Source of the DNA: Labrenzia sp. OB1
GTDB lineage: Bacteria; Pseudomonadota; Alphaproteobacteria; Rhizobiales; Stappiaceae
Length of the DNA stretch: 64,000 bases
Reading direction: 5' to 3'
Assembly: GCF_001624695.1 (NCBI RefSeq)
Contig: NZ_JSEP01000024.1
Location: 1-64,000, forward strand
Shown: piece after piece, positions 1 through 64,000 of the stretch
Layout: each line of letters opens with the position of its first letter
How positions within the stretch are numbered: position 1 is the first letter of the stretch
Program-made: the position numbers and the translations under genes
The notes under the pieces: generated by a model
Seen by the model: only the letters and a program-made list of their open reading frames with translations
Told to the model about the DNA's origin: nothing
The model's database searches: none

Positions 1-296
1 TGCCCATGGCGTGGTCATCCTTGATCAGGCCGGATGGCACACGTCAAACAAGCTCGCCATCCCGGACAACATCACACTCTTGCCTTTGCCACCCCGATCT
101 CCCGAACTCAATCCTGTCGAAAACCTATGGCAGTACATGCGAGAAAACTGGCTCTCAAACCGGGTCTTCAAGGACTACGACCAGATCGTCGACCTGTGCT
201 GCCGGGCCTGGAACACGCTCATCGATCAGCCATGGAAAATCATGTCAATCGGAATGCGTGACTGGGCGCATCGGTCCTGAATTTTGTCGTTTGGTA
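1..296 (+). mobile_element. 3' end of an IS630-family insertion sequence, cut by the window edge
   Basis: The first ~280 bases encode the C-terminal part of an IS630/Tc1-mariner type transposase, so the window begins inside an insertion sequence. IS630 elements insert at TA dinucleotides; a TA at 295-296, just after the transposase stop, is a possible right boundary. The left end lies outside the window, so the terminal inverted repeat cannot be confirmed. The exact right end is a guess. Confidence 0.6.
2..280 (+). CDS. IS630-family transposase, C-terminal fragment (5' end outside window)
   Basis: The reading frame is open from base 2 and ends with TGA at 278-280, giving about 92 visible residues. 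It contains the second catalytic Asp in a hydrophobic strand (VILDQAGWH) and the third acidic residue in the hallmark PPRSPELNPVENLWQYMRE segment, both typical of the DDE catalytic domain of IS630/Tc1-mariner transposases. The first Asp and the helix-turn-helix N-terminus would lie upstream of the window. The gene runs into the left side of the defence-like genes that follow, which suggests insertion into or next to them. Whether the full transposase is intact cannot be seen. Confidence 0.85.
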   Translation, partial: AHGVVILDQAGWHTSNKLAIPDNITLLPLPPRSPELNPVENLWQYMRENWLSNRVFKDYDQIVDLCCRAWNTLIDQPWKIMSIGMRDWAHRS

Positions 297-745
297 TCAC
301 ATCGTCCGGGCAGGCCCGCCGGCTTCTTCCTCAGCCGATCGCCGATGCGCTCGGTTGGACAATGTTTCAGACTGGCGATACGGAGACAGACCGGTTGCTC
401 GGAGTTGCGCGCCAACGGTTTCTCTCTCCCAAGTCCGAAGATCGGCAGGACGCGTTGGAAAAGCTGTGGGACGCTTTTGAACGGATGAAGACGCTGGAAC
501 CTGGCGTCAATAAACGCGCGCAGGCCGATGCGCTGCTAGATCGTGTCGCCTCGCCCGGCTCTGGATTTCGAGAAGCCCTTGCGCGAGAGGCTGCTGAGCT
601 AACCTCGATAGGGAACAGCTTTCGCATTCGTCATTCTGAGACAACACAGGAAGCTCTAACCTCTCTGGATCAGGTTGACTATCTGTTTACGCGCATGTTT
701 GCGTTTTTGCGAGTGATCCTAAAAGGGACTGGGCGTGGGGGATAA
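284..745 (+). CDS. C-terminal part of an abortive-infection (HEPN/Abi)-like protein, probably truncated by the IS
   Basis: A 153-residue frame opens with a TTG immediately after the transposase stop. Its body (ALEKLWDAFERMKTLE, then AQADALLDRVASP, then a helix with SIGNSFRIRHSETT and a C-terminal hydrophobic stretch VDYLFTRMFAFLRVIL) resembles the all-helical C-terminal domain of abortive-infection proteins of the HEPN kind; the IRH motif could be the HEPN active site. The first ~35 residues look unlike the family, no ribosome site precedes the TTG, and an IS end abuts it, so the N-terminal part of the original gene is probably missing. It overlaps the next gene by 11 bp, which implies the two were translated together. 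Family assignment is from recalled sequence style and is moderate at best. Confidence 0.5.
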   Translation: MSFGITSSGQARRLLPQPIADALGWTMFQTGDTETDRLLGVARQRFLSPKSEDRQDALEKLWDAFERMKTLEPGVNKRAQADALLDRVASPGSGFREALAREAAELTSIGNSFRIRHSETTQEALTSLDQVDYLFTRMFAFLRVILKGTGRGG

Positions 746-2057
746 CCTTTACGAACTCATCTACAGGCTTCTTCGGGGAATGAGCCACGCCCAATTGAGC
801 CAGGAGCCAGAGCAAGTTGCTGGGCTGATTGTACCTGCGCCGGAGGGCTTCTCGATCGGGCAGCGTGTTGAACTGGCGCTCAGTAACTTAACGCAGGAGG
901 ACTTAGCTCGGCTTGCGGTTAAATTCGCAGCTGCTCGTGGTGACATCCCGCTCGATGAGGCTGGTCGCAAGGTGCTAGAAGCCGATGATCCGCCACTGAC
1001 GCAGATCACACGACGAGACGTAGCGCGGATCCTTGGCGACGACCTTGCCGGAGAGCGCAACACGGTGGAAGTGGTCGAAGGCTACTTCCCACTTTCCTCG
1101 CCCTTCGAAGACTTTTTCGGCAGCCGGGGCAAAAGCCTGCGAGACCAGGTCGTCCGGCACATGGATCAAAATCCAGGCGATTGGTCCGTCGAACATCTTT
1201 TCGGCGAAATCGGGGCCTTCAATTGTTCAAAGGCCAGGTTCGGCGCCTTGCTTGAGCAAGGCGTTCATCCCCTTTCCCGAACGGGCGATGAGCAGAAAAA
1301 GACGGTCGCAGCATTAAACAGAATACTCGCGCGGGATGGATACGAGCTTGCTCAGGACGGCGAGATATCCGGGCACCCGCGGTTCAGTTTCCGCTCTCTG
1401 GTGCGTGGGGTCAGTGGTCGGCCAAAAAACCTGGTCTTTGCGTCGCGAGGACCTAAGCCGGAGATTGGCTTTGCCGATGCAATTAACAACGACATCGTCA
1501 TTTTGTCTGGAGAAGAGAACTGCTTGATCTACGACAGCCCCATCGGCGCAAACGGTCTTCTGTGGTCGGAGCTCGTTTCCTGGTGGGGCCAAGTCACGCC
1601 GGGTGCTGATGCCGCAAAACTTGGATTTCGACTCCAGGAATCGCTGGCCTCGGAAGCGGAACGCAAGCTATTCGCGACTTACTTCAAGGCCTATCGGCCC
1701 GCCCTCGGCGAGGCGCTGCCTGCACTTCTGCCGCAGGTCTATCTGCACTATGACCCTGCCGTGGTGAAGACCCTACGTCATCGGTTGCCTCTGCCGCGTC
1801 AGCGCATGGACTTCCTGCTGCTTCTTCCTAACCATCAGCGCATCGTGATTGAAGTTGATGGCAAACATCACTTCTCGGAAAACGACCGTCCGTCATTGAA
1901 GGTCTATGCAGATATGGTGTCGGCTGATCGCGAATTGCGCCTTGCTGGATATGAGGTCTATCGGTTCGGGGCGAATGAACTGGTTGGTGACGGCGCTGAA
2001 AAACGCATTACTAATTTCTTCGATAAGCTTTTTCGGCTGCATCGGATTAGGCAATGA
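735..2057 (+). CDS. AbiJ-NTD3-like / PD-(D/E)XK nuclease defence protein
   Basis: A 440-residue protein starting at a GTG that overlaps the end of the upstream gene. Residues ~90-215 (TQITRRDVARIL, then a helical region ending HPLSRTGDEQKKTVAALNRIL and RDGYELAQDGEISGHP) resemble the AbiJ N-terminal domain 3 found in abortive-infection proteins. Residues ~340-440 form a restriction-endonuclease-like fold: D359 in QRMDFLLLL, then D375-G-K377 in IVIEVDGKHH, followed by a Vsr/DUF559-like tail (ADRELRLAGYEVYRFGANEL). The D...DxK triad is intact, so nuclease activity is plausible. Predicted role: phage defence by nucleic acid cleavage, with the helical domains sensing or regulating. Domain calls are by eye; the function is inferred. 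Confidence 0.6.
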   Translation: MGDNLYELIYRLLRGMSHAQLSQEPEQVAGLIVPAPEGFSIGQRVELALSNLTQEDLARLAVKFAAARGDIPLDEAGRKVLEADDPPLTQITRRDVARILGDDLAGERNTVEVVEGYFPLSSPFEDFFGSRGKSLRDQVVRHMDQNPGDWSVEHLFGEIGAFNCSKARFGALLEQGVHPLSRTGDEQKKTVAALNRILARDGYELAQDGEISGHPRFSFRSLVRGVSGRPKNLVFASRGPKPEIGFADAINNDIVILSGEENCLIYDSPIGANGLLWSELVSWWGQVTPGADAAKLGFRLQESLASEAERKLFATYFKAYRPALGEALPALLPQVYLHYDPAVVKTLRHRLPLPRQRMDFLLLLPNHQRIVIEVDGKHHFSENDRPSLKVYADMVSADRELRLAGYEVYRFGANELVGDGAEKRITNFFDKLFRLHRIRQ

Positions 2058-2107
2058 ACTTGTTCGCTGATGTACCAAAATGCAGGGCGATCTGTAGGGG
2101 ATAGAAA

Positions 2108-3430
2108 TTGAAGACAACGATTTTCTGGTCTTGGCAAAGTGACCGCGACCCGAAGTTGCACCACTATTTTGTGCGCGATGCGCTGAAAGGTGCATGTAAA
2201 CTCATCGCCCTCGATCCCAACTATGAGGAAGCGGTGCGACCCGAGGTCGATCACGATACCAAGAATGTTGCCGGAACCCCGGACATCACGAAGACGATTC
2301 TGGACAAGATCGCCAGAGCAAATGTGTTCGTCGCGGATATGACCCCGGTTGGAGTAACGGATCCCGTAGCGCTTCAGCCGAACACGGCCGCAGACAAGCG
2401 TTCAGAGCCGAAGCATCTGCAAAACCCGAACGTCATGTCCGAGCTTGGCTATGCGGAACATGCGCTCTCGCAGGGCCGCATCATCCTGGTGGCAAACGGC
2501 GCGCACTATCCCGGTCCCGTGGCGCTCCCGTTTGACTGGCGTCACCGGAGCGGCGCGAAAGTCTATCACCTGAAGGACGGCGCCACGAAGGAAGAGATCA
2601 AGGTGGAGCAGAAGCGTTTCACCGAGGTTCTGAAGAGCTGCATTGTGCCCATCCTGGCCGAGCAAGCGCCGGCAAAGACGCCTCCGCCGCCGATTTCATG
2701 GCAGGCACCGAGCCGTGGCGATCCGGCCATCTGGCCGTCGGCGGAGAAGAAGCTTGAGTTTCGCAACAATGCGATGGGGGAGCCGCAGCGCAGTGTTGAG
2801 CTGCGGGAAGGGACGCGGATCTTTGCACGCATCGCCCCGCGCGAATGGTCGGTGCCTGCCAGGGTCGAGCTTGAACAGCGGATTTCGGACGTAGGGCTGA
2901 ACATTCGTGGGCGAGATGGTGATTGGGGTCTCAATGGCGATGGCGCACTGTCGGTCTGGGGCCATATCACCGGCGCACGCAACGACATGATCGTCACGAA
3001 CGCGACGCAATGGTTCCAGTCGAATGGCGAGCTTTGGGCGGTCAATAGCAACTGCTTCGCCGAGAACAGCGGTGGCCAGTGTTTCGCCTCCGCGCTGCCG
3101 TTCACACCGCTGGATGAGTTTCTTCGCAAGGGCATTGCCGCCATTAAAGCCATGGGCGGCAAAGGCCCGATCGGGATCAAGCTGGGTGCAGGTGATCTGA
3201 CCGACACCGTCTTGCCTGGCCAATACCAATCGCAACGCTTCCCGGCTGTCAGCGCGCGTGCGGATGTGGATGAAGAACTTGAGACTTGGACACCAGACGA
3301 ACGAAGAGCGCTCCTGTTCCGATTCTGGAATGCATTGATGGACGTCTACGGGTGTTCACCTGCGCGATCGTCAGCAGAGTTTGAAAAAGCAGCTGCGCTT
3401 GCGCCGCTCTCGAAACAAGTAGAGGAATGA
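2108..3430 (+). CDS. TIR-like (FWSWQSD-type) N-terminal domain protein, putative defence effector
   Basis: A 440-residue protein starting at TTG (2108) with the purine-rich GTAGGGGATAG just upstream. The N-terminus begins KTTIFWSWQSD, the opening strand of a group of TIR-like/nucleoside-deoxyribosyltransferase-like nucleotide-binding domains that occur in defence islands. It continues with a second strand (ANVFVADMTPV) and an NVMSELGYAEHAL helix whose Glu could be catalytic. The domain spans about residues 1-185. After a proline-rich linker (APAKTPPPPISW) the rest (~205-440) is a region I do not recognise. It lies 50 bp after the nuclease gene, same strand, and probably belongs to the same island. 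Possible roles are NAD+ or nucleotide hydrolysis; this is inference. Confidence 0.5.
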   Translation: MKTTIFWSWQSDRDPKLHHYFVRDALKGACKLIALDPNYEEAVRPEVDHDTKNVAGTPDITKTILDKIARANVFVADMTPVGVTDPVALQPNTAADKRSEPKHLQNPNVMSELGYAEHALSQGRIILVANGAHYPGPVALPFDWRHRSGAKVYHLKDGATKEEIKVEQKRFTEVLKSCIVPILAEQAPAKTPPPPISWQAPSRGDPAIWPSAEKKLEFRNNAMGEPQRSVELREGTRIFARIAPREWSVPARVELEQRISDVGLNIRGRDGDWGLNGDGALSVWGHITGARNDMIVTNATQWFQSNGELWAVNSNCFAENSGGQCFASALPFTPLDEFLRKGIAAIKAMGGKGPIGIKLGAGDLTDTVLPGQYQSQRFPAVSARADVDEELETWTPDERRALLFRFWNALMDVYGCSPARSSAEFEKAAALAPLSKQVEE

Positions 3431-3643
3431 CTCGCAAAGAGGCGAACTTGAATGTGCTCAATCTGAGCTCCTGGACACCGATCTATGTTCTTATGAAGGG
3501 AGTGCTGCCGAGGAGCACGCATTGCACGTTCTTCGCAATGTCACATCGAGCTATGTGTCAAAGGCTGCTTCTAAAAAACGAGGCCCCATAAACTGTCGTT
3601 CTGCTGAGGGCTGCGAGGTCATCTTTAAGACATGTAATAGAGA

Positions 3644-3677
3644 AAACCCGCGCGATCATTTTTGATCGAGCGGGTTT
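3644..3677 (+). terminator. Hairpin downstream of the defence-like island
   Basis: Two 15-base arms (3644-3658 and 3663-3677) pair with a single mismatch around a four-T loop. Three Ts close the right arm and four As flank the left arm, so it could end transcription from either direction. It lies in the 473-bp convergent gap between the TIR-like gene and nrdJ (3431-3903), which otherwise shows no coding features. Confidence 0.6.
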
Positions 3678-3817
3678 GTCGTTTCTGGCGCGCATGAGCT
3701 GACTATTGGCCTAAATCGTGAAACCTATGCGACACGGGACAACAAGCATAAGGCTGACCTCTTCGCCAGTGTCGCATATTACCGCAACCGTCGTTTTTCA
3801 CCCATCTCCCATTCCGC

Positions 3818-3846
3818 ACCAACCCAAGGAATTTCCTCGGGTTGGT
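3818..3846 (-). terminator. Hairpin downstream of nrdJ
   Basis: Arms ACCAACCC (3818-3825) and GGGTTGGT (3839-3846) pair perfectly, and an inner AGGA/TCCT extends the stem past one mismatch to a three-base loop. It sits 58 bp beyond the nrdJ stop codon on the minus strand. No run of Ts follows in either direction, so it may act as an mRNA 3' stabiliser rather than a classic intrinsic terminator. Confidence 0.45.
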
Positions 3847-3903
3847 ACAAAACATTGGGTGCTATGAACAAAACTTTGGTCCTCTCACCAATACAGCTTT
3901 GCC

Positions 3904-6900
3904 TCAACTACACCCGCTGGTGCCGCCACAGGTGTCGCATTTCAGGCAGGTTCCGTTCCTCACCATGGTGAAGTTACCGCATTCGGAGCAGCTTTCGCCT
4001 TCATAGCCTTTCATGCGGGCCTGGGCGATTTGCTGGGCCGCGGTGTTGGGCTGCTGGGCCGGGGGGGTGGAGATTTCCACCGCGGCGGCGGCTTCCGAGC
4101 CGCGGGCGAAGGCCGTGGCGACGGCGGAGACCTGGGCGGCGGGGCTGCTGGCGGTCTTGACCGAGATGACGTCGGTCGCCTCGCCGGCGGGGTCGCCACC
4201 GGCAACGAGGCGGAAGCGCTCGGTCTGGCCGCGCACGAGGCCGTGGGAGACGACGCCGCCGGACGCACCCTTGTCCATGCTCCTGACCGCGCCGGGATCG
4301 ACCGGACCGTTGAAGGCTTCCGGCGGGACGTGGGCCAGGTCGTGCCGGCCAAGGTAGGAGACCGCCAACTCGCGGAAGACATAGTCGAGGATCGAGGTCG
4401 CGTTCTTGATCGCGTCGTTGCCCTGGACCATGCCGGCCGGCTCGAACTTGGTGAAGGTGAACGCGTCGACATATTCCTCCAGCGGCACGCCGTATTGCAG
4501 GCCGAGCGAGACGGAAATGGCGAAATTGTTGATGAAGGCGCGCAGCGCCGAGCCTTCCTTGTTCATGTCGAGGAAGATCTCGCCGAGGCGGCCGTCGTCG
4601 TATTCGCCGGTCCGCAGGAACACGGTGTGTCCGCCGATCTTGGCCTTCTGGGTGTAGCCCTTGCGCCGCGCAGGCAGCTTTTCCTGCTCGCGCACGACCC
4701 GCTCGACGATCCGCTCCACGATGCGCTCGGCGACCACTTCGGCCCGTGCTGCCTGGGGCCTTGCGGCGATTTCCTCGGCGGTGTCTTCCAGATCCTCGTC
4801 ATCGTCAGCCAGAAGCTGCGAGTTGAGCGGCTGGGAGAGCTTGGAGCCGTCACGGTAGAGCGCGTTGGCCTTGAGGGCCAGCTTCCAGGACAGCAGATAG
4901 GCTTCCTTGCAGTCTTCCACCGTCGCATTGTTGGGCATGTTGATCGTCTTGGAGATCGCGCCGGAGATGAACGGCTGGGCCGCGGCCATCATGCGGATGT
5001 GACTTTCCACCGACAGGAAGCGCTTGCCGATACGGCCGCACGGGTTGGCGCAGTCGAAGACCGGGTAGTGCTCTTCCTTGAGGAAGGGAGCGCCTTCCAG
5101 GGTCATCGCGCCGCAGACATGAGTGTTGGCGGCTTCGACTTCCGACCTTGAGAAGCCGAGGAAGGTGAGGAGATCGAATTCCGGATCGTCCATCTGCTCG
5201 GGGGAAACGCCGAGGCTTGCAAGCTGCTCGTCGCCGAGCGTCCAGCGGTTGAAGACGAACTTGATGTCGAAGGCCGACTTCATGCCATCCTTCAGCTTGG
5301 TCAGACTCTCGTCGGTGAAACCCTTGGACTTCAGGGCCGCCGGGTTGATGCCGGGAGCCTGATCGATTGAGCCGAGGCCAACCGCGTAGGCTTCGATCTC
5401 GCCGATCTCGCTTTCCGAGTAGCCGAGCTTGCTCAGGGCCTCGGGAACGGCGCGGTTGATGATCTTGAAATAGCCGCCGCCGGCCAGCTTCTTGAACTTC
5501 ACAAGAGCGAAGTCCGGTTCGATGCCGGTCGTGTCGCAGTCCATGACCAGACCGATGGTGCCGGTCGGGGCGATGACGGTGGACTGGGCGTTGCGGAAGC
5601 CGTTCTGTTCGCCGAGCTCAAGCGCACGGTCCCAGGCCTTCTTGGCCCGGTCCACGATCACCTTGTCCGGGCAGTTGGCATGGTCGAGCGCAACCGGGTT
5701 TGTGTGCAGATCCTCATAACCGTTCGCTTCGCCATAGGCGGCGCGGCGGTGATTGCGGATCACCTTGAGCATATGCCTGGCGTTTTTCTTGTACCCCGGG
5801 AAGGAGCCGAGTTCGCCGGCCATTTCCGCCGAGGTTGCGTAGGAGACACCGGTCATGACGGCGGTCAGTGCACCGCACAGGGCGCGGCCTTCCTCGCTGT
5901 CATAGGGAATGCCGGAGGTCATCAGTAGGCCACCGATGTTGGCGTAGCCGAGGCCGAGGGTGCGGAACTTGTAGGACAGTTCGGCGATTTCCTTCGACGG
6001 GAACTGCGCCATCAGCACCGAGATTTCCAGAACGACGGTCCACAGGCGCACGGCGTGTTCGTAGCTGTCGATGTCGAAAGAAGCGTCCTCGCGGCGGAAC
6101 TGCATCAGGTTCAGGGACGCCAGGTTGCAGGCGGTGTCGTCCAGGAACATGTATTCCGAGCATGGGTTGGACGCGCGGATTTCGCCATCGGCAAGGCAGG
6201 TGTGCCAGTCGTTGATGGTGGTGTGGTACTGCAGGCCCGGATCGGCGGAGGCCCAGGCGGCATAGCCGATCTGCTCCCACAGTTCCTTTGCCTGCACGGT
6301 TTTCAGCGTCTCGCCGCTGCGGCGGGCGGTCAGGTCCCAGGTGCTGTCCTCGACGACGGCGTTGAGGAAGCCGTCGGTGATGCGCACGGAGTTGTTGGAG
6401 TTCTGGCCGGCGACCGTGAGGTAGGCTTCCGAATCCCAGTCAGTGTCGTAAACCGGGAATTCGATCTTGGTGAAGCCCTGGCGGGCGAACTGGATGACGC
6501 GCTGGATGTAGTTCTCCGGAACCATCATCTTTTTCGCGGCGCGGATCTCACGCTTCAACGCCGGGTTCTTGGCCGGGTCGAAACATTCGCCGTTGTCGGC
6601 CTCGCAATTGACGCAGGCGCGCATGATGGCGCTGAGGTGCTTCTGGCAGATGCGCGAACCGGTGACGAGCGCCGCGACCTTCTGCTCTTCCTTGACCTTC
6701 CAGTTGATGTATTCCTCGATGTCGGGATGGTCGACATCGACCACAACCATCTTGGCCGCGCGGCGGGTGGTGCCGCCGGACTTGATCGCGCCGGCCGCCC
6801 GGTCACCGATCTTCAGGAAGCTCATCAGGCCGGAGGACTTGCCGCCGCCGGACAGCCGCTCGCCGGCCGCCCGCACATGGGAGAAGTTCGAGCCGGTACC

Positions 6901-7587
6901 CGATCCGTATTTGAACAGGCGCGCTTCGCGCACCCACAGGTCCATGATGCCACCCTCGTTCACCAGGTCGTCGCCGACGGACTGGATGAAGCATGCATGC
7001 GGCTGGGGATGTTCGTAGGCGGTCTTGGACTTGGTCAGGCGGCCGCTCTGGTAATCGACATAGAAATGACCCTGGCTCGGGCCGTCAATGCCATAGGCCC
7101 AGTGCAGGCCTGTGTTGAACCACTGCGGGGAGTTCGGCGCCACCTTCTGGGTCGCCAGCATATAGCGGAGTTCGTCAAAGAAAGCCCGGGCGTCGGCTTC
7201 GCCGTCGAAGTAGCCGCCTTTCCAGCCCCAGTAGGTCCAGGTGCCCGCCAGGCGGTCGAACACCTGACAGCCGTCGATCTCGGAGCCGTAACGCTCGTCT
7301 TCAGGCAGGTCTTCAAGAGCGGTCTCATCGGCCTCGTGGCGCCACAGCCAGGACGGGACGGTGTTTTCCTCAACCGGCTTCAGCTTTGCCGGGACGCCGG
7401 CCTTGCGGAAATACTTCTGGGCCAGGATGTCGGCTGCGACCTGGGAAAACTGGGCCGGGACCTGGATATCGGCCAGGCGGAAGACGACCGAACCATCCGG
7501 ATTCCGGATCTCGCTGGTGGCCGTGCGAAATTCTATGGTGGCGTAAGGCGATTGACCGTCCTTGGTATAGCGCCGCTCGATCCGCAT
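3904..7587 (-). CDS. nrdJ: Adenosylcobalamin-dependent (class II) ribonucleoside-diphosphate reductase
   Basis: 1227-residue enzyme that makes deoxyribonucleotides from ribonucleotides using B12 to generate its radical, working with or without oxygen. Visible motifs: active-site Cys199 (HACFIQ), the phosphate-binding [11 protein letters not shown] at ~226-236, the N474-P-C476-S-E478 catalytic loop, the [19 protein letters not shown] segment, and a C-terminal cysteine cluster (CSECG...CLKCDTCGG, ~1200-1226) that reduces the active site. Length fits the long alphaproteobacterial NrdJ form. ATG start preceded by AGGGGACTTAG-type Shine-Dalgarno bases. Monocistronic; expression is probably under NrdR (see the paired boxes at 7813-7859). 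No B12 riboswitch was recognised in its 255-nt leader. Confidence 0.96.
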
Positions 7588-7812
7588 TCTCTAAGTCCCC
7601 TTGTATCGCATACCGGTTCTGCCCGAACCGGACTTCTCGTCCGCATCACATCCGGCCCGGCGTCGCCGCCGGCCCCCGATCAACGGATGCCAACCGGAAT
7701 CGATTGATCATCCAGAACCGACCGGTTCAAAAGTGCTGGAGTCTCCTGATCGCGTTCACAGGAACACGGGAAATTCCAGAGCCGAATGCCGCCTTGTCAT
7801 TTTCAGGCTCTG

Positions 7813-7878
7813 AGCCTGTATGTAGCGTATCTGATTATCTGGTCCACTATATATAGTGTTATTCAACAGCTTTGTCAC
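7813..7878 (-). promoter_or_regulatory. nrdJ promoter with two NrdR boxes
   Basis: On the minus strand a -35-like GTGACA (7873-7878) is separated by exactly 17 bases from TATATA (7850-7855). The -10 lies inside the perfect palindrome CACTATATATAGTG (7845-7858), which matches the NrdR box core CWATATATWG with flanking AC/GT. A second, weaker box (7813-7828) shares 10 of 16 positions and is offset by 31 bp, the three-helical-turn spacing known for paired NrdR boxes. NrdR senses dATP/ATP and represses ribonucleotide reductase genes. The regulator gene is not in the window. Confidence 0.75.
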
Positions 7879-8326
7879 GATGTGAACGCAGAAACAGGCA
7901 CAAAGAAACCCTGCCTCCGGCTTAAGGCTGAAAAGCCGGAATGGGGACGCTGACACTTACTTTCTGGATGACCGGAGCGCCCGGAAGGGCTCCCGACTAC
8001 GCACATCGCAATGATAGTGAAACTAATGTAAACGAATTCTTAAGGTCAAGGCGTGAGTGACAACAGCTAGTGCCCAGTTTGCAGGCAAACGCAAAATCTT
8101 GTGTGCGAATGTGGATAGTGGGGAGGGCGCCGGACAAGCGCAACCATCTGGAATTTAGCGCTTGCTTTCCCGGCGAAGCGGTTCCGACCGCGCACGCGGT
8201 CGTTTCTGTGGATGACAATGCGTAAAGTTTTATGAAAATTTGAAGAAAATGGACGGGATCGATTTCAACGGGGTTTAAGCCGGGTCTGGTTTAGTGCGGG
8301 CAGGACAGGATAGGGACCCGCATTTC
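7879..8326. other. Intergenic region between divergent nrdJ and the receiver-domain gene
   Basis: Noncoding stretch upstream of the nrdJ promoter and of the response regulator at 8327. AT-rich patches around 8220-8250 could hold the promoter of the rightward gene, but no convincing -35/-10 pair was found. No RNA gene or repeat was recognised. Confidence 0.5.
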
Positions 8327-9031
8327 ATGAAGCATCATGCCGCCTTCGGGCTTTCGATGGAGGATGTCGACGCGGTCGTTGTCGAAGACAGCAAGCCGAT
8401 GCAGACGATTCTGAGGTCGATTCTTCTCAGCTTCAAGGTCGCACGTGTGCGGGTCTTCGATTCGGCCGACGATGCGCTGGAGGCCAGCCTTGCCGAGCCG
8501 CCAAACGTGATTCTGACCGACTGGCGCATGGAGCCGACCTCCGGGTACCAGTTTCTGCGTCTCGTGCGGCATCGCCATATGGAACCGCTTTGCTACGTAC
8601 CGATTCTCTTCATCACCGCGCATGGCACCCGGCCACTGGTGGACAAGGCGCTGCGCGCCGGCGCGCATCATGTGCTGGTCAAGCCGGTGTCTCCCTCCAC
8701 CTTGTACAAGCGGCTGACGTGGGTCCTGAATGACGATCGGCCCATGACACTGGAGCACTCCGGCTTCTACAACATCTATGGCATACAGAAGACCCTGGAT
8801 GCACAGGCGGAGAAGATGCAGACCCTGGCCGGTGCGCGCCTGCATCACCAGATGGCGACACAAAAGCGTGCCGAGGTGGAAGGGGCCGTCGAGGCGGCCT
8901 TTGCACAGAACACGGGCCGGGGGCCGGTGTTCGCGGGCGAGAAGAAGAAAGAGCCGATACAGCATTCGGCGGCGGCAAAACACATCCGCAACGCGGGATT
9001 CGCCGCGGTCAAGGGCGCCAAGTCTCACTGA
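8327..9031 (+). CDS. Single-domain response regulator (CheY-like receiver) with C-terminal extension
   Basis: 234 residues from the ATG at 8327 (an in-frame GTG at 8294 would add 11). Residues ~12-130 form a receiver domain: acidic pair E20/D21, phospho-acceptor D65 in ILTDWRM, T97 in LFITA and K119 in LVKPVSP, all at the canonical positions, so it should be phosphorylated by a histidine kinase or phosphotransfer protein. The remaining ~100 residues contain no DNA-binding domain I recognise; they are basic and alanine-rich near the end (AAAKHIRNAGFAAVKGAKSH). No kinase gene lies nearby. The output is unknown; it may act through protein contacts. Confidence 0.8.
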   Translation: MKHHAAFGLSMEDVDAVVVEDSKPMQTILRSILLSFKVARVRVFDSADDALEASLAEPPNVILTDWRMEPTSGYQFLRLVRHRHMEPLCYVPILFITAHGTRPLVDKALRAGAHHVLVKPVSPSTLYKRLTWVLNDDRPMTLEHSGFYNIYGIQKTLDAQAEKMQTLAGARLHHQMATQKRAEVEGAVEAAFAQNTGRGPVFAGEKKKEPIQHSAAAKHIRNAGFAAVKGAKSH

Positions 9032-9182
9032 GTTTCGGCCCGCATGCCGTTTTATCCTCAGTTGCAGGATGCCCGAACTGGACACAAGCGCCTGTTGCCG
9101 CCATAGTCCGCCGAAATCCGGCATCCAGGTTCAGCGGTTTCCGGAGTTCCAGAATCTGTCATCAAGGGACCTTTTGAGGGCC

Positions 9183-9569
9183 ATGAAAACTCTGCTGCTT
9201 GAAATCTTCACCTGGTGGAACGGCCAGACCATGGGCACCCGCTTCTTCACGTGGCGCAAGGGCGAGTTCGTCGGGGAAGACGAGCTCGGCAACAAGTATT
9301 ACAAGGAACGCGCGGGCAAGAAACGCTGGGTGATCTACAAGGATCTCGCGGAAGCTTCGCAAATTCCCGCAGGCTGGCACGGCTGGATGCACCACAGGGT
9401 CGACACGCCGCCGGTGGATGAAACCTACCACGCCAAGCACTGGCAGAAGCCGCATGAGCAGAACCACACCGGCACACCGGCCGCGTACCGTCCTCACGGC
9501 TCGATCCTGACGCCGGAAGCGCGTCCCGAGGTCAGCGGCGACTATGAAGCCTGGACGCCGGGCAACTGA
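9183..9569 (+). CDS. NDUFA12 (17.2 kDa) family complex I accessory subunit homologue
   Basis: 128 residues from ATG at 9183, preceded by TTTTGAGGGCC. The sequence TWWNGQTMGTRFFTWRKGEFVGEDELGNKYY is the signature of the NDUFA12/B17.2 family, an accessory subunit of NADH:ubiquinone oxidoreductase shared by mitochondria and alphaproteobacteria. Towards the C-terminus come WHGWMHH and the PYRPHGS-like AYRPHGSILTPEARP, also family-typical. It is unlinked here from the nuo operon at 47988-63963, as is usual in alphaproteobacteria, but its product should join the peripheral arm of the same enzyme. A strong terminator follows. Confidence 0.92.
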   Translation: MKTLLLEIFTWWNGQTMGTRFFTWRKGEFVGEDELGNKYYKERAGKKRWVIYKDLAEASQIPAGWHGWMHHRVDTPPVDETYHAKHWQKPHEQNHTGTPAAYRPHGSILTPEARPEVSGDYEAWTPGN

Positions 9570-9621
9570 GGCAAGGCGGTTTGCCTGCCGCCTTCGGTCA
9601 TTCAGTCAAAACGTATCCTGA

Positions 9622-9649
9622 AGCCCCGCAGTTGCGGGGCTTTGTTTTT
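9622..9649 (+). terminator. Rho-independent terminator after the NDUFA12 homologue
   Basis: Arms AGCCCCGC (9622-9629) and GCGGGGCT (9634-9641) form an eight-pair GC-rich stem with a four-base loop, followed by TTGTTTTT. It lies 52 bp past the stop codon. Confidence 0.85.
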
Positions 9650-9679
9650 GAACCGTGGGCCCAGGTTCGCGTGAAAGGC

Positions 9680-10651
9680 TTATTTGCTTATGCTTTTGGC
9701 TGACGCCGGCTGAGCGCCGAAGAGGGTGCTGGCGGCGGAGATCATCCGGTTGAGGATCAGGATCACCAGGGACGTGCTGTAGCCGAGCACAAAGGGCATG
9801 ATCAGCAGCAGCGACTGGTTGGTGAAGGCAATCTCGGACCGTGTCGGGACGGTGGTCTTGTTGAGGGCGGAATTGCTGAGGCTTTTCACGAAACTCAGGA
9901 ACTCATGGAACCCGAAGGGCAGGGTGAAGAACAGCGCGAAGAGGGCGCCCAGCACGATCCGTTGAATGATCAGCCGGGTGTCGGATATGTCGAAGGTGAT
10001 GTCGCTGGTGACCGAGATGGCGTTGAAGCCGATAAAGGCAGCCGACCCGATCGCGCCGAGAGACATCAGCCAAAGCAGGAAGAACAGCACCATCAGCGCG
10101 ACATCGACGCCTTTGCTGTAGAGCGTCACCTCGGCCATGAGCACGGACAGGATCATCGATCCGATGGAGACCGCAACCAGCCAGACCGCGATCCTGGGCA
10201 GAAAATTCGGCATTTGCGACACCAGAAACCGTTTGCGGTTGGCATCGGTGAGGAGCGCGAACAGGATCTGGGTTTTCTGCTCCACCGCCTGCCATTCGCT
10301 GTCCGTCGGTGACCGGCCTTGCACTGTCGCGCCGGCGGCTTTCAGGCAGTTGAGTTCGCCCAGCGAGAAATTCTCGGGCAGGGTGGTCGCCTCGCGGATC
10401 AGAAAGGAATGCAGGCCGCGCAAAGTCGCCAGGTCCTTGTTGAACTTCTGGTCGCTGATAATATGGCTGGGGTCGGCGCTGCGGCCCGTTCGTTCCTCCG
10501 GAGTGGGGCCGGTGCGGGCAATGCCCGGTGTCCGGTCGGGAGCAGGGGCGGTTATTTCCGGACACCCGAGGAGTTCTTCCGGTAAACCGGTGGCCTGCCT
10601 GGACTTCCCCGACCCCGCCTTGTTGCCGCTATCCTTGACGTCCCCTGACAT
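9680..10651 (-). CDS. Uncharacterised multi-spanning membrane protein
   Basis: 323 residues from an ATG at 10651 (a TTG at 10696 would add 15). The first ~135 residues are hydrophilic, with a proline-rich low-complexity start. The rest carries about four or five hydrophobic segments: around IAVWLVAVSIGSMILSVLM, VALMVLFFLLWLMSLGAIGS, IVLGALFALFFTLPFGF and LLLIMPFVLGYSTSLVILIL. No catalytic motif or named family is recognised. It sits 137 bp downstream of aat on the same strand and converges with the NDUFA12 homologue; in many relatives a DUF2155 gene occupies this place, so this one may be lineage specific. Location: inner membrane with a cytoplasmic or periplasmic N-terminal domain. Confidence 0.7.
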   Translation of the reverse strand: MSGDVKDSGNKAGSGKSRQATGLPEELLGCPEITAPAPDRTPGIARTGPTPEERTGRSADPSHIISDQKFNKDLATLRGLHSFLIREATTLPENFSLGELNCLKAAGATVQGRSPTDSEWQAVEQKTQILFALLTDANRKRFLVSQMPNFLPRIAVWLVAVSIGSMILSVLMAEVTLYSKGVDVALMVLFFLLWLMSLGAIGSAAFIGFNAISVTSDITFDISDTRLIIQRIVLGALFALFFTLPFGFHEFLSFVKSLSNSALNKTTVPTRSEIAFTNQSLLLIMPFVLGYSTSLVILILNRMISAASTLFGAQPASAKSISK

Positions 10652-10788
10652 GACCGATCCTGACGAACGCGATGTTACGTTGGGGAATGCTGGCAAGAAA
10701 CGAATCAGGTAGCAAACTCAACCGGTTTGCAAGCCATGGTGGCGCAGCCGGCCGGGTGATGGTGCGGCGGGCACATTGAGGCCACCAT

Positions 10789-11475
10789 CTACGCCTGTGG
10801 GGCCTTGCGGCTGTCCAGCACGTCGAGAATTTCCTGTCCGCAGGCTTGCGGCGACAGGGCATAAAAGTCGGTCTCGAGTTTCAAGGCCTCTGAGAGCTGA
10901 TTGCTGTAGTCGGTCTGGGAGACTTCCCGCGTCCCGAATTTGCTCAGATGATCGGTCACGAATTGGGTGTCGAGCAGGCTGTAGCCGCCAACGGTCAGCC
11001 TTGCGACGAGATGAGCCAGGCAGACTTTCGACGCGTCCGTGCGGAAGGTGAACATGCTTTCGCCGAAGAAAGCTCCGTTCAGGCTGACGCCGTAAAGGCC
11101 ACCGACGAGTTCACCCTCCTGCCAGGCTTCCACCGTGTGGCAATAGCCCATCTCGAAGAGCTCGCCGTAAAGACGGCGGATCTCGCGGTTTATCCAGGTT
11201 TTCTGGCGGCCGGGCATTGGCTCGGCACATCCATCGATGATGCCCTGAAAGTCGGTGCTGACCCTGACCTCGAAGACGTCGTTGCGGATGGTGCGCCTGA
11301 GCCGCCGGGGCATGTGAAAATCGTCAAGCGGGAGAATGCCACGCTGTTCCGGTTCCAGCCAGAAAAGACCAGGATCGTCGGCGGATTCGGCCATGGGAAA
11401 CAGGCCGCAGGCGTAAGCTTTCAAAAGCACCTGCGGCGTGATTTCCATCACGACGTCGTCTTTATATCCAGCCAT
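10789..11475 (-). CDS. aat: Leucyl/phenylalanyl-tRNA--protein transferase
   Basis: 228-residue enzyme that adds Leu or Phe from charged tRNA to N-terminal Arg/Lys of proteins, marking them for ClpS/ClpAP degradation (bacterial N-degron pathway). Family motifs: [12 protein letters not shown] near residue 20, [13 protein letters not shown], and the GNAT-like core [28 protein letters not shown] and [14 protein letters not shown]. Length is normal. It is 48 bp downstream of accC on the same strand, the usual alphaproteobacterial arrangement, and is probably co-transcribed with accB-accC. An internal ATG at 11448 is an alternative start. Confidence 0.95.
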
Positions 11476-11523
11476 GGGGCCTCACAGTCCGTCCGGCTCG
11501 GGCTGGTCCTTGCCGAAATTCGG

Positions 11524-12876
11524 TCAGCTTGACTTCTTGGCCAGGTATTTTTCCAGCCAGTGAATGTCATACTGACCGTTTGCGATGTCCTGATTGTCCA
11601 CCAAATCGCGGAAAAGCGGAATAGTCGACTTGATTTCGTCAACCACAAATTCATCGAGGCAGCGGCGCAGGCGCATCATGCATTCCACGCGGTTACGGCC
11701 GTGCACGATGAGCTTGCCGATGAGGCTGTCGTAATAGGGCGGAATCTTGTAGCCCTGATAGACGCCTGAATCGACCCGCACGCCAAGTCCGCCGGGCGTA
11801 TGGTAATAGGTGATGGTGCCCGGTGAGGGTGCGAATGTGACGGGGTCTTCCGCATTGATCCGGCACTCGATGGCGTGACCGTCGAACCGGATGTCCTCCT
11901 GCACCATATCCAGAGAGCCCCCGGCGGCGATCCGGATCTGCTCGTTGACAAGATCGATACCGGTGATCATCTCGGTGACCGGGTGCTCCACCTGGAGGCG
12001 GGTGTTCATCTCGATGAAATAGAATTCGCCGTTTTCGTAGAGAAACTCCACCGTGCCGACGCCGCGATATTTCAGCTTGCGCATCGCTTTGGCGACGATC
12101 TCGCCGATTTCGTGACGCTGTTCGGCATTCAGGGACGGCGAGGGCGCTTCTTCCAGAACCTTCTGGTGGCGGCGCTGCAAGGAGCAATCCCGTTCGCCCA
12201 GATGCACCGCGTTGCCCTTGCCGTCGCCCAGAACCTGGATTTCGATATGGCGGGGCTGGCTGAGGTATTTTTCCATATAGAGGGCGTCATCGCCGAAAGC
12301 CGCCTTGGCTTCCGAACGTGCGGTGGAAAGTGCGGTATCGAGATCCGCCTCCGTCATGGCGACCTTCATGCCGCGGCCACCACCGCCGGCGGCAGCCTTG
12401 ACCAGAAGCGGATAGCCAATTTCCCGAGCGATCGCGTGGGCGTCGTCCTGCGGGGTCACGGCACCGTCGGATCCGGGCACCACCGGTATTCCCAGCTCGA
12501 TGGCGGTTTTCTTGGCCTGGATCTTGTCGCCCATGATGCGGATATGCTCGGCGGACGGGCCAATGAATTCGATATTGTGGGCTTCCAGAATTTCCGCGAA
12601 GCGGGCGTTCTCGGACAAAAAGCCGTATCCGGGGTGAACCGCATCGGCACCCGTGATCTCGCAGGCAGCAAGAAGCTGCGGAATGTTCAGATAACTTTCG
12701 CGCGCCGAGGGCGGGCCGATGCAGACGCTTTCGTCGGCAAGACGCACATGCATGGCGTCGGCGTCCGCGGTGGAATGGACCGCCACGGTTGAAATGCCGA
12801 GTTCCTTGCAGGCACGCAGGATACGCAGCGCGATTTCGCCGCGATTGGCGATGAGGATTTTGGAAAACATGGCCAC
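11524..12876 (-). CDS. accC: Acetyl-CoA carboxylase, biotin carboxylase subunit
   Basis: 450-residue ATP-grasp enzyme that carboxylates the biotin on AccB, the first half-reaction of malonyl-CoA synthesis for fatty acids. Visible: N-terminal [13 protein letters not shown], the [12 protein letters not shown] region, the glycine-rich ATP lid [13 protein letters not shown], the catalytic-domain [16 protein letters not shown] and the C-terminal [19 protein letters not shown]. All family hallmarks are intact and the length matches E. coli AccC. It follows accB after only 10 bp, so the two are one transcription unit. AccA and AccD are not in the window. Confidence 0.98.
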
Positions 12877-12886
12877 GGCGGCTCCC

Positions 12887-13360
12887 TTATTCGACGATAA
12901 TGAGCGGTTCGCCGAATTCCACCGGCTGGGCGTCGTCTACCAGTATCTGTTTGACGGTTCCTGCCTTGGTGCTGGGAATGTGGTTCATGGTCTTCATGGC
13001 TTCGACAATCAGGATCGACTGGCCTTCTGTCACCTTGTCGCCAACCTGGATAAACGGGGCGGCGCCCGGCTCGGGAGAAAGATAGGCAGTGCCGACCATC
13101 GGCGAGAGGACCGTTCCGGGATGCGGAGCCGAATCCTGGACGGGCGCCGCTGCTGCGGGGGCTGGCGCAACCGGGGCAGCCGCTGCAGGCGCCATGGCGG
13201 GAGCCATCATGTTGACAGGGGCATTGACCGACATCTGGCGGGCGACGCGGATGCGCGTATCGCCTTGTTCCAACTCGATCTCCGACAGATTAGTCTCATC
13301 CAGAAGGATGGCGAGATCCCGGATCATGGCCGTGTCGAATTTCTTGTTATCATTACGCAT
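12887..13360 (-). CDS. accB: Acetyl-CoA carboxylase, biotin carboxyl carrier protein
   Basis: 157 residues. The N-terminal helical part is followed by an Ala/Pro-rich flexible linker (~45-75) and the C-terminal biotinyl domain, with Lys123 in [10 protein letters not shown] as the biotin attachment site. The ATG at 13360 (MRNDNKKFD) was chosen because it begins the conserved N-terminus; the frame runs open to 13528 but that extension is unlike the family. First gene of accB-accC-aat. In many relatives aroQ lies directly upstream; here 276 bp without a gene separate it from the DsbA-like gene. Confidence 0.97.
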
Positions 13361-13636
13361 ATCGTTTGGCTCTCGTACTCGGTCTGCAAGGAGCGCATGT
13401 GCCGGATGAACAGCCTTGGCGGTTCTTTCCGACGGATCTGGATCCGCTCCAGACCAGCTTGCATCTGCGCTATTTGCACCGCCGATAAAAGCGGACAAAG
13501 GGTTGTGGCCCGTGACCGTTCCGGACACGAGCCACGCTTCTTATAGGGATTGAATCGGATCAGGAAAACCCCCGATTTCCCCTAGACATGACGGAAGACC
13601 CGTTTCCTACAGACTTGGGTCTGTCAGCAAGGAAGC

Positions 13637-14425
13637 TCAGCAGGTTGTCTCGCCGCAATTCTGCATGGCGTCGAGTTTTTCCCGCAGCTGATCGAAGCCG
13701 ACTGCGCCCATGACGACCTCGTCGCCGACAACGTAGGACGGCGTTCCGGTAAGACCGAGGCGGTTGGCGATCGAATAGACTTCCTCGATCGTCTGACCGG
13801 CTTCATCGGTTTCCATCGCCGCCAGAAGGTCCTCTTCCCCGATGCCGGCAGCGGTCGCAGCTGCAAGAGCGCTTGCCCGGTTTGCCTGGCTGCGGCCAAG
13901 AAGCAGTGCTTCGTGGAATTTGGCATATTTTTCAGGCGCCACGGTATTGACCGCAACCGCGACCTGGGCGGCTTCGACCGAGCCCTGGCCGAGCACCGGG
14001 AATTCCTTCAGCACGACTTTCAGGTCGGGATACTGTTCGATCAGCCGTGCCATGTCGCCATACGCGCGCTTGCAGTAGCCGCAGTTGTAGTCGAAGAATT
14101 CGACCAGGGTAATGGACCCTTCCGGGTTGCCTAGAACCACCTGGCGGGTGGAGTTGAAGAGGATGTCCGCGCTTTCGCTCAGCATCTGCAGGCGAGCGGT
14201 TTCAGCAGCTTCCTTTTCCCTGCGGTCCAGTTCGGTCAGCGCTTCGGTGATGACTTCCGGGTTTTGAAGAAGATACTCGCGCACGATTTTTTCAATTTCG
14301 CCGCGATTGACCTCCTGCGCGGTGGCGGCGCCGGCAATCAGGCTCAGGACAAGCGCACTTGCGGACAGGATGCGCAGCAATGCGGGCGGGCACAATTTCC
14401 GGCTGAAACTGGTGATATAGGTCAT
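13637..14425 (-). CDS. DsbA-family (Com1-like) periplasmic thiol oxidoreductase
   Basis: 262 residues from ATG at 14425, which has GAGGGAGCCCC just upstream; an earlier in-frame start at 14455 lacks this. The N-terminus is a Sec signal peptide (basic start, LRILSASALVLSLIAGAATAQ). A helical N-terminal extension (EIEKIVREYLLQNPEVITEAL) precedes a thioredoxin fold with the redox motif CGYC in DYNCGYCKRAY and the cis-proline loop GTPSYVVGDEV. The FFDYNCGYCK form is typical of the Com1/ScsC-like group, which oxidises or isomerises disulfides in the periplasm. The neighbouring M48 protease is also an envelope protein. Confidence 0.9.
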   Translation of the reverse strand: MTYITSFSRKLCPPALLRILSASALVLSLIAGAATAQEVNRGEIEKIVREYLLQNPEVITEALTELDRREKEAAETARLQMLSESADILFNSTRQVVLGNPEGSITLVEFFDYNCGYCKRAYGDMARLIEQYPDLKVVLKEFPVLGQGSVEAAQVAVAVNTVAPEKYAKFHEALLLGRSQANRASALAAATAAGIGEEDLLAAMETDEAGQTIEEVYSIANRLGLTGTPSYVVGDEVVMGAVGFDQLREKLDAMQNCGETTC

Positions 14426-14591
14426 ATGGGGCTCCCTCGGCCAACCTGCTGTCAAGTGTCATCGCATGTCGGCTGACAAGTTGATCTATTTTCAGTTATT
14501 GGAGCATCCTGTCTGCGTTCGTCAGATCGCGGTTTGCTCCAGGCAACAAGCTCACAGCCATTCGGCATTGCCACCATGCGCGTTACAGGTG

Positions 14592-15971
14592 TCAGCGGCG
14601 ATTCGGCAGATCTGGTGGTTTGTACGCTACAATGTCGTCAGCTTGAAGCCATGCGGGCGATCCGCGCTTCAAACTTTTTTGAGCACGGGCGGCGTAGCGC
14701 TGCGCTGCTTGAAAATCACCGCTGACCATCAGGCCCTTCGCCGTTGCCAGATCGGCTTCGGCCCGCTCGCCCTGGCGCCCGTGGGCAATCGCCAGCTGGC
14801 TGTAGGCAACGCCCGAGTTCGGGTCTCTTTGAATGGCCCGTTTGAGGATGCGCTCCGCCTCCGGAAGATAGGACGCCTCGTTGGCGCCGACCAGCGCATA
14901 TCCGAGCCAGACAAGAAACTGCGGTTCATTGGGTTTGAAGGACAGGGCCTTGCGGAATGGCGCAATCGCGCCCTTCGGGTCTCCGCCTTCCAGCAGCGCC
15001 TGGCCCTTGAGTTCGTAATAATAGGGGTTGTTCGGCTGCGTGCGGATCAGCGCATCAATCTCCTTCACCGCGCCCTTGCCCCGGCTTTTCATGGCCGCGA
15101 TTGCCCGCGCGTATTGGGCTGCCGGGCTCTTGTCGCTGCGCGGATAGGCCCGCAGGGTGGCCGAGGGGTGGCTGGTGAAGGCGAACAGTTTCGCACGGAT
15201 CTGATCGTGCCGGTATTGCAGGACGTAGTCTTCCGGCTGGTTGAAATATTTCGACTTCTGGGCGTCGTTCAAAAGACCGTTATAACGCTCCTGGGCCATC
15301 GGGTGGCTCTGGGCGTAAGGGTCTGCGAACTTGCGGGAGAACAGCTGCTGTTCGGACATGCGCTGGAAGTTTTTCAGCATGCCCCGGGCACTCTGGCCGG
15401 TGGCATCGAGATATCTGAGCGCCGCCCGGTCGGCGGAGGCTTCCTCGCCGCGCTGGTAGGCGAGCAGCGACCTTTGTCCCACTGATCCCGATCCGAGAAT
15501 GGCGGCCGCGCCCCCGGAGGCTGCCTGACCCGAGCCGGCTGCGGCACCGGCTGCGGCGGCGCCGGCGCCCAGGATCATGCCGATCACGGCGACGATCTGG
15601 GCATTGGCCGCGGCCGAGCGCAGCCGGACGAGATGCCGTCCGGAGATATGGCCGGATTCATGGGCGATCACGCCTATGACTTCTCCGGGCGTTTCCGCTT
15701 CGAGCAAGACGCCGATATTGATGAACATACGGCGCGAATCCGGCACAAAGGCGTTGAAGGTCTTTTGGTTGACCAGAATGATCTGCGGTTCGGAATTCGA
15801 GATTCCCGCCACCTTGAAGATCGGCTTTGCGTAATCCTTCAAGAGCTCTTCGGCTTCCGCGTCGCGCACCAGCGGCAGGCGTCCGCCCTGAGCCTGCACG
15901 GGTGCTGCGGCCAACGGCAGAAGAAGAGCGGCCGAACATGCAATGCCAACGGCCTTGCGCATCAACCGCAT
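14592..15971 (-). CDS. Periplasmic M48 metalloprotease with TPR repeats (BepA-like)
   Basis: 459 residues from ATG at 15971; a TTG at 16019 would add 16 residues that spoil the signal peptide. The signal peptide (RKAVGIACSAALLLPLAAAPVQA) is followed by an M48 domain with the zinc motif HESGH at ~104-108, GRHLVRL, and the third-ligand segment EEASADRAALRYL. An alanine/glycine-rich hydrophobic loop (MILGAGAAAAGAAAGSG) could insert in or lie on the membrane. The C-terminal third carries TPR units (GQALLEGGDPKGAIAPFRKAL). The architecture is that of BepA/YfgC, which checks assembly of outer-membrane LptD and BamA. The assignment to this group is solid; the substrate is inferred. Confidence 0.9.
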   Translation of the reverse strand: MRLMRKAVGIACSAALLLPLAAAPVQAQGGRLPLVRDAEAEELLKDYAKPIFKVAGISNSEPQIILVNQKTFNAFVPDSRRMFINIGVLLEAETPGEVIGVIAHESGHISGRHLVRLRSAAANAQIVAVIGMILGAGAAAAGAAAGSGQAASGGAAAILGSGSVGQRSLLAYQRGEEASADRAALRYLDATGQSARGMLKNFQRMSEQQLFSRKFADPYAQSHPMAQERYNGLLNDAQKSKYFNQPEDYVLQYRHDQIRAKLFAFTSHPSATLRAYPRSDKSPAAQYARAIAAMKSRGKGAVKEIDALIRTQPNNPYYYELKGQALLEGGDPKGAIAPFRKALSFKPNEPQFLVWLGYALVGANEASYLPEAERILKRAIQRDPNSGVAYSQLAIAHGRQGERAEADLATAKGLMVSGDFQAAQRYAARAQKSLKRGSPAWLQADDIVAYKPPDLPNRR

Positions 15972-16314
15972 TCCGGAGTGTTCTTCAGGCTGGAAGGAAA
16001 AGGGCAGCAAACGCGACAAGTCGCATACCTCCGAAGCGTAACAGCGAATTGAACCTCACATTCATCGTCCAAATACTGTCCTACTCAGGCGCATGAATGT
16101 ATGGCGAAGGTATGGATCATGGCGGATCCGGTCAAGAAAAGGTAATTACAAATCGGAGAGGATCGGAATGGAAGCGCCCTTTCAACGGATGTCGCGGCCG
16201 GATTGTATCCCGCTCGAGAATCCGCGATACGAAGGGCCGTGAACCTTCCGCGTTCCAGTGAACGTACCCAAGAGAACCCTGACGTTATACCAACTCCGGA
16301 ACAAACAGGTCGTC
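15972..16314. other. Divergent intergenic region between the M48 protease and aminotransferase genes
   Basis: 343 bp carrying the promoters of two divergent genes. I see no clear -35/-10 pair, no terminator and no RNA gene in it. A hydrophilic in-frame extension of the aminotransferase reaches 16258 but is not family-like. Confidence 0.5.
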
Positions 16315-17478
16315 ATGACATCCTCAGCCTTTGTGCCCTCCCGCCGCAGCGACGTCGCCCCTTTCATCGCCATGGACGTTCTGTCGGAGGCGGCGCGACT
16401 TGAGGCGGATGGCCGCAGGATCGTGCATATGGAGGTCGGTCAGCCTTCGGCCCCGGCCCCGAAAGCGGCCCTCGCGGCAGCGGATGAGGCTCTCAGGCAC
16501 GGCAGGATCGGTTACACGGAAGCGCTCGGGGTAAAACCGCTTCGCCATGCGCTGGCCCGGCACTACAAGAGGACCTACGGCGTTGAGGTGCCGATCGAGC
16601 GGATCATGGCCACGACAGGATCTTCGGCAGGCTTCAACCTGGCCTTTCTGGCCGCCTTCGATCCGGGTGACCGGGTGGTCCTGACAGCACCGGGATATCC
16701 CGCCTATCGAAATATCCTGAAGGCGCTCGGCCTGGTGCCTGTCGAGGTGGAAGTCGGTGCGGACACCCGCTGGAGCCTTACGCCGGAACATCTGGAAGAA
16801 GCCCTGAAGGACGGACCTGTGAAGGGTGTCCTGGTCGCCAGTCCCGCCAATCCCACCGGCACCATGATGAGCGCGGACGCGCTGGAAGATCTGATCGGCT
16901 ACTGTGAGAGCCGGGGAATCTGGTTCATCTCCGACGAAATCTATCATGGCCTTGACTATGCCGGGGAACAGAAGACCGCGCTTGAGTTCTCCAGCAACGC
17001 GATCGTCATCAACAGCTTCTCCAAATATTACTGCATGACCGGCTGGCGGATCGGCTGGATGATCCTGCCGGAACAGCTGGTCAGACCGGTGGAGCGTATT
17101 GCCCAGAGCCTTTACATTTCTCCGCCGGAGCTTTCCCAGATCGCGGCAACGGCGGCACTTGACGCGGTTCAGGAACTTGAAGGCGTCAAGGCCGGCTACG
17201 CGGCCAACAGGGCGTTGCTGCTGAAAGGACTGCCTGACATCGGCCTCGACAGGCTGCTGCCGGTGGACGGGGCGTTCTATATCTATGCGGACATAAGCCG
17301 CTTCAGTTCAAACAGTCTGGAATTTGCAAGACAGATGCTGCATCAGGCCGGTGTCGCCGCGACGCCGGGTGTCGATTTCGACCCGGTGCACGGGCACGAG
17401 TTTCTGCGCTTTTCCTTCGCCGGAACGCACGAAGACATGAAAGAGGCGTTGAGCCGGCTGTCGGCCTTCCTGAAATAG
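16315..17478 (+). CDS. Class I/II PLP-dependent aminotransferase
   Basis: 387 residues from ATG at 16315 (a GTG/ATG extension to 16258 is possible). Fold type I aminotransferase: substrate-side IVHMEVGQPSAPAPKA, cofactor loop TGSSAGFNLAF, SPANPTGTMM, the PLP-contacting FISDEIYHGLDY, the Schiff-base Lys in NSFSKYYCMTGWRIGW, and the carboxylate-binding Arg in FLRFSFAG. This pattern matches the AspC/PatA-like branch. Which amino acid it uses cannot be read from sequence. It stands alone on the plus strand between minus-strand genes. Confidence 0.92.
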   Translation: MTSSAFVPSRRSDVAPFIAMDVLSEAARLEADGRRIVHMEVGQPSAPAPKAALAAADEALRHGRIGYTEALGVKPLRHALARHYKRTYGVEVPIERIMATTGSSAGFNLAFLAAFDPGDRVVLTAPGYPAYRNILKALGLVPVEVEVGADTRWSLTPEHLEEALKDGPVKGVLVASPANPTGTMMSADALEDLIGYCESRGIWFISDEIYHGLDYAGEQKTALEFSSNAIVINSFSKYYCMTGWRIGWMILPEQLVRPVERIAQSLYISPPELSQIAATAALDAVQELEGVKAGYAANRALLLKGLPDIGLDRLLPVDGAFYIYADISRFSSNSLEFARQMLHQAGVAATPGVDFDPVHGHEFLRFSFAGTHEDMKEALSRLSAFLK

Positions 17479-17606
17479 CATATTCGGCAATCGGGTAATC
17501 TGAATTCAGTTCTCCAGGAGGAAGTGCAGACATTTCCCGGATCAGCCTGCTTGAAATTGCAAGCAGGTTGATCCGGATATTCCTCCGGTAAAGTTTTCAG
17601 CGGTGA

Positions 17607-20420
17607 TCAGAAGAAGGACCGACCACGCCACCAGCCGGCACGTTTCGGCTTGGCTTCCTTGTTTTCACCAGACGTTTCGCTGGTGACCACAGGTTCGGCC
17701 GGGGCAGAGGGAGCTTCCGCTTCCTTCTCCGCTGCAGCGTCATTGGCGACCGGTTGTTCGGACGTCGGAGTTTCGACGACGATATCTTCTTTTTCAGACA
17801 CATCGGAAGGACTGGACGCCGTAACATCCTCGCTTTCCGAAGCCTTTGCCGCGACATTGTCAGCCTCGGCAGTGTCCGCTTCCACGGCAGCAACCTCGTT
17901 CACAGAGGCGGCGGAAGCTTCCGCGTTCGCTGTGTCCGGGGCGTCCTGTTCTGCCTGTACTTCGGGTGTCTCAGGCTCTGCGGAAGCAACTGCTTCCGGT
18001 TCGGAGGGCGCCTCTACACCTTCAGGAGCTTCGCTTTTTGAAGCTTCAGCAGGGGTATCGCTGTCGCCGTTCGCGTCGTCTTCGCCGTTGAAGTCGCCGC
18101 CTTCACCGTTCTTGCGTCCCCTGCGGCCGCCACGGCGGCCCCGGCGGCGCTTGCGGCGCGGTTCGTCGTCGCCGCCTTCTTCATCACCGGAACGGGCTTC
18201 CTGCGGCTGGCCGTCTTCGCTTTCGGCATCGCCTGCAGCGTCCGACGCCTGCCGGGACGTCGTGCCGGGATCGTTGTTGAAGTCGGTGCCCTCGGGCTGG
18301 GAGTCCGATCCGCCCCGCCGGCGCTTGCGGCGGCGTTTGCGGCGGCGGTCTCCGCCCTCGTCATCGAGGGACTGCTCTTCTTCAGATTCCTCCGGATGCT
18401 CCTCTGGAGCCTCGTCGGCATCTTCAATTTCAATTGTGTGGGGCTGAACCACGGGAGGTGGTGCGGGGAAGCGTTCCCTGTCCACCAGGGCGCCGCGTTC
18501 CAGAACGTAGAGCTGGCCGTTGATGGTGTCGTCCGCGTGAACCTCGATCTCGATCGCAAAGCGCGTTTCAAGATCCACAAGGTTCGCGCGCTTCTGGTTC
18601 AGGATGTAGAGTGCAACCTGTGTGGTCGTGCGGATGATCAGATTGTGTGACGAGCCCTTGAGCAGATTGTCCTCAATCGACCGCAAGACATGAAGTGCGA
18701 TGGATTCCACGGACCGGATCATGCCGGTGCCCTGACAATGCGGGCAGGGTGTGGTGGAGCTTTCCAGAACGCCGGTGCGGATGCGCTGGCGCGACATTTC
18801 CAGCAGGCCGAAATGCGAGATCCGGCCGACCTGAATGCGGGCGCGGTCGTTCTTCAGGCAATCCTTGAGCTTGCGTTCGACAGATCTGTTGTTCTTCGAC
18901 TCTTCCATGTCGATGAAATCGATGACGACAAGGCCGGCGAGGTCGCGCAGACGCAGTTGCCGGGTAACCTCTTCAGCTGCTTCCAGGTTTGTCTGCAGCG
19001 CGGTGTCTTCAATGTTGTGCTCGCGGGTGGACTTGCCCGAGTTCACGTCGATTGAGACCAGAGCTTCAGTCTGGTTGATGACAATGTAACCGCCGGACTT
19101 CAGCGTCACCTGCGGCGAGAACATCGCATCGAGCTGCGGTTCCACGCCAAAGCGGATGAACAGCGGCGAGGGGTCGCGGTAGGGCTGGACGTTCTTGGCA
19201 TGGCTCGGCATGAGCATGCGCATGAAGTCCTTGGCCTCGCGGTAGCCTTCATCGCCGGAAACCAGGACCTCGTTGATGTCCTTGTTGTAAAGGTCGCGGA
19301 TCGAGCGTTTGACCAGGCTGCCTTCCTCATAGACGAGGCTTGGAGCACTGGACTTCAAGGTGAGCTCGCGCACATTTTCCCAAAGCCGCATCAGATATTC
19401 GAAATCGCGCTTGATTTCAGCCTTGGTGCGGCTGGCGCCGGCGGTGCGCAGGATCACGCCCATGCCTTCAGGCACTTCCAGTTCGGAGGCGATCTCTTTC
19501 AGGCGCTTACGGTCCGTCGGCTGGGTGATCTTGCGGGAGATACCGCCACCGCGGGCGGTATTTGGCATCAACACGGAGTAGCGGCCGGCCAGCGACAGAT
19601 AGGTTGTCAGAGCAGCGCCCTTGTTGCCGCGCTCTTCCTTGACCACCTGAACCAGAATGACCTGGCGGCGCTTGATGACTTCCTGGATCTTGTATTGTTT
19701 GCGGATCGGTGCGCGGCGTTCGGGCACCTCTTCCATGGCATCTTCGGCACCGACCGATTCAACAGCGTCGTCGTCACCGTCGGTGTCGTCGTCATCTTCT
19801 TCGGATTTACGCCCACGACCGCGTCCGCGACCCCGGCCGCGTGCCCGGACCGGAGCTTCGTCTTCTTCCTCGTCACCCGAGGACTGGTCGCCGTTATCGG
19901 AGTCCTGAGTGTCCTCGTCTTCCGCAGCCTTGGCCTCCAGGCCTTCCGAGGTCTCGTCGGCAGGAGCGGCTACATCTGTTTCACCGCCATCCGCCTGTTC
20001 ACCGGCATCCGCCTGCGCGTCTTCGGTTTCGACTTTTTCGCTGGCGACGGTTTCCGCTGTGTCGTTTTTGGCCGCGCGGGTGCGGCGGCGGCGCTTCGGC
20101 TTTTCTTCTGCATCGGCGTCGTCGCGCTGACGATCGGCAGCCTCAGCCGCGAGCAGGGCTTCCCGGTCCGCGACAGGTATCTGGTAGTAGTCCGGATGAA
20201 TTTCACTAAACGCGAGAAATCCGTGGCGGTTGCCGCCATATTCAACGAACGCCGCCTGAAGCGAGGGTTCTACTCGCGTTACTTTCGCTAAATATATATT
20301 CCCGCGAAGTTGCTTCCGATTTGCTGCCTCAAAGTCGAATTCTTCAACCCGATTGCCACGCACGACGACGACCCGGGTTTCTTCCGGGTGGCCCGCGTCG
20401 ATCAGCATTTTGTTTGCCAT
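17607..20420 (-). CDS. rne: Ribonuclease E/G
   Basis: 937 residues from ATG at 20420 (MANKMLID). Endoribonuclease that starts mRNA decay and processes rRNA and tRNA, scaffold of the degradosome. The N-terminal catalytic half contains an S1 RNA-binding domain (RGNIYLAKVTRVEPSLQAAFVEYG) split by a long acidic and arginine-rich insertion (~90-230), as is normal in alphaproteobacteria. It also contains the DNase-I-like core with SIDVNSG and VVIDFIDME, and the zinc-link CPHCQGTG. The C-terminal ~320 residues are a disordered scaffold of acidic stretches and Arg-rich patches, ending AGWWRGRSFF, a conserved alphaproteobacterial tail. The long leader upstream would suit autoregulation, which is known for RNase E. 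Confidence 0.97.
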   Translation of the reverse strand: MANKMLIDAGHPEETRVVVVRGNRVEEFDFEAANRKQLRGNIYLAKVTRVEPSLQAAFVEYGGNRHGFLAFSEIHPDYYQIPVADREALLAAEAADRQRDDADAEEKPKRRRRTRAAKNDTAETVASEKVETEDAQADAGEQADGGETDVAAPADETSEGLEAKAAEDEDTQDSDNGDQSSGDEEEDEAPVRARGRGRGRGRGRKSEEDDDDTDGDDDAVESVGAEDAMEEVPERRAPIRKQYKIQEVIKRRQVILVQVVKEERGNKGAALTTYLSLAGRYSVLMPNTARGGGISRKITQPTDRKRLKEIASELEVPEGMGVILRTAGASRTKAEIKRDFEYLMRLWENVRELTLKSSAPSLVYEEGSLVKRSIRDLYNKDINEVLVSGDEGYREAKDFMRMLMPSHAKNVQPYRDPSPLFIRFGVEPQLDAMFSPQVTLKSGGYIVINQTEALVSIDVNSGKSTREHNIEDTALQTNLEAAEEVTRQLRLRDLAGLVVIDFIDMEESKNNRSVERKLKDCLKNDRARIQVGRISHFGLLEMSRQRIRTGVLESSTTPCPHCQGTGMIRSVESIALHVLRSIEDNLLKGSSHNLIIRTTTQVALYILNQKRANLVDLETRFAIEIEVHADDTINGQLYVLERGALVDRERFPAPPPVVQPHTIEIEDADEAPEEHPEESEEEQSLDDEGGDRRRKRRRKRRRGGSDSQPEGTDFNNDPGTTSRQASDAAGDAESEDGQPQEARSGDEEGGDDEPRRKRRRGRRGGRRGRKNGEGGDFNGEDDANGDSDTPAEASKSEAPEGVEAPSEPEAVASAEPETPEVQAEQDAPDTANAEASAASVNEVAAVEADTAEADNVAAKASESEDVTASSPSDVSEKEDIVVETPTSEQPVANDAAAEKEAEAPSAPAEPVVTSETSGENKEAKPKRAGWWRGRSFF

Positions 20421-21028
20421 TATTGAACGTCTCCACGGCAGCGCTGCTGGGCGCGTATCCAAAACGCGCATCGCCCGAAAGGAGGATGGCTGCCGTATTT
20501 GTTTTGATAAGATGGGAAAGGGCGTCTGCGCCCGGCGCGGTCGTATGATCAACGCAAGCGGCCGCAAAAGCGGGGGCTTGCTTCATGTCGATCATCATGT
20601 GCATCACGCGGGTCCTTCGGGGCAACGCAGGCCCAGGAGTTAAAGTCATTGTTTCATTACACCGGCATGCAGGTTGGCTTCGCCGCTACATCTACACCCG
20701 GTTCCGGAAAAGGTTCACTCTCAAGGTCCGCTGCTGACCTCGCCGGGGATCAGCCATAAGGAAACAGGCATGATGCTGCGAGGCGGAGCGATATCGAAGA
20801 GAGGCCGATACTCTTTCCACTGCAGTCCGGGCACTTGAACAAACGGCAGAACGGCCTCTGTTCTGTCGCTTAAAGGCCTTGGATTACGATGACGTTGTGG
20901 ATAGACATCCCATTTCGTCACCTGGGAAGGTATCGGATTCGAACCTAAATCCGTAAGGTACTTTTACGATCCAAGGCTCCGCATTGCAAGCAGTGTGACA
21001 TAGCGGAACTATTTTCCTCATTACGCTG
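20421..21028. other. Long divergent intergenic region, probable rne 5' leader
   Basis: 608 bp without a credible gene between divergent rne and amiC. GC-rich inverted segments such as GCGCG/CGCGC at 20451-20469 lie within 50 bp of the rne start. RNase E transcripts in proteobacteria commonly carry long structured leaders used for feedback control, and this stretch could serve that role. I recognise no known RNA family and no clear promoter. Confidence 0.4.
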
Positions 21029-22387
21029 ATGGCGTATGACGGAGTGCAAGAGCCTCGACGCGGACGGTTTTCGAGCAGCATGGCCAGTATGATGGAATTG
21101 AAAATCGGAATGAAACCGCAGGTTGGCGGGGTGTTTGGCGGCATTCGCAGGTTAGTCGCGCGGACGAGCCTTGTTTTGGCTTTATGTCCTTTTGCGCTCA
21201 CTGTTCACACCGTTGCCGCCCTTGCCGACACCACGCCCCCCGTCGTGACGGGCGCCAGAGTTGCCGGCGATGAAGACCGGACCCGATTCGTTCTTGACAT
21301 GGATACACAGGTCACGCCCGTGATCTCCGGTCTGGCAAATCCGTACCGGCTCATTCTCGATTTGCCGGAAGTGACTTTTTCCATACCGCAGGATGTGGGT
21401 GAATCCGGAAGAGGTCTTATCAGTGACTGGCGTTTCGGGCTGTTCGCTCTTGGGAAATCGCGTATCGTCATGGATCTGACCGGACCGGTCAGCGTGGACA
21501 AAAGCTTCTTTTTGCCTGCCGTGGACGACCAGCCGGCGCGGCTCGTCATGGATCTGGTGCGCTCTTCGCCGCAGGACTTCGCAGCCTTCGTAGAAACATC
21601 CCGGTCCGTTCCTTCAGCTGACAGCGAAAAAACCGCGTCCAAAAGCGACAGGCTGACTGCGCCGAAGAACGGCGACAAGCCGCTTATCGTTCTCGATCCC
21701 GGTCATGGAGGGATCGACACCGGCGCCACGAGCGCGGCTGGGACCCATGAAAAGGCGATCGTTCTTGAATTCGCATCGCTCCTGAAGGAAAAGCTGGACG
21801 CCACCGGTCTCTACGATGTGCATATGACGCGTGAGGACGACACATTCATTCCGCTCGGGCGCAGGGTCGAGATCGGTCATGAACTGGCCGCCGATCTGTT
21901 CATCTCCATTCACGCCGATTCGGTCCGCCAGGGCCGGAAACTGGTGCGCGGTTCGACGGTCTATACCCTTTCGGACAAGGCTTCAGATCAGCTGTCCGCG
22001 GAAATCGCCGAGACGGAAAACATGTCTGACGTGATCGCCGGTGTGGATCTGGAAACGGGACCGGGCGAAGTGACGGATATCCTCCTCGATCTGGCGCGCC
22101 GGGAAACCCGCTCCTTTTCGGTGTATTTTGCCAGAACGCTTGTGAACGAGCTGAAAAGCGCAGTCCGCCTTATCAACAATCCGCACAGATCGGCGGGTTT
22201 TCGCGTATTGAAAGCGCATGACGTGCCGTCGGTTCTCGTCGAACTCGGCTATCTTTCGAATGAACATGACGAGAAACTGCTGATCTCCGATGAGTGGCGC
22301 GAACGCATGGCCGGGGCCATTACCGAAGCTGTGCACGGTTTTTTCCGTCCCCGGCTGGCGCGCCAGCAGGAAGCGGCCTCTCAGTAA
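21029..22387 (+). CDS. amiC: N-acetylmuramoyl-L-alanine amidase with AMIN domain
   Basis: 452 residues. Cleaves the stem peptide from MurNAc in peptidoglycan, chiefly for daughter-cell separation. A signal peptide (LVLALCPFALTVHTVAALA) is followed by an AMIN domain (~75-180, septal peptidoglycan targeting) and an Amidase_3 catalytic domain from ~217: zinc ligand His226 in LDPGHGGIDTGA, Glu in KAIVLEFA, His in FISIHADSV, and Glu in VLVELGYLSN. The start is uncertain: ATGs at 21080, 21089, 21092 and 21110 are in frame, and none has a clear Shine-Dalgarno. It precedes mrcA, an association conserved in Rhizobiales that links wall cleavage and synthesis. Confidence 0.94.
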   Translation: MAYDGVQEPRRGRFSSSMASMMELKIGMKPQVGGVFGGIRRLVARTSLVLALCPFALTVHTVAALADTTPPVVTGARVAGDEDRTRFVLDMDTQVTPVISGLANPYRLILDLPEVTFSIPQDVGESGRGLISDWRFGLFALGKSRIVMDLTGPVSVDKSFFLPAVDDQPARLVMDLVRSSPQDFAAFVETSRSVPSADSEKTASKSDRLTAPKNGDKPLIVLDPGHGGIDTGATSAAGTHEKAIVLEFASLLKEKLDATGLYDVHMTREDDTFIPLGRRVEIGHELAADLFISIHADSVRQGRKLVRGSTVYTLSDKASDQLSAEIAETENMSDVIAGVDLETGPGEVTDILLDLARRETRSFSVYFARTLVNELKSAVRLINNPHRSAGFRVLKAHDVPSVLVELGYLSNEHDEKLLISDEWRERMAGAITEAVHGFFRPRLARQQEAASQ

Positions 22388-22488
22388 AATCCTTGTGTCG
22401 CCATTGCAAATCGGAGGAGGGGACTGACAATTGCCTCAGCATCGCCATATTGGTGCACGAGGAAGGCAGCTAAATGTTTCGGACGGTT

Positions 22489-22648
22489 TCTAGAGCACTT
22501 TCAAGCAACACGGAGCCATTTGATGGAGACAAATCAGCTAACGACCATGGCGCGGCGCAGGGCGATACCAGGCGTCGGACAAGTGTCGCGACGATTTAAA
22601 CAAGCTGAATTGGTCCACCGGAGTCGTATGTTCCTTAAAAGTGCTCTA
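22489..22648. repeat. Candidate palindromic intergenic mosaic element (RIME-like)
   Basis: The intergenic region 22388-22717 contains CTAGAGCACTTTCAAG near its start and, about 150 bp on, CTTAAAAGTGCTCTAA, which is its near-perfect inverted copy. TAGAGCA-type ends facing each other across 100-200 bp are a feature of short repeated elements in Rhizobiales genomes. Only one copy is in this window, so repetitiveness is not shown. No coding potential inside. Confidence 0.4.
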
Positions 22649-22717
22649 ATGCCGAGTTAATGTATCCATGTTAAAAAGCTATACGCGCTTGAAGACGGGG
22701 AAAGACGAGCCCGCGGT

Positions 22718-25198
22718 ATGAAATTTTTGGTGAAGTTTTTCGGTTATCTGTTCGGCATCGGAGCTGTCCTCGGACTGCTGGTGGCGGCTGGCGTGTGGAT
22801 GTATCTGCAGCATCTCACGGAGGGGCTGCCCGATTTTACCGCCCTGCAGAATTACGAACCGCCCGTGATGACACGCGTCCATGCGGCAGATGGCAGCCTG
22901 ATGGCCGAATACGCGACCGAACGGCGTATGTTTCTGCCGATCCAGGCCATCCCGGACAAGGTGAAGCAGGCTTTTATTGCGGCGGAAGACAAGAATTTCT
23001 ACACCCATATCGGCGTCGATCCTGAGGGTATCGCCCGTGCGGCGGTCCGCTTCATTCAGAATTATGGCTCCGGCAGGCGGCCCGAGGGCGCTTCCACGAT
23101 CACTCAGCAGGTGGCAAAGAACTTCCTCCTGTCCGATCTGGTCAGTGAGGAAAAACAGCGGCGTTCGGCAGCCTATGAGCGCAAGGTCAAGGAAGCCGTT
23201 CTCTCGTTGAGAATCGAACAGGCCTATACGAAGGACGAGATCCTCGAGCTATATCTAAACGAGATCTATTTTGGCTTCGGCGCCTATGGTGTTGCGGCGG
23301 CTTCGCTGATTTATTTCGACAAGTCGGTGCACGAATTGTCGCTGGATGAAATCGCCTATCTGGCGGCGCTTCCCAAGGGGCCGAGCAACTATCATCCCTA
23401 CAGGAAGACCGAAGCGGCCATCGCACGCCGTAACTACGTGATCGACCGGATGATCGCCGATGGCTACATCAGTCTCGAAGAAGGCGACGAAGCCAAGGAA
23501 AAGGCTATTGTCGTCAAGCGCCGCGAACACGGTTCGCAGCTGTTTGCGGCGGAGTATTTCACCGAAGAGGTCCGCCGCGAGGTTGCCGATATCTTCGGTG
23601 ACAAGCGTCTTTACCAGGGTGGTCTGTCCGTCCGCTCGACACTCGATCCGGAACTGCAGAAAATGGCGCGCAAGTCGCTCATGGACGGGCTGATCAAGTT
23701 CGACCATCAGCGTGGCAGCTGGAACGGTCCGGTGGAGAAGCTCCCCCTTGGGGCCGACTGGGGTGTCGACCTGGCAAAGATCGAAGCCTTGAGCGATCTG
23801 CCAGAGTGGCAACTGGCGGTGGTCCTGGAGAGCGGTAGCGATCAGGCACTTGTCGGGGTCCAGCCGGTAAGGCTTGACAGCGGTGAGCTTTCCGACGAAC
23901 GCAAGACAGGGCCGCTTTTCCTGGAGACCATGAAATGGGCCCGCGTCAAAGGCCGGGCACCGGGCGCGGTTTCAGACGTGCTCGCCCCGGGCGATGTGAT
24001 CTACGTGCATGAAAGCGATGTGGCTCCAGGCACGTTCGAATTGCGCCAGATCCCGAAAGTTTCCGGCGCGCTTGTCGCCATGGATCCCTATACCGGCCGC
24101 GTTCTGGCCATGGTCGGCGGTTTCAGCTACGCCCAGAGCGAGTTCAACCGGGCCACTCAGGCCTACCGTCAGCCCGGCTCGTCCTTCAAACCGTTCCTTT
24201 ATGCCGCTGCCCTGGATAACGGCTACACGCCATCGTCGGTGGTCATGGATGCTCCGCTGGAGATCAATCAGGGACCTGGCCTGGGAACCTGGCGGCCGCA
24301 GAACTACGGTGGAAAATTCTATGGGCCGTCCACGCTTCGCACAGGGGTCGAGCTTTCCAGAAACGTCATGACCGTACGTCTGGCGCAGGACATGGGCATG
24401 CCGCTGGTGGCCGAATACGCCAAGCGCTTCGGCATCTACGACAATATGCTGCCGGTCCTGTCCATGTCGCTCGGCGCCGGGGAAACCACTGTCCTGCGCC
24501 TGACCACGGCTTATGCGACCATCGCCAATGGTGGCAGGAAAGTCCGCCCGACCCTGATCGACAGGATTCAGGATCGCTATGGCCGCACCATCTACAAGCA
24601 CGACAGCCGCATCTGCGACGGCTGTACCCAGGATGTCTGGGAAGGCCAGGAAGAACCGACGCTGATCGATGACCGCGAGCAGGTTCTCGATCCGATGACC
24701 GCCTACCAGATCACTTCCATGATGGAAGGGGTCGTGCAGCGCGGTACAGCGACGTCTGTCCGTGCGGTCGGCCGTCCGGTCGCCGGCAAGACCGGTACGA
24801 CCAATGACGAGAAGGATGCCTGGTTCATGGGCTTCACGCCGGATCTCGCGGTTGGCGTTTTCGTCGGTTACGACAATCCGAAGCCTATGGGACGCGGAGC
24901 GACCGGCGGCCAGGTTGCTGCACCGATCTTCACTGATTTCGTCAAGAAGGCGCTGTCGGACAAGCCGCCTGTCGAATTCCGGGTGCCCAAGGGCCTGCAG
25001 CTTATCCCGATCAACCGCCGCACCGGCATGCGCACAGCCGCCGGAACGCCCGGGTCGATCCTGGAATCTTTCAAGCCTGGCATGGCTCCGCCGGACAGCT
25101 ACTCGGTGATCGGATTCCAGGAAACCATGGGCGTGCCGCACTCGGTTTCCCCGGAAGCCGCGGGCGCGGTTCTCAGCGGGACGGGCGGCCTTTATTGA
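22718..25198 (+). CDS. mrcA: Penicillin-binding protein 1A, bifunctional glycosyltransferase/transpeptidase
   Basis: 826 residues. Class A PBP that polymerises glycan strands and cross-links peptides. One N-terminal membrane anchor (FGYLFGIGAVLGLLVAAGVWMYL). Glycosyltransferase domain with the catalytic-Glu motif AAEDKNFYTHIG, EGASTITQQVAKN and KDEILELYLNEIYFG. An OB-like insert follows. Transpeptidase domain: nucleophile S488 in PGSSFKPF, SRN in VELSRNVMTV, and K691-TG in AGKTGTTND. All active-site motifs are intact and the length is usual. ATG at 22718 follows GACGAGCCCGCGGT. Neighbours amiC and prfB are the conserved order. Confidence 0.97.
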   Translation: MKFLVKFFGYLFGIGAVLGLLVAAGVWMYLQHLTEGLPDFTALQNYEPPVMTRVHAADGSLMAEYATERRMFLPIQAIPDKVKQAFIAAEDKNFYTHIGVDPEGIARAAVRFIQNYGSGRRPEGASTITQQVAKNFLLSDLVSEEKQRRSAAYERKVKEAVLSLRIEQAYTKDEILELYLNEIYFGFGAYGVAAASLIYFDKSVHELSLDEIAYLAALPKGPSNYHPYRKTEAAIARRNYVIDRMIADGYISLEEGDEAKEKAIVVKRREHGSQLFAAEYFTEEVRREVADIFGDKRLYQGGLSVRSTLDPELQKMARKSLMDGLIKFDHQRGSWNGPVEKLPLGADWGVDLAKIEALSDLPEWQLAVVLESGSDQALVGVQPVRLDSGELSDERKTGPLFLETMKWARVKGRAPGAVSDVLAPGDVIYVHESDVAPGTFELRQIPKVSGALVAMDPYTGRVLAMVGGFSYAQSEFNRATQAYRQPGSSFKPFLYAAALDNGYTPSSVVMDAPLEINQGPGLGTWRPQNYGGKFYGPSTLRTGVELSRNVMTVRLAQDMGMPLVAEYAKRFGIYDNMLPVLSMSLGAGETTVLRLTTAYATIANGGRKVRPTLIDRIQDRYGRTIYKHDSRICDGCTQDVWEGQEEPTLIDDREQVLDPMTAYQITSMMEGVVQRGTATSVRAVGRPVAGKTGTTNDEKDAWFMGFTPDLAVGVFVGYDNPKPMGRGATGGQVAAPIFTDFVKKALSDKPPVEFRVPKGLQLIPINRRTGMRTAAGTPGSILESFKPGMAPPDSYSVIGFQETMGVPHSVSPEAAGAVLSGTGGLY

Positions 25199-25396
25199 CC
25201 CCGGCCGCCTTCGGACCGATGAGCGAAACGCTTCCGGTCCTTGCGTGGTTTACAGCGCCAACCCGTGCGGGTAATGTCCCGCTCCAATTCAAGAGCCAGC
25301 GGCGTCTGTTGGGATTCAGGGGCTTTGAAATCCGATCGGGCCCGGCGTCTCCTGAAGGTGGCCGGGCCACTTCATGTCAATCAAGCGAGGTATCCG

Positions 25397-26528
25397 ATGC
25401 GCGCCGAAATGGAAGCGATCGTCGACGAAATCAAGCAGGCCATAAGCCTGCTGAGGAGGCATCTTTGACTGGGATCAGGCACTTGTCCGGCTGGAAGAAC
25501 TGAACGCCCTTTCGGAAAATCCGGATCTCTGGAACGAACCCACCAAGGCCCAGAAGCTGATGCGCGAGCGCCAGCAGCTCGATGACGGCATCAGCGGTGT
25601 CACGGCTCTTCAACAGGATCTCTCCGATAATATCGAGCTGATCGAACTCGGTGAAATGGAAGATGACACTTCCGTTGTGACAGAAGCCGAGCAGGCGCTG
25701 CGCAGCCTCAAGGACAAGGTTCACGAACTCGAGCTCAATTCGCTTCTTTCCGGGGAAGCCGATGCCAACGACACCTATCTGGAAATCAACTCCGGTGCAG
25801 GGGGCACGGAGAGCCAGGACTGGGCGTCGATGATGCTGCGCATGTATCGCCGCTGGGCGGAAAAACGCGGCTACAAGGTCGAACTGCTGGAATATCACGA
25901 TGGTGAGGAAGCGGGCATCAAGTCCGCAACCCTGCTGATCAAGGGTGAGAACGCCTATGGCTGGCTGAAGACCGAGTCCGGGGTGCACCGTCTTGTGCGG
26001 ATTTCACCCTATGACAGCAACGCGCGCCGCCACACAAGCTTTTCCAGCGCCTGGGTCTATCCGGTGATCGACGATAGCATCGACATCGACATCAACGAAA
26101 GCGATTGCCGGATCGACACCTACCGCGCATCCGGCGCCGGCGGACAGCACGTCAACACCACAGATTCGGCCGTGCGCATCACGCACCAGCCGACGGGGAT
26201 TGTCGTCCAGTGCCAGTCCGAACGCTCGCAGCACAAGAACCGGGCGACCGCGTGGTCCATGTTGAAGGCCCGGCTCTATGAGGCGGAACTGAAAAAGCGG
26301 GAAGAGGCGGCAAACGCCGAGGCTGCGTCCAAGTCGGATATTGGCTGGGGCCACCAGATCCGCTCCTATGTCCTGCAACCGTATCAGCTTGTGAAGGACC
26401 TCAGGACGGGTGTGGAAAGCACGTCTCCTGGCGACGTTCTGGACGGAGACCTCGACAAGTTCATGGAAGCCGCGCTCGCGCAGCGGGTCTTCGGCGGCGA
26501 TCCGGTCTCGGTCGAAGATATCGAATAG
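25397..26528 (+). CDS. prfB: Peptide chain release factor 2 (programmed +1 frameshift)
   Basis: RF2 releases proteins at UGA and UAA. Translation begins at ATG 25397; 23 codons on it meets an in-frame TGA (25466-25468). Shifting +1 at CTT-TGA-C joins the main frame (from GAC at 25467), giving ~376 residues. The main frame carries [18 protein letters not shown], with the universal GGQ for peptidyl-tRNA hydrolysis. The stop-recognition tripeptide reads SPY ([16 protein letters not shown]) rather than the E. coli SPF. A single uninterrupted frame would miss the first 23-24 residues. Weak hairpin (GAGGGGG/CCCCCTC, 26547-26566) after the stop. Confidence 0.97.
25454..25469 (+). promoter_or_regulatory. 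Programmed frameshift site of prfB
   Basis: Internal Shine-Dalgarno AGGAGG (25454-25459), a three-base spacer CAT, then CTT TGA C. This is the classic arrangement: slow termination at UGA when RF2 is scarce lets the ribosome slip +1 on CUU, so RF2 controls its own level. E. coli has AGGGGG-TAT-CTT-TGA-C; here the SD is the stronger AGGAGG. Confidence 0.95.
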
Positions 26529-26793
26529 GCCTGCCCGATCAGGGAAGAGGGGGCATTGGCCCCCTCAGCCTAAACCTAGTGACAAGGCCATGACGTCATC
26601 GCCGTCATCCCGGCCAAGCGGTGAGCAAGCCGGGACCGGAGAGTAACAAGTCATTGTTATAGTTATTATTTTCTAATGATTCCCCTCAGCTCATCGATCC
26701 CGGATTTTCGCTACGTTGCGTGCGGGATGATGAATTGGGGATTTGCCAGCAGGCAAAAGGGGAGCAACAGGCGTCCGTTTTTTCAGATCTCTG

Positions 26794-28146
26794 CTAAAGC
26801 GAAAGCGCGGCCAGCTTGTCGCCGGCGGAGAGAAATGCCGCCGGATTGCTCGGTTTGTCGCCGCGGCGGATTTCGTAGTGCAGGTGGGCTCCGGTCGAGC
26901 GGCCGGTGGAGCCGACGTTGCCTATCAGGTCGCCGGCGAGTACATGGTCTCCCTTTGCCACGCGAAGGCGGCTCAGATGGGCGTAGCGGGTAACAAAGCC
27001 GTTGGCATGGCGGATTTCGACCATCTTGCCGTAGCCTCCCTTGCGCCCGGCGCCGACCACCGTGCCGGGAGCGGTTGCGAAGACGCGTGTGCCATAAGCT
27101 GCCTTGAAATCGATGCCGGTGTGCATGGCCAGACGGCCGAGGAAGGGGTCCACCCGGGGGCCGTAGCTGCTGGAAACGGAACTGTTTCGAACGGGTCGTT
27201 TTATCGGCAGGCGCAAGGTGGTGAACTTGATCCGGCGCAAGGCTTCAAGAGCCTTGGTGGCCCGCTGCAGCCGGCCCGGAAAGTTCTCTTCGGTGATCGG
27301 CTGAAAGGGACCGCCGATCGCGGTTTTCCTGCGCAGCGTCGCATTGATGGATGGCGTGATGGCGCGGGTGATGTCGAGAATGTCGTCTATGCGGCTTTCC
27401 GTGGCGATGGTGATGGCATCCACCGCAACGGTGCTTTCTTCATCCATCGCCGAGATGTGAGCTCTTACCGCGTCGAGAGCGGCTTGTTTTTCAGTGTTTT
27501 TTTTTACGGTTGATTGGGATTGAAGCGGATCTGAATCCGTCTTCTGCAGGATCGTAAGCGGATCGATGGTGTCCGATGAACCGTCTCGCAGGCCGAGGGC
27601 CTTCACCGGTTCGTCGATCAACAGACTCTCACCACCGATCGCCGACTTGTCTTCTTTTCCGATCGCGGCGAGATTGCCGGAATCCAAGGCCGGTTTTTGC
27701 GGTGGCAAGGGTTGGTCGCTGTTGAGATAAATGCCGTTGTATTCGGCTCGGGCCACGAGATCGGCAACGATCGCGTGGCGCTGATTGAGGCCCTGCTGGC
27801 GACGCAGAACATCCATGACCTGTATCTCGACGGTTTGCCTGTCGACCATCTGACGGCTGGTCAGGGTTTCGATCTCCGCCCGCAGCCGGTCGATGCGATC
27901 CTGGTATTCCAGAACAAGTTCCGTGCGTTCAGAACTGGCCTCGACCGTCATGTCGTGTTGCAAGAGGAGGTAGCCGACGGTCGCGGACACTGCCAGCGTT
28001 ACAGTCACGCAGGCAAGTGCACCGCAAATCAGGTGCAAGGGCCGGACACTGTAGGTTGTCGCCTTGGCGCCTTTATCCGGTGCCGGATGATGTGGCGCCA
28101 CCCACGGCGTCTGGTAAGGCCGATTCGTATTTAGGCGCTGTCGCAT
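26794..28146 (-). CDS. Membrane-anchored M23 (LytM-type) peptidase with coiled coil
   Basis: 450 residues from ATG at 28146 (a GTG at 28152 adds two). An N-terminal cytoplasmic tail and one membrane segment (LICGALACVTVTLAVSATVGYLLL, ~45-68) are followed by a coiled coil (SSERTELVLEYQDRIDRLRAEIETL) and a long variable region. The C-terminal M23 domain has HTGIDFKAAYGTRVFA, RYAHLSRL and the zinc motif HLHYEIRRG. The first ligand His-x-Gly-x-Asp and the HxH are both present, so it is probably an active endopeptidase on peptidoglycan cross-links rather than a degenerate EnvC-type activator. Genes bcp and DUF455 lie upstream on the same strand. Confidence 0.9.
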   Translation of the reverse strand: MRQRLNTNRPYQTPWVAPHHPAPDKGAKATTYSVRPLHLICGALACVTVTLAVSATVGYLLLQHDMTVEASSERTELVLEYQDRIDRLRAEIETLTSRQMVDRQTVEIQVMDVLRRQQGLNQRHAIVADLVARAEYNGIYLNSDQPLPPQKPALDSGNLAAIGKEDKSAIGGESLLIDEPVKALGLRDGSSDTIDPLTILQKTDSDPLQSQSTVKKNTEKQAALDAVRAHISAMDEESTVAVDAITIATESRIDDILDITRAITPSINATLRRKTAIGGPFQPITEENFPGRLQRATKALEALRRIKFTTLRLPIKRPVRNSSVSSSYGPRVDPFLGRLAMHTGIDFKAAYGTRVFATAPGTVVGAGRKGGYGKMVEIRHANGFVTRYAHLSRLRVAKGDHVLAGDLIGNVGSTGRSTGAHLHYEIRRGDKPSNPAAFLSAGDKLAALSL

Positions 28147-28235
28147 GTTCACTCAGTCACTGCCTGCATTCTGCAAAAGAACTGAGTCTGATTAGAGTTT
28201 GGTAAGGTTAATAAATCGTCTTCGCGGCCTTGAAA

Positions 28236-29093
28236 TCAGCCGGTCAAGCGCGCGAGAGGCTTGTAAAAACCGGGCGTTAGCCCTGCTTCCGAACGTGCGC
28301 GGTCGTTGAAGGGCGGTTTGAGCGCGCCGCGGAAGTGTTTGCGCACGAAAGCATGAAATGCAGGTTCGGGCCTGATTCCCTGACGATCGCACAGGAAACG
28401 GAACCATTTGGCGCCGAAAGCGACATGGTTCTTTTCGTCGCGGTAGATCACGTCCAGGCATCGGGCCGTGTCTTCGTCGCCGATGCCGCGTGCCTTTTCT
28501 ATCATCGGAGGGGTGATGTCGAGGCCGCGGGCTTCCAGCACGAGGGGGATGATGGCCAGCCGTGCGGCCAGATCGTTCCCGGTGCTCTGTGCCGCCTCCC
28601 ACAGGCCGTCATGGGCCGGCATGTCGCCATAAGCTGCGTCCAGCTTCGCCAGGCGGTCCTGGAGCATGGAAAAATGCTTGGCTTCTTCCAGACCGACCCG
28701 GACCCAGTCGTCGTAATAGGAACGCGGCAGACGGACATTGGCGAACCGTCCGATCAGGTCCCAGGTAAGATCGACCGCATTCAGCTCGATATGGGCGAGA
28801 GAATGGATCAGGGCCAGACGCCCGGACCTGCCGGTCAGACTGCGTTTCGGCATGTCGCGCGGGGTCAGCAGAACCGGCTTGTCCGGCCGGCCGGGCCGGT
28901 CGGGCATGGTCCCGTCCTTTGTCGGCGACCCGAGCGCCAGGTCCCGTTGAAACCAGGCTTTCGACACCGCGTAGGCCAACCGGACCTTTTCTGAGGTGTC
29001 CGGAGAGGCAACGATGGCGCGGGCTGCGGAAACAAGAGTGGGGGGCAGGACGGAGGAGGGCGCCGTCCTTGTGTCGCCGCTACGGAGTGTCAA
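28236..29093 (-). CDS. DUF455 ferritin-like domain protein
   Basis: 285 residues from a TTG at 29093 whose last two bases are shared with the bcp stop (TTGA), giving a coupled start; an ORF extension to 29243 lies inside bcp. The four-helix ferritin-like core shows paired metal-ligand motifs: HIELNAVDLTWD, EEAKHF, LEARGLD and DEKNHVAFG. DUF455 proteins are widespread in alpha- and betaproteobacteria, often beside tRNA-modifying MiaE-like relatives, and their function is not established; a di-iron oxidase role is plausible. Expression follows bcp, suggesting a link to oxidative or metal stress. Confidence 0.85.
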   Translation of the reverse strand: MTLRSGDTRTAPSSVLPPTLVSAARAIVASPDTSEKVRLAYAVSKAWFQRDLALGSPTKDGTMPDRPGRPDKPVLLTPRDMPKRSLTGRSGRLALIHSLAHIELNAVDLTWDLIGRFANVRLPRSYYDDWVRVGLEEAKHFSMLQDRLAKLDAAYGDMPAHDGLWEAAQSTGNDLAARLAIIPLVLEARGLDITPPMIEKARGIGDEDTARCLDVIYRDEKNHVAFGAKWFRFLCDRQGIRPEPAFHAFVRKHFRGALKPPFNDRARSEAGLTPGFYKPLARLTG

Positions 29094-29557
29094 AGGGCCT
29101 GAACCGCTTCCAGAACGGCTTGCGCGTGGCCGGGCACTTTCACCTTGCGCCAGACCCCGGCGATTTTTCCTGCCGAATCCACAAGAAATGTGGACCTCTC
29201 CACGCCCATGTATTTTTTGCCGTACATGGATTTTTCGACCCATACGCCATAGGCTTCCGCCGTGCCGGTGTGCGTATCGGCGCCCAGGCGAACCGCCAGA
29301 TTATGCTTGGCGATAAAATTGTCGTGTTTCTTTGCTGAATCCGGCGAAATGCCGATGATCGTGACGCCCGATTTTTCGAACTCCGGCATCAATTCGGTAA
29401 AGGCAATGGCCTCTTTTGTGCAGCCGGGCGTGTTGTCCTTGGGATAGAAATACGCCACCACGGGTTTGCCCTTCAATGCGCTGAGGCTGACGCGGCCACC
29501 GCCATCGCTTTCCAGATCGAAATCCGGTGCCGTATCTCCAATGTTCAGGTCTCCCAT
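29090..29557 (-). CDS. bcp: Peroxiredoxin of the BCP/PrxQ family, one-cysteine form
   Basis: 155 residues. Thiol peroxidase that reduces hydrogen and organic peroxides. Thioredoxin fold with the peroxidatic Cys46 in YPKDNTPGCTKEA. The usual PrxQ resolving cysteine five residues later (CxxxxC) is Ile here, and no other Cys is present, so it must use an external thiol. Arg in the active-site region is in the FLVDSAGKIAGVWRKV part of the fold. ATG at 29557. First gene of a bcp-DUF455-M23 group on the minus strand. Confidence 0.94.
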   Translation of the reverse strand: MGDLNIGDTAPDFDLESDGGGRVSLSALKGKPVVAYFYPKDNTPGCTKEAIAFTELMPEFEKSGVTIIGISPDSAKKHDNFIAKHNLAVRLGADTHTGTAEAYGVWVEKSMYGKKYMGVERSTFLVDSAGKIAGVWRKVKVPGHAQAVLEAVQAL

Positions 29558-29764
29558 TACGCCTTCCTTCTGTCACAGTTTGTGGGTTAATGCCGGGAAC
29601 CGGCAGTCTGGCAAGTTGCGACTGTCGCTTTTGCAGTTGCATTCGCTGTACCATAGAGTGTCCCGTGAATCGTTCAATGCGACACCGAGCGAAGCAGGCG
29701 ATTTGTCCCCGGGATCACACTGAACCGCCCAGGCGCCTTCAGGCGGAAGAATGGACTGAATTAC

Positions 29765-32700
29765 TTGCCCAAAAACGGCAGACCGAAAGGATCTAAGACA
29801 GCCCCTCCGCGAAAGACCGGTCGCATGCTTGTGCGCATTTTCTTCGCGGTCGTGCTCATTGGCGCCCTTGCGGGGCTGACGGTCCTGTTTGCTTCCGGCC
29901 CGGTGCGCATTCCCTTTCTTGGCCATCTTCTCGCGATGCAGGGAACACGGGGCCCCGTGACGCTGTCAGTGGCCCGCGCGAGCCTCGATTTTACCGCGCC
30001 CGGCGGCCTGGATGTCATCATCGAGGATGCAAGGGCGGACATCGACGGGCCGTCGCCTGTCAGCATCCGTTTGCCGAAACTGACCGCTCCGATCGACATG
30101 GACGCGCTTTTCTCCGGCCGGATCCATTTTTCATCGCTTGATCTTGAACAGCCGCACGTCCGACTGGCCTTGAGCGGCGGGCCCGCCAAGGTGCCGGAAC
30201 TGGGCCCCTTGATGGAAGCTGTCGACCGGATCAGCGATGTTGTGGACGATCAGTTCGCCCGGCGCGGCCTGAAGGTTGTTCGCATCGAGGACGGCTCCTT
30301 CGAACTTGCGGGACCCGCTTCCCGGCGGTTCAAAAATATCGACGCGGATATTTTCCGCGGAAGCAACCGGGTGATCCGTGTCTATGCCCGGATTTCCGGA
30401 AATATATCCAACTGGCGTCTGGAACTTGCCCGGAGCGCTTCGGAAAATGCCGGTTTCAAGAATATCGGCCTCGTGGTCAACGGCATTACGCTTGCCGAAT
30501 TGCTCGGACCGGAAGCGGCATCCAAACACGGAAAGGGCCTGCGCTTGCCGGCTTCCGCGAAAATGGAAGCCAGTCTGGACAAGCAGGGCAAGTTTGTCTC
30601 GGCGAATGCGGTTGCCCGGGTGCGCGATGGCTGGTTCCAGCTCGGCAAGACCCTTGTGGCCTTTGATGACGCGGCATTGTCGCTGTTGTTCACGGCGGGC
30701 CAGCAGGCAATCGACATCACGACATCGCATGTGATCCGAGGCAACACACGGCTCTTTTTTACAGGCTCTCTCATGCCCGGCCTAGACGGAACGCCCGAAT
30801 GGGGTGTCAGTCTGGACAGCAAATATCCCCAGTTCGGTCCGGCGGATGTTGCTGAAGACCCGAACATGCTGGAAGGCATGCAACTGCGCGGACGTTTCGA
30901 CCCGCAGGAACGGCTCTTGAGCATCGACCGCTTCACGGCCCGATCCGGGAAAGCCGTTGTTCACGGTGTCGCAACGCTTCAGTTTACCGCTGAGGGGCCT
31001 TATCTGGCGCTCGCGGCCGACGGCGAGAAGATACCTGTCGCCCTGGCAAAACAGGTCTGGCCGATCACACTGGTTCCCCCGGCACGGCGCTGGGTGGTGG
31101 ACCGGATCAAGGAAGGACTGATCGAGAGCGTTTCCTATACAGGCGCCCTGCGTCCGCCCGCCTTCAATCCCCGCGACCCGGATCCTGGCTGGTCCGGCAA
31201 TGGAATGCGCGTTGACATGACGTTTTCCGGCGGGGCCGTCACGCCGGTGGGCGACGTTCCGCAAATCAGCGGTCTCCAGGGCACGCTGACGATAGAAAAT
31301 GAAACATTGAGCGTTGCGGCGACCGGCGGGTCGGCGATGTCTTCGAAGGACGGAACGGTTATCCTGCCGTCCGGAGTTTTCGAGATTTACAATCTGCCGC
31401 TCCGGGACGGCAAGACCGCACGTGTTTCCACGCTGATGCAAGGCGACGTCGAAGACCTGGGCGCGATGGTGAACAGCGCACCTTTCCGGATACTGGAGCG
31501 CGCCGGCATCAGGAACGATGGGGTCAGCGGCACCGGCGAGATGAACATCGAAGCGACATTTCCGATGCAAAGACAGATCGACCTGGCTGATGTGGACTGG
31601 CAGGCGAACGGGAACTTCAAGAACTTTACAGACCCGCATCCGATCATGGGCCACACGGTTGCCGACGCGGATGTTTCGCTGCAAGCGGACAAGGATCAGG
31701 TCGCCATCGCCGGCAAGGGCGTTCTCGACGGGTTCAAGGCGGATATCGATCTGCTCGTCCCGCTGGGCGATTCCGGCATCGAGGGCAGACAGGATGTCGT
31801 CGTATCGGTGACCGCCGAAAAGCTCAAGGACAAGGGTATCGACCTGACCGCGTTTCTCGACGGTGGCATGACGCTCAGCGTCACCAAGGTTGCCGACGGG
31901 CAGGATTTCGTCGTCGACCTGAGGCAGACAGACGTGCGGCTGTCCGCACTTGGCTGGCGGAAAGCAAAGGGCGTGCCTGCGACGGCGTCCTTCAAGATGG
32001 TCGAGACCGCCGACGAGCGTCGCATTCAGGATTTCAAACTTGTTTCGGAGGGCGTCAACATCAGCGGTGCGCTGCGGTTGACCAGCGACGGTGAGTTGAC
32101 CCAGGCGTCCTTCGGAACTTTCAGGCTGCGGCCCGGCGATAATATCGAGGTTGATATCCAGCGGGCGTCGGATGGGCGTTACGACATTATCTTCGCCGGT
32201 TCGTCCTTCGACGGAAGGGGGCTGATACAGAGCATACGCAGTCCGGGCGGCAGCAAGGGAGCCGGTGACTTTTCAAGCGGGGCCAGAATCGCCGCGACCA
32301 TCGACAGGGTGACGGGCTTCAACAAGCAGACAATCGAAAATTTCTCCGGCAAGATTGACACGGGCAAGAGAGGGCTCGTCTCGGCCGATCTGCGCGGTAT
32401 GGTCAACGGCCGCGCCAATTTCGAATTCACAGTGAACGACAACGAGGGGTCGCAACTGGCCAATGGCCGCTTCGCGAATACCGGTGCGACGCTCAGGTTC
32501 CTGGATCTCTACGAGCGTATGCGCGGTGGGACGGGTGTGCTGAATGTCGTTATGGCCGATGAAGACAGCTGGGTGGGGGACTTCAACGTGACCTCCCTGC
32601 GCATCACCGAAGATCCGGCAATCCGGAGCATCCGCGAACGCGATCAGATCAGCAGGCGCAACAACGGGACGGATTCGCCGGTGGCGGCGGGCCGGAACAC

Positions 32701-33058
32701 GGGTTCCGCAAGCTTCGACACGCTCGACATCAATTTCACGCGCGAAGCCGACTTGCTGAGCATCAGCCGCGGGGCACTGCAGGGCAACGCGCTGGGGGGG
32801 ACCGTCAGCGGAACCGTCGATCTGGCCCAGCAGACCCTGAATCTCACGGGCACTTTCGTGCCGATCTACGCGCTCAATAATTTTTTCGCCAAGATCCCGC
32901 TGCTCGGTTTCGCTCTTGGCGGCGGTTCGGGTGAAGGGTTGATCGGTGTCACTTACCGGCTGTCGGGCTCACTTTCCGATCCGGTTCTTTCGGTCAATCC
33001 GATCTCCGCGATCGCTCCCGGCATTTTCCGCAAGATGTTCGAGTTCCAGTCGAACTGA
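29765..33058 (+). CDS. Giant AsmA/YhdP-like (DUF3971) envelope protein
   Basis: 1097 residues from a TTG at 29765; an ATG at 29825 (MLVRIFFAV) would start just before the only membrane segment (LVRIFFAVVLIGALAGLTVLF). The remainder is a long periplasmic repeat-like beta-rich protein with no cysteines that I can see. The C-terminal AsmA_2-type part includes FDTLDINFTREADLLSISRGALQGNALGGTVSGTVDLAQQTLNLTGTFVPIYALNNFFAKIPLLGFALGGG, a highly characteristic end. YhdP/TamB-type proteins bridge the membranes and carry phospholipids to the outer membrane in E. coli; by family this protein probably does likewise. Shares the intergenic region with divergent bcp. Confidence 0.88.
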   Translation: MPKNGRPKGSKTAPPRKTGRMLVRIFFAVVLIGALAGLTVLFASGPVRIPFLGHLLAMQGTRGPVTLSVARASLDFTAPGGLDVIIEDARADIDGPSPVSIRLPKLTAPIDMDALFSGRIHFSSLDLEQPHVRLALSGGPAKVPELGPLMEAVDRISDVVDDQFARRGLKVVRIEDGSFELAGPASRRFKNIDADIFRGSNRVIRVYARISGNISNWRLELARSASENAGFKNIGLVVNGITLAELLGPEAASKHGKGLRLPASAKMEASLDKQGKFVSANAVARVRDGWFQLGKTLVAFDDAALSLLFTAGQQAIDITTSHVIRGNTRLFFTGSLMPGLDGTPEWGVSLDSKYPQFGPADVAEDPNMLEGMQLRGRFDPQERLLSIDRFTARSGKAVVHGVATLQFTAEGPYLALAADGEKIPVALAKQVWPITLVPPARRWVVDRIKEGLIESVSYTGALRPPAFNPRDPDPGWSGNGMRVDMTFSGGAVTPVGDVPQISGLQGTLTIENETLSVAATGGSAMSSKDGTVILPSGVFEIYNLPLRDGKTARVSTLMQGDVEDLGAMVNSAPFRILERAGIRNDGVSGTGEMNIEATFPMQRQIDLADVDWQANGNFKNFTDPHPIMGHTVADADVSLQADKDQVAIAGKGVLDGFKADIDLLVPLGDSGIEGRQDVVVSVTAEKLKDKGIDLTAFLDGGMTLSVTKVADGQDFVVDLRQTDVRLSALGWRKAKGVPATASFKMVETADERRIQDFKLVSEGVNISGALRLTSDGELTQASFGTFRLRPGDNIEVDIQRASDGRYDIIFAGSSFDGRGLIQSIRSPGGSKGAGDFSSGARIAATIDRVTGFNKQTIENFSGKIDTGKRGLVSADLRGMVNGRANFEFTVNDNEGSQLANGRFANTGATLRFLDLYERMRGGTGVLNVVMADEDSWVGDFNVTSLRITEDPAIRSIRERDQISRRNNGTDSPVAAGRNTGSASFDTLDINFTREADLLSISRGALQGNALGGTVSGTVDLAQQTLNLTGTFVPIYALNNFFAKIPLLGFALGGGSGEGLIGVTYRLSGSLSDPVLSVNPISAIAPGIFRKMFEFQSN

Positions 33059-33128
33059 CCTGGCTGCAGGGTATTGTCCGTCAGAGGTTGCCACCCTTGT
33101 TGCAAGGGGGGGCGGTCCAGCGGGCCTT

Positions 33129-34382
33129 TCAGACAGGCTTCAGCAGAACATGCTTCTTCTTGCCGAGCGACAGCTTGATGACGCCGTCCTGTGTCACGTC
33201 GGCGAGGGAGAGCTGCCGGTTGTGGTCCTGCTCACTGCGGTCGTTGATCCGGACGGCACCGCCCTTGATGTTCCGGCGTACGTCCCCGTTGGAGGCGCAA
33301 AGACCGGCGGTCACGAACGCGGACAGAACGCCCAGGCCTGTTTCAAGCTCTGATCCGGAGATTTCCACCGTCGGCAAGCCTTCGGCGGACTGACCTTCCT
33401 CAAAGGCCTGACGGGCGGTTTCCGCCGCCGCCTCGGCTTTGTCCCGGCCGTGGATCAACGCGGTCGCTTCCGTCGCAAGTACTTTCTTTGCGTCGTTGAC
33501 CTCCGCACCCTCAAGGGCCGCAAGGCGGGCGATTTCATCCATCGGCAGAATGGTGAAGAGTTTCAGGAAACGTTCAACATCCGCATCCTCGGTGTTGCGC
33601 CAGTACTGCCAGTAGTCATAGGCGGAGAGCTGTTCCTCGTTGAGCCAGACGGCACCTGCAGCCGTCTTGCCCATCTTGGCGCCGGACGAAGTGGTCAGGA
33701 GCGGGGAGGTGAGGGCGAAAGCTTCCGTGTCTTCCATGCGCCGGACGAGATCCGTCCCGGACAGGATATTGCCCCACTGGTCGGACCCGCCCATCTGCAG
33801 GCGGCAGCCGGTGCGCCGGTAGAGTTCAAGAAAATCGTAGCCCTGGAGCAGCATGTAGTTGAATTCCAGGAAGGACAGATGCTGTTCGCGTTCCAGGCGC
33901 AGACGGACGGAATCGCGCTGGATCATCTGGTTGACGGAAAAATGCCGGCCGATGTCGCGCAGAAAGTCCACATAGTTGAGCTTCAGGAGCCAGTCCGCAT
34001 TGTCCAGCATGACGGCATCGGTCGGTCCGCCGCCGAATGTTAGGAGTTTCTCAAACACCTTCCTGATGCCGGCCTTGTTCTGTTCGATGATCTCTTCGGT
34101 GAGGATCTTGCGGCTTTCATCCTTGCCGGACGGATCGCCGACGCGTGTCGTTCCGCCGCCCATCAGGGCAATCGGGCGATGCCCGGTCTTTTGCAGCCAG
34201 TGCAGCATCATGATCGGAACGAGGGAGCCGGCATGGAGGCTCGGCGCCGTGCAGTCGAAACCGATATAGGCGGTGACGGCCTCTTTCTGGCAAAGCGCGT
34301 CCAGCCCGGCCGGGTCGGAAACCTGATGAATGAAACCGCGCTGCGAAAGAACGTTCAGAAAGTCCGATTTGAACTCGCTCAT
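33129..34382 (-). CDS. tyrS: Tyrosyl-tRNA synthetase
   Basis: 417 residues; charges tRNA-Tyr. Class I signatures: the HIGH motif appears as HAGS (H50-S53) and KMSKS as KMGKT (236-240). Tyrosine-pocket motifs DQWGNI and [13 protein letters not shown] are present. The C-terminal S4-like RNA-binding domain ([21 protein letters not shown]) ends at 417. ATG at 34382. It is convergent with the AsmA/YhdP-like gene, separated by 70 bp. Confidence 0.97.
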
Positions 34383-34716
34383 GCCTGCCTGTCCGTGATT
34401 TTTTTCTCGGGTATCGCCTCTCGGCGCTTCGGACGTGCTCTAGCGCGTGCAGCGGGCGTTGTAAATCGCGATAGCCGGAAAACCTGAAGGACGCCTGTCG
34501 CATGTGATCCGAGAGCCATGATGGCAATGCTCGTTGCCGGACGGACCGGTGAGGTCACCCGCACGGACAAGAATTCCGTTGCCGTGAGGTCTCTCCTCTT
34601 CTGTTTTTTCAATGAACCAGAGCGTGACACCGGTCACAGAGAAAAATTTCCGCGGTGGCTAGTGTTTCCTCATCAGCCAGCCCAATGCCGCTGAAGACCA
34701 GTTGAGAGGAAAAGAC
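34383..34716. other. Divergent promoter region between tyrS and the small exported protein gene
   Basis: 334 bp with no convincing gene. It contains a GTGAC/GTCAC inverted pair (34623-34636) near the start of the rightward gene, which might be an operator. Short open frames here (e.g. 34379-34630, minus) are unsupported. Confidence 0.4.
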
Positions 34717-34989
34717 ATGTTTCGCAAGTTCGCCATCGCCGCCGTAACCGTTGCCACCGTCGCAACCGCCGCCGTCACCATGACGCCGAATGAAGCCCAG
34801 GCCGGAAACCGCCGTGCAGGCGCCATCGCCGCAGGTGCCATTTTTGGTCTCGCCGCAGGTGCCATCATCGCCTCGCAGGCTCAGCCGCGCTATCACGCAC
34901 CCGTACGCTGCCACAATCAGCCGATCCGCCGCTGGAACCCCTACCATCGCCAGTATGTGGTCGTCGGGTATCGCCAGGTCTGTTACTGA
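34717..34989 (+). CDS. Small exported Gly/Arg-rich protein of unknown function
   Basis: 90 residues. ATG at 34717 is placed by the strong Shine-Dalgarno GAGAGGAAAAGAC. A signal peptide (RKFAIAAVTVATVATAAVTMTPNEAQA) is followed by a mature segment with one hydrophobic glycine/alanine-rich helix (AGAIAAGAIFGLAAGAIIASQ), then a basic, aromatic tail with two cysteines (VRCHNQPIRRW...YRQVCY). Small proteins of this build are common in Rhizobiales; some are named BA14K-like or similar. I do not recognise this one. Monocistronic, with its own terminator, so it is probably abundantly expressed. Confidence 0.8.
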   Translation: MFRKFAIAAVTVATVATAAVTMTPNEAQAGNRRAGAIAAGAIFGLAAGAIIASQAQPRYHAPVRCHNQPIRRWNPYHRQYVVVGYRQVCY

Positions 34990-35016
34990 GGGTAGTCAAC
35001 ATCACGCGAACGAATG

Positions 35017-35037
35017 GCCTCCTCCGGGAGGCTTTTT
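35017..35037 (+). terminator. Rho-independent terminator
   Basis: GCCTCC (35017-35022), loop TCCG, GGAGGC (35027-35032), then TTTTT. It ends the small exported protein's transcript 27 bp after its stop. Confidence 0.85.
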
Positions 35038-35111
35038 CGTTTTGAGCCGGCAGACTCAGAGGTTTCCTCTGAATCCTGCAACGGCATGCTAGGCGAACGG
35101 CACCTCAACAA

Positions 35112-35139
35112 AAAACCCCGGCCATATGACCGGGGTTTT
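35112..35139 (-). terminator. Rho-independent terminator of glnA
   Basis: AAAACCCCGG (35112-35121) and CCGGGGTTTT (35130-35139) form a ten-pair stem with an eight-base loop; on the minus strand it ends in a T-run. It lies 24 bp beyond the glnA stop and could also block read-through from the left. Confidence 0.85.
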
Positions 35140-35163
35140 CCTTATCCAAAAGAGCGGAAGCTC

Positions 35164-36573
35164 TTAGACCGAGTAGTACATGTCGAATTCGACCGGATGC
35201 GGCGTCATTTCGAAGCGCTCGACTTCTTCCATCTTCAGTTCGATGTAGGCATCGATCTGGTCGTCGTCGAACACGCCACCGGCTTTGAGGAACTCGCGGT
35301 CCTCATCGACAGCTTCCAGAGCTTCACGGAGCGATCCGCAAACCGTCGGGATTTCGGAGAGTTCTTCCGGCGGCAGGTCGTAGAGGTTCTTGTCCATGGC
35401 ATCGCCCGGGTGCAGCTTGTTCTTGATGCCGTCAAGGCCGGCCATCAGCAGCGCGGAGAAGCACAGGTACGGGTTCGCTGTCGGATCCGGGAAACGGACC
35501 TCGACGCGTTTCGCCTTCGGAGACGCCGTGAACGGAATACGGCAGGAGGCGGAACGGTTGCGCGAGGAGTATGCCAGCAGAACCGGTGCTTCATAACCCG
35601 GGACCAGACGCTTGTAGGAGTTGGTCGACGGGTTGGTGAAGGCGTTCAGGGCCTTGGCGTGCTTCAGGATGCCGCCGATGAAGTACAGGCAGGTCTCGGA
35701 CAGGTCGGCATACTGGTTGCCGGCAAACACAGGCTCGCCTTTGTTCCAGATGGACAGGTGGCAGTGCATGCCGGTGCCGTTGTCGCCGAAAACTGGCTTC
35801 GGCATGAAGGTCGCGGTCTTGCCGTAGGCATGGGCAACCTGGTGCACGACATATTTGTAGACCTGCATGTTGTCGGCGCACCGTGTCAGGTGGTCGAATT
35901 TCATGCCGAGTTCGTGCTGGGCAGCGGCCACTTCGTGGTGGTGCTTTTCAGTCGGAACGCCCATTTCACCCATGACGGACAGCATTTCGGAGCGGATGTC
36001 CTGGGCGCTGTCGATCGGCGGAACCGGGAAGTAGCCGCCCTTGGTGCGCGGACGGTGGCCGAGGTTGCCGGTTTCGTACTCGGAACCCATGTTCGAAGGC
36101 AGTTCGGCACCGTCGAGAACGAAGCCCGTGTTGTACGGGTCAGCGGTGAAGCGAACGTCGTCGAACATGAAGAATTCAGCTTCCGGACCGATGTAGATCG
36201 TGTCGCCGAAACTGCCGGATTTCACGTAGGCTTCCGCCTTCTTGGCGGTCATGCGCGGATCGCGGTTGTAGCCTTCGCCGGTGATCGGGTCGACGACGTC
36301 GCAGAAGATCGCCAGTGTGGATTGGGCGAAGAACGGGTCGATATGCGCGGATTCCGGATCGAGGATCAGCATCATGTCGGACTCGTTGATGGCCTTCCAG
36401 CCGGCGATGGACGAGCCGTCGAAGGCAACGCCTTCAGCGAACATGTCTTCGTCTACAAGAGCAACGTCCATGGTGACGTGCTGCATTTTGCCTCTCGGAT
36501 CGGTGAAGCGCAGGTCGACGAATTTCACGTCCTTATCCTGAATCTCCTTCAGGACTTCAGCGGCAGTGGTCAT
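35164..36573 (-). CDS. glnA: Glutamine synthetase, type I
   Basis: 469 residues; joins ammonia to glutamate, the main nitrogen-assimilating enzyme. ATG at 36573 is chosen because AAGGG lies nine bases upstream; an ATG at 36582 would leave only one base. Family motifs: MQHVTMD beta-Grasp end, [29 protein letters not shown] metal/ATP site, [22 protein letters not shown] and the C-terminal adenylylation loop NLYDLPPEE with Tyr398. This Tyr and the length place it in the GSI-beta class regulated by GlnE adenylyltransferase. It follows glnB by 127 bp on the same strand and terminates at the hairpin 35112-35139. Confidence 0.98.
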
Positions 36574-36700
36574 AGTGTCCATCCCTTGATTTATAGTGTG
36601 AACGGTTGGGTTTGGTTCCGGCCCGGCTGGGGTCCTTGAATGTTGGCCCGTTGCTCGAGACCGGAATTGGGATCACCGGCGGATGCCGGGAACGGGTGGG

Positions 36701-37144
<444 letters not shown>

Positions 37145-37251
37145 TCATATGAATGCAGGTTGATCGATCTTGCGGTCTCGGGGCATCTCGTCCAGATCCG
37201 GCAGGACGCGGGATGCTCCGAAAGGCCCGTGAGGGCCGTTGCTGGCTATAA

Positions 37252-37267
37252 AGCACGATACGTGCCA
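37252..37267 (-). promoter_or_regulatory. Sigma-54-type promoter of glnB-glnA
   Basis: Minus strand TGGCAC-GTATC-GTGC: GG and GC dinucleotides separated by exactly ten bases, with the -24 box TGGCAC perfect and the -12 box differing in one base from TTGC. It would start an ~200-nt leader ahead of glnB. Sigma-54 plus NtrC control of glnBA is known in rhizobia. A half-palindrome GCCGC/GTGGC lies about 45-60 bp upstream of the -24 box on the minus strand and may be an NtrC site. Score is moderate as it is a motif match only. Confidence 0.65.
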
Positions 37268-37505
37268 AACCAATGCCGCCTCCTACATATTTTCTCAGAG
37301 TGGAGATTTCCGCCACTAAAAGCGGCAAAACCAACCAGTTCTTCCGAGGAGTTCCGTTTGAAGCACTGATCTTGTGATTAAACAATATGCAAACAGCCTA
37401 AAAAATAGACAAAACCGAAGAGAGCGGCTCTATGTCACTCCGAGAACTCGACAAAAACGGCGAAGCTGTGCAGGTTGCAAAACGGGTATCTGGAGGCCTT
37501 TTGAG

Positions 37506-39053
37506 ATGAACCCGGACATTGCGTTTTCCAACCCGGTTCTGCTGACGCCTGCGGAAATGGGGCAGGCGGACCGGATCACCATAACCGGTGGCGTGCAGGG
37601 TATCGAACTTATGGAAAAGGCCGGGCAGGCGGTGGCAAGTGCTGCCACGAAAATGATCCCCGCAACCGCCCGGATCTCCATCCTGTGCGGCCCCGGTAAC
37701 AATGGTGGCGACGGGTTCATCGCCGCGCGCTGTCTTGCCGCCGCTGGACACACGGTGCGGGTCCACCTTCTCGAGGCGGCTGAAACACTTACGGGAGATG
37801 CGCTCGAGGCCTATGTGCGCATGAGCGCGCAAAATGTGCTTGCGCAAATGGTCGTTCCCGATGGTGAGGGGACTGCACCTGCTCTGAGCGCCGAGCTCGA
37901 GCATGCGGATCTGATCATCGACGCGCTGTTCGGGGCCGGGCTCGACCGGCCGCTCGCCGGCTCGGCCCGGGCCCTTGCGGAGGCTGTCAACCGATCTGGC
38001 CGTCCGGTGCTAGCGGTCGATCTGCCGTCCGGCGTGAACGGTGCGACCGGCGCGGATTTGGGGGCGGCCGTCAAGGCGGACGCTACGGTAACCTTTTTCC
38101 GCCGCAAGCCGGGGCACCTTCTCGATCCCGGCCGGTGCCTGTGTGGCCCGGTCTCGGTCGCTGACATAGGGATAAAGGCAGATGTGCTGGGCCGGATCGC
38201 GCCCGCGACCTTTCACAATGTACCGGAGCTTTGGCTGGGTGACTGGCCGCGGCCCGATCCGCTAGGCCACAAATACACCAGAGGCCATGCGGTTGTTTTC
38301 GGCGGGCCGATGTCGGCCACGGGCGCGGCGCGGCTTTCGGCAGGCGCGGCCCTGAGGGCCGGGGCAGGGCTGGTAACCCTGGCCTCGCCGCCGGACGCAA
38401 TGATGGTCAATGCCTGCCATCTGACGGCGGTGATGCTGAAGAAGGTTTCCGGACCGGAAGCCATGGATGCGCTTCTTGCCGACAGGCGGTTCAATGCCGT
38501 GCTGATCGGGCCCGGTTACGGTGTCGGTGAGAGGACCCGGGCCGCGGTCACCGCGATTTTGAAACAAAACCGTGCAACCGTGCTGGACGCCGATGCGCTG
38601 ACGAGCTTTGCAGACGATGCGGAAGAGCTGTTTGCCCTGATTGGCGATACGCCGGCGCCGGTTCTGCTGACCCCGCATGACGGCGAATTCGCCCGGCTGT
38701 TTCCGGACATTGAAGGCGACAAGCTCGCCCGCGCGCGCCGGGCGGCGGGACGCTCCGGCGCCATTGTTCTTCTCAAGGGGGCCGATACGGTGGTCGCCGC
38801 ACCTGACGGGCGGGCCGCGATCAATGACAACGCACCACCGTTCCTGGCGACGGCCGGGTCCGGCGATGTTCTTGCCGGGATCTCCGCCGGGCTTCTGGCG
38901 CAAGGCGTGCCGGGTTTCGAGGCTGCCTGCCAGGCAGTCTGGCTGCATGGCGAAGCAGGCCGGGTTGCCGGGCCGGGGCTGATTGCCGAGGATCTGGCTC
39001 CTGCTCTTAAAACCGCGATCCGTGCGCTTGTGGACAAAACTGCCGGGCTCTGA
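37506..39053 (+). CDS. nnr: Bifunctional NAD(P)H-hydrate epimerase/dehydratase
   Basis: 515 residues from ATG at 37506 with GGAGG ten bases upstream. Repairs damaged NAD(P)HX: the N-terminal YjeF_N domain (~1-215, with GPGNNGGDGFIAARCLAAAG and ADLIIDALFGAGLDR) epimerises the R form, and the C-terminal ADP/ATP-dependent dehydratase domain (~225-515, with GPGYGVGE, LTPHDGEFARLF, ATAGSGDVLAGISAGLLAQG) dehydrates the S form. Both active-site regions look intact. Divergent from glnB. Confidence 0.96.
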   Translation: MNPDIAFSNPVLLTPAEMGQADRITITGGVQGIELMEKAGQAVASAATKMIPATARISILCGPGNNGGDGFIAARCLAAAGHTVRVHLLEAAETLTGDALEAYVRMSAQNVLAQMVVPDGEGTAPALSAELEHADLIIDALFGAGLDRPLAGSARALAEAVNRSGRPVLAVDLPSGVNGATGADLGAAVKADATVTFFRRKPGHLLDPGRCLCGPVSVADIGIKADVLGRIAPATFHNVPELWLGDWPRPDPLGHKYTRGHAVVFGGPMSATGAARLSAGAALRAGAGLVTLASPPDAMMVNACHLTAVMLKKVSGPEAMDALLADRRFNAVLIGPGYGVGERTRAAVTAILKQNRATVLDADALTSFADDAEELFALIGDTPAPVLLTPHDGEFARLFPDIEGDKLARARRAAGRSGAIVLLKGADTVVAAPDGRAAINDNAPPFLATAGSGDVLAGISAGLLAQGVPGFEAACQAVWLHGEAGRVAGPGLIAEDLAPALKTAIRALVDKTAGL

Positions 39054-39074
39054 ATACGGCCGGAGCTTTTTGCT

Positions 39075-39102
39075 TTGACGGAAAAACCAGCAGTGCTATA
39101 GA
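39075..39102 (+). promoter_or_regulatory. Promoter of the tRNA-Leu gene
   Basis: TTGACG (39075-39080), 16 bases, TATAGA (39097-39102), both close to the sigma-70 consensus. The mature tRNA begins about 41 bp downstream. Confidence 0.7.
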
Positions 39103-39142
39103 GGCCCCGCTTCAGACAGGGGGGTCAAAATCTCCCTGAGAT

Positions 39143-39227
<85 letters not shown>

Positions 39228-39556
39228 TAGCTTGATCGCATTACCGGCCACCGGCCTACTTGAGCGCGGCTATTGGATGAATGGGCGGTGCATTTGTGTG
39301 TTCCCGGCAGAAATCAAAGGCCGGATCGAAGCCGCCTTGATGCAGGTTTCACCCCGCAATTCCCCGCTCTCCCCTTGACACTTTCCACACCAACCTTTAT
39401 CGCGCATCCATCGTGCGTCTCGGATTCCGTCCGGGGCGATGCATTGTCATTCGGACGCTTCCGGGAAAAGGGGAGTGCAGGCGATGCGGCACACGGAATT
39501 TTAAAAACAAAACCTCCGGAGCGGACTGCCGCTCAGGATCGAGGACGACAAAACCC

Positions 39557-40906
39557 ATGCAGGTAACCGAAACCCTCGCCGAGGGCCTGAAGCGAGAGCT
39601 CAAGATCGACATTCCGGCCGGCGATCTCGCCGCCAAGCTCGATGAATACATGGACGACATGAAGTCCAAAGCCAACATCAAGGGCTTTCGCCCGGGCAAG
39701 GTGCCGCTCGCGCACCTGAAAAGGATGTATGGCCGTCAGGCGATGGCGGAAATCCTGTCGAATACTATCCAGGAAACCACCCAGAAGGCTGTCGAGGAGC
39801 GCTCCGAGCGCCCGGCTCTGACCCCGGAAATCGATCTGCCCGACGAAGAAGCGGAAAAGATCCTGGCGGGCGATGCCGATCTGTCCTTCAAGATGACCTA
39901 CGATGTTCTGCCGTCCTTCGAGATCGTCGATTTCTCCGGTATCGAAATCGAGCGTCCGGTCGTCGAGATCGCCGACGAGGAAGTCGACACCCAGGTTGCC
40001 GACATCGCCAAGAACAACACGCCGTTCGAAGCCAAGGACGGGGCCGCCGAAAACGGCGACCGTGTCACCATGTCCTATCTCGGCAAGATCGACGGTGAGC
40101 CCTTCGAGGGCGGCGCCGACGAAAACGGCATGCTGGTTCTGGGCTCCGGTCAGTTCATTCCGGGCTTCGAAGAGCAGCTGATCGGTTTGAAGGCCGGTGA
40201 CGAGAAGGTCGTGGAAGTGTCTTTTCCGGATGACTATCCGGCAGAACACCTTGCCGGCAAGTCGGCAACCTTCGACGTTGTCGTAAAGGAAGTTTCTGTC
40301 GCGGGTGAAGTCACCCTCGATGACGAGTTTGCCAAGGGCCTCGGCCTTGAATCGCTCGACAAGCTGAAGGAAATCGTTCGCGGCCAGATCGAGGGCCAGT
40401 TCGGCCAGATGACCCGTCAGCGCGTCAAGCGTCAGCTTCTCGACAAGCTGGACGAGCATTACTCCTTCGACCTTCCGGAAAAGCTTCTGAACTCCGAGTT
40501 CGACGTGGTCTGGAACCAGGTCGAAGAGGACATGAAGCGTAACGAGAAGACTTTCGAGGACGAGGATACCACGGAAGAAGAGGCGAGGGCGGAATACCGC
40601 AAGATCGCCGAACGCCGTGTGCGTCTCGGTCTGGTGCTTTCCGAAATCGGTGAGAAGAACAACATTCAGGTCACCGACGAAGAACTGCAGCGCGCGCTAT
40701 ATGACCGGGTCCGTCAGTTTCCGGGCCAGGAGCAGCAGGTGTTCGAGTTCTACAAGAACAACCAGCAGGCGCTGGCAAGCCTGCGCGCTCCGATCTACGA
40801 GGAAAAAGTCGTCGACTTCATGCTTGAACTCGCCAAGGTGACCGACAAGACGGTGACCAAGGAAGAGCTGGAGAAACTGGTCGCGGAGGAAGAGGAAGAA
40901 GCCTGA
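39557..40906 (+). CDS. tig: Trigger factor
   Basis: 449 residues. Ribosome-bound chaperone that meets nascent chains. N-terminal ribosome-binding domain with the signature GFRPGKVP (~42-49), a central FKBP-type prolyl isomerase domain (~150-250: GDRVTMSYLGKIDGEPFEGG, GSGQFIPGFEEQLIGLKAGDEK) and a long C-terminal helical domain. Start ATG at 39557 is the family N-terminus MQVTETLAEGLKREL. Followed by a very strong terminator and then clpP-clpX-lon, the usual neighbourhood of tig. Confidence 0.97.
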   Translation: MQVTETLAEGLKRELKIDIPAGDLAAKLDEYMDDMKSKANIKGFRPGKVPLAHLKRMYGRQAMAEILSNTIQETTQKAVEERSERPALTPEIDLPDEEAEKILAGDADLSFKMTYDVLPSFEIVDFSGIEIERPVVEIADEEVDTQVADIAKNNTPFEAKDGAAENGDRVTMSYLGKIDGEPFEGGADENGMLVLGSGQFIPGFEEQLIGLKAGDEKVVEVSFPDDYPAEHLAGKSATFDVVVKEVSVAGEVTLDDEFAKGLGLESLDKLKEIVRGQIEGQFGQMTRQRVKRQLLDKLDEHYSFDLPEKLLNSEFDVVWNQVEEDMKRNEKTFEDEDTTEEEARAEYRKIAERRVRLGLVLSEIGEKNNIQVTDEELQRALYDRVRQFPGQEQQVFEFYKNNQQALASLRAPIYEEKVVDFMLELAKVTDKTVTKEELEKLVAEEEEEA

Positions 40907-40987
40907 GCTTGTTCCCACTAATCCCCAGATGCGGCGGCGGTCTTAACTTTGCCTTCACGCCGTATCTGTCATGACTTTGCGTTGAGG

Positions 40988-41021
40988 GCGACATCCCATA
41001 TATACGGGGTGTCGCTTTTTT
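40988..41021 (+). terminator. Rho-independent terminator of tig
   Basis: Ten-pair stem (40988-40997 with 41006-41015, one G-U) around ATATATAC, followed by six Ts. Separates tig from the clpP transcript. Confidence 0.9.
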
Positions 41022-41106
41022 CGACTCAGGCCCCTGATCGATGCGCTCGGGGGGTTGAATCAGGTCCGGCTGACTGCCGGGCCCATCTCAAGCTTATGGA
41101 TGAGGT

Positions 41107-41742
41107 ATGAAGGATCCTGCCGATATCTACATGAATACGCTCGTGCCGATGGTTGTCGAACAGACAAACCGCGGAGAGCGGGCCTTCGATATCTATTCGC
41201 GATTGCTCAAGGAGCGCATCATCTTCCTGACCGGCCCGGTCGAAGATCACGTGGCTACCCTGATCTGTGCCCAGCTTCTTTATCTGGAAGCGGAAAACCC
41301 GAGCAAGGAAATCGCGATCTATATCAACTCCCCCGGTGGTCTCGTTACCTCCGGTCTGGCGATCTACGACACGATGCAGTTCATCCGTCCGGCGGTTTCG
41401 ACGCTGTGTATCGGTCAGGCAGCCTCGATGGGATCGCTTTTGCTGGCCGCCGGCCATGAGGACATGCGATTCATTCTGCCGAATGCGCGGGTGATGGTTC
41501 ATCAGCCTTCAGGCGGTTTTCGCGGTCAGGCAGCCGATATCATGCTTCATGCACAGGAAATTCTTGCGATGAAGCGCCGGCTGAATGACATCTACGTGAA
41601 ACATACCGGACAGAGCCTCGATCAGGTCGAAGAAGCGCTGGAGCGCGACAACTTCATGACCGCCGAAAGGGCCAAGGAATTCGGGATCGTGGACAAGGTG
41701 ATAACCGATCGCACGACGCTCGGTGAAGAGACTGAAAAGTGA
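41107..41742 (+). CDS. clpP: ATP-dependent Clp protease proteolytic subunit
   Basis: 211 residues; forms the 14-mer peptidase chamber used by ClpX and ClpA. Catalytic triad Ser107 (GQAASMGS), His132 (VMVHQPSGG) and Asp181 (ALERDNFMT) are all present. ATG at 41107 follows ATGAGGT. It is 238 bp from clpX, with a probable terminator between, so the two may be transcribed separately. Confidence 0.98.
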
Positions 41743-41796
41743 TCAGGCTTACCCGGTCTTAAGCATGGTAACAATTTCCATGATTTAAGACCGGAA

Positions 41797-41820
41797 AAAG
41801 CCCGAATAATGCCGGGTTTT
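41797..41820 (+). terminator. Probable terminator between clpP and clpX
   Basis: AAAGCCCG (41797-41804) pairs with CGGGTTTT (41813-41820), including one G-U, around AATAATGC; the right arm itself ends in the T-run. Confidence 0.6.
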
Positions 41821-41980
41821 CATCTTCGCCTTAAACCTATATTGATTTTTAATGGTGAAGCATGGTGACATCAGATTGTGAAGGGGTGCTAATGCATCTC
41901 TTCAAAACCGGTTCAGTCATAATTCGACCGCATCCGGAAAGATAAGGGGAGACACTCCCCGAAAACGCGAGGTTAATTGT

Positions 41981-43246
41981 ATGACCAAGGCCAGCGGCAG
42001 CGATTCAAAGAATACGCTCTACTGCTCCTTCTGCGGCAAGAGCCAGCATGAGGTGCGTAAGCTGATCGCCGGCCCGACTGTTTTCATTTGCGATGAATGT
42101 GTCGAGCTGTGCATGGATATCATTCGCGAGGAAAACAAATCCTCGCTGGTGAAGTCACGGGACGGGATCCCGACCCCTCAGGAAATTCGCGATGTTCTGG
42201 ATGACTATGTCATCGGGCAGGGCAGTGCGAAGAAGGTTCTCTCGGTTGCCGTCCACAACCACTACAAGCGCCTGAACCACGCCTCCAAGAACAACGATGT
42301 GGAACTGGCCAAGTCCAACATCCTGCTCGTCGGTCCGACAGGCTGCGGCAAGACGCTTCTGGCGCAGACCCTTGCCAGGATCCTGGATGTGCCGTTCACA
42401 ATGGCCGATGCCACCACATTGACCGAAGCCGGTTATGTGGGCGAGGACGTTGAAAACATCATCCTGAAACTTCTGCAGTCGGCCGACTACAATGTCGAGC
42501 GCGCTCAGCGCGGCATCGTCTATATCGACGAAGTCGACAAGATCAGCCGCAAGGCCGACAATCCGTCGATCACCCGGGACGTTTCCGGTGAAGGCGTGCA
42601 GCAGGCACTGTTGAAGATCATGGAAGGCACGGTCGCTTCCGTCCCGCCCCAGGGTGGCCGCAAGCATCCGCAACAGGAATTCCTGCAGGTGGACACGACC
42701 AACATACTGTTCATCTGCGGCGGCGCCTTTGCGGGGCTCGACAAGATTATTTCCGACCGTGGCACCCAGACCTCCATCGGCTTCCAGGCCCAGGTGCATG
42801 CCCCGGAAGACCGCCGGATCGGCGAGCTGTTTTCGGAGCTGGAGCCGGAAGATCTGCTGAAGTTCGGTCTCATTCCTGAATTCGTCGGTCGTCTGCCGGT
42901 GATTGCAACTCTGGAAGACCTGGACGAGGACGCTCTGGTGACCATCCTGACAGAGCCGAAAAACGCTCTGGTCAAGCAGTATCAGAGGCTCTTCGAAATG
43001 GAACAGGTCGAACTGTCCTTCCATGAGGATGCGCTCAAGGCGATTGCCCGCAAGGCGATCCACCGCAAGACGGGCGCTCGCGGTCTGCGGTCCATCCTTG
43101 AGTCCATTCTGCTCGATACCATGTACGAGCTGCCGGGCCTCAAGGGTGTCAAGGAAGTCGTGATCTCGCCGGAAGTGGTGAAGGGCGAAGCGCGTCCTCT
43201 CTATATCTACGAGGATCGCGAGGAAACCTCCGCGACAAGCGCTTGA
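41981..43246 (+). CDS. clpX: ATP-dependent Clp protease ATP-binding subunit ClpX
   Basis: 421 residues. AAA+ unfoldase that feeds ssrA-tagged and regulatory proteins into ClpP. N-terminal C4 zinc-binding domain: C15, C18, C37, C40 (YCSFCGK and FICDECVEL). Walker A GPTGCGKT, Walker [10 protein letters not shown], sensor and IGF-containing region (GFQAQVHAP). The length is close to E. coli ClpX. Preceded by clpP and followed by lon; together they form the core proteolysis cluster. Confidence 0.98.
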
Positions 43247-43274
43247 TGGATCCGGACACGGTAAAATCGTGAAT

Positions 43275-43310
43275 AAATGCCGCTCGACAAGGGCGGCATT
43301 TTGCTTTTTT
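43275..43310 (+). terminator. Rho-independent terminator of clpX
   Basis: AAATGCCGC (43275-43283) and GCGGCATTT (43293-43301) pair over nine bases with a nine-base loop; TGCTTTTTT follows. The rest of the 328-bp gap before lon contains a CTTGAC (43394-43399) that could be a heat-shock -35, but no good -10 partner was found. Confidence 0.85.
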
Positions 43311-43574
43311 CGCCCGATTGTGCCGTGCCGGCGGCTTATCCACCGGGGCAGCGAGTCGTCAACAGACAAGACTTCGCCATCGTATGGCGCGACCTTGACA
43401 CCGGCAGGTCAGGTGTCCACCTAATAGCCCTAAAGGACGGCTCGTGCGGATTGTCGGCATGCCCAGTCGGGGTGCTGCGGTCCGGCCAATCGGAACAACA
43501 GCCGAAAGCCGTATTTCAGTGTTCAGGCTGCCTTTTAGCGAGTGGGGCCGGAACACGCCGAGAAAGGAAAAAAA

Positions 43575-46004
43575 ATGAGCGACGCAGAAACACGCGCCAT
43601 CGATCCGGACGGCACCGCCGTCTATCCTGTACTGCCCCTGCGCGACATCGTCGTCTTTCCGCACATGATCGTGCCTCTGTTTGTCGGCCGCGAGAAATCG
43701 ATCAAGGCCCTGGAAGAGGTCATGACCACGGACAAGCACATTCTTCTGGCAACCCAGATGAATGCCGCCGACGATGACCCCAATCCGGACCAGATCTATA
43801 ACGTCGGAACGCTCGCGACCGTCTTGCAGTTGCTCAAGCTTCCGGACAACACGGTCAAGGTCCTGGTCGAAGGTGGCGCACGCGCCCAGATCGGAGACTA
43901 CAGCGACCGCGCGGATTATTTCGAAGCCACTGCAACGGTTCTTCCGGAGCGCGACGGCGAGGAAATCGAAGTGGAAGCGCTGGCCCGCTCCGTGATTTCC
44001 GAGTTTGAAAACTATGTGAAACTGAACAAGAAGGTTTCTCCGGAGGTTCTTGGCGCGGTCAACCAGATCGACGACTACTCCAAGCTGGCGGATACGATCG
44101 CTTCGCATCTGGCGATCAAGATCCCGGAAAAGCAGGAAATCCTTGGTGTCGTATCCGTCGCCGAGCGGCTTGAGCGCGTCCTGGGCATGATGGAGAGCGA
44201 AATCTCCGTTCTGCAGGTCGAAAAGCGCATTCGCTCCCGCGTCAAGCGGCAGATGGAGAAGACCCAGCGCGAGTACTATCTGAATGAGCAGATGAAGGCC
44301 ATTCAGAAGGAGCTTGGCGACAGCGAGGACGGCCGCGATGAGATCGCGGAGCTTGAGGAAAAGATCAAGAAGACCAAGCTGACCAAGGAGGCGCGCGAGC
44401 GCGCTGCCGCCGAAATGAAGAAGCTGAAGCAGATGAGCCCGATGTCCGCCGAGGCGACCGTCGTGCGCAACTATCTCGATTGGCTGATCGGCATTCCGTG
44501 GAACAAGAAATCCAAGATCAAGCATGATCTGGCGTTTTCCGAAAAGGTTCTCGACACGGACCATTACGGTCTCGAAAAGGTCAAGGAACGGATCATCGAG
44601 TATCTTGCGGTGCAGAGCCGGGCGAACAAGCTGCGCGGTCCGATCCTGTGCCTTGTTGGTCCTCCCGGTGTCGGCAAGACTTCGCTCGGCAAATCGATCG
44701 CCAAGTCGACCGGCCGTGAATTCGTTCGCATGTCGCTGGGCGGCGTGCGTGATGAGGCCGAGATCCGCGGCCATCGCCGGACCTATATCGGCTCGATGCC
44801 GGGCAAGGTCGTCCAGTCGATGAAGAAGGCGAAGAAGTCCAACCCGCTCTTCCTGCTCGACGAGATCGACAAGATGGGCATGGATTTCCGGGGCGATCCG
44901 TCTTCGGCGCTTCTGGAAGTGCTGGATCCGGAACAGAACTCGTCCTTCATGGATCACTATCTGGAAGTCGAATACGACCTTTCGGACGTGATGTTCGTGA
45001 CGACGGCCAATACGCTGAACATCCCCGGTCCGCTGATGGACCGTATGGAAGTGATCCGGATTGCCGGTTACACGGAAGAGGAAAAGGTGGAAATTTGCCG
45101 CCGTCACCTCATCCCGAAGGCGGAGAAGGATCACGGGCTGCGCGAAGGCGAGTTCTCCATTGAGGACGATGCCCTGCATCTCGTTGTTCGGCGCTACACC
45201 CGTGAAGCCGGCGTGCGTAATCTTGAGCGCGAAATGGCGACCCTTGCCCGTAAGGCGGTCAAGGATATCCTGATGAGCGACAAGGAAAGCGTCACCGTTA
45301 CGGAAGAAGTGGTCGAGAAATATCTCGGTGTGCCGCGCTACCGGTACGGCGAAGTCGAGCTGGAAGACCAGGTCGGTGTTGTCACCGGTCTTGCCTGGAC
45401 CGAGGTCGGCGGCGAGTTGCTGACCATCGAAGGCGTGATGATGCCGGGCAAGGGCAAGATGACTGTCACCGGCAATCTGAAGGACGTGATGAAAGAATCG
45501 ATTTCGGCAGCGGCCTCCTATGTCCGCTCGCGCGCGATCGCCTATGGCATCAAGCCGCCGACCTTCGACAAGAAGGACATTCACGTGCACGTGCCGGAAG
45601 GCGCGACACCGAAGGACGGTCCGTCCGCCGGTATCGCCATGGCAACCGCGGTCATCTCCACGATGACCGCCATCCCGGTTCGCCGGGATGTGGCAATGAC
45701 GGGCGAAATCACGCTTCGAGGCAGAATCCTTCCGATCGGTGGTTTGAAGGAGAAGCTTCTGGCCGCACTGCGGGGCGGAATCAAACTGGTTATGATCCCT
45801 GAAGACAATGCCAAGGATCTGGCCGACATCCCGGATTCGGTGAAGAACTCGCTGGAGATCATTCCGGTTTCAAGCATGGAAGAGGTGCTGAAGAACGCTC
45901 TCGTCCGGGTTCCCGAGCCGATTGAATGGGATGAAAACGCTGCGGAAGCCGCAACCAAGGCGGGTGAGTCGGAAGAGGAAAAAGCGGGCCTTTTCGCTCA
46001 CTAA
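43575..46004 (+). CDS. lon: ATP-dependent protease La (Lon)
   Basis: 809 residues from ATG at 43575 preceded by GAAAGGAAAAAAA; an in-frame extension to 43542 lacks such a site. N-terminal substrate domain ([20 protein letters not shown]), central AAA+ ATPase with Walker A GPPGVGKT (~362-369) and Walker B FLLDEIDK, and C-terminal Ser-Lys protease: Ser684 in PKDGPSAG and Lys ~725-727 in IGGLKEKL. Soluble hexamer that degrades misfolded and regulatory proteins. All active residues are intact. Confidence 0.98.
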
Positions 46005-46032
46005 AAGCCTCTTGCAAGCGCAAAAAATGTCA

Positions 46033-46062
46033 AGCCCCGGCAAATCCGGGGCTTTTCTTTTG
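46033..46062 (+). terminator. Rho-independent terminator of lon
   Basis: AGCCCCGG (46033-46040), loop CAAAT, CCGGGGCT (46046-46053), then TTTCTTTTG. Confidence 0.88.
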
Positions 46063-46191
46063 AATAATTGGTCAAAATGGCGGTTTTCTGCGAAAAAACC
46101 ACTTGCGTTTCGAGTCATTTCGCACGAATTTCGCGCAACGGCGCTGACAGGAATCGTCGGCAATCTGCCGTTTCTTAGAAAGGTATCTGCT

Positions 46192-46467
46192 ATGAATAAG
46201 AACGATCTGATCGCAGCTGTTGCAGAAAAGACCGGCCTCACCAAGGCGCAGGCAGGCGAAGCAGTTGACGCAACTTTCGACGTGGTCACTCAGACGCTGA
46301 AAGGCGGAGACGAAGTCCGCATCATCGGCTTCGGTAATTTCACGGTTTCCGCACGTGCTGCCACCGAAGGCCGGAACCCGCGGACTGGCGAAACGATCCA
46401 GATCCCGGCTTCTAAGACGCCGAAGTTCAAGGCCGGTAAGGGCCTGAAGGACGCTGTGAACGCCTAA
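46192..46467 (+). CDS. hupB: DNA-binding protein HU
   Basis: 91 residues from ATG at 46192, with AAAGG ten bases upstream. Histone-like dimer that bends and compacts DNA. The signature [31 protein letters not shown] covers the two beta arms, including the intercalating Pro of RNPRTG; the N-terminal helices ([25 protein letters not shown]) are typical. lon-hupB is a conserved pair. A strong terminator separates it from lon and another closes it. Confidence 0.98.
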
Positions 46468-46491
46468 GGCGCTCGCACGCGAGTTCTTCGC

Positions 46492-46532
46492 GAGACCCCG
46501 TATCCGGTGCCGGATGCGGGGTCTCTCATTTT
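46492..46532 (+). terminator. Very long hairpin terminator after hupB
   Basis: A 16-pair stem: GAGACCCCG (46492-46500), T:G wobble, ATCCGG/CCGGAT, CGGGGTCTC (46517-46525) around a tight loop, followed by TCATTTTC. Symmetric enough to serve the opposite strand as well. Confidence 0.8.
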
Positions 46533-46723
46533 CAGCAATCGATTCCCGCGCCGATGACGACACCGCTGACACCGTTCGTGGATCTGGCCGCATGCGTCAG
46601 GGAGGCAAGCGGAAAGCTCGCGAGGCCGAGCAGCAAGAGGCTCGCCGCAGGGACCGCCGGGGAGGCGGTATTTGTCCGGGTTTCCTTTGATCGGGAAGGA
46701 CCATAGCGGGGGCAGGCGTGCAC
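46532..46723 (-). CDS. Possible small exported protein (weak)
   Basis: 63-residue frame on the minus strand, converging on hupB. The sequence has a basic start (PRYGPSRSKETR), a hydrophobic run (AASLLLLGLASFPLASL) and a cleavage-like THA, then a short mature part (RSTNGVSGVVIGAGIDC). That is the shape of a signal peptide with a very small product. There is no clear ribosome site and no known family, so chance is a fair alternative. Confidence 0.25.
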   Translation of the reverse strand: MHACPRYGPSRSKETRTNTASPAVPAASLLLLGLASFPLASLTHAARSTNGVSGVVIGAGIDC

Positions 46724-46815
46724 TCATCCACAGCAGGTGGGGATCAGCCGGATCTGTTTTATTTTGTTCTTGCCAAGTGCCAAGGGACAACCTAAAAGGC
46801 GTCTCACCTCATAGA

Positions 46816-46891
<76 letters not shown>

Positions 46892-47205
46892 TTTCCCCGG
46901 TCTTTTTTCCGATTTGTATCGCCAGGTCACGATCCGTGCCTGGGTGCCATATGCAATGGTGTTGCCTGATCGTGATATGATGCGCGTCATGTCCCGATTG
47001 TTGGCCTCTGGGAAACTTTTTAGCGCCATGATCGGTGCAAGGCATTGAGGAAAATGACAAAGCGCGGACCAACCGGTTTTGCCGAATCCGACCGCTTGCT
47101 GCTTTCTTGAGACCTTATCCACAAAGACTGAAGGGAATTCATTCGTCCGAAGTGTCGTAACCGGCGGGGTTTTAAAAATTCGACACATTAGAATGTGTTC
47201 GGCGC
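46892..47205. other. Intergenic stretch between tRNA-Val and tRNA-Asp
   Basis: Apparent open frames here read across the tRNA genes and are not supported. It contains an inverted repeat GACACATT/AATGTGTTC at 47182-47200, directly before the tRNA-Asp promoter. No RNA gene is recognised otherwise. Confidence 0.4.
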
Positions 47206-47234
47206 TTGACTTCGCAATCCAGCCGCCGTACATC
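47206..47234 (+). promoter_or_regulatory. Promoter of the first tRNA-Asp gene
   Basis: TTGACT (47206-47211), 17-base spacer, TACATC (47229-47234). The tRNA begins 37 bp downstream. Confidence 0.55.
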
Positions 47235-47271
47235 AGCGCCACTTCGGAACGGACGCTCGTTCATTCCGCAA

Positions 47272-47348
47272 GCGGGTGTAGCTCAGTTGGTTAGAGTGCC
47301 GGCCTGTCACGCCGGAGGTCGCGGGTTCGAGTCCCGTCACTCGCGCCA
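47272..47348 (+). tRNA. tRNA-Asp (GUC anticodon), first copy
   Basis: 77-nt cloverleaf with acceptor GCGGGTG pairing CACTCGC (one G-U), D arm TAGCTCAGTTGGTTAGAG, anticodon stem CCGGC/GCCGG with loop CTGTCAC giving GTC, T arm CGCGGGTTCGAGTCCCG, and an encoded CCA. Sequence identical to the copy at 47405. Confidence 0.96.
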
Positions 47349-47404
47349 CTTTCCAGATTGCTTGAGACAGCGGTCAGGGAAGGGCGCTTAACTGCCGTGA
47401 ATGT

Positions 47405-47481
47405 GCGGGTGTAGCTCAGTTGGTTAGAGTGCCGGCCTGTCACGCCGGAGGTCGCGGGTTCGAGTCCCGTCACTCGCGCCA
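47405..47481 (+). tRNA. tRNA-Asp (GUC anticodon), second copy
   Basis: Identical 77-nt tRNA to the one at 47272, 56 bp downstream on the same strand, probably co-transcribed with it. The spacer between them is not duplicated, so the copies were homogenised or duplicated tightly. Confidence 0.96.
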
Positions 47482-47987
47482 CTCACGGTTTTTATCGAAT
47501 TCTCAATATCTTCCCAATAGAACTTGATGCGAAATCTCAGCTTCGTCTGCGGAGCTTCGCGATATGCGTCGCATCCAGGTGACACGCTGACCGGTTCCAC
47601 AGGCCGATTCCCATGGTTACGCAGCGGCTTCAAATTGTTCGCCTTTTGCTATACCGATGGTTCAGATCCGATTCTGTGGGAGGGGTGGATTTCTATCGCA
47701 GGTGCGGCATATTTCCTTGTCTGCTTGTGCAAAGTTTTGTGCCGCTGCAAAGTGGCTGAAAAGAGGGAATTGTAGAGGGTGCGCGGGAAATTGGTCCAAC
47801 TGTGGCAGGAGTTTGCCCAGATCTGGGTCTTGCGTTGCACCAAGTCGTAAGCTAAGCGTGCGCTCGCATGTTGGTTTCACTCGGCCGGCGGGCTCAAGCG
47901 CTTTCGGTCGGGAGATGTGACGAGAGGGCCGCAGCCCCGGCCTGGATCGCCTCCCGATCCGCCTCCATATGCAAGGACGCGAAAGAC
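47482..47987. other. Intergenic region upstream of the nuo operon
   Basis: 506 bp between tRNA-Asp and nuoA, with no credible gene despite several open frames. The nuo promoter must lie here or within the tRNA transcript; no consensus pair stands out. Purine-rich GAAAAGAGGGAATTGTAGAGGG at 47756-47780 may be part of an upstream signal. Confidence 0.4.
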
Positions 47988-48353
47988 ATGGAAGAACTGT
48001 TGCGGGAATATGTCCCGATTGTCGTCTTCATCGGCATTGCCCTGGTGATCGGCCTTGCTCTGCTGATTTCCCCGTTCATTCTGGCCTACAAGAATCCGGA
48101 CCCGGAAAAGCTGTCGGCCTATGAGTGCGGCTTCAACGCCTTCGACGACGCGCGCATGAAGTTCGACGTGCGCTTTTATCTTGTGTCTATCCTGTTCATC
48201 ATCTTTGACCTTGAGGTCGCCTTCCTGTTCCCATGGGCAACGGTGTTCGGCGAACTCGGTTGGTACGGTTTCTGGTCCATGATGGTCTTCCTCGGTGTGC
48301 TGACCATCGGATTTATCTACGAATGGAAAAAGGGAGCGCTGGAATGGGATTGA
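47988..48353 (+). CDS. nuoA: NADH-quinone oxidoreductase subunit A
   Basis: 121 residues from ATG at 47988 preceded by GGACGCGAAAGAC. Small proton-arm subunit with three membrane segments ([53 protein letters not shown]). The conserved loop [28 protein letters not shown] carries the ND3-type cysteine that moves between active and dormant states in mitochondria. First gene of the nuo operon; its end overlaps nuoB by 10 bp. Confidence 0.97.
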
Positions 48354-48922
48354 CCTCGACCGAGCCGCTCGTCGCACGGCAGCCGAAAGGCATCATCGAT
48401 CCCAATACCGGCAATCCGGTTGGCGCGGACGATCCGTTTTTCCTCGAAGTCAACAATGAGCTCGGCGACAAGGGCTTTCTTGTTACCTCGACCGACAATC
48501 TCATCCAGTGGGCGCGCACCGGTTCGCTTATGTGGATGACGTTCGGTCTGGCTTGCTGCGCCGTGGAAATGATGCAGATGTCGATGCCGCGCTACGATGC
48601 CGAGCGCTTCGGCTTTGCTCCGCGCGCCTCTCCGCGTCAGTCCGACGTGATGATCGTCGCCGGTACGCTGACCAACAAGATGGCACCGGCCCTGCGCAAG
48701 GTCTATGACCAGATGCCGGAGCCGCGCTACGTGATCTCGATGGGATCATGTGCCAACGGCGGCGGCTACTATCACTATTCCTATTCGGTGGTGCGCGGAT
48801 GCGACCGTGTTGTCCCCGTCGATATCTATGTGCCGGGGTGCCCTCCGACCGCCGAGGCGCTTCTTTACGGTGTCCTGATGCTGCAAAAGAAGATCCGCCG
48901 TACCGGTACGATTGAACGATAG
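48344..48922 (+). CDS. nuoB: NADH-quinone oxidoreductase subunit B
   Basis: 192 residues from ATG at 48344, overlapping nuoA by 10 bp. Peripheral-arm subunit that holds the terminal [4Fe-4S] cluster N2 beside the quinone site: tandem cysteines in [10 protein letters not shown], then [12 protein letters not shown] and [15 protein letters not shown] supply the remaining ligands. Alphaproteobacterial N-terminal extension ([20 protein letters not shown]). All ligands are present. Confidence 0.98.
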
Positions 48923-49009
48923 AAATCTGCCGCCCGGTGGCGGCGGATTCAAGGTATGAGACGCCCGGCGTCTTGAATTTGAGGCTCCCCAGGAGTGAGG
49001 TCGAACGCG

Positions 49010-49615
49010 ATGGACGAGACTTTGAAGGAACTCGCCGAGCATATTGAGCTTGGTCTGGGAGAAATCCTTGTTTCCTGGCAGGCCGAATACGGTGAGCTGA
49101 CGCTGACCGTGGATGCGACCGGCGTGCTCGACGCGATCCGTTTCCTGCGCGACAACAGCTCCTGCAAGTTCGTCAATCTGACCGATATCTGCGGCGTGGA
49201 CTACCCCGAGCGCGAGAAGCGCTTCGATGTGGTCTATCACTTCCTGTCTCCGGTCCAGAACCAGCGCATCCGCGTGAAGGTGGCGACCGACGAGACCACA
49301 CCGGTTGCTTCTCTGACGCCGCTGTTTCCCGGCGCTGAATGGTTTGAGCGCGAAGCCTATGACATGTATGGCATCCTGTTTTCCGGCCATCCGGACCTGC
49401 GCCGCATCCTGACCGACTATGGTTTTGACGGGCATCCGCTGCGCAAGGATTTCCCGGTCACCGGGTTCGTGGAAGTGCGCTATGACGACGAGAAGAAACG
49501 TGTCGTCTATGAGCCCGTGCGGCTGAACCAGGAAATGCGGACCTTCGACTTTCTCTCGCCCTGGGAAGGCACGGACTACGTGCTTCCCGGCGACGAAAAA
49601 GCAACGACGAATTAG
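49010..49615 (+). CDS. nuoC: NADH-quinone oxidoreductase subunit C
   Basis: 201 residues from ATG at 49010. Stand-alone 30-kDa subunit, not fused to NuoD. Signature segment [12 protein letters not shown]-like region ([14 protein letters not shown]) and the conserved [39 protein letters not shown], which packs against NuoD. The C-terminus [21 protein letters not shown] is typical. Confidence 0.97.
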
Positions 49616-49627
49616 GGCGGGGCAAGG

Positions 49628-50059
49628 ATGAGCGAACGGCTTTCAGGCGGCTGTCTTTGTGGCGCGGTGCGGTTCACCGCGGAGCCGGAGAAACCCGAAA
49701 TGGGTATCTGCCATTGTTCCATGTGCCGTCGCTGGACTGGCGGTGTCTTCATGGCTGTCGGCTGCAACGACGTTCAGCTGGAAAATGAAGATGCACTCGG
49801 CGTCTACAAGTCCTCCGGCTACGGTGAGCGTGTGTTCTGCAAGACGTGTGGAACGTCGCTGTTCTGGAGGATGGCCGACGGCTCGCACACAAGCGCTTCC
49901 GCTCAGGCTTTCGACGATCCGTCTGTCTTCAAACTGACGAGCGAAATCTTTGTCGACGAACAGCCTGCCAATTTCGCCTTTGCCAACGAGACAAGCAGAA
50001 TGACCGGTGCTGAAGTCATCGCGTATTTCACCCAACAGCAGGATCCTCAACATGGCTGA
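49628..50059 (+). CDS. GFA/CENP-V family zinc-binding protein inserted in the nuo operon
   Basis: 143 residues. Member of the glutathione-dependent formaldehyde-activating/CENP-V fold: cysteines C9, C11 ([10 protein letters not shown]), C28, C30, C33 ([12 protein letters not shown]), C71, C74 ([12 protein letters not shown]) would bind two zinc ions. Function in this family is varied and often unknown. It starts 12 bp after nuoC and its last 8 bases overlap the nuoD start (ATGGCTGA), so it is translationally embedded in the complex I operon. Not a standard complex I subunit; possibly an assembly or stress factor (inference). Confidence 0.93.
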
Positions 50060-51236
50060 GGCTCAGGTACGGAATTTCAACATCAACTTCGGTCCGCAGC
50101 ACCCGGCTGCCCATGGTGTGCTGCGCCTGGTGCTGGAACTTGACGGCGAGGTCGTGACCAGGGTCGATCCGCATATCGGCCTGTTGCACCGGGGCACCGA
50201 AAAGCTGATCGAGCAGAAGACCTATCTGCAGGCTATCCCGTATTTCGACCGGCTCGATTATGTTGCGCCGATGAACCAGGAGCATGCCTTTGCCATTGCG
50301 GTTGAGCGTCTGGTCGGTATCGAAGTGCCGAAACGCGGCCAGCTTGTGCGTGTGCTCTTCTCCGAAATCGGTCGTATTCTGTCTCATCTTCTGAACGTGA
50401 CGACCCAGGCGATGGATGTCGGCGCCCTCACGCCGCCGCTCTGGGGTTTTGAGCCGCGTGAAGAATTGATGGTGTTTTACGAGCGCGCCTGCGGGGCCCG
50501 CATGCATGCGGCCTATGTGCGCCCGGGTGGCGTGCACCAGGACCTGCCGCGCGATCTGCTCGACGATATCTGGGATTTCTGCGATCCGTTCCTGCAGACG
50601 CTGGACGACATCGAGGGTCTGCTGACCGACAACCGCATCTTCAAGCAGCGCAATGTCGATATCGGTGTTGTCGATCTTGACGATGCCTGGGCCTGGGGGT
50701 TCTCCGGGGTCATGGTTCGCGGTTCGGGCGCGGCATGGGATCTCCGCAAATCGCAGCCTTACGAGTGTTATTCCGAGCTTGATTTCGACATTCCGATCGG
50801 CAAGAACGGCGACTGCTACGACCGTTATCTGATCCGTATGGAAGAGATGCGCCAGTCGGTCCGCATCATGAAGCAATGTCTGGAAAAGCTGACCGTCGAG
50901 ACCGGACCGGTTTCCACGACCGACGGGAAGGTCGTTCCGCCGAAGCGCGGTGAAATGAAGCGGTCCATGGAAGCGCTTATTCACCACTTCAAGCTCTACA
51001 CCGAAGGCTATCATGTGCCCGCCGGTGAGGTTTATGCCGCCGTTGAGGCGCCCAAGGGCGAATTCGGCGTCTATCTGGTTGCCGACGGCACCAACAAGCC
51101 GTACCGCTGCAAAATCAAGGCGCCGGGCTACGCGCACCTTCAGGCAATGGATTTTCTGTGCCGGGGCCACATGCTCGCTGATGTTTCGGCGGTGCTCGGG
51201 TCCATGGACATCGTGTTCGGTGAGGTCGACCGCTGA
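50052..51236 (+). CDS. nuoD: NADH-quinone oxidoreductase subunit D
   Basis: 394 residues from ATG at 50052, overlapping the GFA gene by 8 bp. 49-kDa subunit that forms the quinone-binding pocket with Nuo[21 protein letters not shown], the hairpin [14 protein letters not shown] with conserved His, [18 protein letters not shown] and the C-terminal [37 protein letters not shown]. Related to hydrogenase large subunits but without the metal cysteines, as expected. Confidence 0.98.
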
Positions 51237-51317
51237 TGCGGACCGCCCGCCAGAAATATTCGACCCTGGCAGCCGCCCGTCCGGCTCCGGTCACTTTGAA
51301 AGAACGGGGATAGCACC

Positions 51318-52532
51318 ATGGCAGTTCGCCGACTTGCCGCGGAACAACCAGACAGCTTCGATTTCACGGAGAAGAATCTCGCGTGGGCAAAGAAGCTGAT
51401 CGACCGGTACCCGACCGGCCGTCAGGCCTCCGCGGTCATTCCGCTTTTGTGGCGTGCGCAGGAACAGAATGACGGCTGGGTGAGCGAGCCTGCGATCCGT
51501 TACATCGCTGACCTTCTGGACATGCCGAGGATTCGTGTTCTGGAAGTGGCGACCTTCTACACCATGTTCCAGCTTCAGCCGGTCGGCAAGAAAGCCCATA
51601 TCCAGGTCTGCGGCACCACTCCGTGCCAGCTGCGCGGCTCGGAAGACCTGATCAAGATCTGCCAGTCCCGTATCGCCAAGCACATGCATGAAATTTCAGA
51701 CGACGGCATGTTCTCCTGGGAGGAGGTTGAATGCCTGGGCGCCTGTGTGAATGCACCGATGGTACAGATCTTCAAGGATACCTACGAGGATCTGACGCCG
51801 GAGAGCTTCAACCAGCTGATCGACGACATTGCCGCCGGCAAGGAAGTCACGCCGGGCCCGCAGAACGGTCGCCGTTTCGCCATGGCGGAGGGCGGTCAGA
51901 CCACACTCTCCGACATCGACGACGATACCAGGGGCGAGCTTCCCGTTGCCCATATCGTCGACGGATCCGAAAAGGCTTCCCATCTGTTTGCCGGTGCCCC
52001 CATAAACGCAGGCGGCAATGATTACGATGGCGTTCCCACTCCGGCGGAGGATGCCGTTGCACGGGTGAGAGCCGAAGTCGCGGCGCGTGCGGAAAAGAAA
52101 CCGGTCGAGAACGAGGCAGCTTCCGCGCCGAAAAAGTCCGATCCGGGTAAAAAAACGGCAGTCAAGGCAAAGACCGCAGGGGACGCCCCGGAGAAAAAGG
52201 CGGCAACACCCCAGGCGCCCGCCGGCAATGAAAAAGCACCGGAAACGCTGACGCAGGCGCGTGGCGGCAAGCCGGACGATTTGAAAAAGCTCAAGGGCGT
52301 GGGTCCGAAGCTGGAAGCAACGCTGAATGAACTCGGTTTCTACCACTTCGACCAGGTCGCAAGCTGGGGTCCGCAAGAGGTTGCCTGGGTCGACAGCCGG
52401 CTGAAATTCAAGGGCCGGATCGAACGGGACGGCTGGATCGAACAGGCCAAAACGCTCGCCGGTGGCGGGGATACGGAATTTTCCAAGCGCGTGGATGCCG
52501 GTCAAGTGGCCTCCTCCAAGAGCGAAGACTAG
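51318..52532 (+). CDS. nuoE: NADH-quinone oxidoreductase subunit E with helix-hairpin-helix extension
   Basis: 404 residues; typical NuoE is ~165-240. The first ~165 are a thioredoxin-like [2Fe-2S] subunit with ligands C98 and C103 ([11 protein letters not shown]) and C139 and C143 ([10 protein letters not shown]). Then follows an Ala/Lys/Pro-rich linker (~220-310) and a compact C-terminal domain, [31 protein letters not shown], of helix-hairpin-helix type. Similar tails occur on alphaproteobacterial NuoE; their role is unknown. ATG at 51318. Works with NuoF at the NADH-oxidising tip. Confidence 0.96.
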
Positions 52533-52541
52533 GGGGAAGAG

Positions 52542-53843
52542 ATGCTGAAAGATCAGGATCGGATCTTCACCAATATTTACGGTCTGCATGACTGGGGCCT
52601 GGAAGGCGCGAAGAAGCGCGGCCAGTGGGACGACACCAAGGGCCTGATCGACAAGGGCCGCGACTGGATCGTTCAGGAAATGAAGGACAGCGGCCTGCGC
52701 GGCCGTGGCGGGGCGGGCTTTCCGACCGGCCTGAAATGGTCCTTCATGCCCAAGGAATCAGATGGCCGTCCGGCCTATCTGGTGGTCAATGCCGATGAGT
52801 CGGAACCCGGCACCTGCAAGGACCGTGAAATTCTGCGCCATGACCCGCATACGCTGGTCGAGGGCTGTCTGATTGCCGGTTTCGCCATGGGTGCGATCGC
52901 CGCCTATATCTATGTGCGCGGCGAGTTCATCCGTGAGCGCGAGCGCCTGCAGGCGGCCATCGATCAGGCCTACGATGCCGGTCTCATCGGCAAGAACAAC
53001 AAGAACGGCTACGATTTCGACATCTACGTTCACCACGGCGCCGGCGCCTACATCTGCGGCGAGGAAACCGCGCTGCTGGAGAGCCTGGAAGGCAAGAAGG
53101 GCCAGCCGCGCCTGAAGCCGCCGTTCCCGGCCAATGTCGGTCTCTACGGATGCCCGACAACGGTGAACAACGTCGAATCGATTGCCGTGGCGCCGACCAT
53201 TCTGCGCCGTGGCGCGGCCTGGTTCTCCGCCATCGGAAAGCCGAACAACACCGGCACCAAGCTTTTCTGTGTTTCCGGGCATGTCAATCAGCCGGCGACC
53301 TTCGAGGAAGCCCTGGGCGTTCCCTTCTCGGAAATGATCGACAAGCATTGCGGCGGGATCCGTGGCGGCTGGGACAATCTTCTGGCGGTTATTCCCGGCG
53401 GTTCCTCCGTGCCCTGCTGCACGGCGGAGCAGATCAAGGATGCCGCGATGGATTTCGACACGCTGCGCGGCATGGGCTCCGGCCTCGGCACGGCGGCGGT
53501 GATCGTCATGGACAAGTCGACGGACATCATCAAGGCGATTGCCCGGCTGAGCTATTTCTACAAGCACGAGAGCTGCGGCCAGTGTACGCCGTGCCGGGAA
53601 GGCACCGGCTGGATGTGGCGCGTGATGGAGCGCATGGTGAAGGGCGAATCCTCCTATGAGGAGATCGACATGCTGTTCAAGGTGACCAAGCAGGTCGAGG
53701 GGCACACGATCTGCGCGCTCGGGGATGCGGCCGCCTGGCCGATCCAGGGCTTGATCAAGAATTTCCGGCCTGTCATCGAAGAGCGCATCGATGACTTTGT
53801 GGCCAGGTCGAAGACGTCTTCGACCATGGTGGCGGCTGAGTAA
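52542..53843 (+). CDS. nuoF: NADH-quinone oxidoreductase subunit F
   Basis: 433 residues; binds NADH and FMN and passes electrons to cluster N3. NADH-binding glycine-rich loop [20 protein letters not shown]-binding [17 protein letters not shown] and [20 protein letters not shown], and the [4Fe-4S] ligands [12 protein letters not shown] with a later Cys in [17 protein letters not shown] at 52542 after GGGGGAAGAG. All cofactor motifs are intact. Confidence 0.98.
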
Positions 53844-53869
53844 GCGGAACGGGATTTGGAGAGCAACGG

Positions 53870-55933
53870 ATGACGAAGCTCATCATCGACGGCAACGAAG
53901 TGGATGTCCCGGCGGACTATACGCTGCTTCAGGCTTGTGAAGAGGCGGGCGCCGAGGTTCCGCGCTTCTGCTATCACGACCGGCTGTCGATTGCCGGCAA
54001 CTGCCGCATGTGCCTTGTAGAGGTCAAGGGCGGACCGCCGAAGCCGACCGCTTCCTGCGCCATGGGCGTCAAGGATCTGCGTCCGGGCCCCAATGGCGAA
54101 CCACCTGTGGTCGAAACGAAATCCGAGATGGTCAAGAAGGCTCGCGAAGGGGTGATGGAGTTTCTGCTCATCAACCACCCGCTGGATTGCCCGATCTGCG
54201 ACCAGGGCGGCGAGTGCGACCTGCAGGACCAGGCGATGGCCTATGGTGTCGATACTTCGCGCTTCGACGAAAACAAACGGGCGGTCGAGAACAAGCATAT
54301 CGGCCCGCTCGTCAAGACGATCATGAACCGCTGCATTCACTGCACGCGCTGCGTTCGCTTCACCACGGAAGTGGCCGGAGTTGCGGACATGGGCCTGATC
54401 GGCCGCGGTGAAGATGCTGAAATCACCACTTATCTGGAAGCGGCGCTGTCCTCTGAACTGCAGGGCAACGTTGTCGATCTGTGCCCGGTCGGTGCGCTGA
54501 CGTCCAAGCCCTACGCCTTCCATGCCCGTCCGTGGGAGCTGACCAAGACGGAAAGCATCGACGTGATGGATGCGCTCGGATCGGCGATCCGGGTCGATAC
54601 GCGCGGCAAGGAAGTCATGCGCGTGATGCCCAGGCTCAATGAGGAGATCAACGAAGAGTGGATCTCCGACAAGACCCGTTACATCTGGGACGGCCTGAAG
54701 ACCCAGCGGCTCGACCGGCCTTACGCGAAGAAAGACGGCAAGCTGCAGCCGGTCTCCTGGTCGGAAGCCTTCGCAATCATCGCCGAAAAGGTGAAAGCGG
54801 CACCGGCCGAGCGTATCGGTGCGCTGGCAGGACAGCTTTCGGGCGTTGAGGAAATGTTCGCGCTGAAGAGCCTGATGGAAAAGCTCGGCTCCGCCAACAT
54901 GGACAGCCGTTTCCCGGGGTCGCCGCTGCATCCGAAGAACGGCCGCGCCAGCTATATCTTCAACTCCACGATCCAGGGGATCGAAGAGGCCGACGCTATC
55001 ATGCTGATCGGCACCAATCCCCGCCAGGAAGCACCGGTTCTGAATGCGCGCATCCGCAAGCGCTGGTCGCGCGGTGACGTTCAGATCGGCCTGATCGGCG
55101 AAAACGCCGACCTGACCTATCCGGTCACCTATATCGGCGCCGGTCCGGACAGCCTGAAACAATTTGTCGACCATGCTCCGAGCAAGGCCGAACGACCGAT
55201 GTTCATCATCGGTCAGGGCGCGCTCAACCGGGCCGACGGGGCCGAGGTTCTGGCGTCTCTTGCGGCGGCGGCTAAGTCTCTCGGCGTCATCAAGGACGGC
55301 TGGAACGGCTTCAACATCCTGCATACCGAAGCGGCCCAGGTGGGTGCGCTCGACATCGGATTCGTTCCGGGCGAGGGTGGCAAGGACACCGCCGCCATGC
55401 TCGAATCCGGTGCGCTCGATGTCATGTTCCTGCTCGGTGTCGATGAGGTCGAGGTTCCCGATGGCGCGTTTGTCGTCTATCAGGGCACTCACGGTGACAA
55501 GGGTGCGCATCGCGCCGACGTGATCCTGCCGGGCGCCGCCTATACGGAAAAGTCCGCGATCTACGTCAATACAGAAGGCCGCGTCCAACTGGGCGAACGG
55601 GCTGCCTTCCCGCCGGGCGATGCGCGCGAAGACTGGGCGATCCTGCGGGCGCTGTCCGCAAGTCTCGGCCAGACGCTGGAATTCGATTCGCTGAGCGAGT
55701 TGCGCTCGAAGCTGTTCGAAGCCGTGCCGCATATGACGGGCATCGACGCGATCGAGCTGGGCGATGCCGCGGATATTGCAAAACTGGCCAACGCAAAGGC
55801 CAAAATGAACAACGCCGGATTTGCAAATGTAATCCGGGACTTTTATCTGACCAATCCGATCGCACGCGCGTCCAAGGTGATGGCGGAGTGCTCGGCGCTC
55901 GCCAGAACGCGGGCGGCGGAAGCAGCAGAATAA
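53870..55933 (+). CDS. nuoG: NADH-quinone oxidoreductase subunit G
   Basis: 687 residues; 75-kDa subunit with the electron wire. N-terminal [2Fe-2S] ferredoxin domain ([21 protein letters not shown]), His-Cys [4Fe-4S] ligands [19 protein letters not shown], and a second [4Fe-4S] site [10 protein letters not shown]...CPVGAL. The C-terminal molybdopterin-enzyme-like fold (from ~220) lacks a cofactor, as is usual. Short alphaproteobacterial form (E. coli has ~900). Confidence 0.98.
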
Positions 55934-55949
55934 GGGGTAGGGGACCGAT

Positions 55950-57008
55950 ATGGCTGAGTTCATGACGACCTACGGTCTGCCGTTCCTGTGGATGGCATTC
56001 CAGAGCATTTTGCTGATGGTCGTGCTTCTGGTGATTGTCGCCTACGTTCTTTATGCGGACCGCAAGATCTGGGCAGCCGTCCAGATCCGCCGTGGACCGA
56101 ACGTGGTCGGCCCCTGGGGCCTGCTGCAGAGTTTTGCCGACCTTCTGAAGTTCGTTCTGAAGGAACCGGTCATTCCGGCGGGCTCGAACAAGATCCTGTT
56201 CCTGCTGGCTCCGCTGGTGTCGGTTCTGCTGGCGCTGGCTGCCTGGGCGGTTATTCCGGTCGCCGACGGCTGGGTGATCGCCAACATCAATCTTGGCGTG
56301 CTCTTCGTTTTCGCCGTGTCCTCGCTCGAGGTCTACGGCGTGATCATCGGCGGGTGGGCATCGAACTCCAAGTATCCCTTCCTGTCGGCGCTGCGGTCTG
56401 CCGCGCAGATGGTGTCCTATGAGGTCTCCATCGGCTTCGTGATCGTCACGGTGCTTCTGTGCGCGGGGACGCTGAACCTTTCCGGCATCGTTATGGCCCA
56501 GCAGACCGGGCTCGCGACGCTGCTTGGCGTGCCATGGCTGTCCTTCCTGAACTGGTACTGGCTGCCGCTGTTCCCGATGTTCGTGGTGTTCTTCATTTCG
56601 GCGCTGGCGGAAACCAATCGCCCGCCGTTCGATCTGGCGGAAGCGGAATCTGAACTGGTTGCCGGTTTCATGGTCGAATACGGTTCCACGCCGTACATGA
56701 TGTTCATGCTCGGTGAGTATGTCGCCATCTGCCTGATGTGCGCGCTCATGAGCATCTTCTTCATGGGTGGATGGCTGCCGCCGTTCGACTTCGCGCCGTT
56801 CACCTGGGTTCCGGGCATCGTCTGGTTCCTGCTGAAATGTTTCCTCGGCTTCTTCATGTTCGCCATGGTGAAGGCGATGGTGCCGCGTTACCGCTATGAT
56901 CAGCTGATGCGTCTCGGCTGGAAGGTGTTCCTGCCGCTGTCGCTGGGTATGGTCGTTGTCGTGGCCGCAGTGCTGATGATCATGGGCTGGGCTCCGGGCG
57001 CGGCGTGA
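55950..57008 (+). CDS. nuoH: NADH-quinone oxidoreductase subunit H
   Basis: 352 residues; membrane subunit that closes the quinone chamber and connects to the proton arm. About eight membrane helices; conserved cytoplasmic loops [27 protein letters not shown] and [25 protein letters not shown] supply the glutamates of the E-channel. Stop codon overlaps the next small gene by four bases (GTGA). Confidence 0.98.
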
Positions 57009-57241
57009 GCATCTCGCTTGCCGGGCTGATCGGTGCCGCTGTCGGCCTTTATGTCGGCTGGCTCGACTGGAAGATCCTGAAAGGGATGCTCCAGGCGATG
57101 GAAACGAAAAACAGACAGGCCGGAGGCGACGGTGGTGCCGCGGCAAGATACAAGACGCTTCTGGGCGTCGTCATTTTTGGTGTTCCGGTGATCGGTTTTC
57201 CGATTATCGGGTATTGGGCCGCCAGCCAGCTGGCAGGTTGA
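57005..57241 (+). CDS. Small membrane protein between nuoH and nuoI, unknown function
   Basis: 78 residues from GTG at 57005, overlapping the nuoH stop as GTGA. Two predicted membrane helices ([20 protein letters not shown] and [22 protein letters not shown]) joined by a basic, glutamine/glycine-rich loop. Codon use resembles its neighbours and spacing to nuoI is 21 bp with AGGAAAGAGAGG before it, so it is likely a real, co-translated member of the operon. No family recognised; a complex I accessory or assembly part is the obvious guess, unproved. Confidence 0.75.
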
Positions 57242-57262
57242 GGAAAGAGAGGCAAAAAAGCG

Positions 57263-57751
57263 ATGGGACTTAATCAAGCCGTCAAATCGCTGTTTCTGCA
57301 GGAGTTCGTATCCGCATTCATTCTTGCGATGCGTTACTTCTTCAAGCCGAAGCCGACAATCAACTATCCCTACGAGAAGGGACCGGTGAGCCCGCGTTTT
57401 CGCGGCGAACACGCTTTGCGCCGTTATCCCAATGGTGAAGAGCGCTGCATTGCCTGCAAACTCTGCGAGGCGATCTGCCCCGCGCAGGCCATCACAATCG
57501 AGGCCGGCCCGCGCCGCAACGACGGCACCCGCCGGACCACGCGTTACGACATCGACATGGTCAAATGCATCTACTGCGGCTTCTGTCAGGAAGCCTGCCC
57601 GGTGGATGCGATCGTCGAGGGACCGAATTTCGAATTCGCTACGGAAACCCGTGAGGAGCTTTACTACGACAAGGACAAGCTGCTTGCGAATGGCGACCGC
57701 TGGGAACGTGAAATCGCCCGAAACATTGAAATGGACGCTCCTTACCGCTAG
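57263..57751 (+). CDS. nuoI: NADH-quinone oxidoreductase subunit I
   Basis: 162 residues; ferredoxin-like subunit with clusters N6a and N6b: [16 protein letters not shown] and [16 protein letters not shown], both complete CxxCxxCxxxCP motifs. N-terminal amphipathic helix ([27 protein letters not shown]) anchors it on NuoH. Length typical for alphaproteobacteria. Confidence 0.98.
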
Positions 57752-57841
57752 GAGCTAACCGGACACTTCGACTTCCGCCCGGCAATCCGGCCGGGCACCG
57801 CACTTCCGGCCGACAGGCCATACGACAGACAGGTCTTAGAA

Positions 57842-58456
57842 ATGATCCTGAAAGCCCTCTTTTTCTACCTGTTTGCCGGCGTCACGGTGGCGTCCGCCTT
57901 CATGGTGATCGCGTCCCGCAACCCGGTGTCCTCGGTTCTGTTCCTGATTCTCGCCTTCGTGAATTCCGCCGGCCTGTTCATTCTCCTGGGGGCGGAATAT
58001 CTCGCGCTTCTGCTGGTTGTCGTCTATGTCGGCGCGGTCGCGGTGCTGTTCCTGTTCGTGGTGATGATGCTGGACGTGGATTTCGTCGAGCTTCGCCAGG
58101 GCTTCCTGCAGTACATGCCGGTCGGAGCCTTGATCGGGCTGATTCTGCTTGTCGAACTGTTGATGGGCCTGGGGGCCTGGGTCATTGCACCGGAAATGCT
58201 CGGACACGGCGCCGAACCGATGCCGCCGCTGACCGAAACCAGCAACATCCAGGCACTTGGGTCGGTGCTCTACACGAAATACATCTACTTCTTCCAGGTC
58301 GCTGGCCTGGTGCTGCTGGTGGCGATGATCGGGGCGATCGTCCTGACGCTGCGCCACAAGCCGAATGTCAAACGTCAAAGCATCCCGGATCAGGTTGCGC
58401 GTAACCGCGAAACCGCCATCGAGGTCCGGAAAGTGGAAACGGGAAAAGGTATCTGA
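57842..58456 (+). CDS. nuoJ: NADH-quinone oxidoreductase subunit J
   Basis: 204 residues, five membrane helices; includes the ND6-type pi-bulge helix (YLALLLVVVYVGAVAVLFLFVVMMLDV). It links NuoH to NuoK and the pump subunits. ATG at 57842, 90 bp after nuoI. Confidence 0.97.
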   Translation: MILKALFFYLFAGVTVASAFMVIASRNPVSSVLFLILAFVNSAGLFILLGAEYLALLLVVVYVGAVAVLFLFVVMMLDVDFVELRQGFLQYMPVGALIGLILLVELLMGLGAWVIAPEMLGHGAEPMPPLTETSNIQALGSVLYTKYIYFFQVAGLVLLVAMIGAIVLTLRHKPNVKRQSIPDQVARNRETAIEVRKVETGKGI

Positions 58457-58655
58457 CGCAATTTCATTGCGTTCAGGAGCGTCCCGCGTTGAAACCATCG
58501 CGGATACGGTGCTCCAGCACTTTTGAATTGATCAACTTTTCTGCTTTCTCGGGGCAACCCGCAAAAGCAGGTTGGTCTGGGAAAGCCCGGACACCGGCAC
58601 GCTCCTCCGTGCGGTTTCCGGTTGGGGTAAACGAGGGGAGCACGGCGAGGCGTCC

Positions 58656-58964
58656 ATGGAAATCGGTCTGTCGCACTATCTTTCGGTCGCGGCGATCCTG
58701 TTCACGATCGGGATCTTCGGGATCTTCCTGAACAGGAAAAACGTGATTGTCATCCTGATGTCTATCGAGCTGCTGCTGCTGTCGGTGAATATCAACTTCG
58801 TCGCCTTCTCGTCGTTCCTTGGCGACATGATGGGGCAAATCTTCACCATGCTGGTGCTGACCGTGGCCGCGTCCGAAGCGGCGATCGGCCTGGCGATCCT
58901 GGTGGTCTTCCACCGGAACCGCGGTTCCATCGCCGTGGAAGACGTCAACGTGATGAAAGGGTAG
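58656..58964 (+). CDS. nuoK: NADH-quinone oxidoreductase subunit K
   Basis: 102 residues from ATG at 58656. ND4L homologue, three helices with the two conserved buried glutamates: Glu in [18 protein letters not shown] and Glu in [15 protein letters not shown]. Proton path between NuoJ and NuoN. An earlier ORF start (58572) is not family-like. The 199-bp gap from nuoJ holds no other gene. Confidence 0.97.
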
Positions 58965-58970
58965 GGGCCG

Positions 58971-60974
58971 ATGTATTCCGCAATCCTGTTCCTGCCGCTT
59001 ATCGGCTTTCTGATTGCCGGCCTTTTCGGACGCTCCCTGGGCGCCAAGGCTTGCGAATATATTACCAGTTCACTGCTGGTCGTGACGGCGGTGCTGTCTT
59101 GGATCACGTTCTGCGGCTTCTGGTTCGGCGGATCGGAAGCGCAGGCCTTCAATCTGTTCCGCTGGCTGAATGTCGGAGACCTGAATGTCTACTGGTCGAT
59201 CCGTGTCGACACGCTGACGGCGGTCATGCTGGTCGTGGTCACCACCGTCTCCGCGCTGGTGCATGTCTATTCCATCGGCTACATGCACCACGATCCGCAC
59301 CGGCCGCGCTTTTTCGCCTATCTGTCGCTGTTTACCTTCGCGATGCTGTCGCTGGTAACCGCGGACAACCTGCTGCAGATGTTCTTTGGCTGGGAGGGCG
59401 TCGGTCTGGCTTCCTACCTGCTGATCGGTTTCTGGTACCAGAAGCCGTCCGCGAATGCGGCCGCCATGAAGGCCTTCGTGGTCAACCGTGTCGGCGACTT
59501 CGGTTTCGCGCTCGGTATCTTCGGCGTGTTCTATCTGTTCCAGAGCATCGATTTCACCACCATCTTCAACGATGCGCCGTCCTTCATCGAGGAGCACGGC
59601 GAGGTGATGACCTTCCTCGGCTATCATCTGGATGCGCATGCGGCGATGACCGTCGTCTGCCTGTTGCTGTTCATGGGAGCGATGGGTAAATCGGCCCAGT
59701 TCCTGCTGCACACCTGGCTGCCGGACGCGATGGAGGGCCCGACGCCGGTCTCCGCGCTTATCCACGCCGCGACGATGGTGACCGCCGGTGTCTTCATGGT
59801 GGCACGCCTGTCGCCGCTGATGGAACTGTCGCATACGGCGCTGGCCGTGATCGTGTTCTTCGGCGCGACGACAGCGTTTTTCGCCGCGACCGTGGGTCTT
59901 GTGCAGAACGACATCAAACGGGTGATCGCCTATTCGACCTGTTCCCAGCTCGGCTACATGTTCGTCGCACTCGGGGTCGGGGCCTATTCCATCGGCATCT
60001 TCCACCTGTTCACACACGCATTCTTCAAGGCGCTCCTGTTCCTGTGCGCCGGGTCCGTGATCCATGCGGTTTCCGACGAGCAGGACATGCGCAAGATGGG
60101 TGGTTTGAGAAAACACATTCCGATCACCTACTGGACAATGATGATCGGCACGCTGGCCCTGACCGGCGTCGGTATTCCGTTCACCCATATCGGCTTTGCG
60201 GGCTTCATCTCCAAGGATGCCATCATCGAAGCGGCGTTCGCGGGGTCCACCGGCGATCACGCCAACCCGATGGCGCTCTACGGCTTCTGGCTGACGGTGA
60301 TCGCCGCGGCGCTGACGGCCTTCTATTCCTGGCGCCTGACCTTCATGACTTTCCACGGAAAGCCGCGCGCGCCGGTGGATGTCATGAAGCACGTGCATGA
60401 ATCGCCGCTGGTCATGACAATCCCCCTGGGGATCCTGTCGATCGGCGCGGCCTTTGCCGGGATGGTCTTTTACGGGATCTTCTACGGGGAAGGTTATGCG
60501 GAGTTCTGGAAGGGGGCGCTGTTCACCAGTGAAACCAACCACATTCTGCATGCCATGCACGAGGTTCCGGCCTGGGTGAAGGTCTCGCCCTTCATCATGA
60601 TGGTTCTCGGTTTCCTGGTGGCCTACCAGTTCTACATCCGCTCGCCGGAGATGCCGAAGCAACTGGCGGAGCGCCATTCCGGCCTCTATCAGTTCCTGCT
60701 CAACAAGTGGTATTTCGACGAGCTCTATGACTTCATCTTCGTCCGGCCTGCCATGTGGATCGGCCGCATGCTGTGGAAGAAGGGCGACGGCACAATCATC
60801 GACGGCTTCGGTCCGAACGGTGTTGCTGCCCGCGTCCAGAACGTCACGACCTGGGTCGTGAAACTGCAGACCGGATATCTCTATCATTATGCTTTTGCGA
60901 TGCTGATCGGTGTGGCTGCGCTCATAACCTGGTCGATGTTCACCGGTGCAGGCACCGGCGGGGGTGCACACTAA
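58971..60974 (+). CDS. nuoL: NADH-quinone oxidoreductase subunit L
   Basis: 667 residues; distal antiporter-like proton pump with ~14 core helices and the long lateral helix at the C-terminal side. Conserved pump residues: [19 protein letters not shown] (Glu), [35 protein letters not shown] (Lys/His region), and [11 protein letters not shown]-like [18 protein letters not shown]. Six bases after nuoK; its stop TAA shares its last base with the nuoM ATG. Confidence 0.98.
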
Positions 60975-62500
60975 TGATTGACTGGCCAATTCTGTCACTC
61001 ACGACTTTCCTGCCGTTGCTTGGCGTGGTCTTCATCCTGCTGGTTCCCAGCGAGGATGAGGGAAGCAGGCGAAACATCCGCATGGTCGCCCTGGTGACCA
61101 CGGGCGTGACCTTCGTCCTGTCGCTGTTCATCTGGGGCAACTTCGACTACGACAATCCGGGCTTCCAGTTCATCGAGCATCGCGATTGGCTAGGCGGCAA
61201 TGTCAGCTACAGGATGGGCGTGGACGGCATTTCGGTGCTGTTCGTGATCCTGACCACGTTCCTGTTGCCGTTCTGCATCCTGGCGTCCTGGGAAAGCATC
61301 CAGAAGCGCGTCAAGGAATACATGATCGCATTCCTGGTGCTTGAGACGATGATGATCGGCGTATTCTGCGCGCTTGATCTGGTGGTCTTCTATGTGTTCT
61401 TCGAGGCCGGCCTTATCCCGATGTTCCTGATCATCGGCGTGTGGGGCGGCGCGCGGCGCGTCTATGCATCCTACAAGTTCTTCCTCTACACGCTGCTCGG
61501 ATCGGTGCTGATGCTGATCGCGATCATGGCGATGTACTGGAACGCAGGAACGACGGACATCGAGCAGCTTCTGACGCACGGCTTCCCGCCCGGCATGCAG
61601 ACCTGGCTGTGGCTGGCGTTCTTCGCGAGCTTCGCGGTCAAGATGCCGATGTGGCCGGTGCATACCTGGTTGCCGGATGCGCACGTGGAAGCCCCGACGG
61701 CCGGTTCCGTCATTCTGGCGGGCGTTCTCCTGAAGCTCGGCGGTTACGGCTTCCTGCGCTTCTCGCTGCCGATGTTCCCGATCGCCTCGGATATGTTCGC
61801 GCCGCTGATTTATACGCTTTCGGTAGTGGCCATCGTCTATACCTCGCTGGTGGCGCTCGCCCAGGAAGACATCAAGAAGCTGATCGCCTATTCCTCCGTC
61901 GCCCACATGGGCTACGTGACCATGGGGATCTTCACGATGACCCATCAGGGCGTTCAGGGTGGCATCTTCCAGATGCTGTCCCACGGCATCGTCGCCAGTG
62001 CGCTCTTCCTGTGCGTCGGGGTGATCTACGACCGGATGCACACTCGCGAGATCGCCGCCTATGGCGGACTGGTCAACCGGATGCCGAAATATGCGGTGGT
62101 GTTCCTGATCTTCACCATGGCCAATGTCGGCCTGCCGGGCACTTCGGGCTTCGTCGGCGAAATCCTGGTCCTGATGGGCATCTTCCAGGTGAACACCTGG
62201 GTCGCGGTCTTCGCGACGACCGGTGTGATCCTGTCCGCCGTCTATGCGCTCTATCTCTACCGCAGGGTTGTTTTCGGCGCGATCGAGAAGGAAAGCCTGA
62301 AGTCGATCCTCGATCTGGATCTCAGGGAAAAGGTTATTCTGATCCCGATGGTCCTGCTGACGATCTTCTTCGGCTTCTATCCGATGGCGATCCTGGACGT
62401 GACCCAGGGGGCGGTCGACAATCTCATCAATCACTACACAGCGGCACTTGACGCGGCGGGTGTCGCCCAGCACGCGGCGCCCGCCGCCGTGTCTCACTAA
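60974..62500 (+). CDS. nuoM: NADH-quinone oxidoreductase subunit M
   Basis: 508 residues from ATG at 60974, overlapping nuoL by one base (TAATG). Antiporter-like pump: Glu in [15 protein letters not shown], Lys in [39 protein letters not shown], and [16 protein letters not shown]. An ORF extending back to 60755 overlaps nuoL and is not real coding. Confidence 0.98.
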
Positions 62501-62523
62501 GGTTTCGAGGACGAGACAGAGCT

Positions 62524-63963
62524 ATGTCGGATATGACCCAATTGCCAGATCTCATGCCGGTCCTGCCGGAGATCATCCTGGCCCTCGGAGCCATGGCGTT
62601 GCTGATGGTCGGCGCCTTTGGCGGAAAAGGCGTCAGCTACGCGGTTTTCGGCGGTGCGATGGGCCTGCTGGGCGGTACCTTCCTGGTGCTTCTGCTTGTG
62701 CCGACCTTTGGCGAGACCTTCGGTGGATCCTTCGTTCTTGACGACTTCGCCTATCTTCTGAAACTGCTTGTGCTGGCGGGGTCGTTCTTTGCTATCGCGA
62801 TGTCGTGGGCCTATGCCAAGAGCCAGTCCTTCGATCATTTCGAATACCCGATCCTGATCGTGCTGGCGACGCTCGGCATGATGCTCATGCTGTCCGCCAA
62901 CGACCTGATCGCGCTTTATCTCGGTCTCGAGCTGCAGAGCCTTGCGCTTTATGTGGTGGCGGCGATCAACCGTGACAGCGTGCGGTCCACGGAAGCCGGC
63001 CTGAAGTATTTCGTTCTCGGCTCGCTGTCCTCCGGCATGCTGCTCTACGGAATGTCGCTGGTCTATGGCTTTACCGGGCAGATCGGCTTTGCGGAAATCG
63101 CGGAGGTTCTGACACAAGAGGGTGACTCGATCGGCCTTGTGATCGGCCTGACCTTCATTCTGGCCGGCCTTGCCTTCAAGATTTCCGCGGTGCCGTTCCA
63201 CATGTGGACCCCGGATGTTTATGAGGGCGCACCAACCCCAGTCACCGCCTTCCTGGCCGCCGCTCCGAAAGTGGCTGCCATGGGCATGCTGGTGCGGATC
63301 GTCATCGAGGCTTTCCAGCCGGTCACCAGCGACTGGCAGCAGATCGTTGTCTTCGTGTCCATCGCCTCCATGGCGCTCGGCGCCTTCGCCGCCATCGGTC
63401 AGCGTAATCTGAAACGGCTGATGGCCTATTCCTCCATCGGGCACATGGGCTATGCGCTCGTCGGGCTTGCCGCCGGCACGCAGACCGGTGTGGAAGGGGT
63501 GATCTTCTACATGATGGCCTATCTCGGCATGACGCTTGGTGTTTTCGCCGTCATCCTGTCGATGCGCCGCAAGGACGGCATGGTGGAAGAAATCGACGAT
63601 CTCGCCGGACTGTCGCAAACCAACCTGCCGATGGCGATCCTGCTCGCGTTGCTGATGTTCTCGCTGGCCGGAATTCCGCCGTTGATCGGCTTCTTCGGCA
63701 AATGGTACGTCTTCGTTGCGGCGGTCCAGGCCGGGCTTTATCCGCTGGCGGTTATCGGCGTGCTGATGTCGGTGGTCGGCGCCTACTATTATCTGCGCAT
63801 CGTCAAGGTGATGTTCTTTGACGAGCCGGTTGAGGCTTTCGAGAAGATGCCCGTGGAACTTCGGGTGGTGCTTGGCCTCTCCAGTGTCTTTGTCATCTTC
63901 TTCTGGCTGGCTCCCGGACATGTGGTCAATGCCGCCAGCGCAGCGGCGCAGTCCCTGTTCTGA
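62524..63963 (+). CDS. nuoN: NADH-quinone oxidoreductase subunit N
   Basis: 479 residues; third antiporter-like pump, next to Nuo[17 protein letters not shown] (Glu), [37 protein letters not shown] (Lys/His), and [16 protein letters not shown] are the family marks. Last gene of the 14-gene operon in this window; no terminator is seen before the window ends. Confidence 0.98.
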
Positions 63964-63971
63964 CCTCCGGC

Positions 63972-64000
63972 ATGACCGCCCAGGGCTTGAAATGTCCGGC
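63972..64000 (+). CDS. Possible start of the next gene (cut by window edge)
   Basis: An ATG eight bases after the nuoN stop opens a frame (MTAQGLKCP) that runs off the end. In Hyphomicrobiales the gene after nuoN is often birA, encoding biotin protein ligase, but nine codons cannot confirm this. Confidence 0.25.

Follow-up and report, generated by a model that had tools for sequence, protein, structure and literature searches.

A truncated AbiJ-NTD3 nuclease locus beside an IS630-family end in Labrenzia sp. OB1 may be the remnant of an AbiE-headed anti-phage operon

The AbiJ-NTD3 and AbiJ-NTD4 domains were named in 2013 (PMC3710099), and the sections of that paper drawn on here also noted fusions of AbiJ-NTD3 to nucleases of the REase fold (DUF2726) and to TIR domains. 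AbiE is a bicistronic type IV toxin-antitoxin system, for which the sections used of PMC3985639 describe autoregulation by AbiEi and toxicity of AbiEii. Accessory PD-(D/E)XK, HEPN and other nucleases in BREX defence operons have been proposed to act as backup effectors (PMC12839542, in part). We analyzed a window of 64,000 nucleotides from Labrenzia sp. OB1 (contig NZ_JSEP01000024.1) which starts with a truncated locus of three genes, here called A, B and C. As in the AbiJ family, relatives of gene A contain AbiJ-NTD4 and gene B contains AbiJ-NTD3, but gene B has a PD-(D/E)XK domain in place of HEPN, and the A-B pair, an AbiE head and attachments to Hachiman, Gabija or Wadjet were not met in the sections used of PMC3710099. 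The related loci L044, L042, L020, L060 and L072 begin with AbiEi-AbiEii as AbiE does; whereas AbiE is bicistronic in PMC3985639 (sections used), here it heads longer operons whose cargo can be exchanged, and the window itself has no AbiE. Gene B, like the proposed BREX backup nucleases, is a predicted accessory PD-(D/E)XK nuclease in defence operons; the proposal in PMC12839542 concerns BREX and related systems, whereas here one nuclease family is found on several unrelated systems, and neither AbiJ nor AbiE occurs in its main text. Neither the AbiE-A-B-C arrangement nor the name PDC-S32, a PADLOC profile matched by gene A, was found in the literature searched.

The three open reading frames (284-745, 735-2057 and 2108-3430) lie in a row on the forward strand, as originally predicted; the first two share 11 nt (735-745), an overlap that had also been noted, and the third starts after a gap of 50 nt. 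They are preceded by the right end of a transposable element (1..297, + strand) with the C-terminal part of a transposase (2-280), which matches DDE_3 (5.3e-14, above the cut-off in a Pfam profile search) and, over its C-terminal part, transpos_IS630 (2.2e-23). The latter score (83 bits) is under the cut-off of 100 bits because the reading frame is cut by the contig start. The element belongs to the IS630 family and has a DDE transposase of the IS630 type. Counting the window, the assembly has 13 copies of this end, each matching over 295 or more of 300 bases (identity was printed as 100%, a rounded value). Since seven of the 13 begin at base 1 of a contig, the window starts where the assembly broke within a repeated sequence. 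Six of seven other copies compared diverge from the window after base 297 and one after base 299, and the alignment of the window with an uncut operon of Magnetospirillum (L044, see below) begins at 297, which is the IS630 boundary. The TTG at 284 is therefore part of the IS rather than the native start codon, and the chimeric reading frame 284-745 takes its first codons from the IS.

The remnant of gene A (298..745, + strand) encodes the C-terminal half of an AbiJ-NTD4/PDC-S32 protein. It matches only positions 153-297 of the 301 positions of the PADLOC profile PDC-S32 (8.7e-33), the intact homologue in G162 (L020) covers positions 2-296 (9.4e-49), and intact relatives are about 293 amino acids long; the window copy lacks the N-terminal domain, so that the predicted abutment of an IS630 end on a truncated first gene was confirmed. 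The missing half was not found in the genome of strain OB1 with a query that does find the C-terminal half. AbiJ_NTD4 was detected by Pfam in nine of ten family members scanned and not in the window fragment; an uncut gene A would therefore qualify as an AbiJ-NTD4 protein. The earlier description of this gene as Abi_C-like is not supported, as Abi_C was not among the families matched by the ten members at E <= 1. An Abi_C or HEPN assignment was not adopted, with no Pfam match in the ten members and none by PDB sequence or fold search. The sequence search against PDB gave three chance-like matches, the best of which (0.0067) was aligned partly via a His-tag. The structure model is poor (pLDDT 66, helical with low confidence), and neither HEPN nor an informative match was present among the best 50 of 211 fold matches. 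The motif IGN...IRH.E is invariant. R-x4-6-H is the canonical HEPN motif and was not seen in the gene A family.

Gene B (735..2057, + strand) is intact and a member of the AbiJ-NTD3 family (residues 88-251; PF18860, 5.8e-43, 146.6 bits with a cut-off of 32.5). Its C-terminal domain is predicted to be a PD-(D/E)XK nuclease of the Vsr/DUF559 type, with DUF559 itself matched below cut-off (0.0077). Residues D359, E373, D375 and H379 are invariant in 55 sequences, and the first three are presumably the catalytic D...E-x-D pattern of PD-(D/E)XK enzymes, in agreement with the original prediction of an AbiJ-NTD3-like nuclease of this class. Foldseek searches against PDB with the AF2 model (pLDDT 87.3, pTM 0.57) gave weak matches headed by nucleases, the best being Card1 (E 0.074), and further 3hrl (probability 0.97, E 0.19) and I-Bth0305I (TMt 0.65, E 1.8). 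Deriving the function of AbiJ-NTD3 from this fold was given up, since the model is good and yet no PDB match has an E value under 0.07. PDB sequence searches with genes B and C gave nothing useful.

Gene C (2108..3430, + strand), which is also intact, consists of a predicted TIR-like N-terminal domain of the CAP12/Pycsar type and an unassigned C-terminal region. The predicted TIR likeness stands at the level of the family, six of eight members of which match PF10137 (best 1.8e-4), and not for the window copy itself, which has no Pfam match of its own at E <= 1. The motif NPNV..E.G.A and residue E112, the candidate catalytic glutamate, are invariant in the eight sequences, and gene C of the window is 91% identical to that of L044.

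A strong hairpin (3644..3677, -25.6 kcal/mol; z -5.3 for 3638-3690) is located between the convergent gene C and nrdJ and so may serve nrdJ too. It is likely a terminator, possibly a bidirectional one; of the hairpin terminator that had been proposed to close the island, the strong fold stands, but the hairpin is not listed by a terminator pattern scan and is possibly shared. The gene at 3904..7587 (- strand), which we take from its sequence to be nrdJ, encoding a vitamin-B12-dependent ribonucleotide reductase, borders a variable spot. A match to nrdJ was found in all 31 genomes searched, strain OB1 included, and the gene content on its 3' side is unlike that of the window in all six congeners examined. 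Three of these six (7 genes scanned) carry other known defence genes beside nrdJ, namely IIG RM, a CBASS-type cyclase and Drt9. Among 45 congener genomes, gene B and gene C were each found in strain OB1 only, and one other genome has a short fragment of gene B.

An uncut AbiEi-AbiEii-A-B-C operon is present in the MAG Magnetospirillum sp. 64-120 (L044), in which AbiEi (1.6e-66) and AbiEii (2.8e-100) were identified by PADLOC. Window positions 297-3415 align to it without gaps over 3119 nt with 82.2% identity. The complete set was found in this one MAG, and AbiEi-AbiEii-A-B in Afipia (L042) and G162 (L020). Genes A and B are found together in seven of 79 listed genome loci, in G162 and in a Blastomonas plasmid, and in all nine they overlap by 11 nt. 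Co-occurrence of the three genes in relatives had been set as a test of the prediction; they occur together uncut in L044, and A with B in the nine relatives. The idea of a defence-type multi-gene locus cut by IS630 is thereby supported, with a unit larger than proposed: the native one comprises five genes or more, with AbiEi-AbiEii in front. The window has no AbiE genes and thus lacks the AbiEi plus AbiEii combination that defines AbiE; AbiEii was also not found in the genome of strain OB1, in a search that finds the G162 copy as positive control.

We consider it reasonably probable that a composite anti-phage operon with an AbiE head (AbiEi-AbiEii-A-B-C) once occupied the variable spot by nrdJ and that the locus is what remains of its 3' part, and the families, the partners and the spot suggest that this operon probably has a role against viruses. 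Insertion of IS630 and loss of its far side from the assembly would have left half of A and intact genes B and C. In the uncut operon AbiEi would act as autorepressor and antitoxin, keeping expression low and neutralising the AbiEii nucleotidyltransferase, and gene A (AbiJ-NTD4 plus a helical domain) may be translationally coupled to gene B and be its partner or regulator. Via AbiJ-NTD3, B might sense infection or inhibition of a neighbouring system and then cut DNA with its PD-(D/E)XK domain, and C could be a TIR-type effector that consumes NAD+. AbiE would form a repressor/toxin head, and B and C would serve as accessory effectors or backups, B being a putative portable backup effector found behind Hachiman, Gabija and Wadjet as well. 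Compatible with the remnant reading, there is about an even chance that the window copy is dead, with the head and half of A gone and genes B and C untranscribed and decaying. No sigma-70-like promoter was found by a simple scan of the + strand at 1-3903, which together with the loss of AbiE and of the N-terminal domain of A is consistent with this, but the intact frames of B and C with conserved catalytic-type residues and the gapless alignment with L044 argue against decay, and the copy might retain some activity.

The neighbourhood of gene B was analyzed in 79 genome loci of 369 relatives and in 25 viral loci. Its 5' partner was defined as the immediate co-directional neighbour within 250 nt, and representatives were verified with PADLOC. 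Seed proteins for the labels had been chosen after inspection of the 5' side of B, and labelled partners lie nearly all on that side. Among the 79 listed loci, the 5' neighbour was HamB in nine, A in seven, GajB in four and JetD, AbiEii, RM and PDC-M02B in two each; it was an S24-type repressor in eight, unlabelled in 19 and absent in 24. Gene B thus frequently lies 3' of systems that are unrelated to one another, namely Hachiman, Gabija, Wadjet, AbiE and restriction-modification. To our knowledge it is not among the standard components of Hachiman, Gabija or Wadjet type III, none of which is present in the window. Because 43 of the 79 loci show no labelled partner for B and a repressor gene precedes it in eight more, B can probably act alone.

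The AbiEi-AbiEii head and the B tail are found around different cores, namely A (L042), Hachiman (L072, with HamB split over two frames) and Gabija (L060), in three architectures only; L060 and L061 (98.8% identical) are one event. In a tree of B, Hachiman partners occur in two separated parts and Wadjet partners likewise, and under parsimony the 8 partner types require 10 changes of partner, three above the minimum; the two Gabija groups can be one change, and the number falls from 10 to 9 when L112 is left out. AbiE labels were set by hand for L112 (AbiEii about 600 nt from B; label also used in the cluster count) and L031 (RefSeq annotation). The tree omits 16 of the 25 viral loci and L003, L005, L029, L030, L062 and L065, which have short or split frames or, for L029, a misplaced start. 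A rather unlikely, tentative extension is that head and tail form a modular platform with exchangeable cores, in which B would be a general-purpose backup guarding the core in front and firing when a phage blocks it, and of which the window would be a broken copy. One uncharacterised nuclease family recurs immediately 3' of defence systems with unrelated mechanisms. Should B guard its neighbours, it would be a test case both for one common fail-safe across many systems and for toxin-antitoxin pairs that act as control heads in defence operons. Since compact operons are available uncut (A-B, AbiE-A-B, HamAB-B, GajAB-B), this question is directly testable.

Linkage is no proof of cooperation, since defence genes cluster anyway. 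It is quite possible, although not the reading we favour, that A, B and C are self-sufficient modules stacked in tandem in a permissive spot behind a permissive promoter, with the AbiE head and other cores as mere neighbours. The many loci in which B has no labelled partner are in line with such stacking, as is the presence of A without B in the stretches examined of G056, G263 and Indioceanicola. The S in PDC-S32 we take to denote a single-gene candidate, whereas in nine relatives A is paired, and overlaps, with B. Gene C was found after A-B, the window aside, in one of the 79 listed genome loci and none of the 25 viral loci and is therefore loosely attached; in plasmids of Sphingomonas and Rhizorhabdus it occurs on its own next to a tyrosine recombinase. 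The A/B overlap kept in every pair, the 5' position of the labelled partners (with labels seeded there) and the constant head and tail around exchanged cores argue against independent modules. That A-B and AbiEi-AbiEii chiefly stabilise plasmids or islands in a toxin-antitoxin-like manner, with phage protection as a secondary effect, is improbable. AbiE is a type IV toxin-antitoxin system (PMC3985639, sections used), and 84 plasmid records, of which 15 were typed as conjugative, contain relatives of B; but such relatives are found in genomes and viral contigs too, as well as behind Hachiman, Gabija and Wadjet, B has no apparent antitoxin, and its occurrence without a labelled partner is common. 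Among 50,697 phage records, one contains gene B, over 35% of the query, and genes A and C are each present in two viral-contig loci.

A possible AbiE upstream of gene C in S. fredii (L038), where a 104-aa reading frame was labelled AbiEii by phmmer, was not counted because the preceding gene is PD-T4-5-like and a tblastn search using AbiEi and AbiEii of L044 found nothing. Up to 217 nt, which gave no Rfam match, are shared upstream of L042 and L046.

Three co-directional open reading frames, A (284-745), B (735-2057) and C (2108-3430), lie on the forward strand behind the right end of an IS630 element (1-297), which was recognized by matches to DDE_3 (5.3e-14) and transpos_IS630 (2.2e-23). Seven other copies of this element part from the window after base 297 (six copies) or 299 (one copy), so the start of the A reading frame (TTG at 284) falls within the IS. 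The A fragment matches the PADLOC profile PDC-S32 (8.7e-33) at profile positions 153-297 of 301 only, confirming the original prediction that an IS630 end abuts a truncated first gene. The uncut operon was found in the MAG Magnetospirillum sp. 64-120 (L044), where the gene order is AbiEi (PADLOC 1.6e-66), AbiEii (2.8e-100), A, B, C. It aligns without gaps to the window from base 297 onward (82.2% over 3,119 nt).

The IS630 end occurs at 13 sites in the Labrenzia assembly, including the window (at least 295 of 300 bases, identity printed as 100%). Seven of these sites begin at base 1 of a contig, indicating that the window starts at an assembly break within this repeat. With a full-length relative of A as query, only the fragment was matched, and no AbiEii was detected in the genome at E ≤ 0.001 with a query that does find it in the positive control G162. 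The operon head and half of A are therefore missing from the assembly. Given an assembly completeness of 99.99%, deletion by the IS is a likelier explanation than an assembly gap. The practically identical IS630 ends, at least 13 in one genome and seven at contig starts, reflect a recent IS expansion that fragmented the assembly. The window copy retains B and C but lacks the head, so any activity of it is putative.

The order AbiEi-AbiEii-A-B is also present in Afipia birgiae (L042) and in G162 (L020). The predicted overlap of the first two genes measures 11 nt and is kept in all nine relatives with the pair (L020, L027, L042, L043, L044, L048, L050, L054 and L062), including L062, whose B falls into two frames. 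The window's clade in the B tree (SH-aLRT 99) has nine rows, all with A, which is truncated in the window. Among 385 genomes sampled from the class, our own included, AbiJ_NTD3 was found in 8, PDC-S32 in 9 and C in 5, with AbiJ_NTD3 and PDC-S32 together only in our own genome and G162. The three genes were expected to recur together as intact homologues; they do so uncut in L044, but among 79 genome loci of B, taken from the best of its 369 relatives, A is the 5' neighbor in seven and C follows in L044 only, and neither adjoins B in 25 viral loci. Elsewhere, C follows AbiEi-AbiEii in Ruegeria, AbiEii in Phaeobacter (from the search-match listing) and GajA-GajB in Rhizobium CB3171. A GHKL-ATPase-like gene (HATPase_c 3.9e-4, under the cut-off) precedes A-B in Paracoccus (L043) and Pseudotabrizicola (L048); L043 is 89.9% identical in DNA to L042, beginning about 80 nt ahead of A. 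The same 668-aa gene (L043:4024-6030; also in L048) lies beside GajAB-C in Rhizobium CB3171 (L158:6422-8428) and is a further recurring module.

Comparison of AbiE-headed operons revealed constant ends around an exchanged core. L042 carries AbiEi-AbiEii-A-B, Erythrobacter L072 AbiEi-AbiEii-HamA-HamB-B (HamB split over two frames) and Ameyamaea L060 AbiEi-AbiEii-GajA-GajB-B. L042 shares with L072 the head (86.5% over 1,672 nt) and tail (80.2% over 1,351 nt), and with L060 the head (75.5% over 1,641 nt) and tail (69.4% over 1,211 nt), with no core in common in either comparison. L061, 98.8% identical to L060, was counted as non-independent. L118 and L120 have a different AbiE pair directly ahead of B, with an AbiEii that BLAST at 1e-3 does not match to its L042 counterpart, and on the Cupriavidus plasmid L031 AbiEi and the next gene stand directly ahead of B. 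A common, partly G-rich upstream stretch of up to 217 nt (L042:4151-4367, L046:1061-1277; parts in L044, L047, L056, L072 and L049) precedes operons with different cores. No Rfam family matched the L042 copy; candidate roles for the stretch are element end, leader and exchange site.

As the immediate co-directional 5' neighbor of B within 250 nt, a simple gene caller gave HamB in 9 of the 79 loci, an S24-type repressor in 8, A in 7, GajB in 4, JetD, AbiEii, RM or PDC-M02B in 2 each, an unlabelled gene in 19 and none in 24. Representatives of HamA, GajA, GajB, JetC, JetD, AbiEi, AbiEii, PDC-M02B and the RM enzymes were confirmed with PADLOC; the HamB label is based on similarity and position beside HamA. 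A caveat on these counts is that the proteins used to seed the labels came from the 5' side. On the 3' side, a co-directional neighbor was present in 34 of 79 loci: C in one, a piece of B in one and 32 others, for which PADLOC at 1e-10 returned 37 families, each with one matching member among the 25 listed. Clustering of B at 80% identity gave 43 clusters, 11 with a known defense gene on the 5' side (L112 entered as AbiE by hand); in one further cluster that position is taken by A. With its 44 labelled rows and eight partner types, the B tree needs at least 10 partner changes (9 without L112; minimum possible 7). Hachiman partners occupy two separated places (alphaproteobacteria and Rhodoferax), as do Wadjet partners (Bradyrhizobium and Propionivibrio), and Polaromonas L032 has the opposite order, with HamAB after B.

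Eight of the 79 genome loci and 12 of the 25 viral loci, two partly overlapping sets, have an S24-peptidase/HTH (CI-like) repressor ahead of B (L073, L077, L078, L080-L083, L085, L122-L125, L127, L129-L135; the named ones Rhodobacterales; Pfam on L073, other loci by similarity). B in this position is possibly a lysogen-encoded immunity gene. Near-identical B loci across genera, L060/L061 (Ameyamaea, Roseomonas) and L046/L047/L056 (Rhizobiaceae MAG, Devosia MAG, Stakelama), reflect either recent transfer or contamination.

Uncut relatives of A are about 293 aa long, with AbiJ_NTD4 at the front in nine of ten members scanned. The first gene had been predicted to be Abi_C-like. Abi_C was absent from all ten members, the AF2 model had a pLDDT of 66 and a fold search against the PDB gave no informative match, so that an Abi_C/HEPN identity of the C-terminal part, with its conserved motifs LWD..ER.K and IGN...IRH.E, is a possibility and not a result. 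At L161:5194-7395 an A-like C-terminal domain sits on a different N-terminus and the next gene has a similar IRH-containing end; this pair may help to decide whether a HEPN domain ends A. The predicted AbiJ-NTD3 part of B was clearly recovered (residues 88-251, 5.8e-43). Its PD-(D/E)XK half is suggested by a weak DUF559 match under the cut-off (residues 365-419), residues D359, E373, D375, G376 and H379, invariant in 55 sequences, and weak fold matches of the AF2 model (pLDDT 87.3; lowest E 0.074), topped by Card1, NGO0050 and other nucleases, which we take to share this fold. B is intact and looks catalytically competent. C had been predicted to be TIR-like. The window protein has no Pfam match of its own, but the CAP12/Pycsar TIR model picks up six of eight members of its family (best 1.8e-4), and the NPNV..E.G.A motif with E112 is invariant in eight sequences, making TIR-like a fair label. 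Known TIR effectors have NADase activity, and by analogy C may be an NADase.

The analysis establishes the anatomy of the locus, its truncation and the gene linkage. In the mechanism proposed for the operon, AbiEi would set how strongly all of its genes are expressed, B and C would act as effectors, and B could back up whichever core stands in front of it; PrrC, which guards a restriction system, is a precedent. AbiEi acts as a repressor of its own promoter and neutralizes AbiEii, which is bacteriostatic and predicted to be a nucleotidyltransferase (PMC3985639), and for BREX, nucleases embedded as backups have been proposed (PMC12839542). A 2013 paper (PMC3710099) named AbiJ-NTD3, AbiJ-NTD4 and AbiJ-NTD3-REase fusions, and a sewage plasmid survey mentions AbiJ_NTD4. 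In the literature searched, with subscription journals mostly outside its scope, one paper used the name AbiJ-NTD3 and none the name PDC-S32; among the papers listed on links between AbiE, Hachiman, Gabija and accessory genes, no title or abstract opening reported the operon arrangement described here.

Within the genus, C was found in one of 45 genomes, our own, and B likewise only there, except for a short fragment in G401, about 8 kb 3' of nrdJ. The gene nrdJ borders the island and is convergent with C (window 3431-3903; nrdJ 3' flanks L174-L179, L181). In none of the six congeners examined do the genes 3' of nrdJ match any of those in the window, and one gene is common to two of the six flanks. 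PADLOC was run on seven genes from these six stretches; four (one in L177, two in L178, one in L179) had no match at 1e-8, and the others belong to known defense families, namely a IIG RM (L174), a CBASS-type cyclase (L175) and Drt9 (L176). In this genus the flank 3' of nrdJ is variable and holds known defense genes in three of the six congeners.
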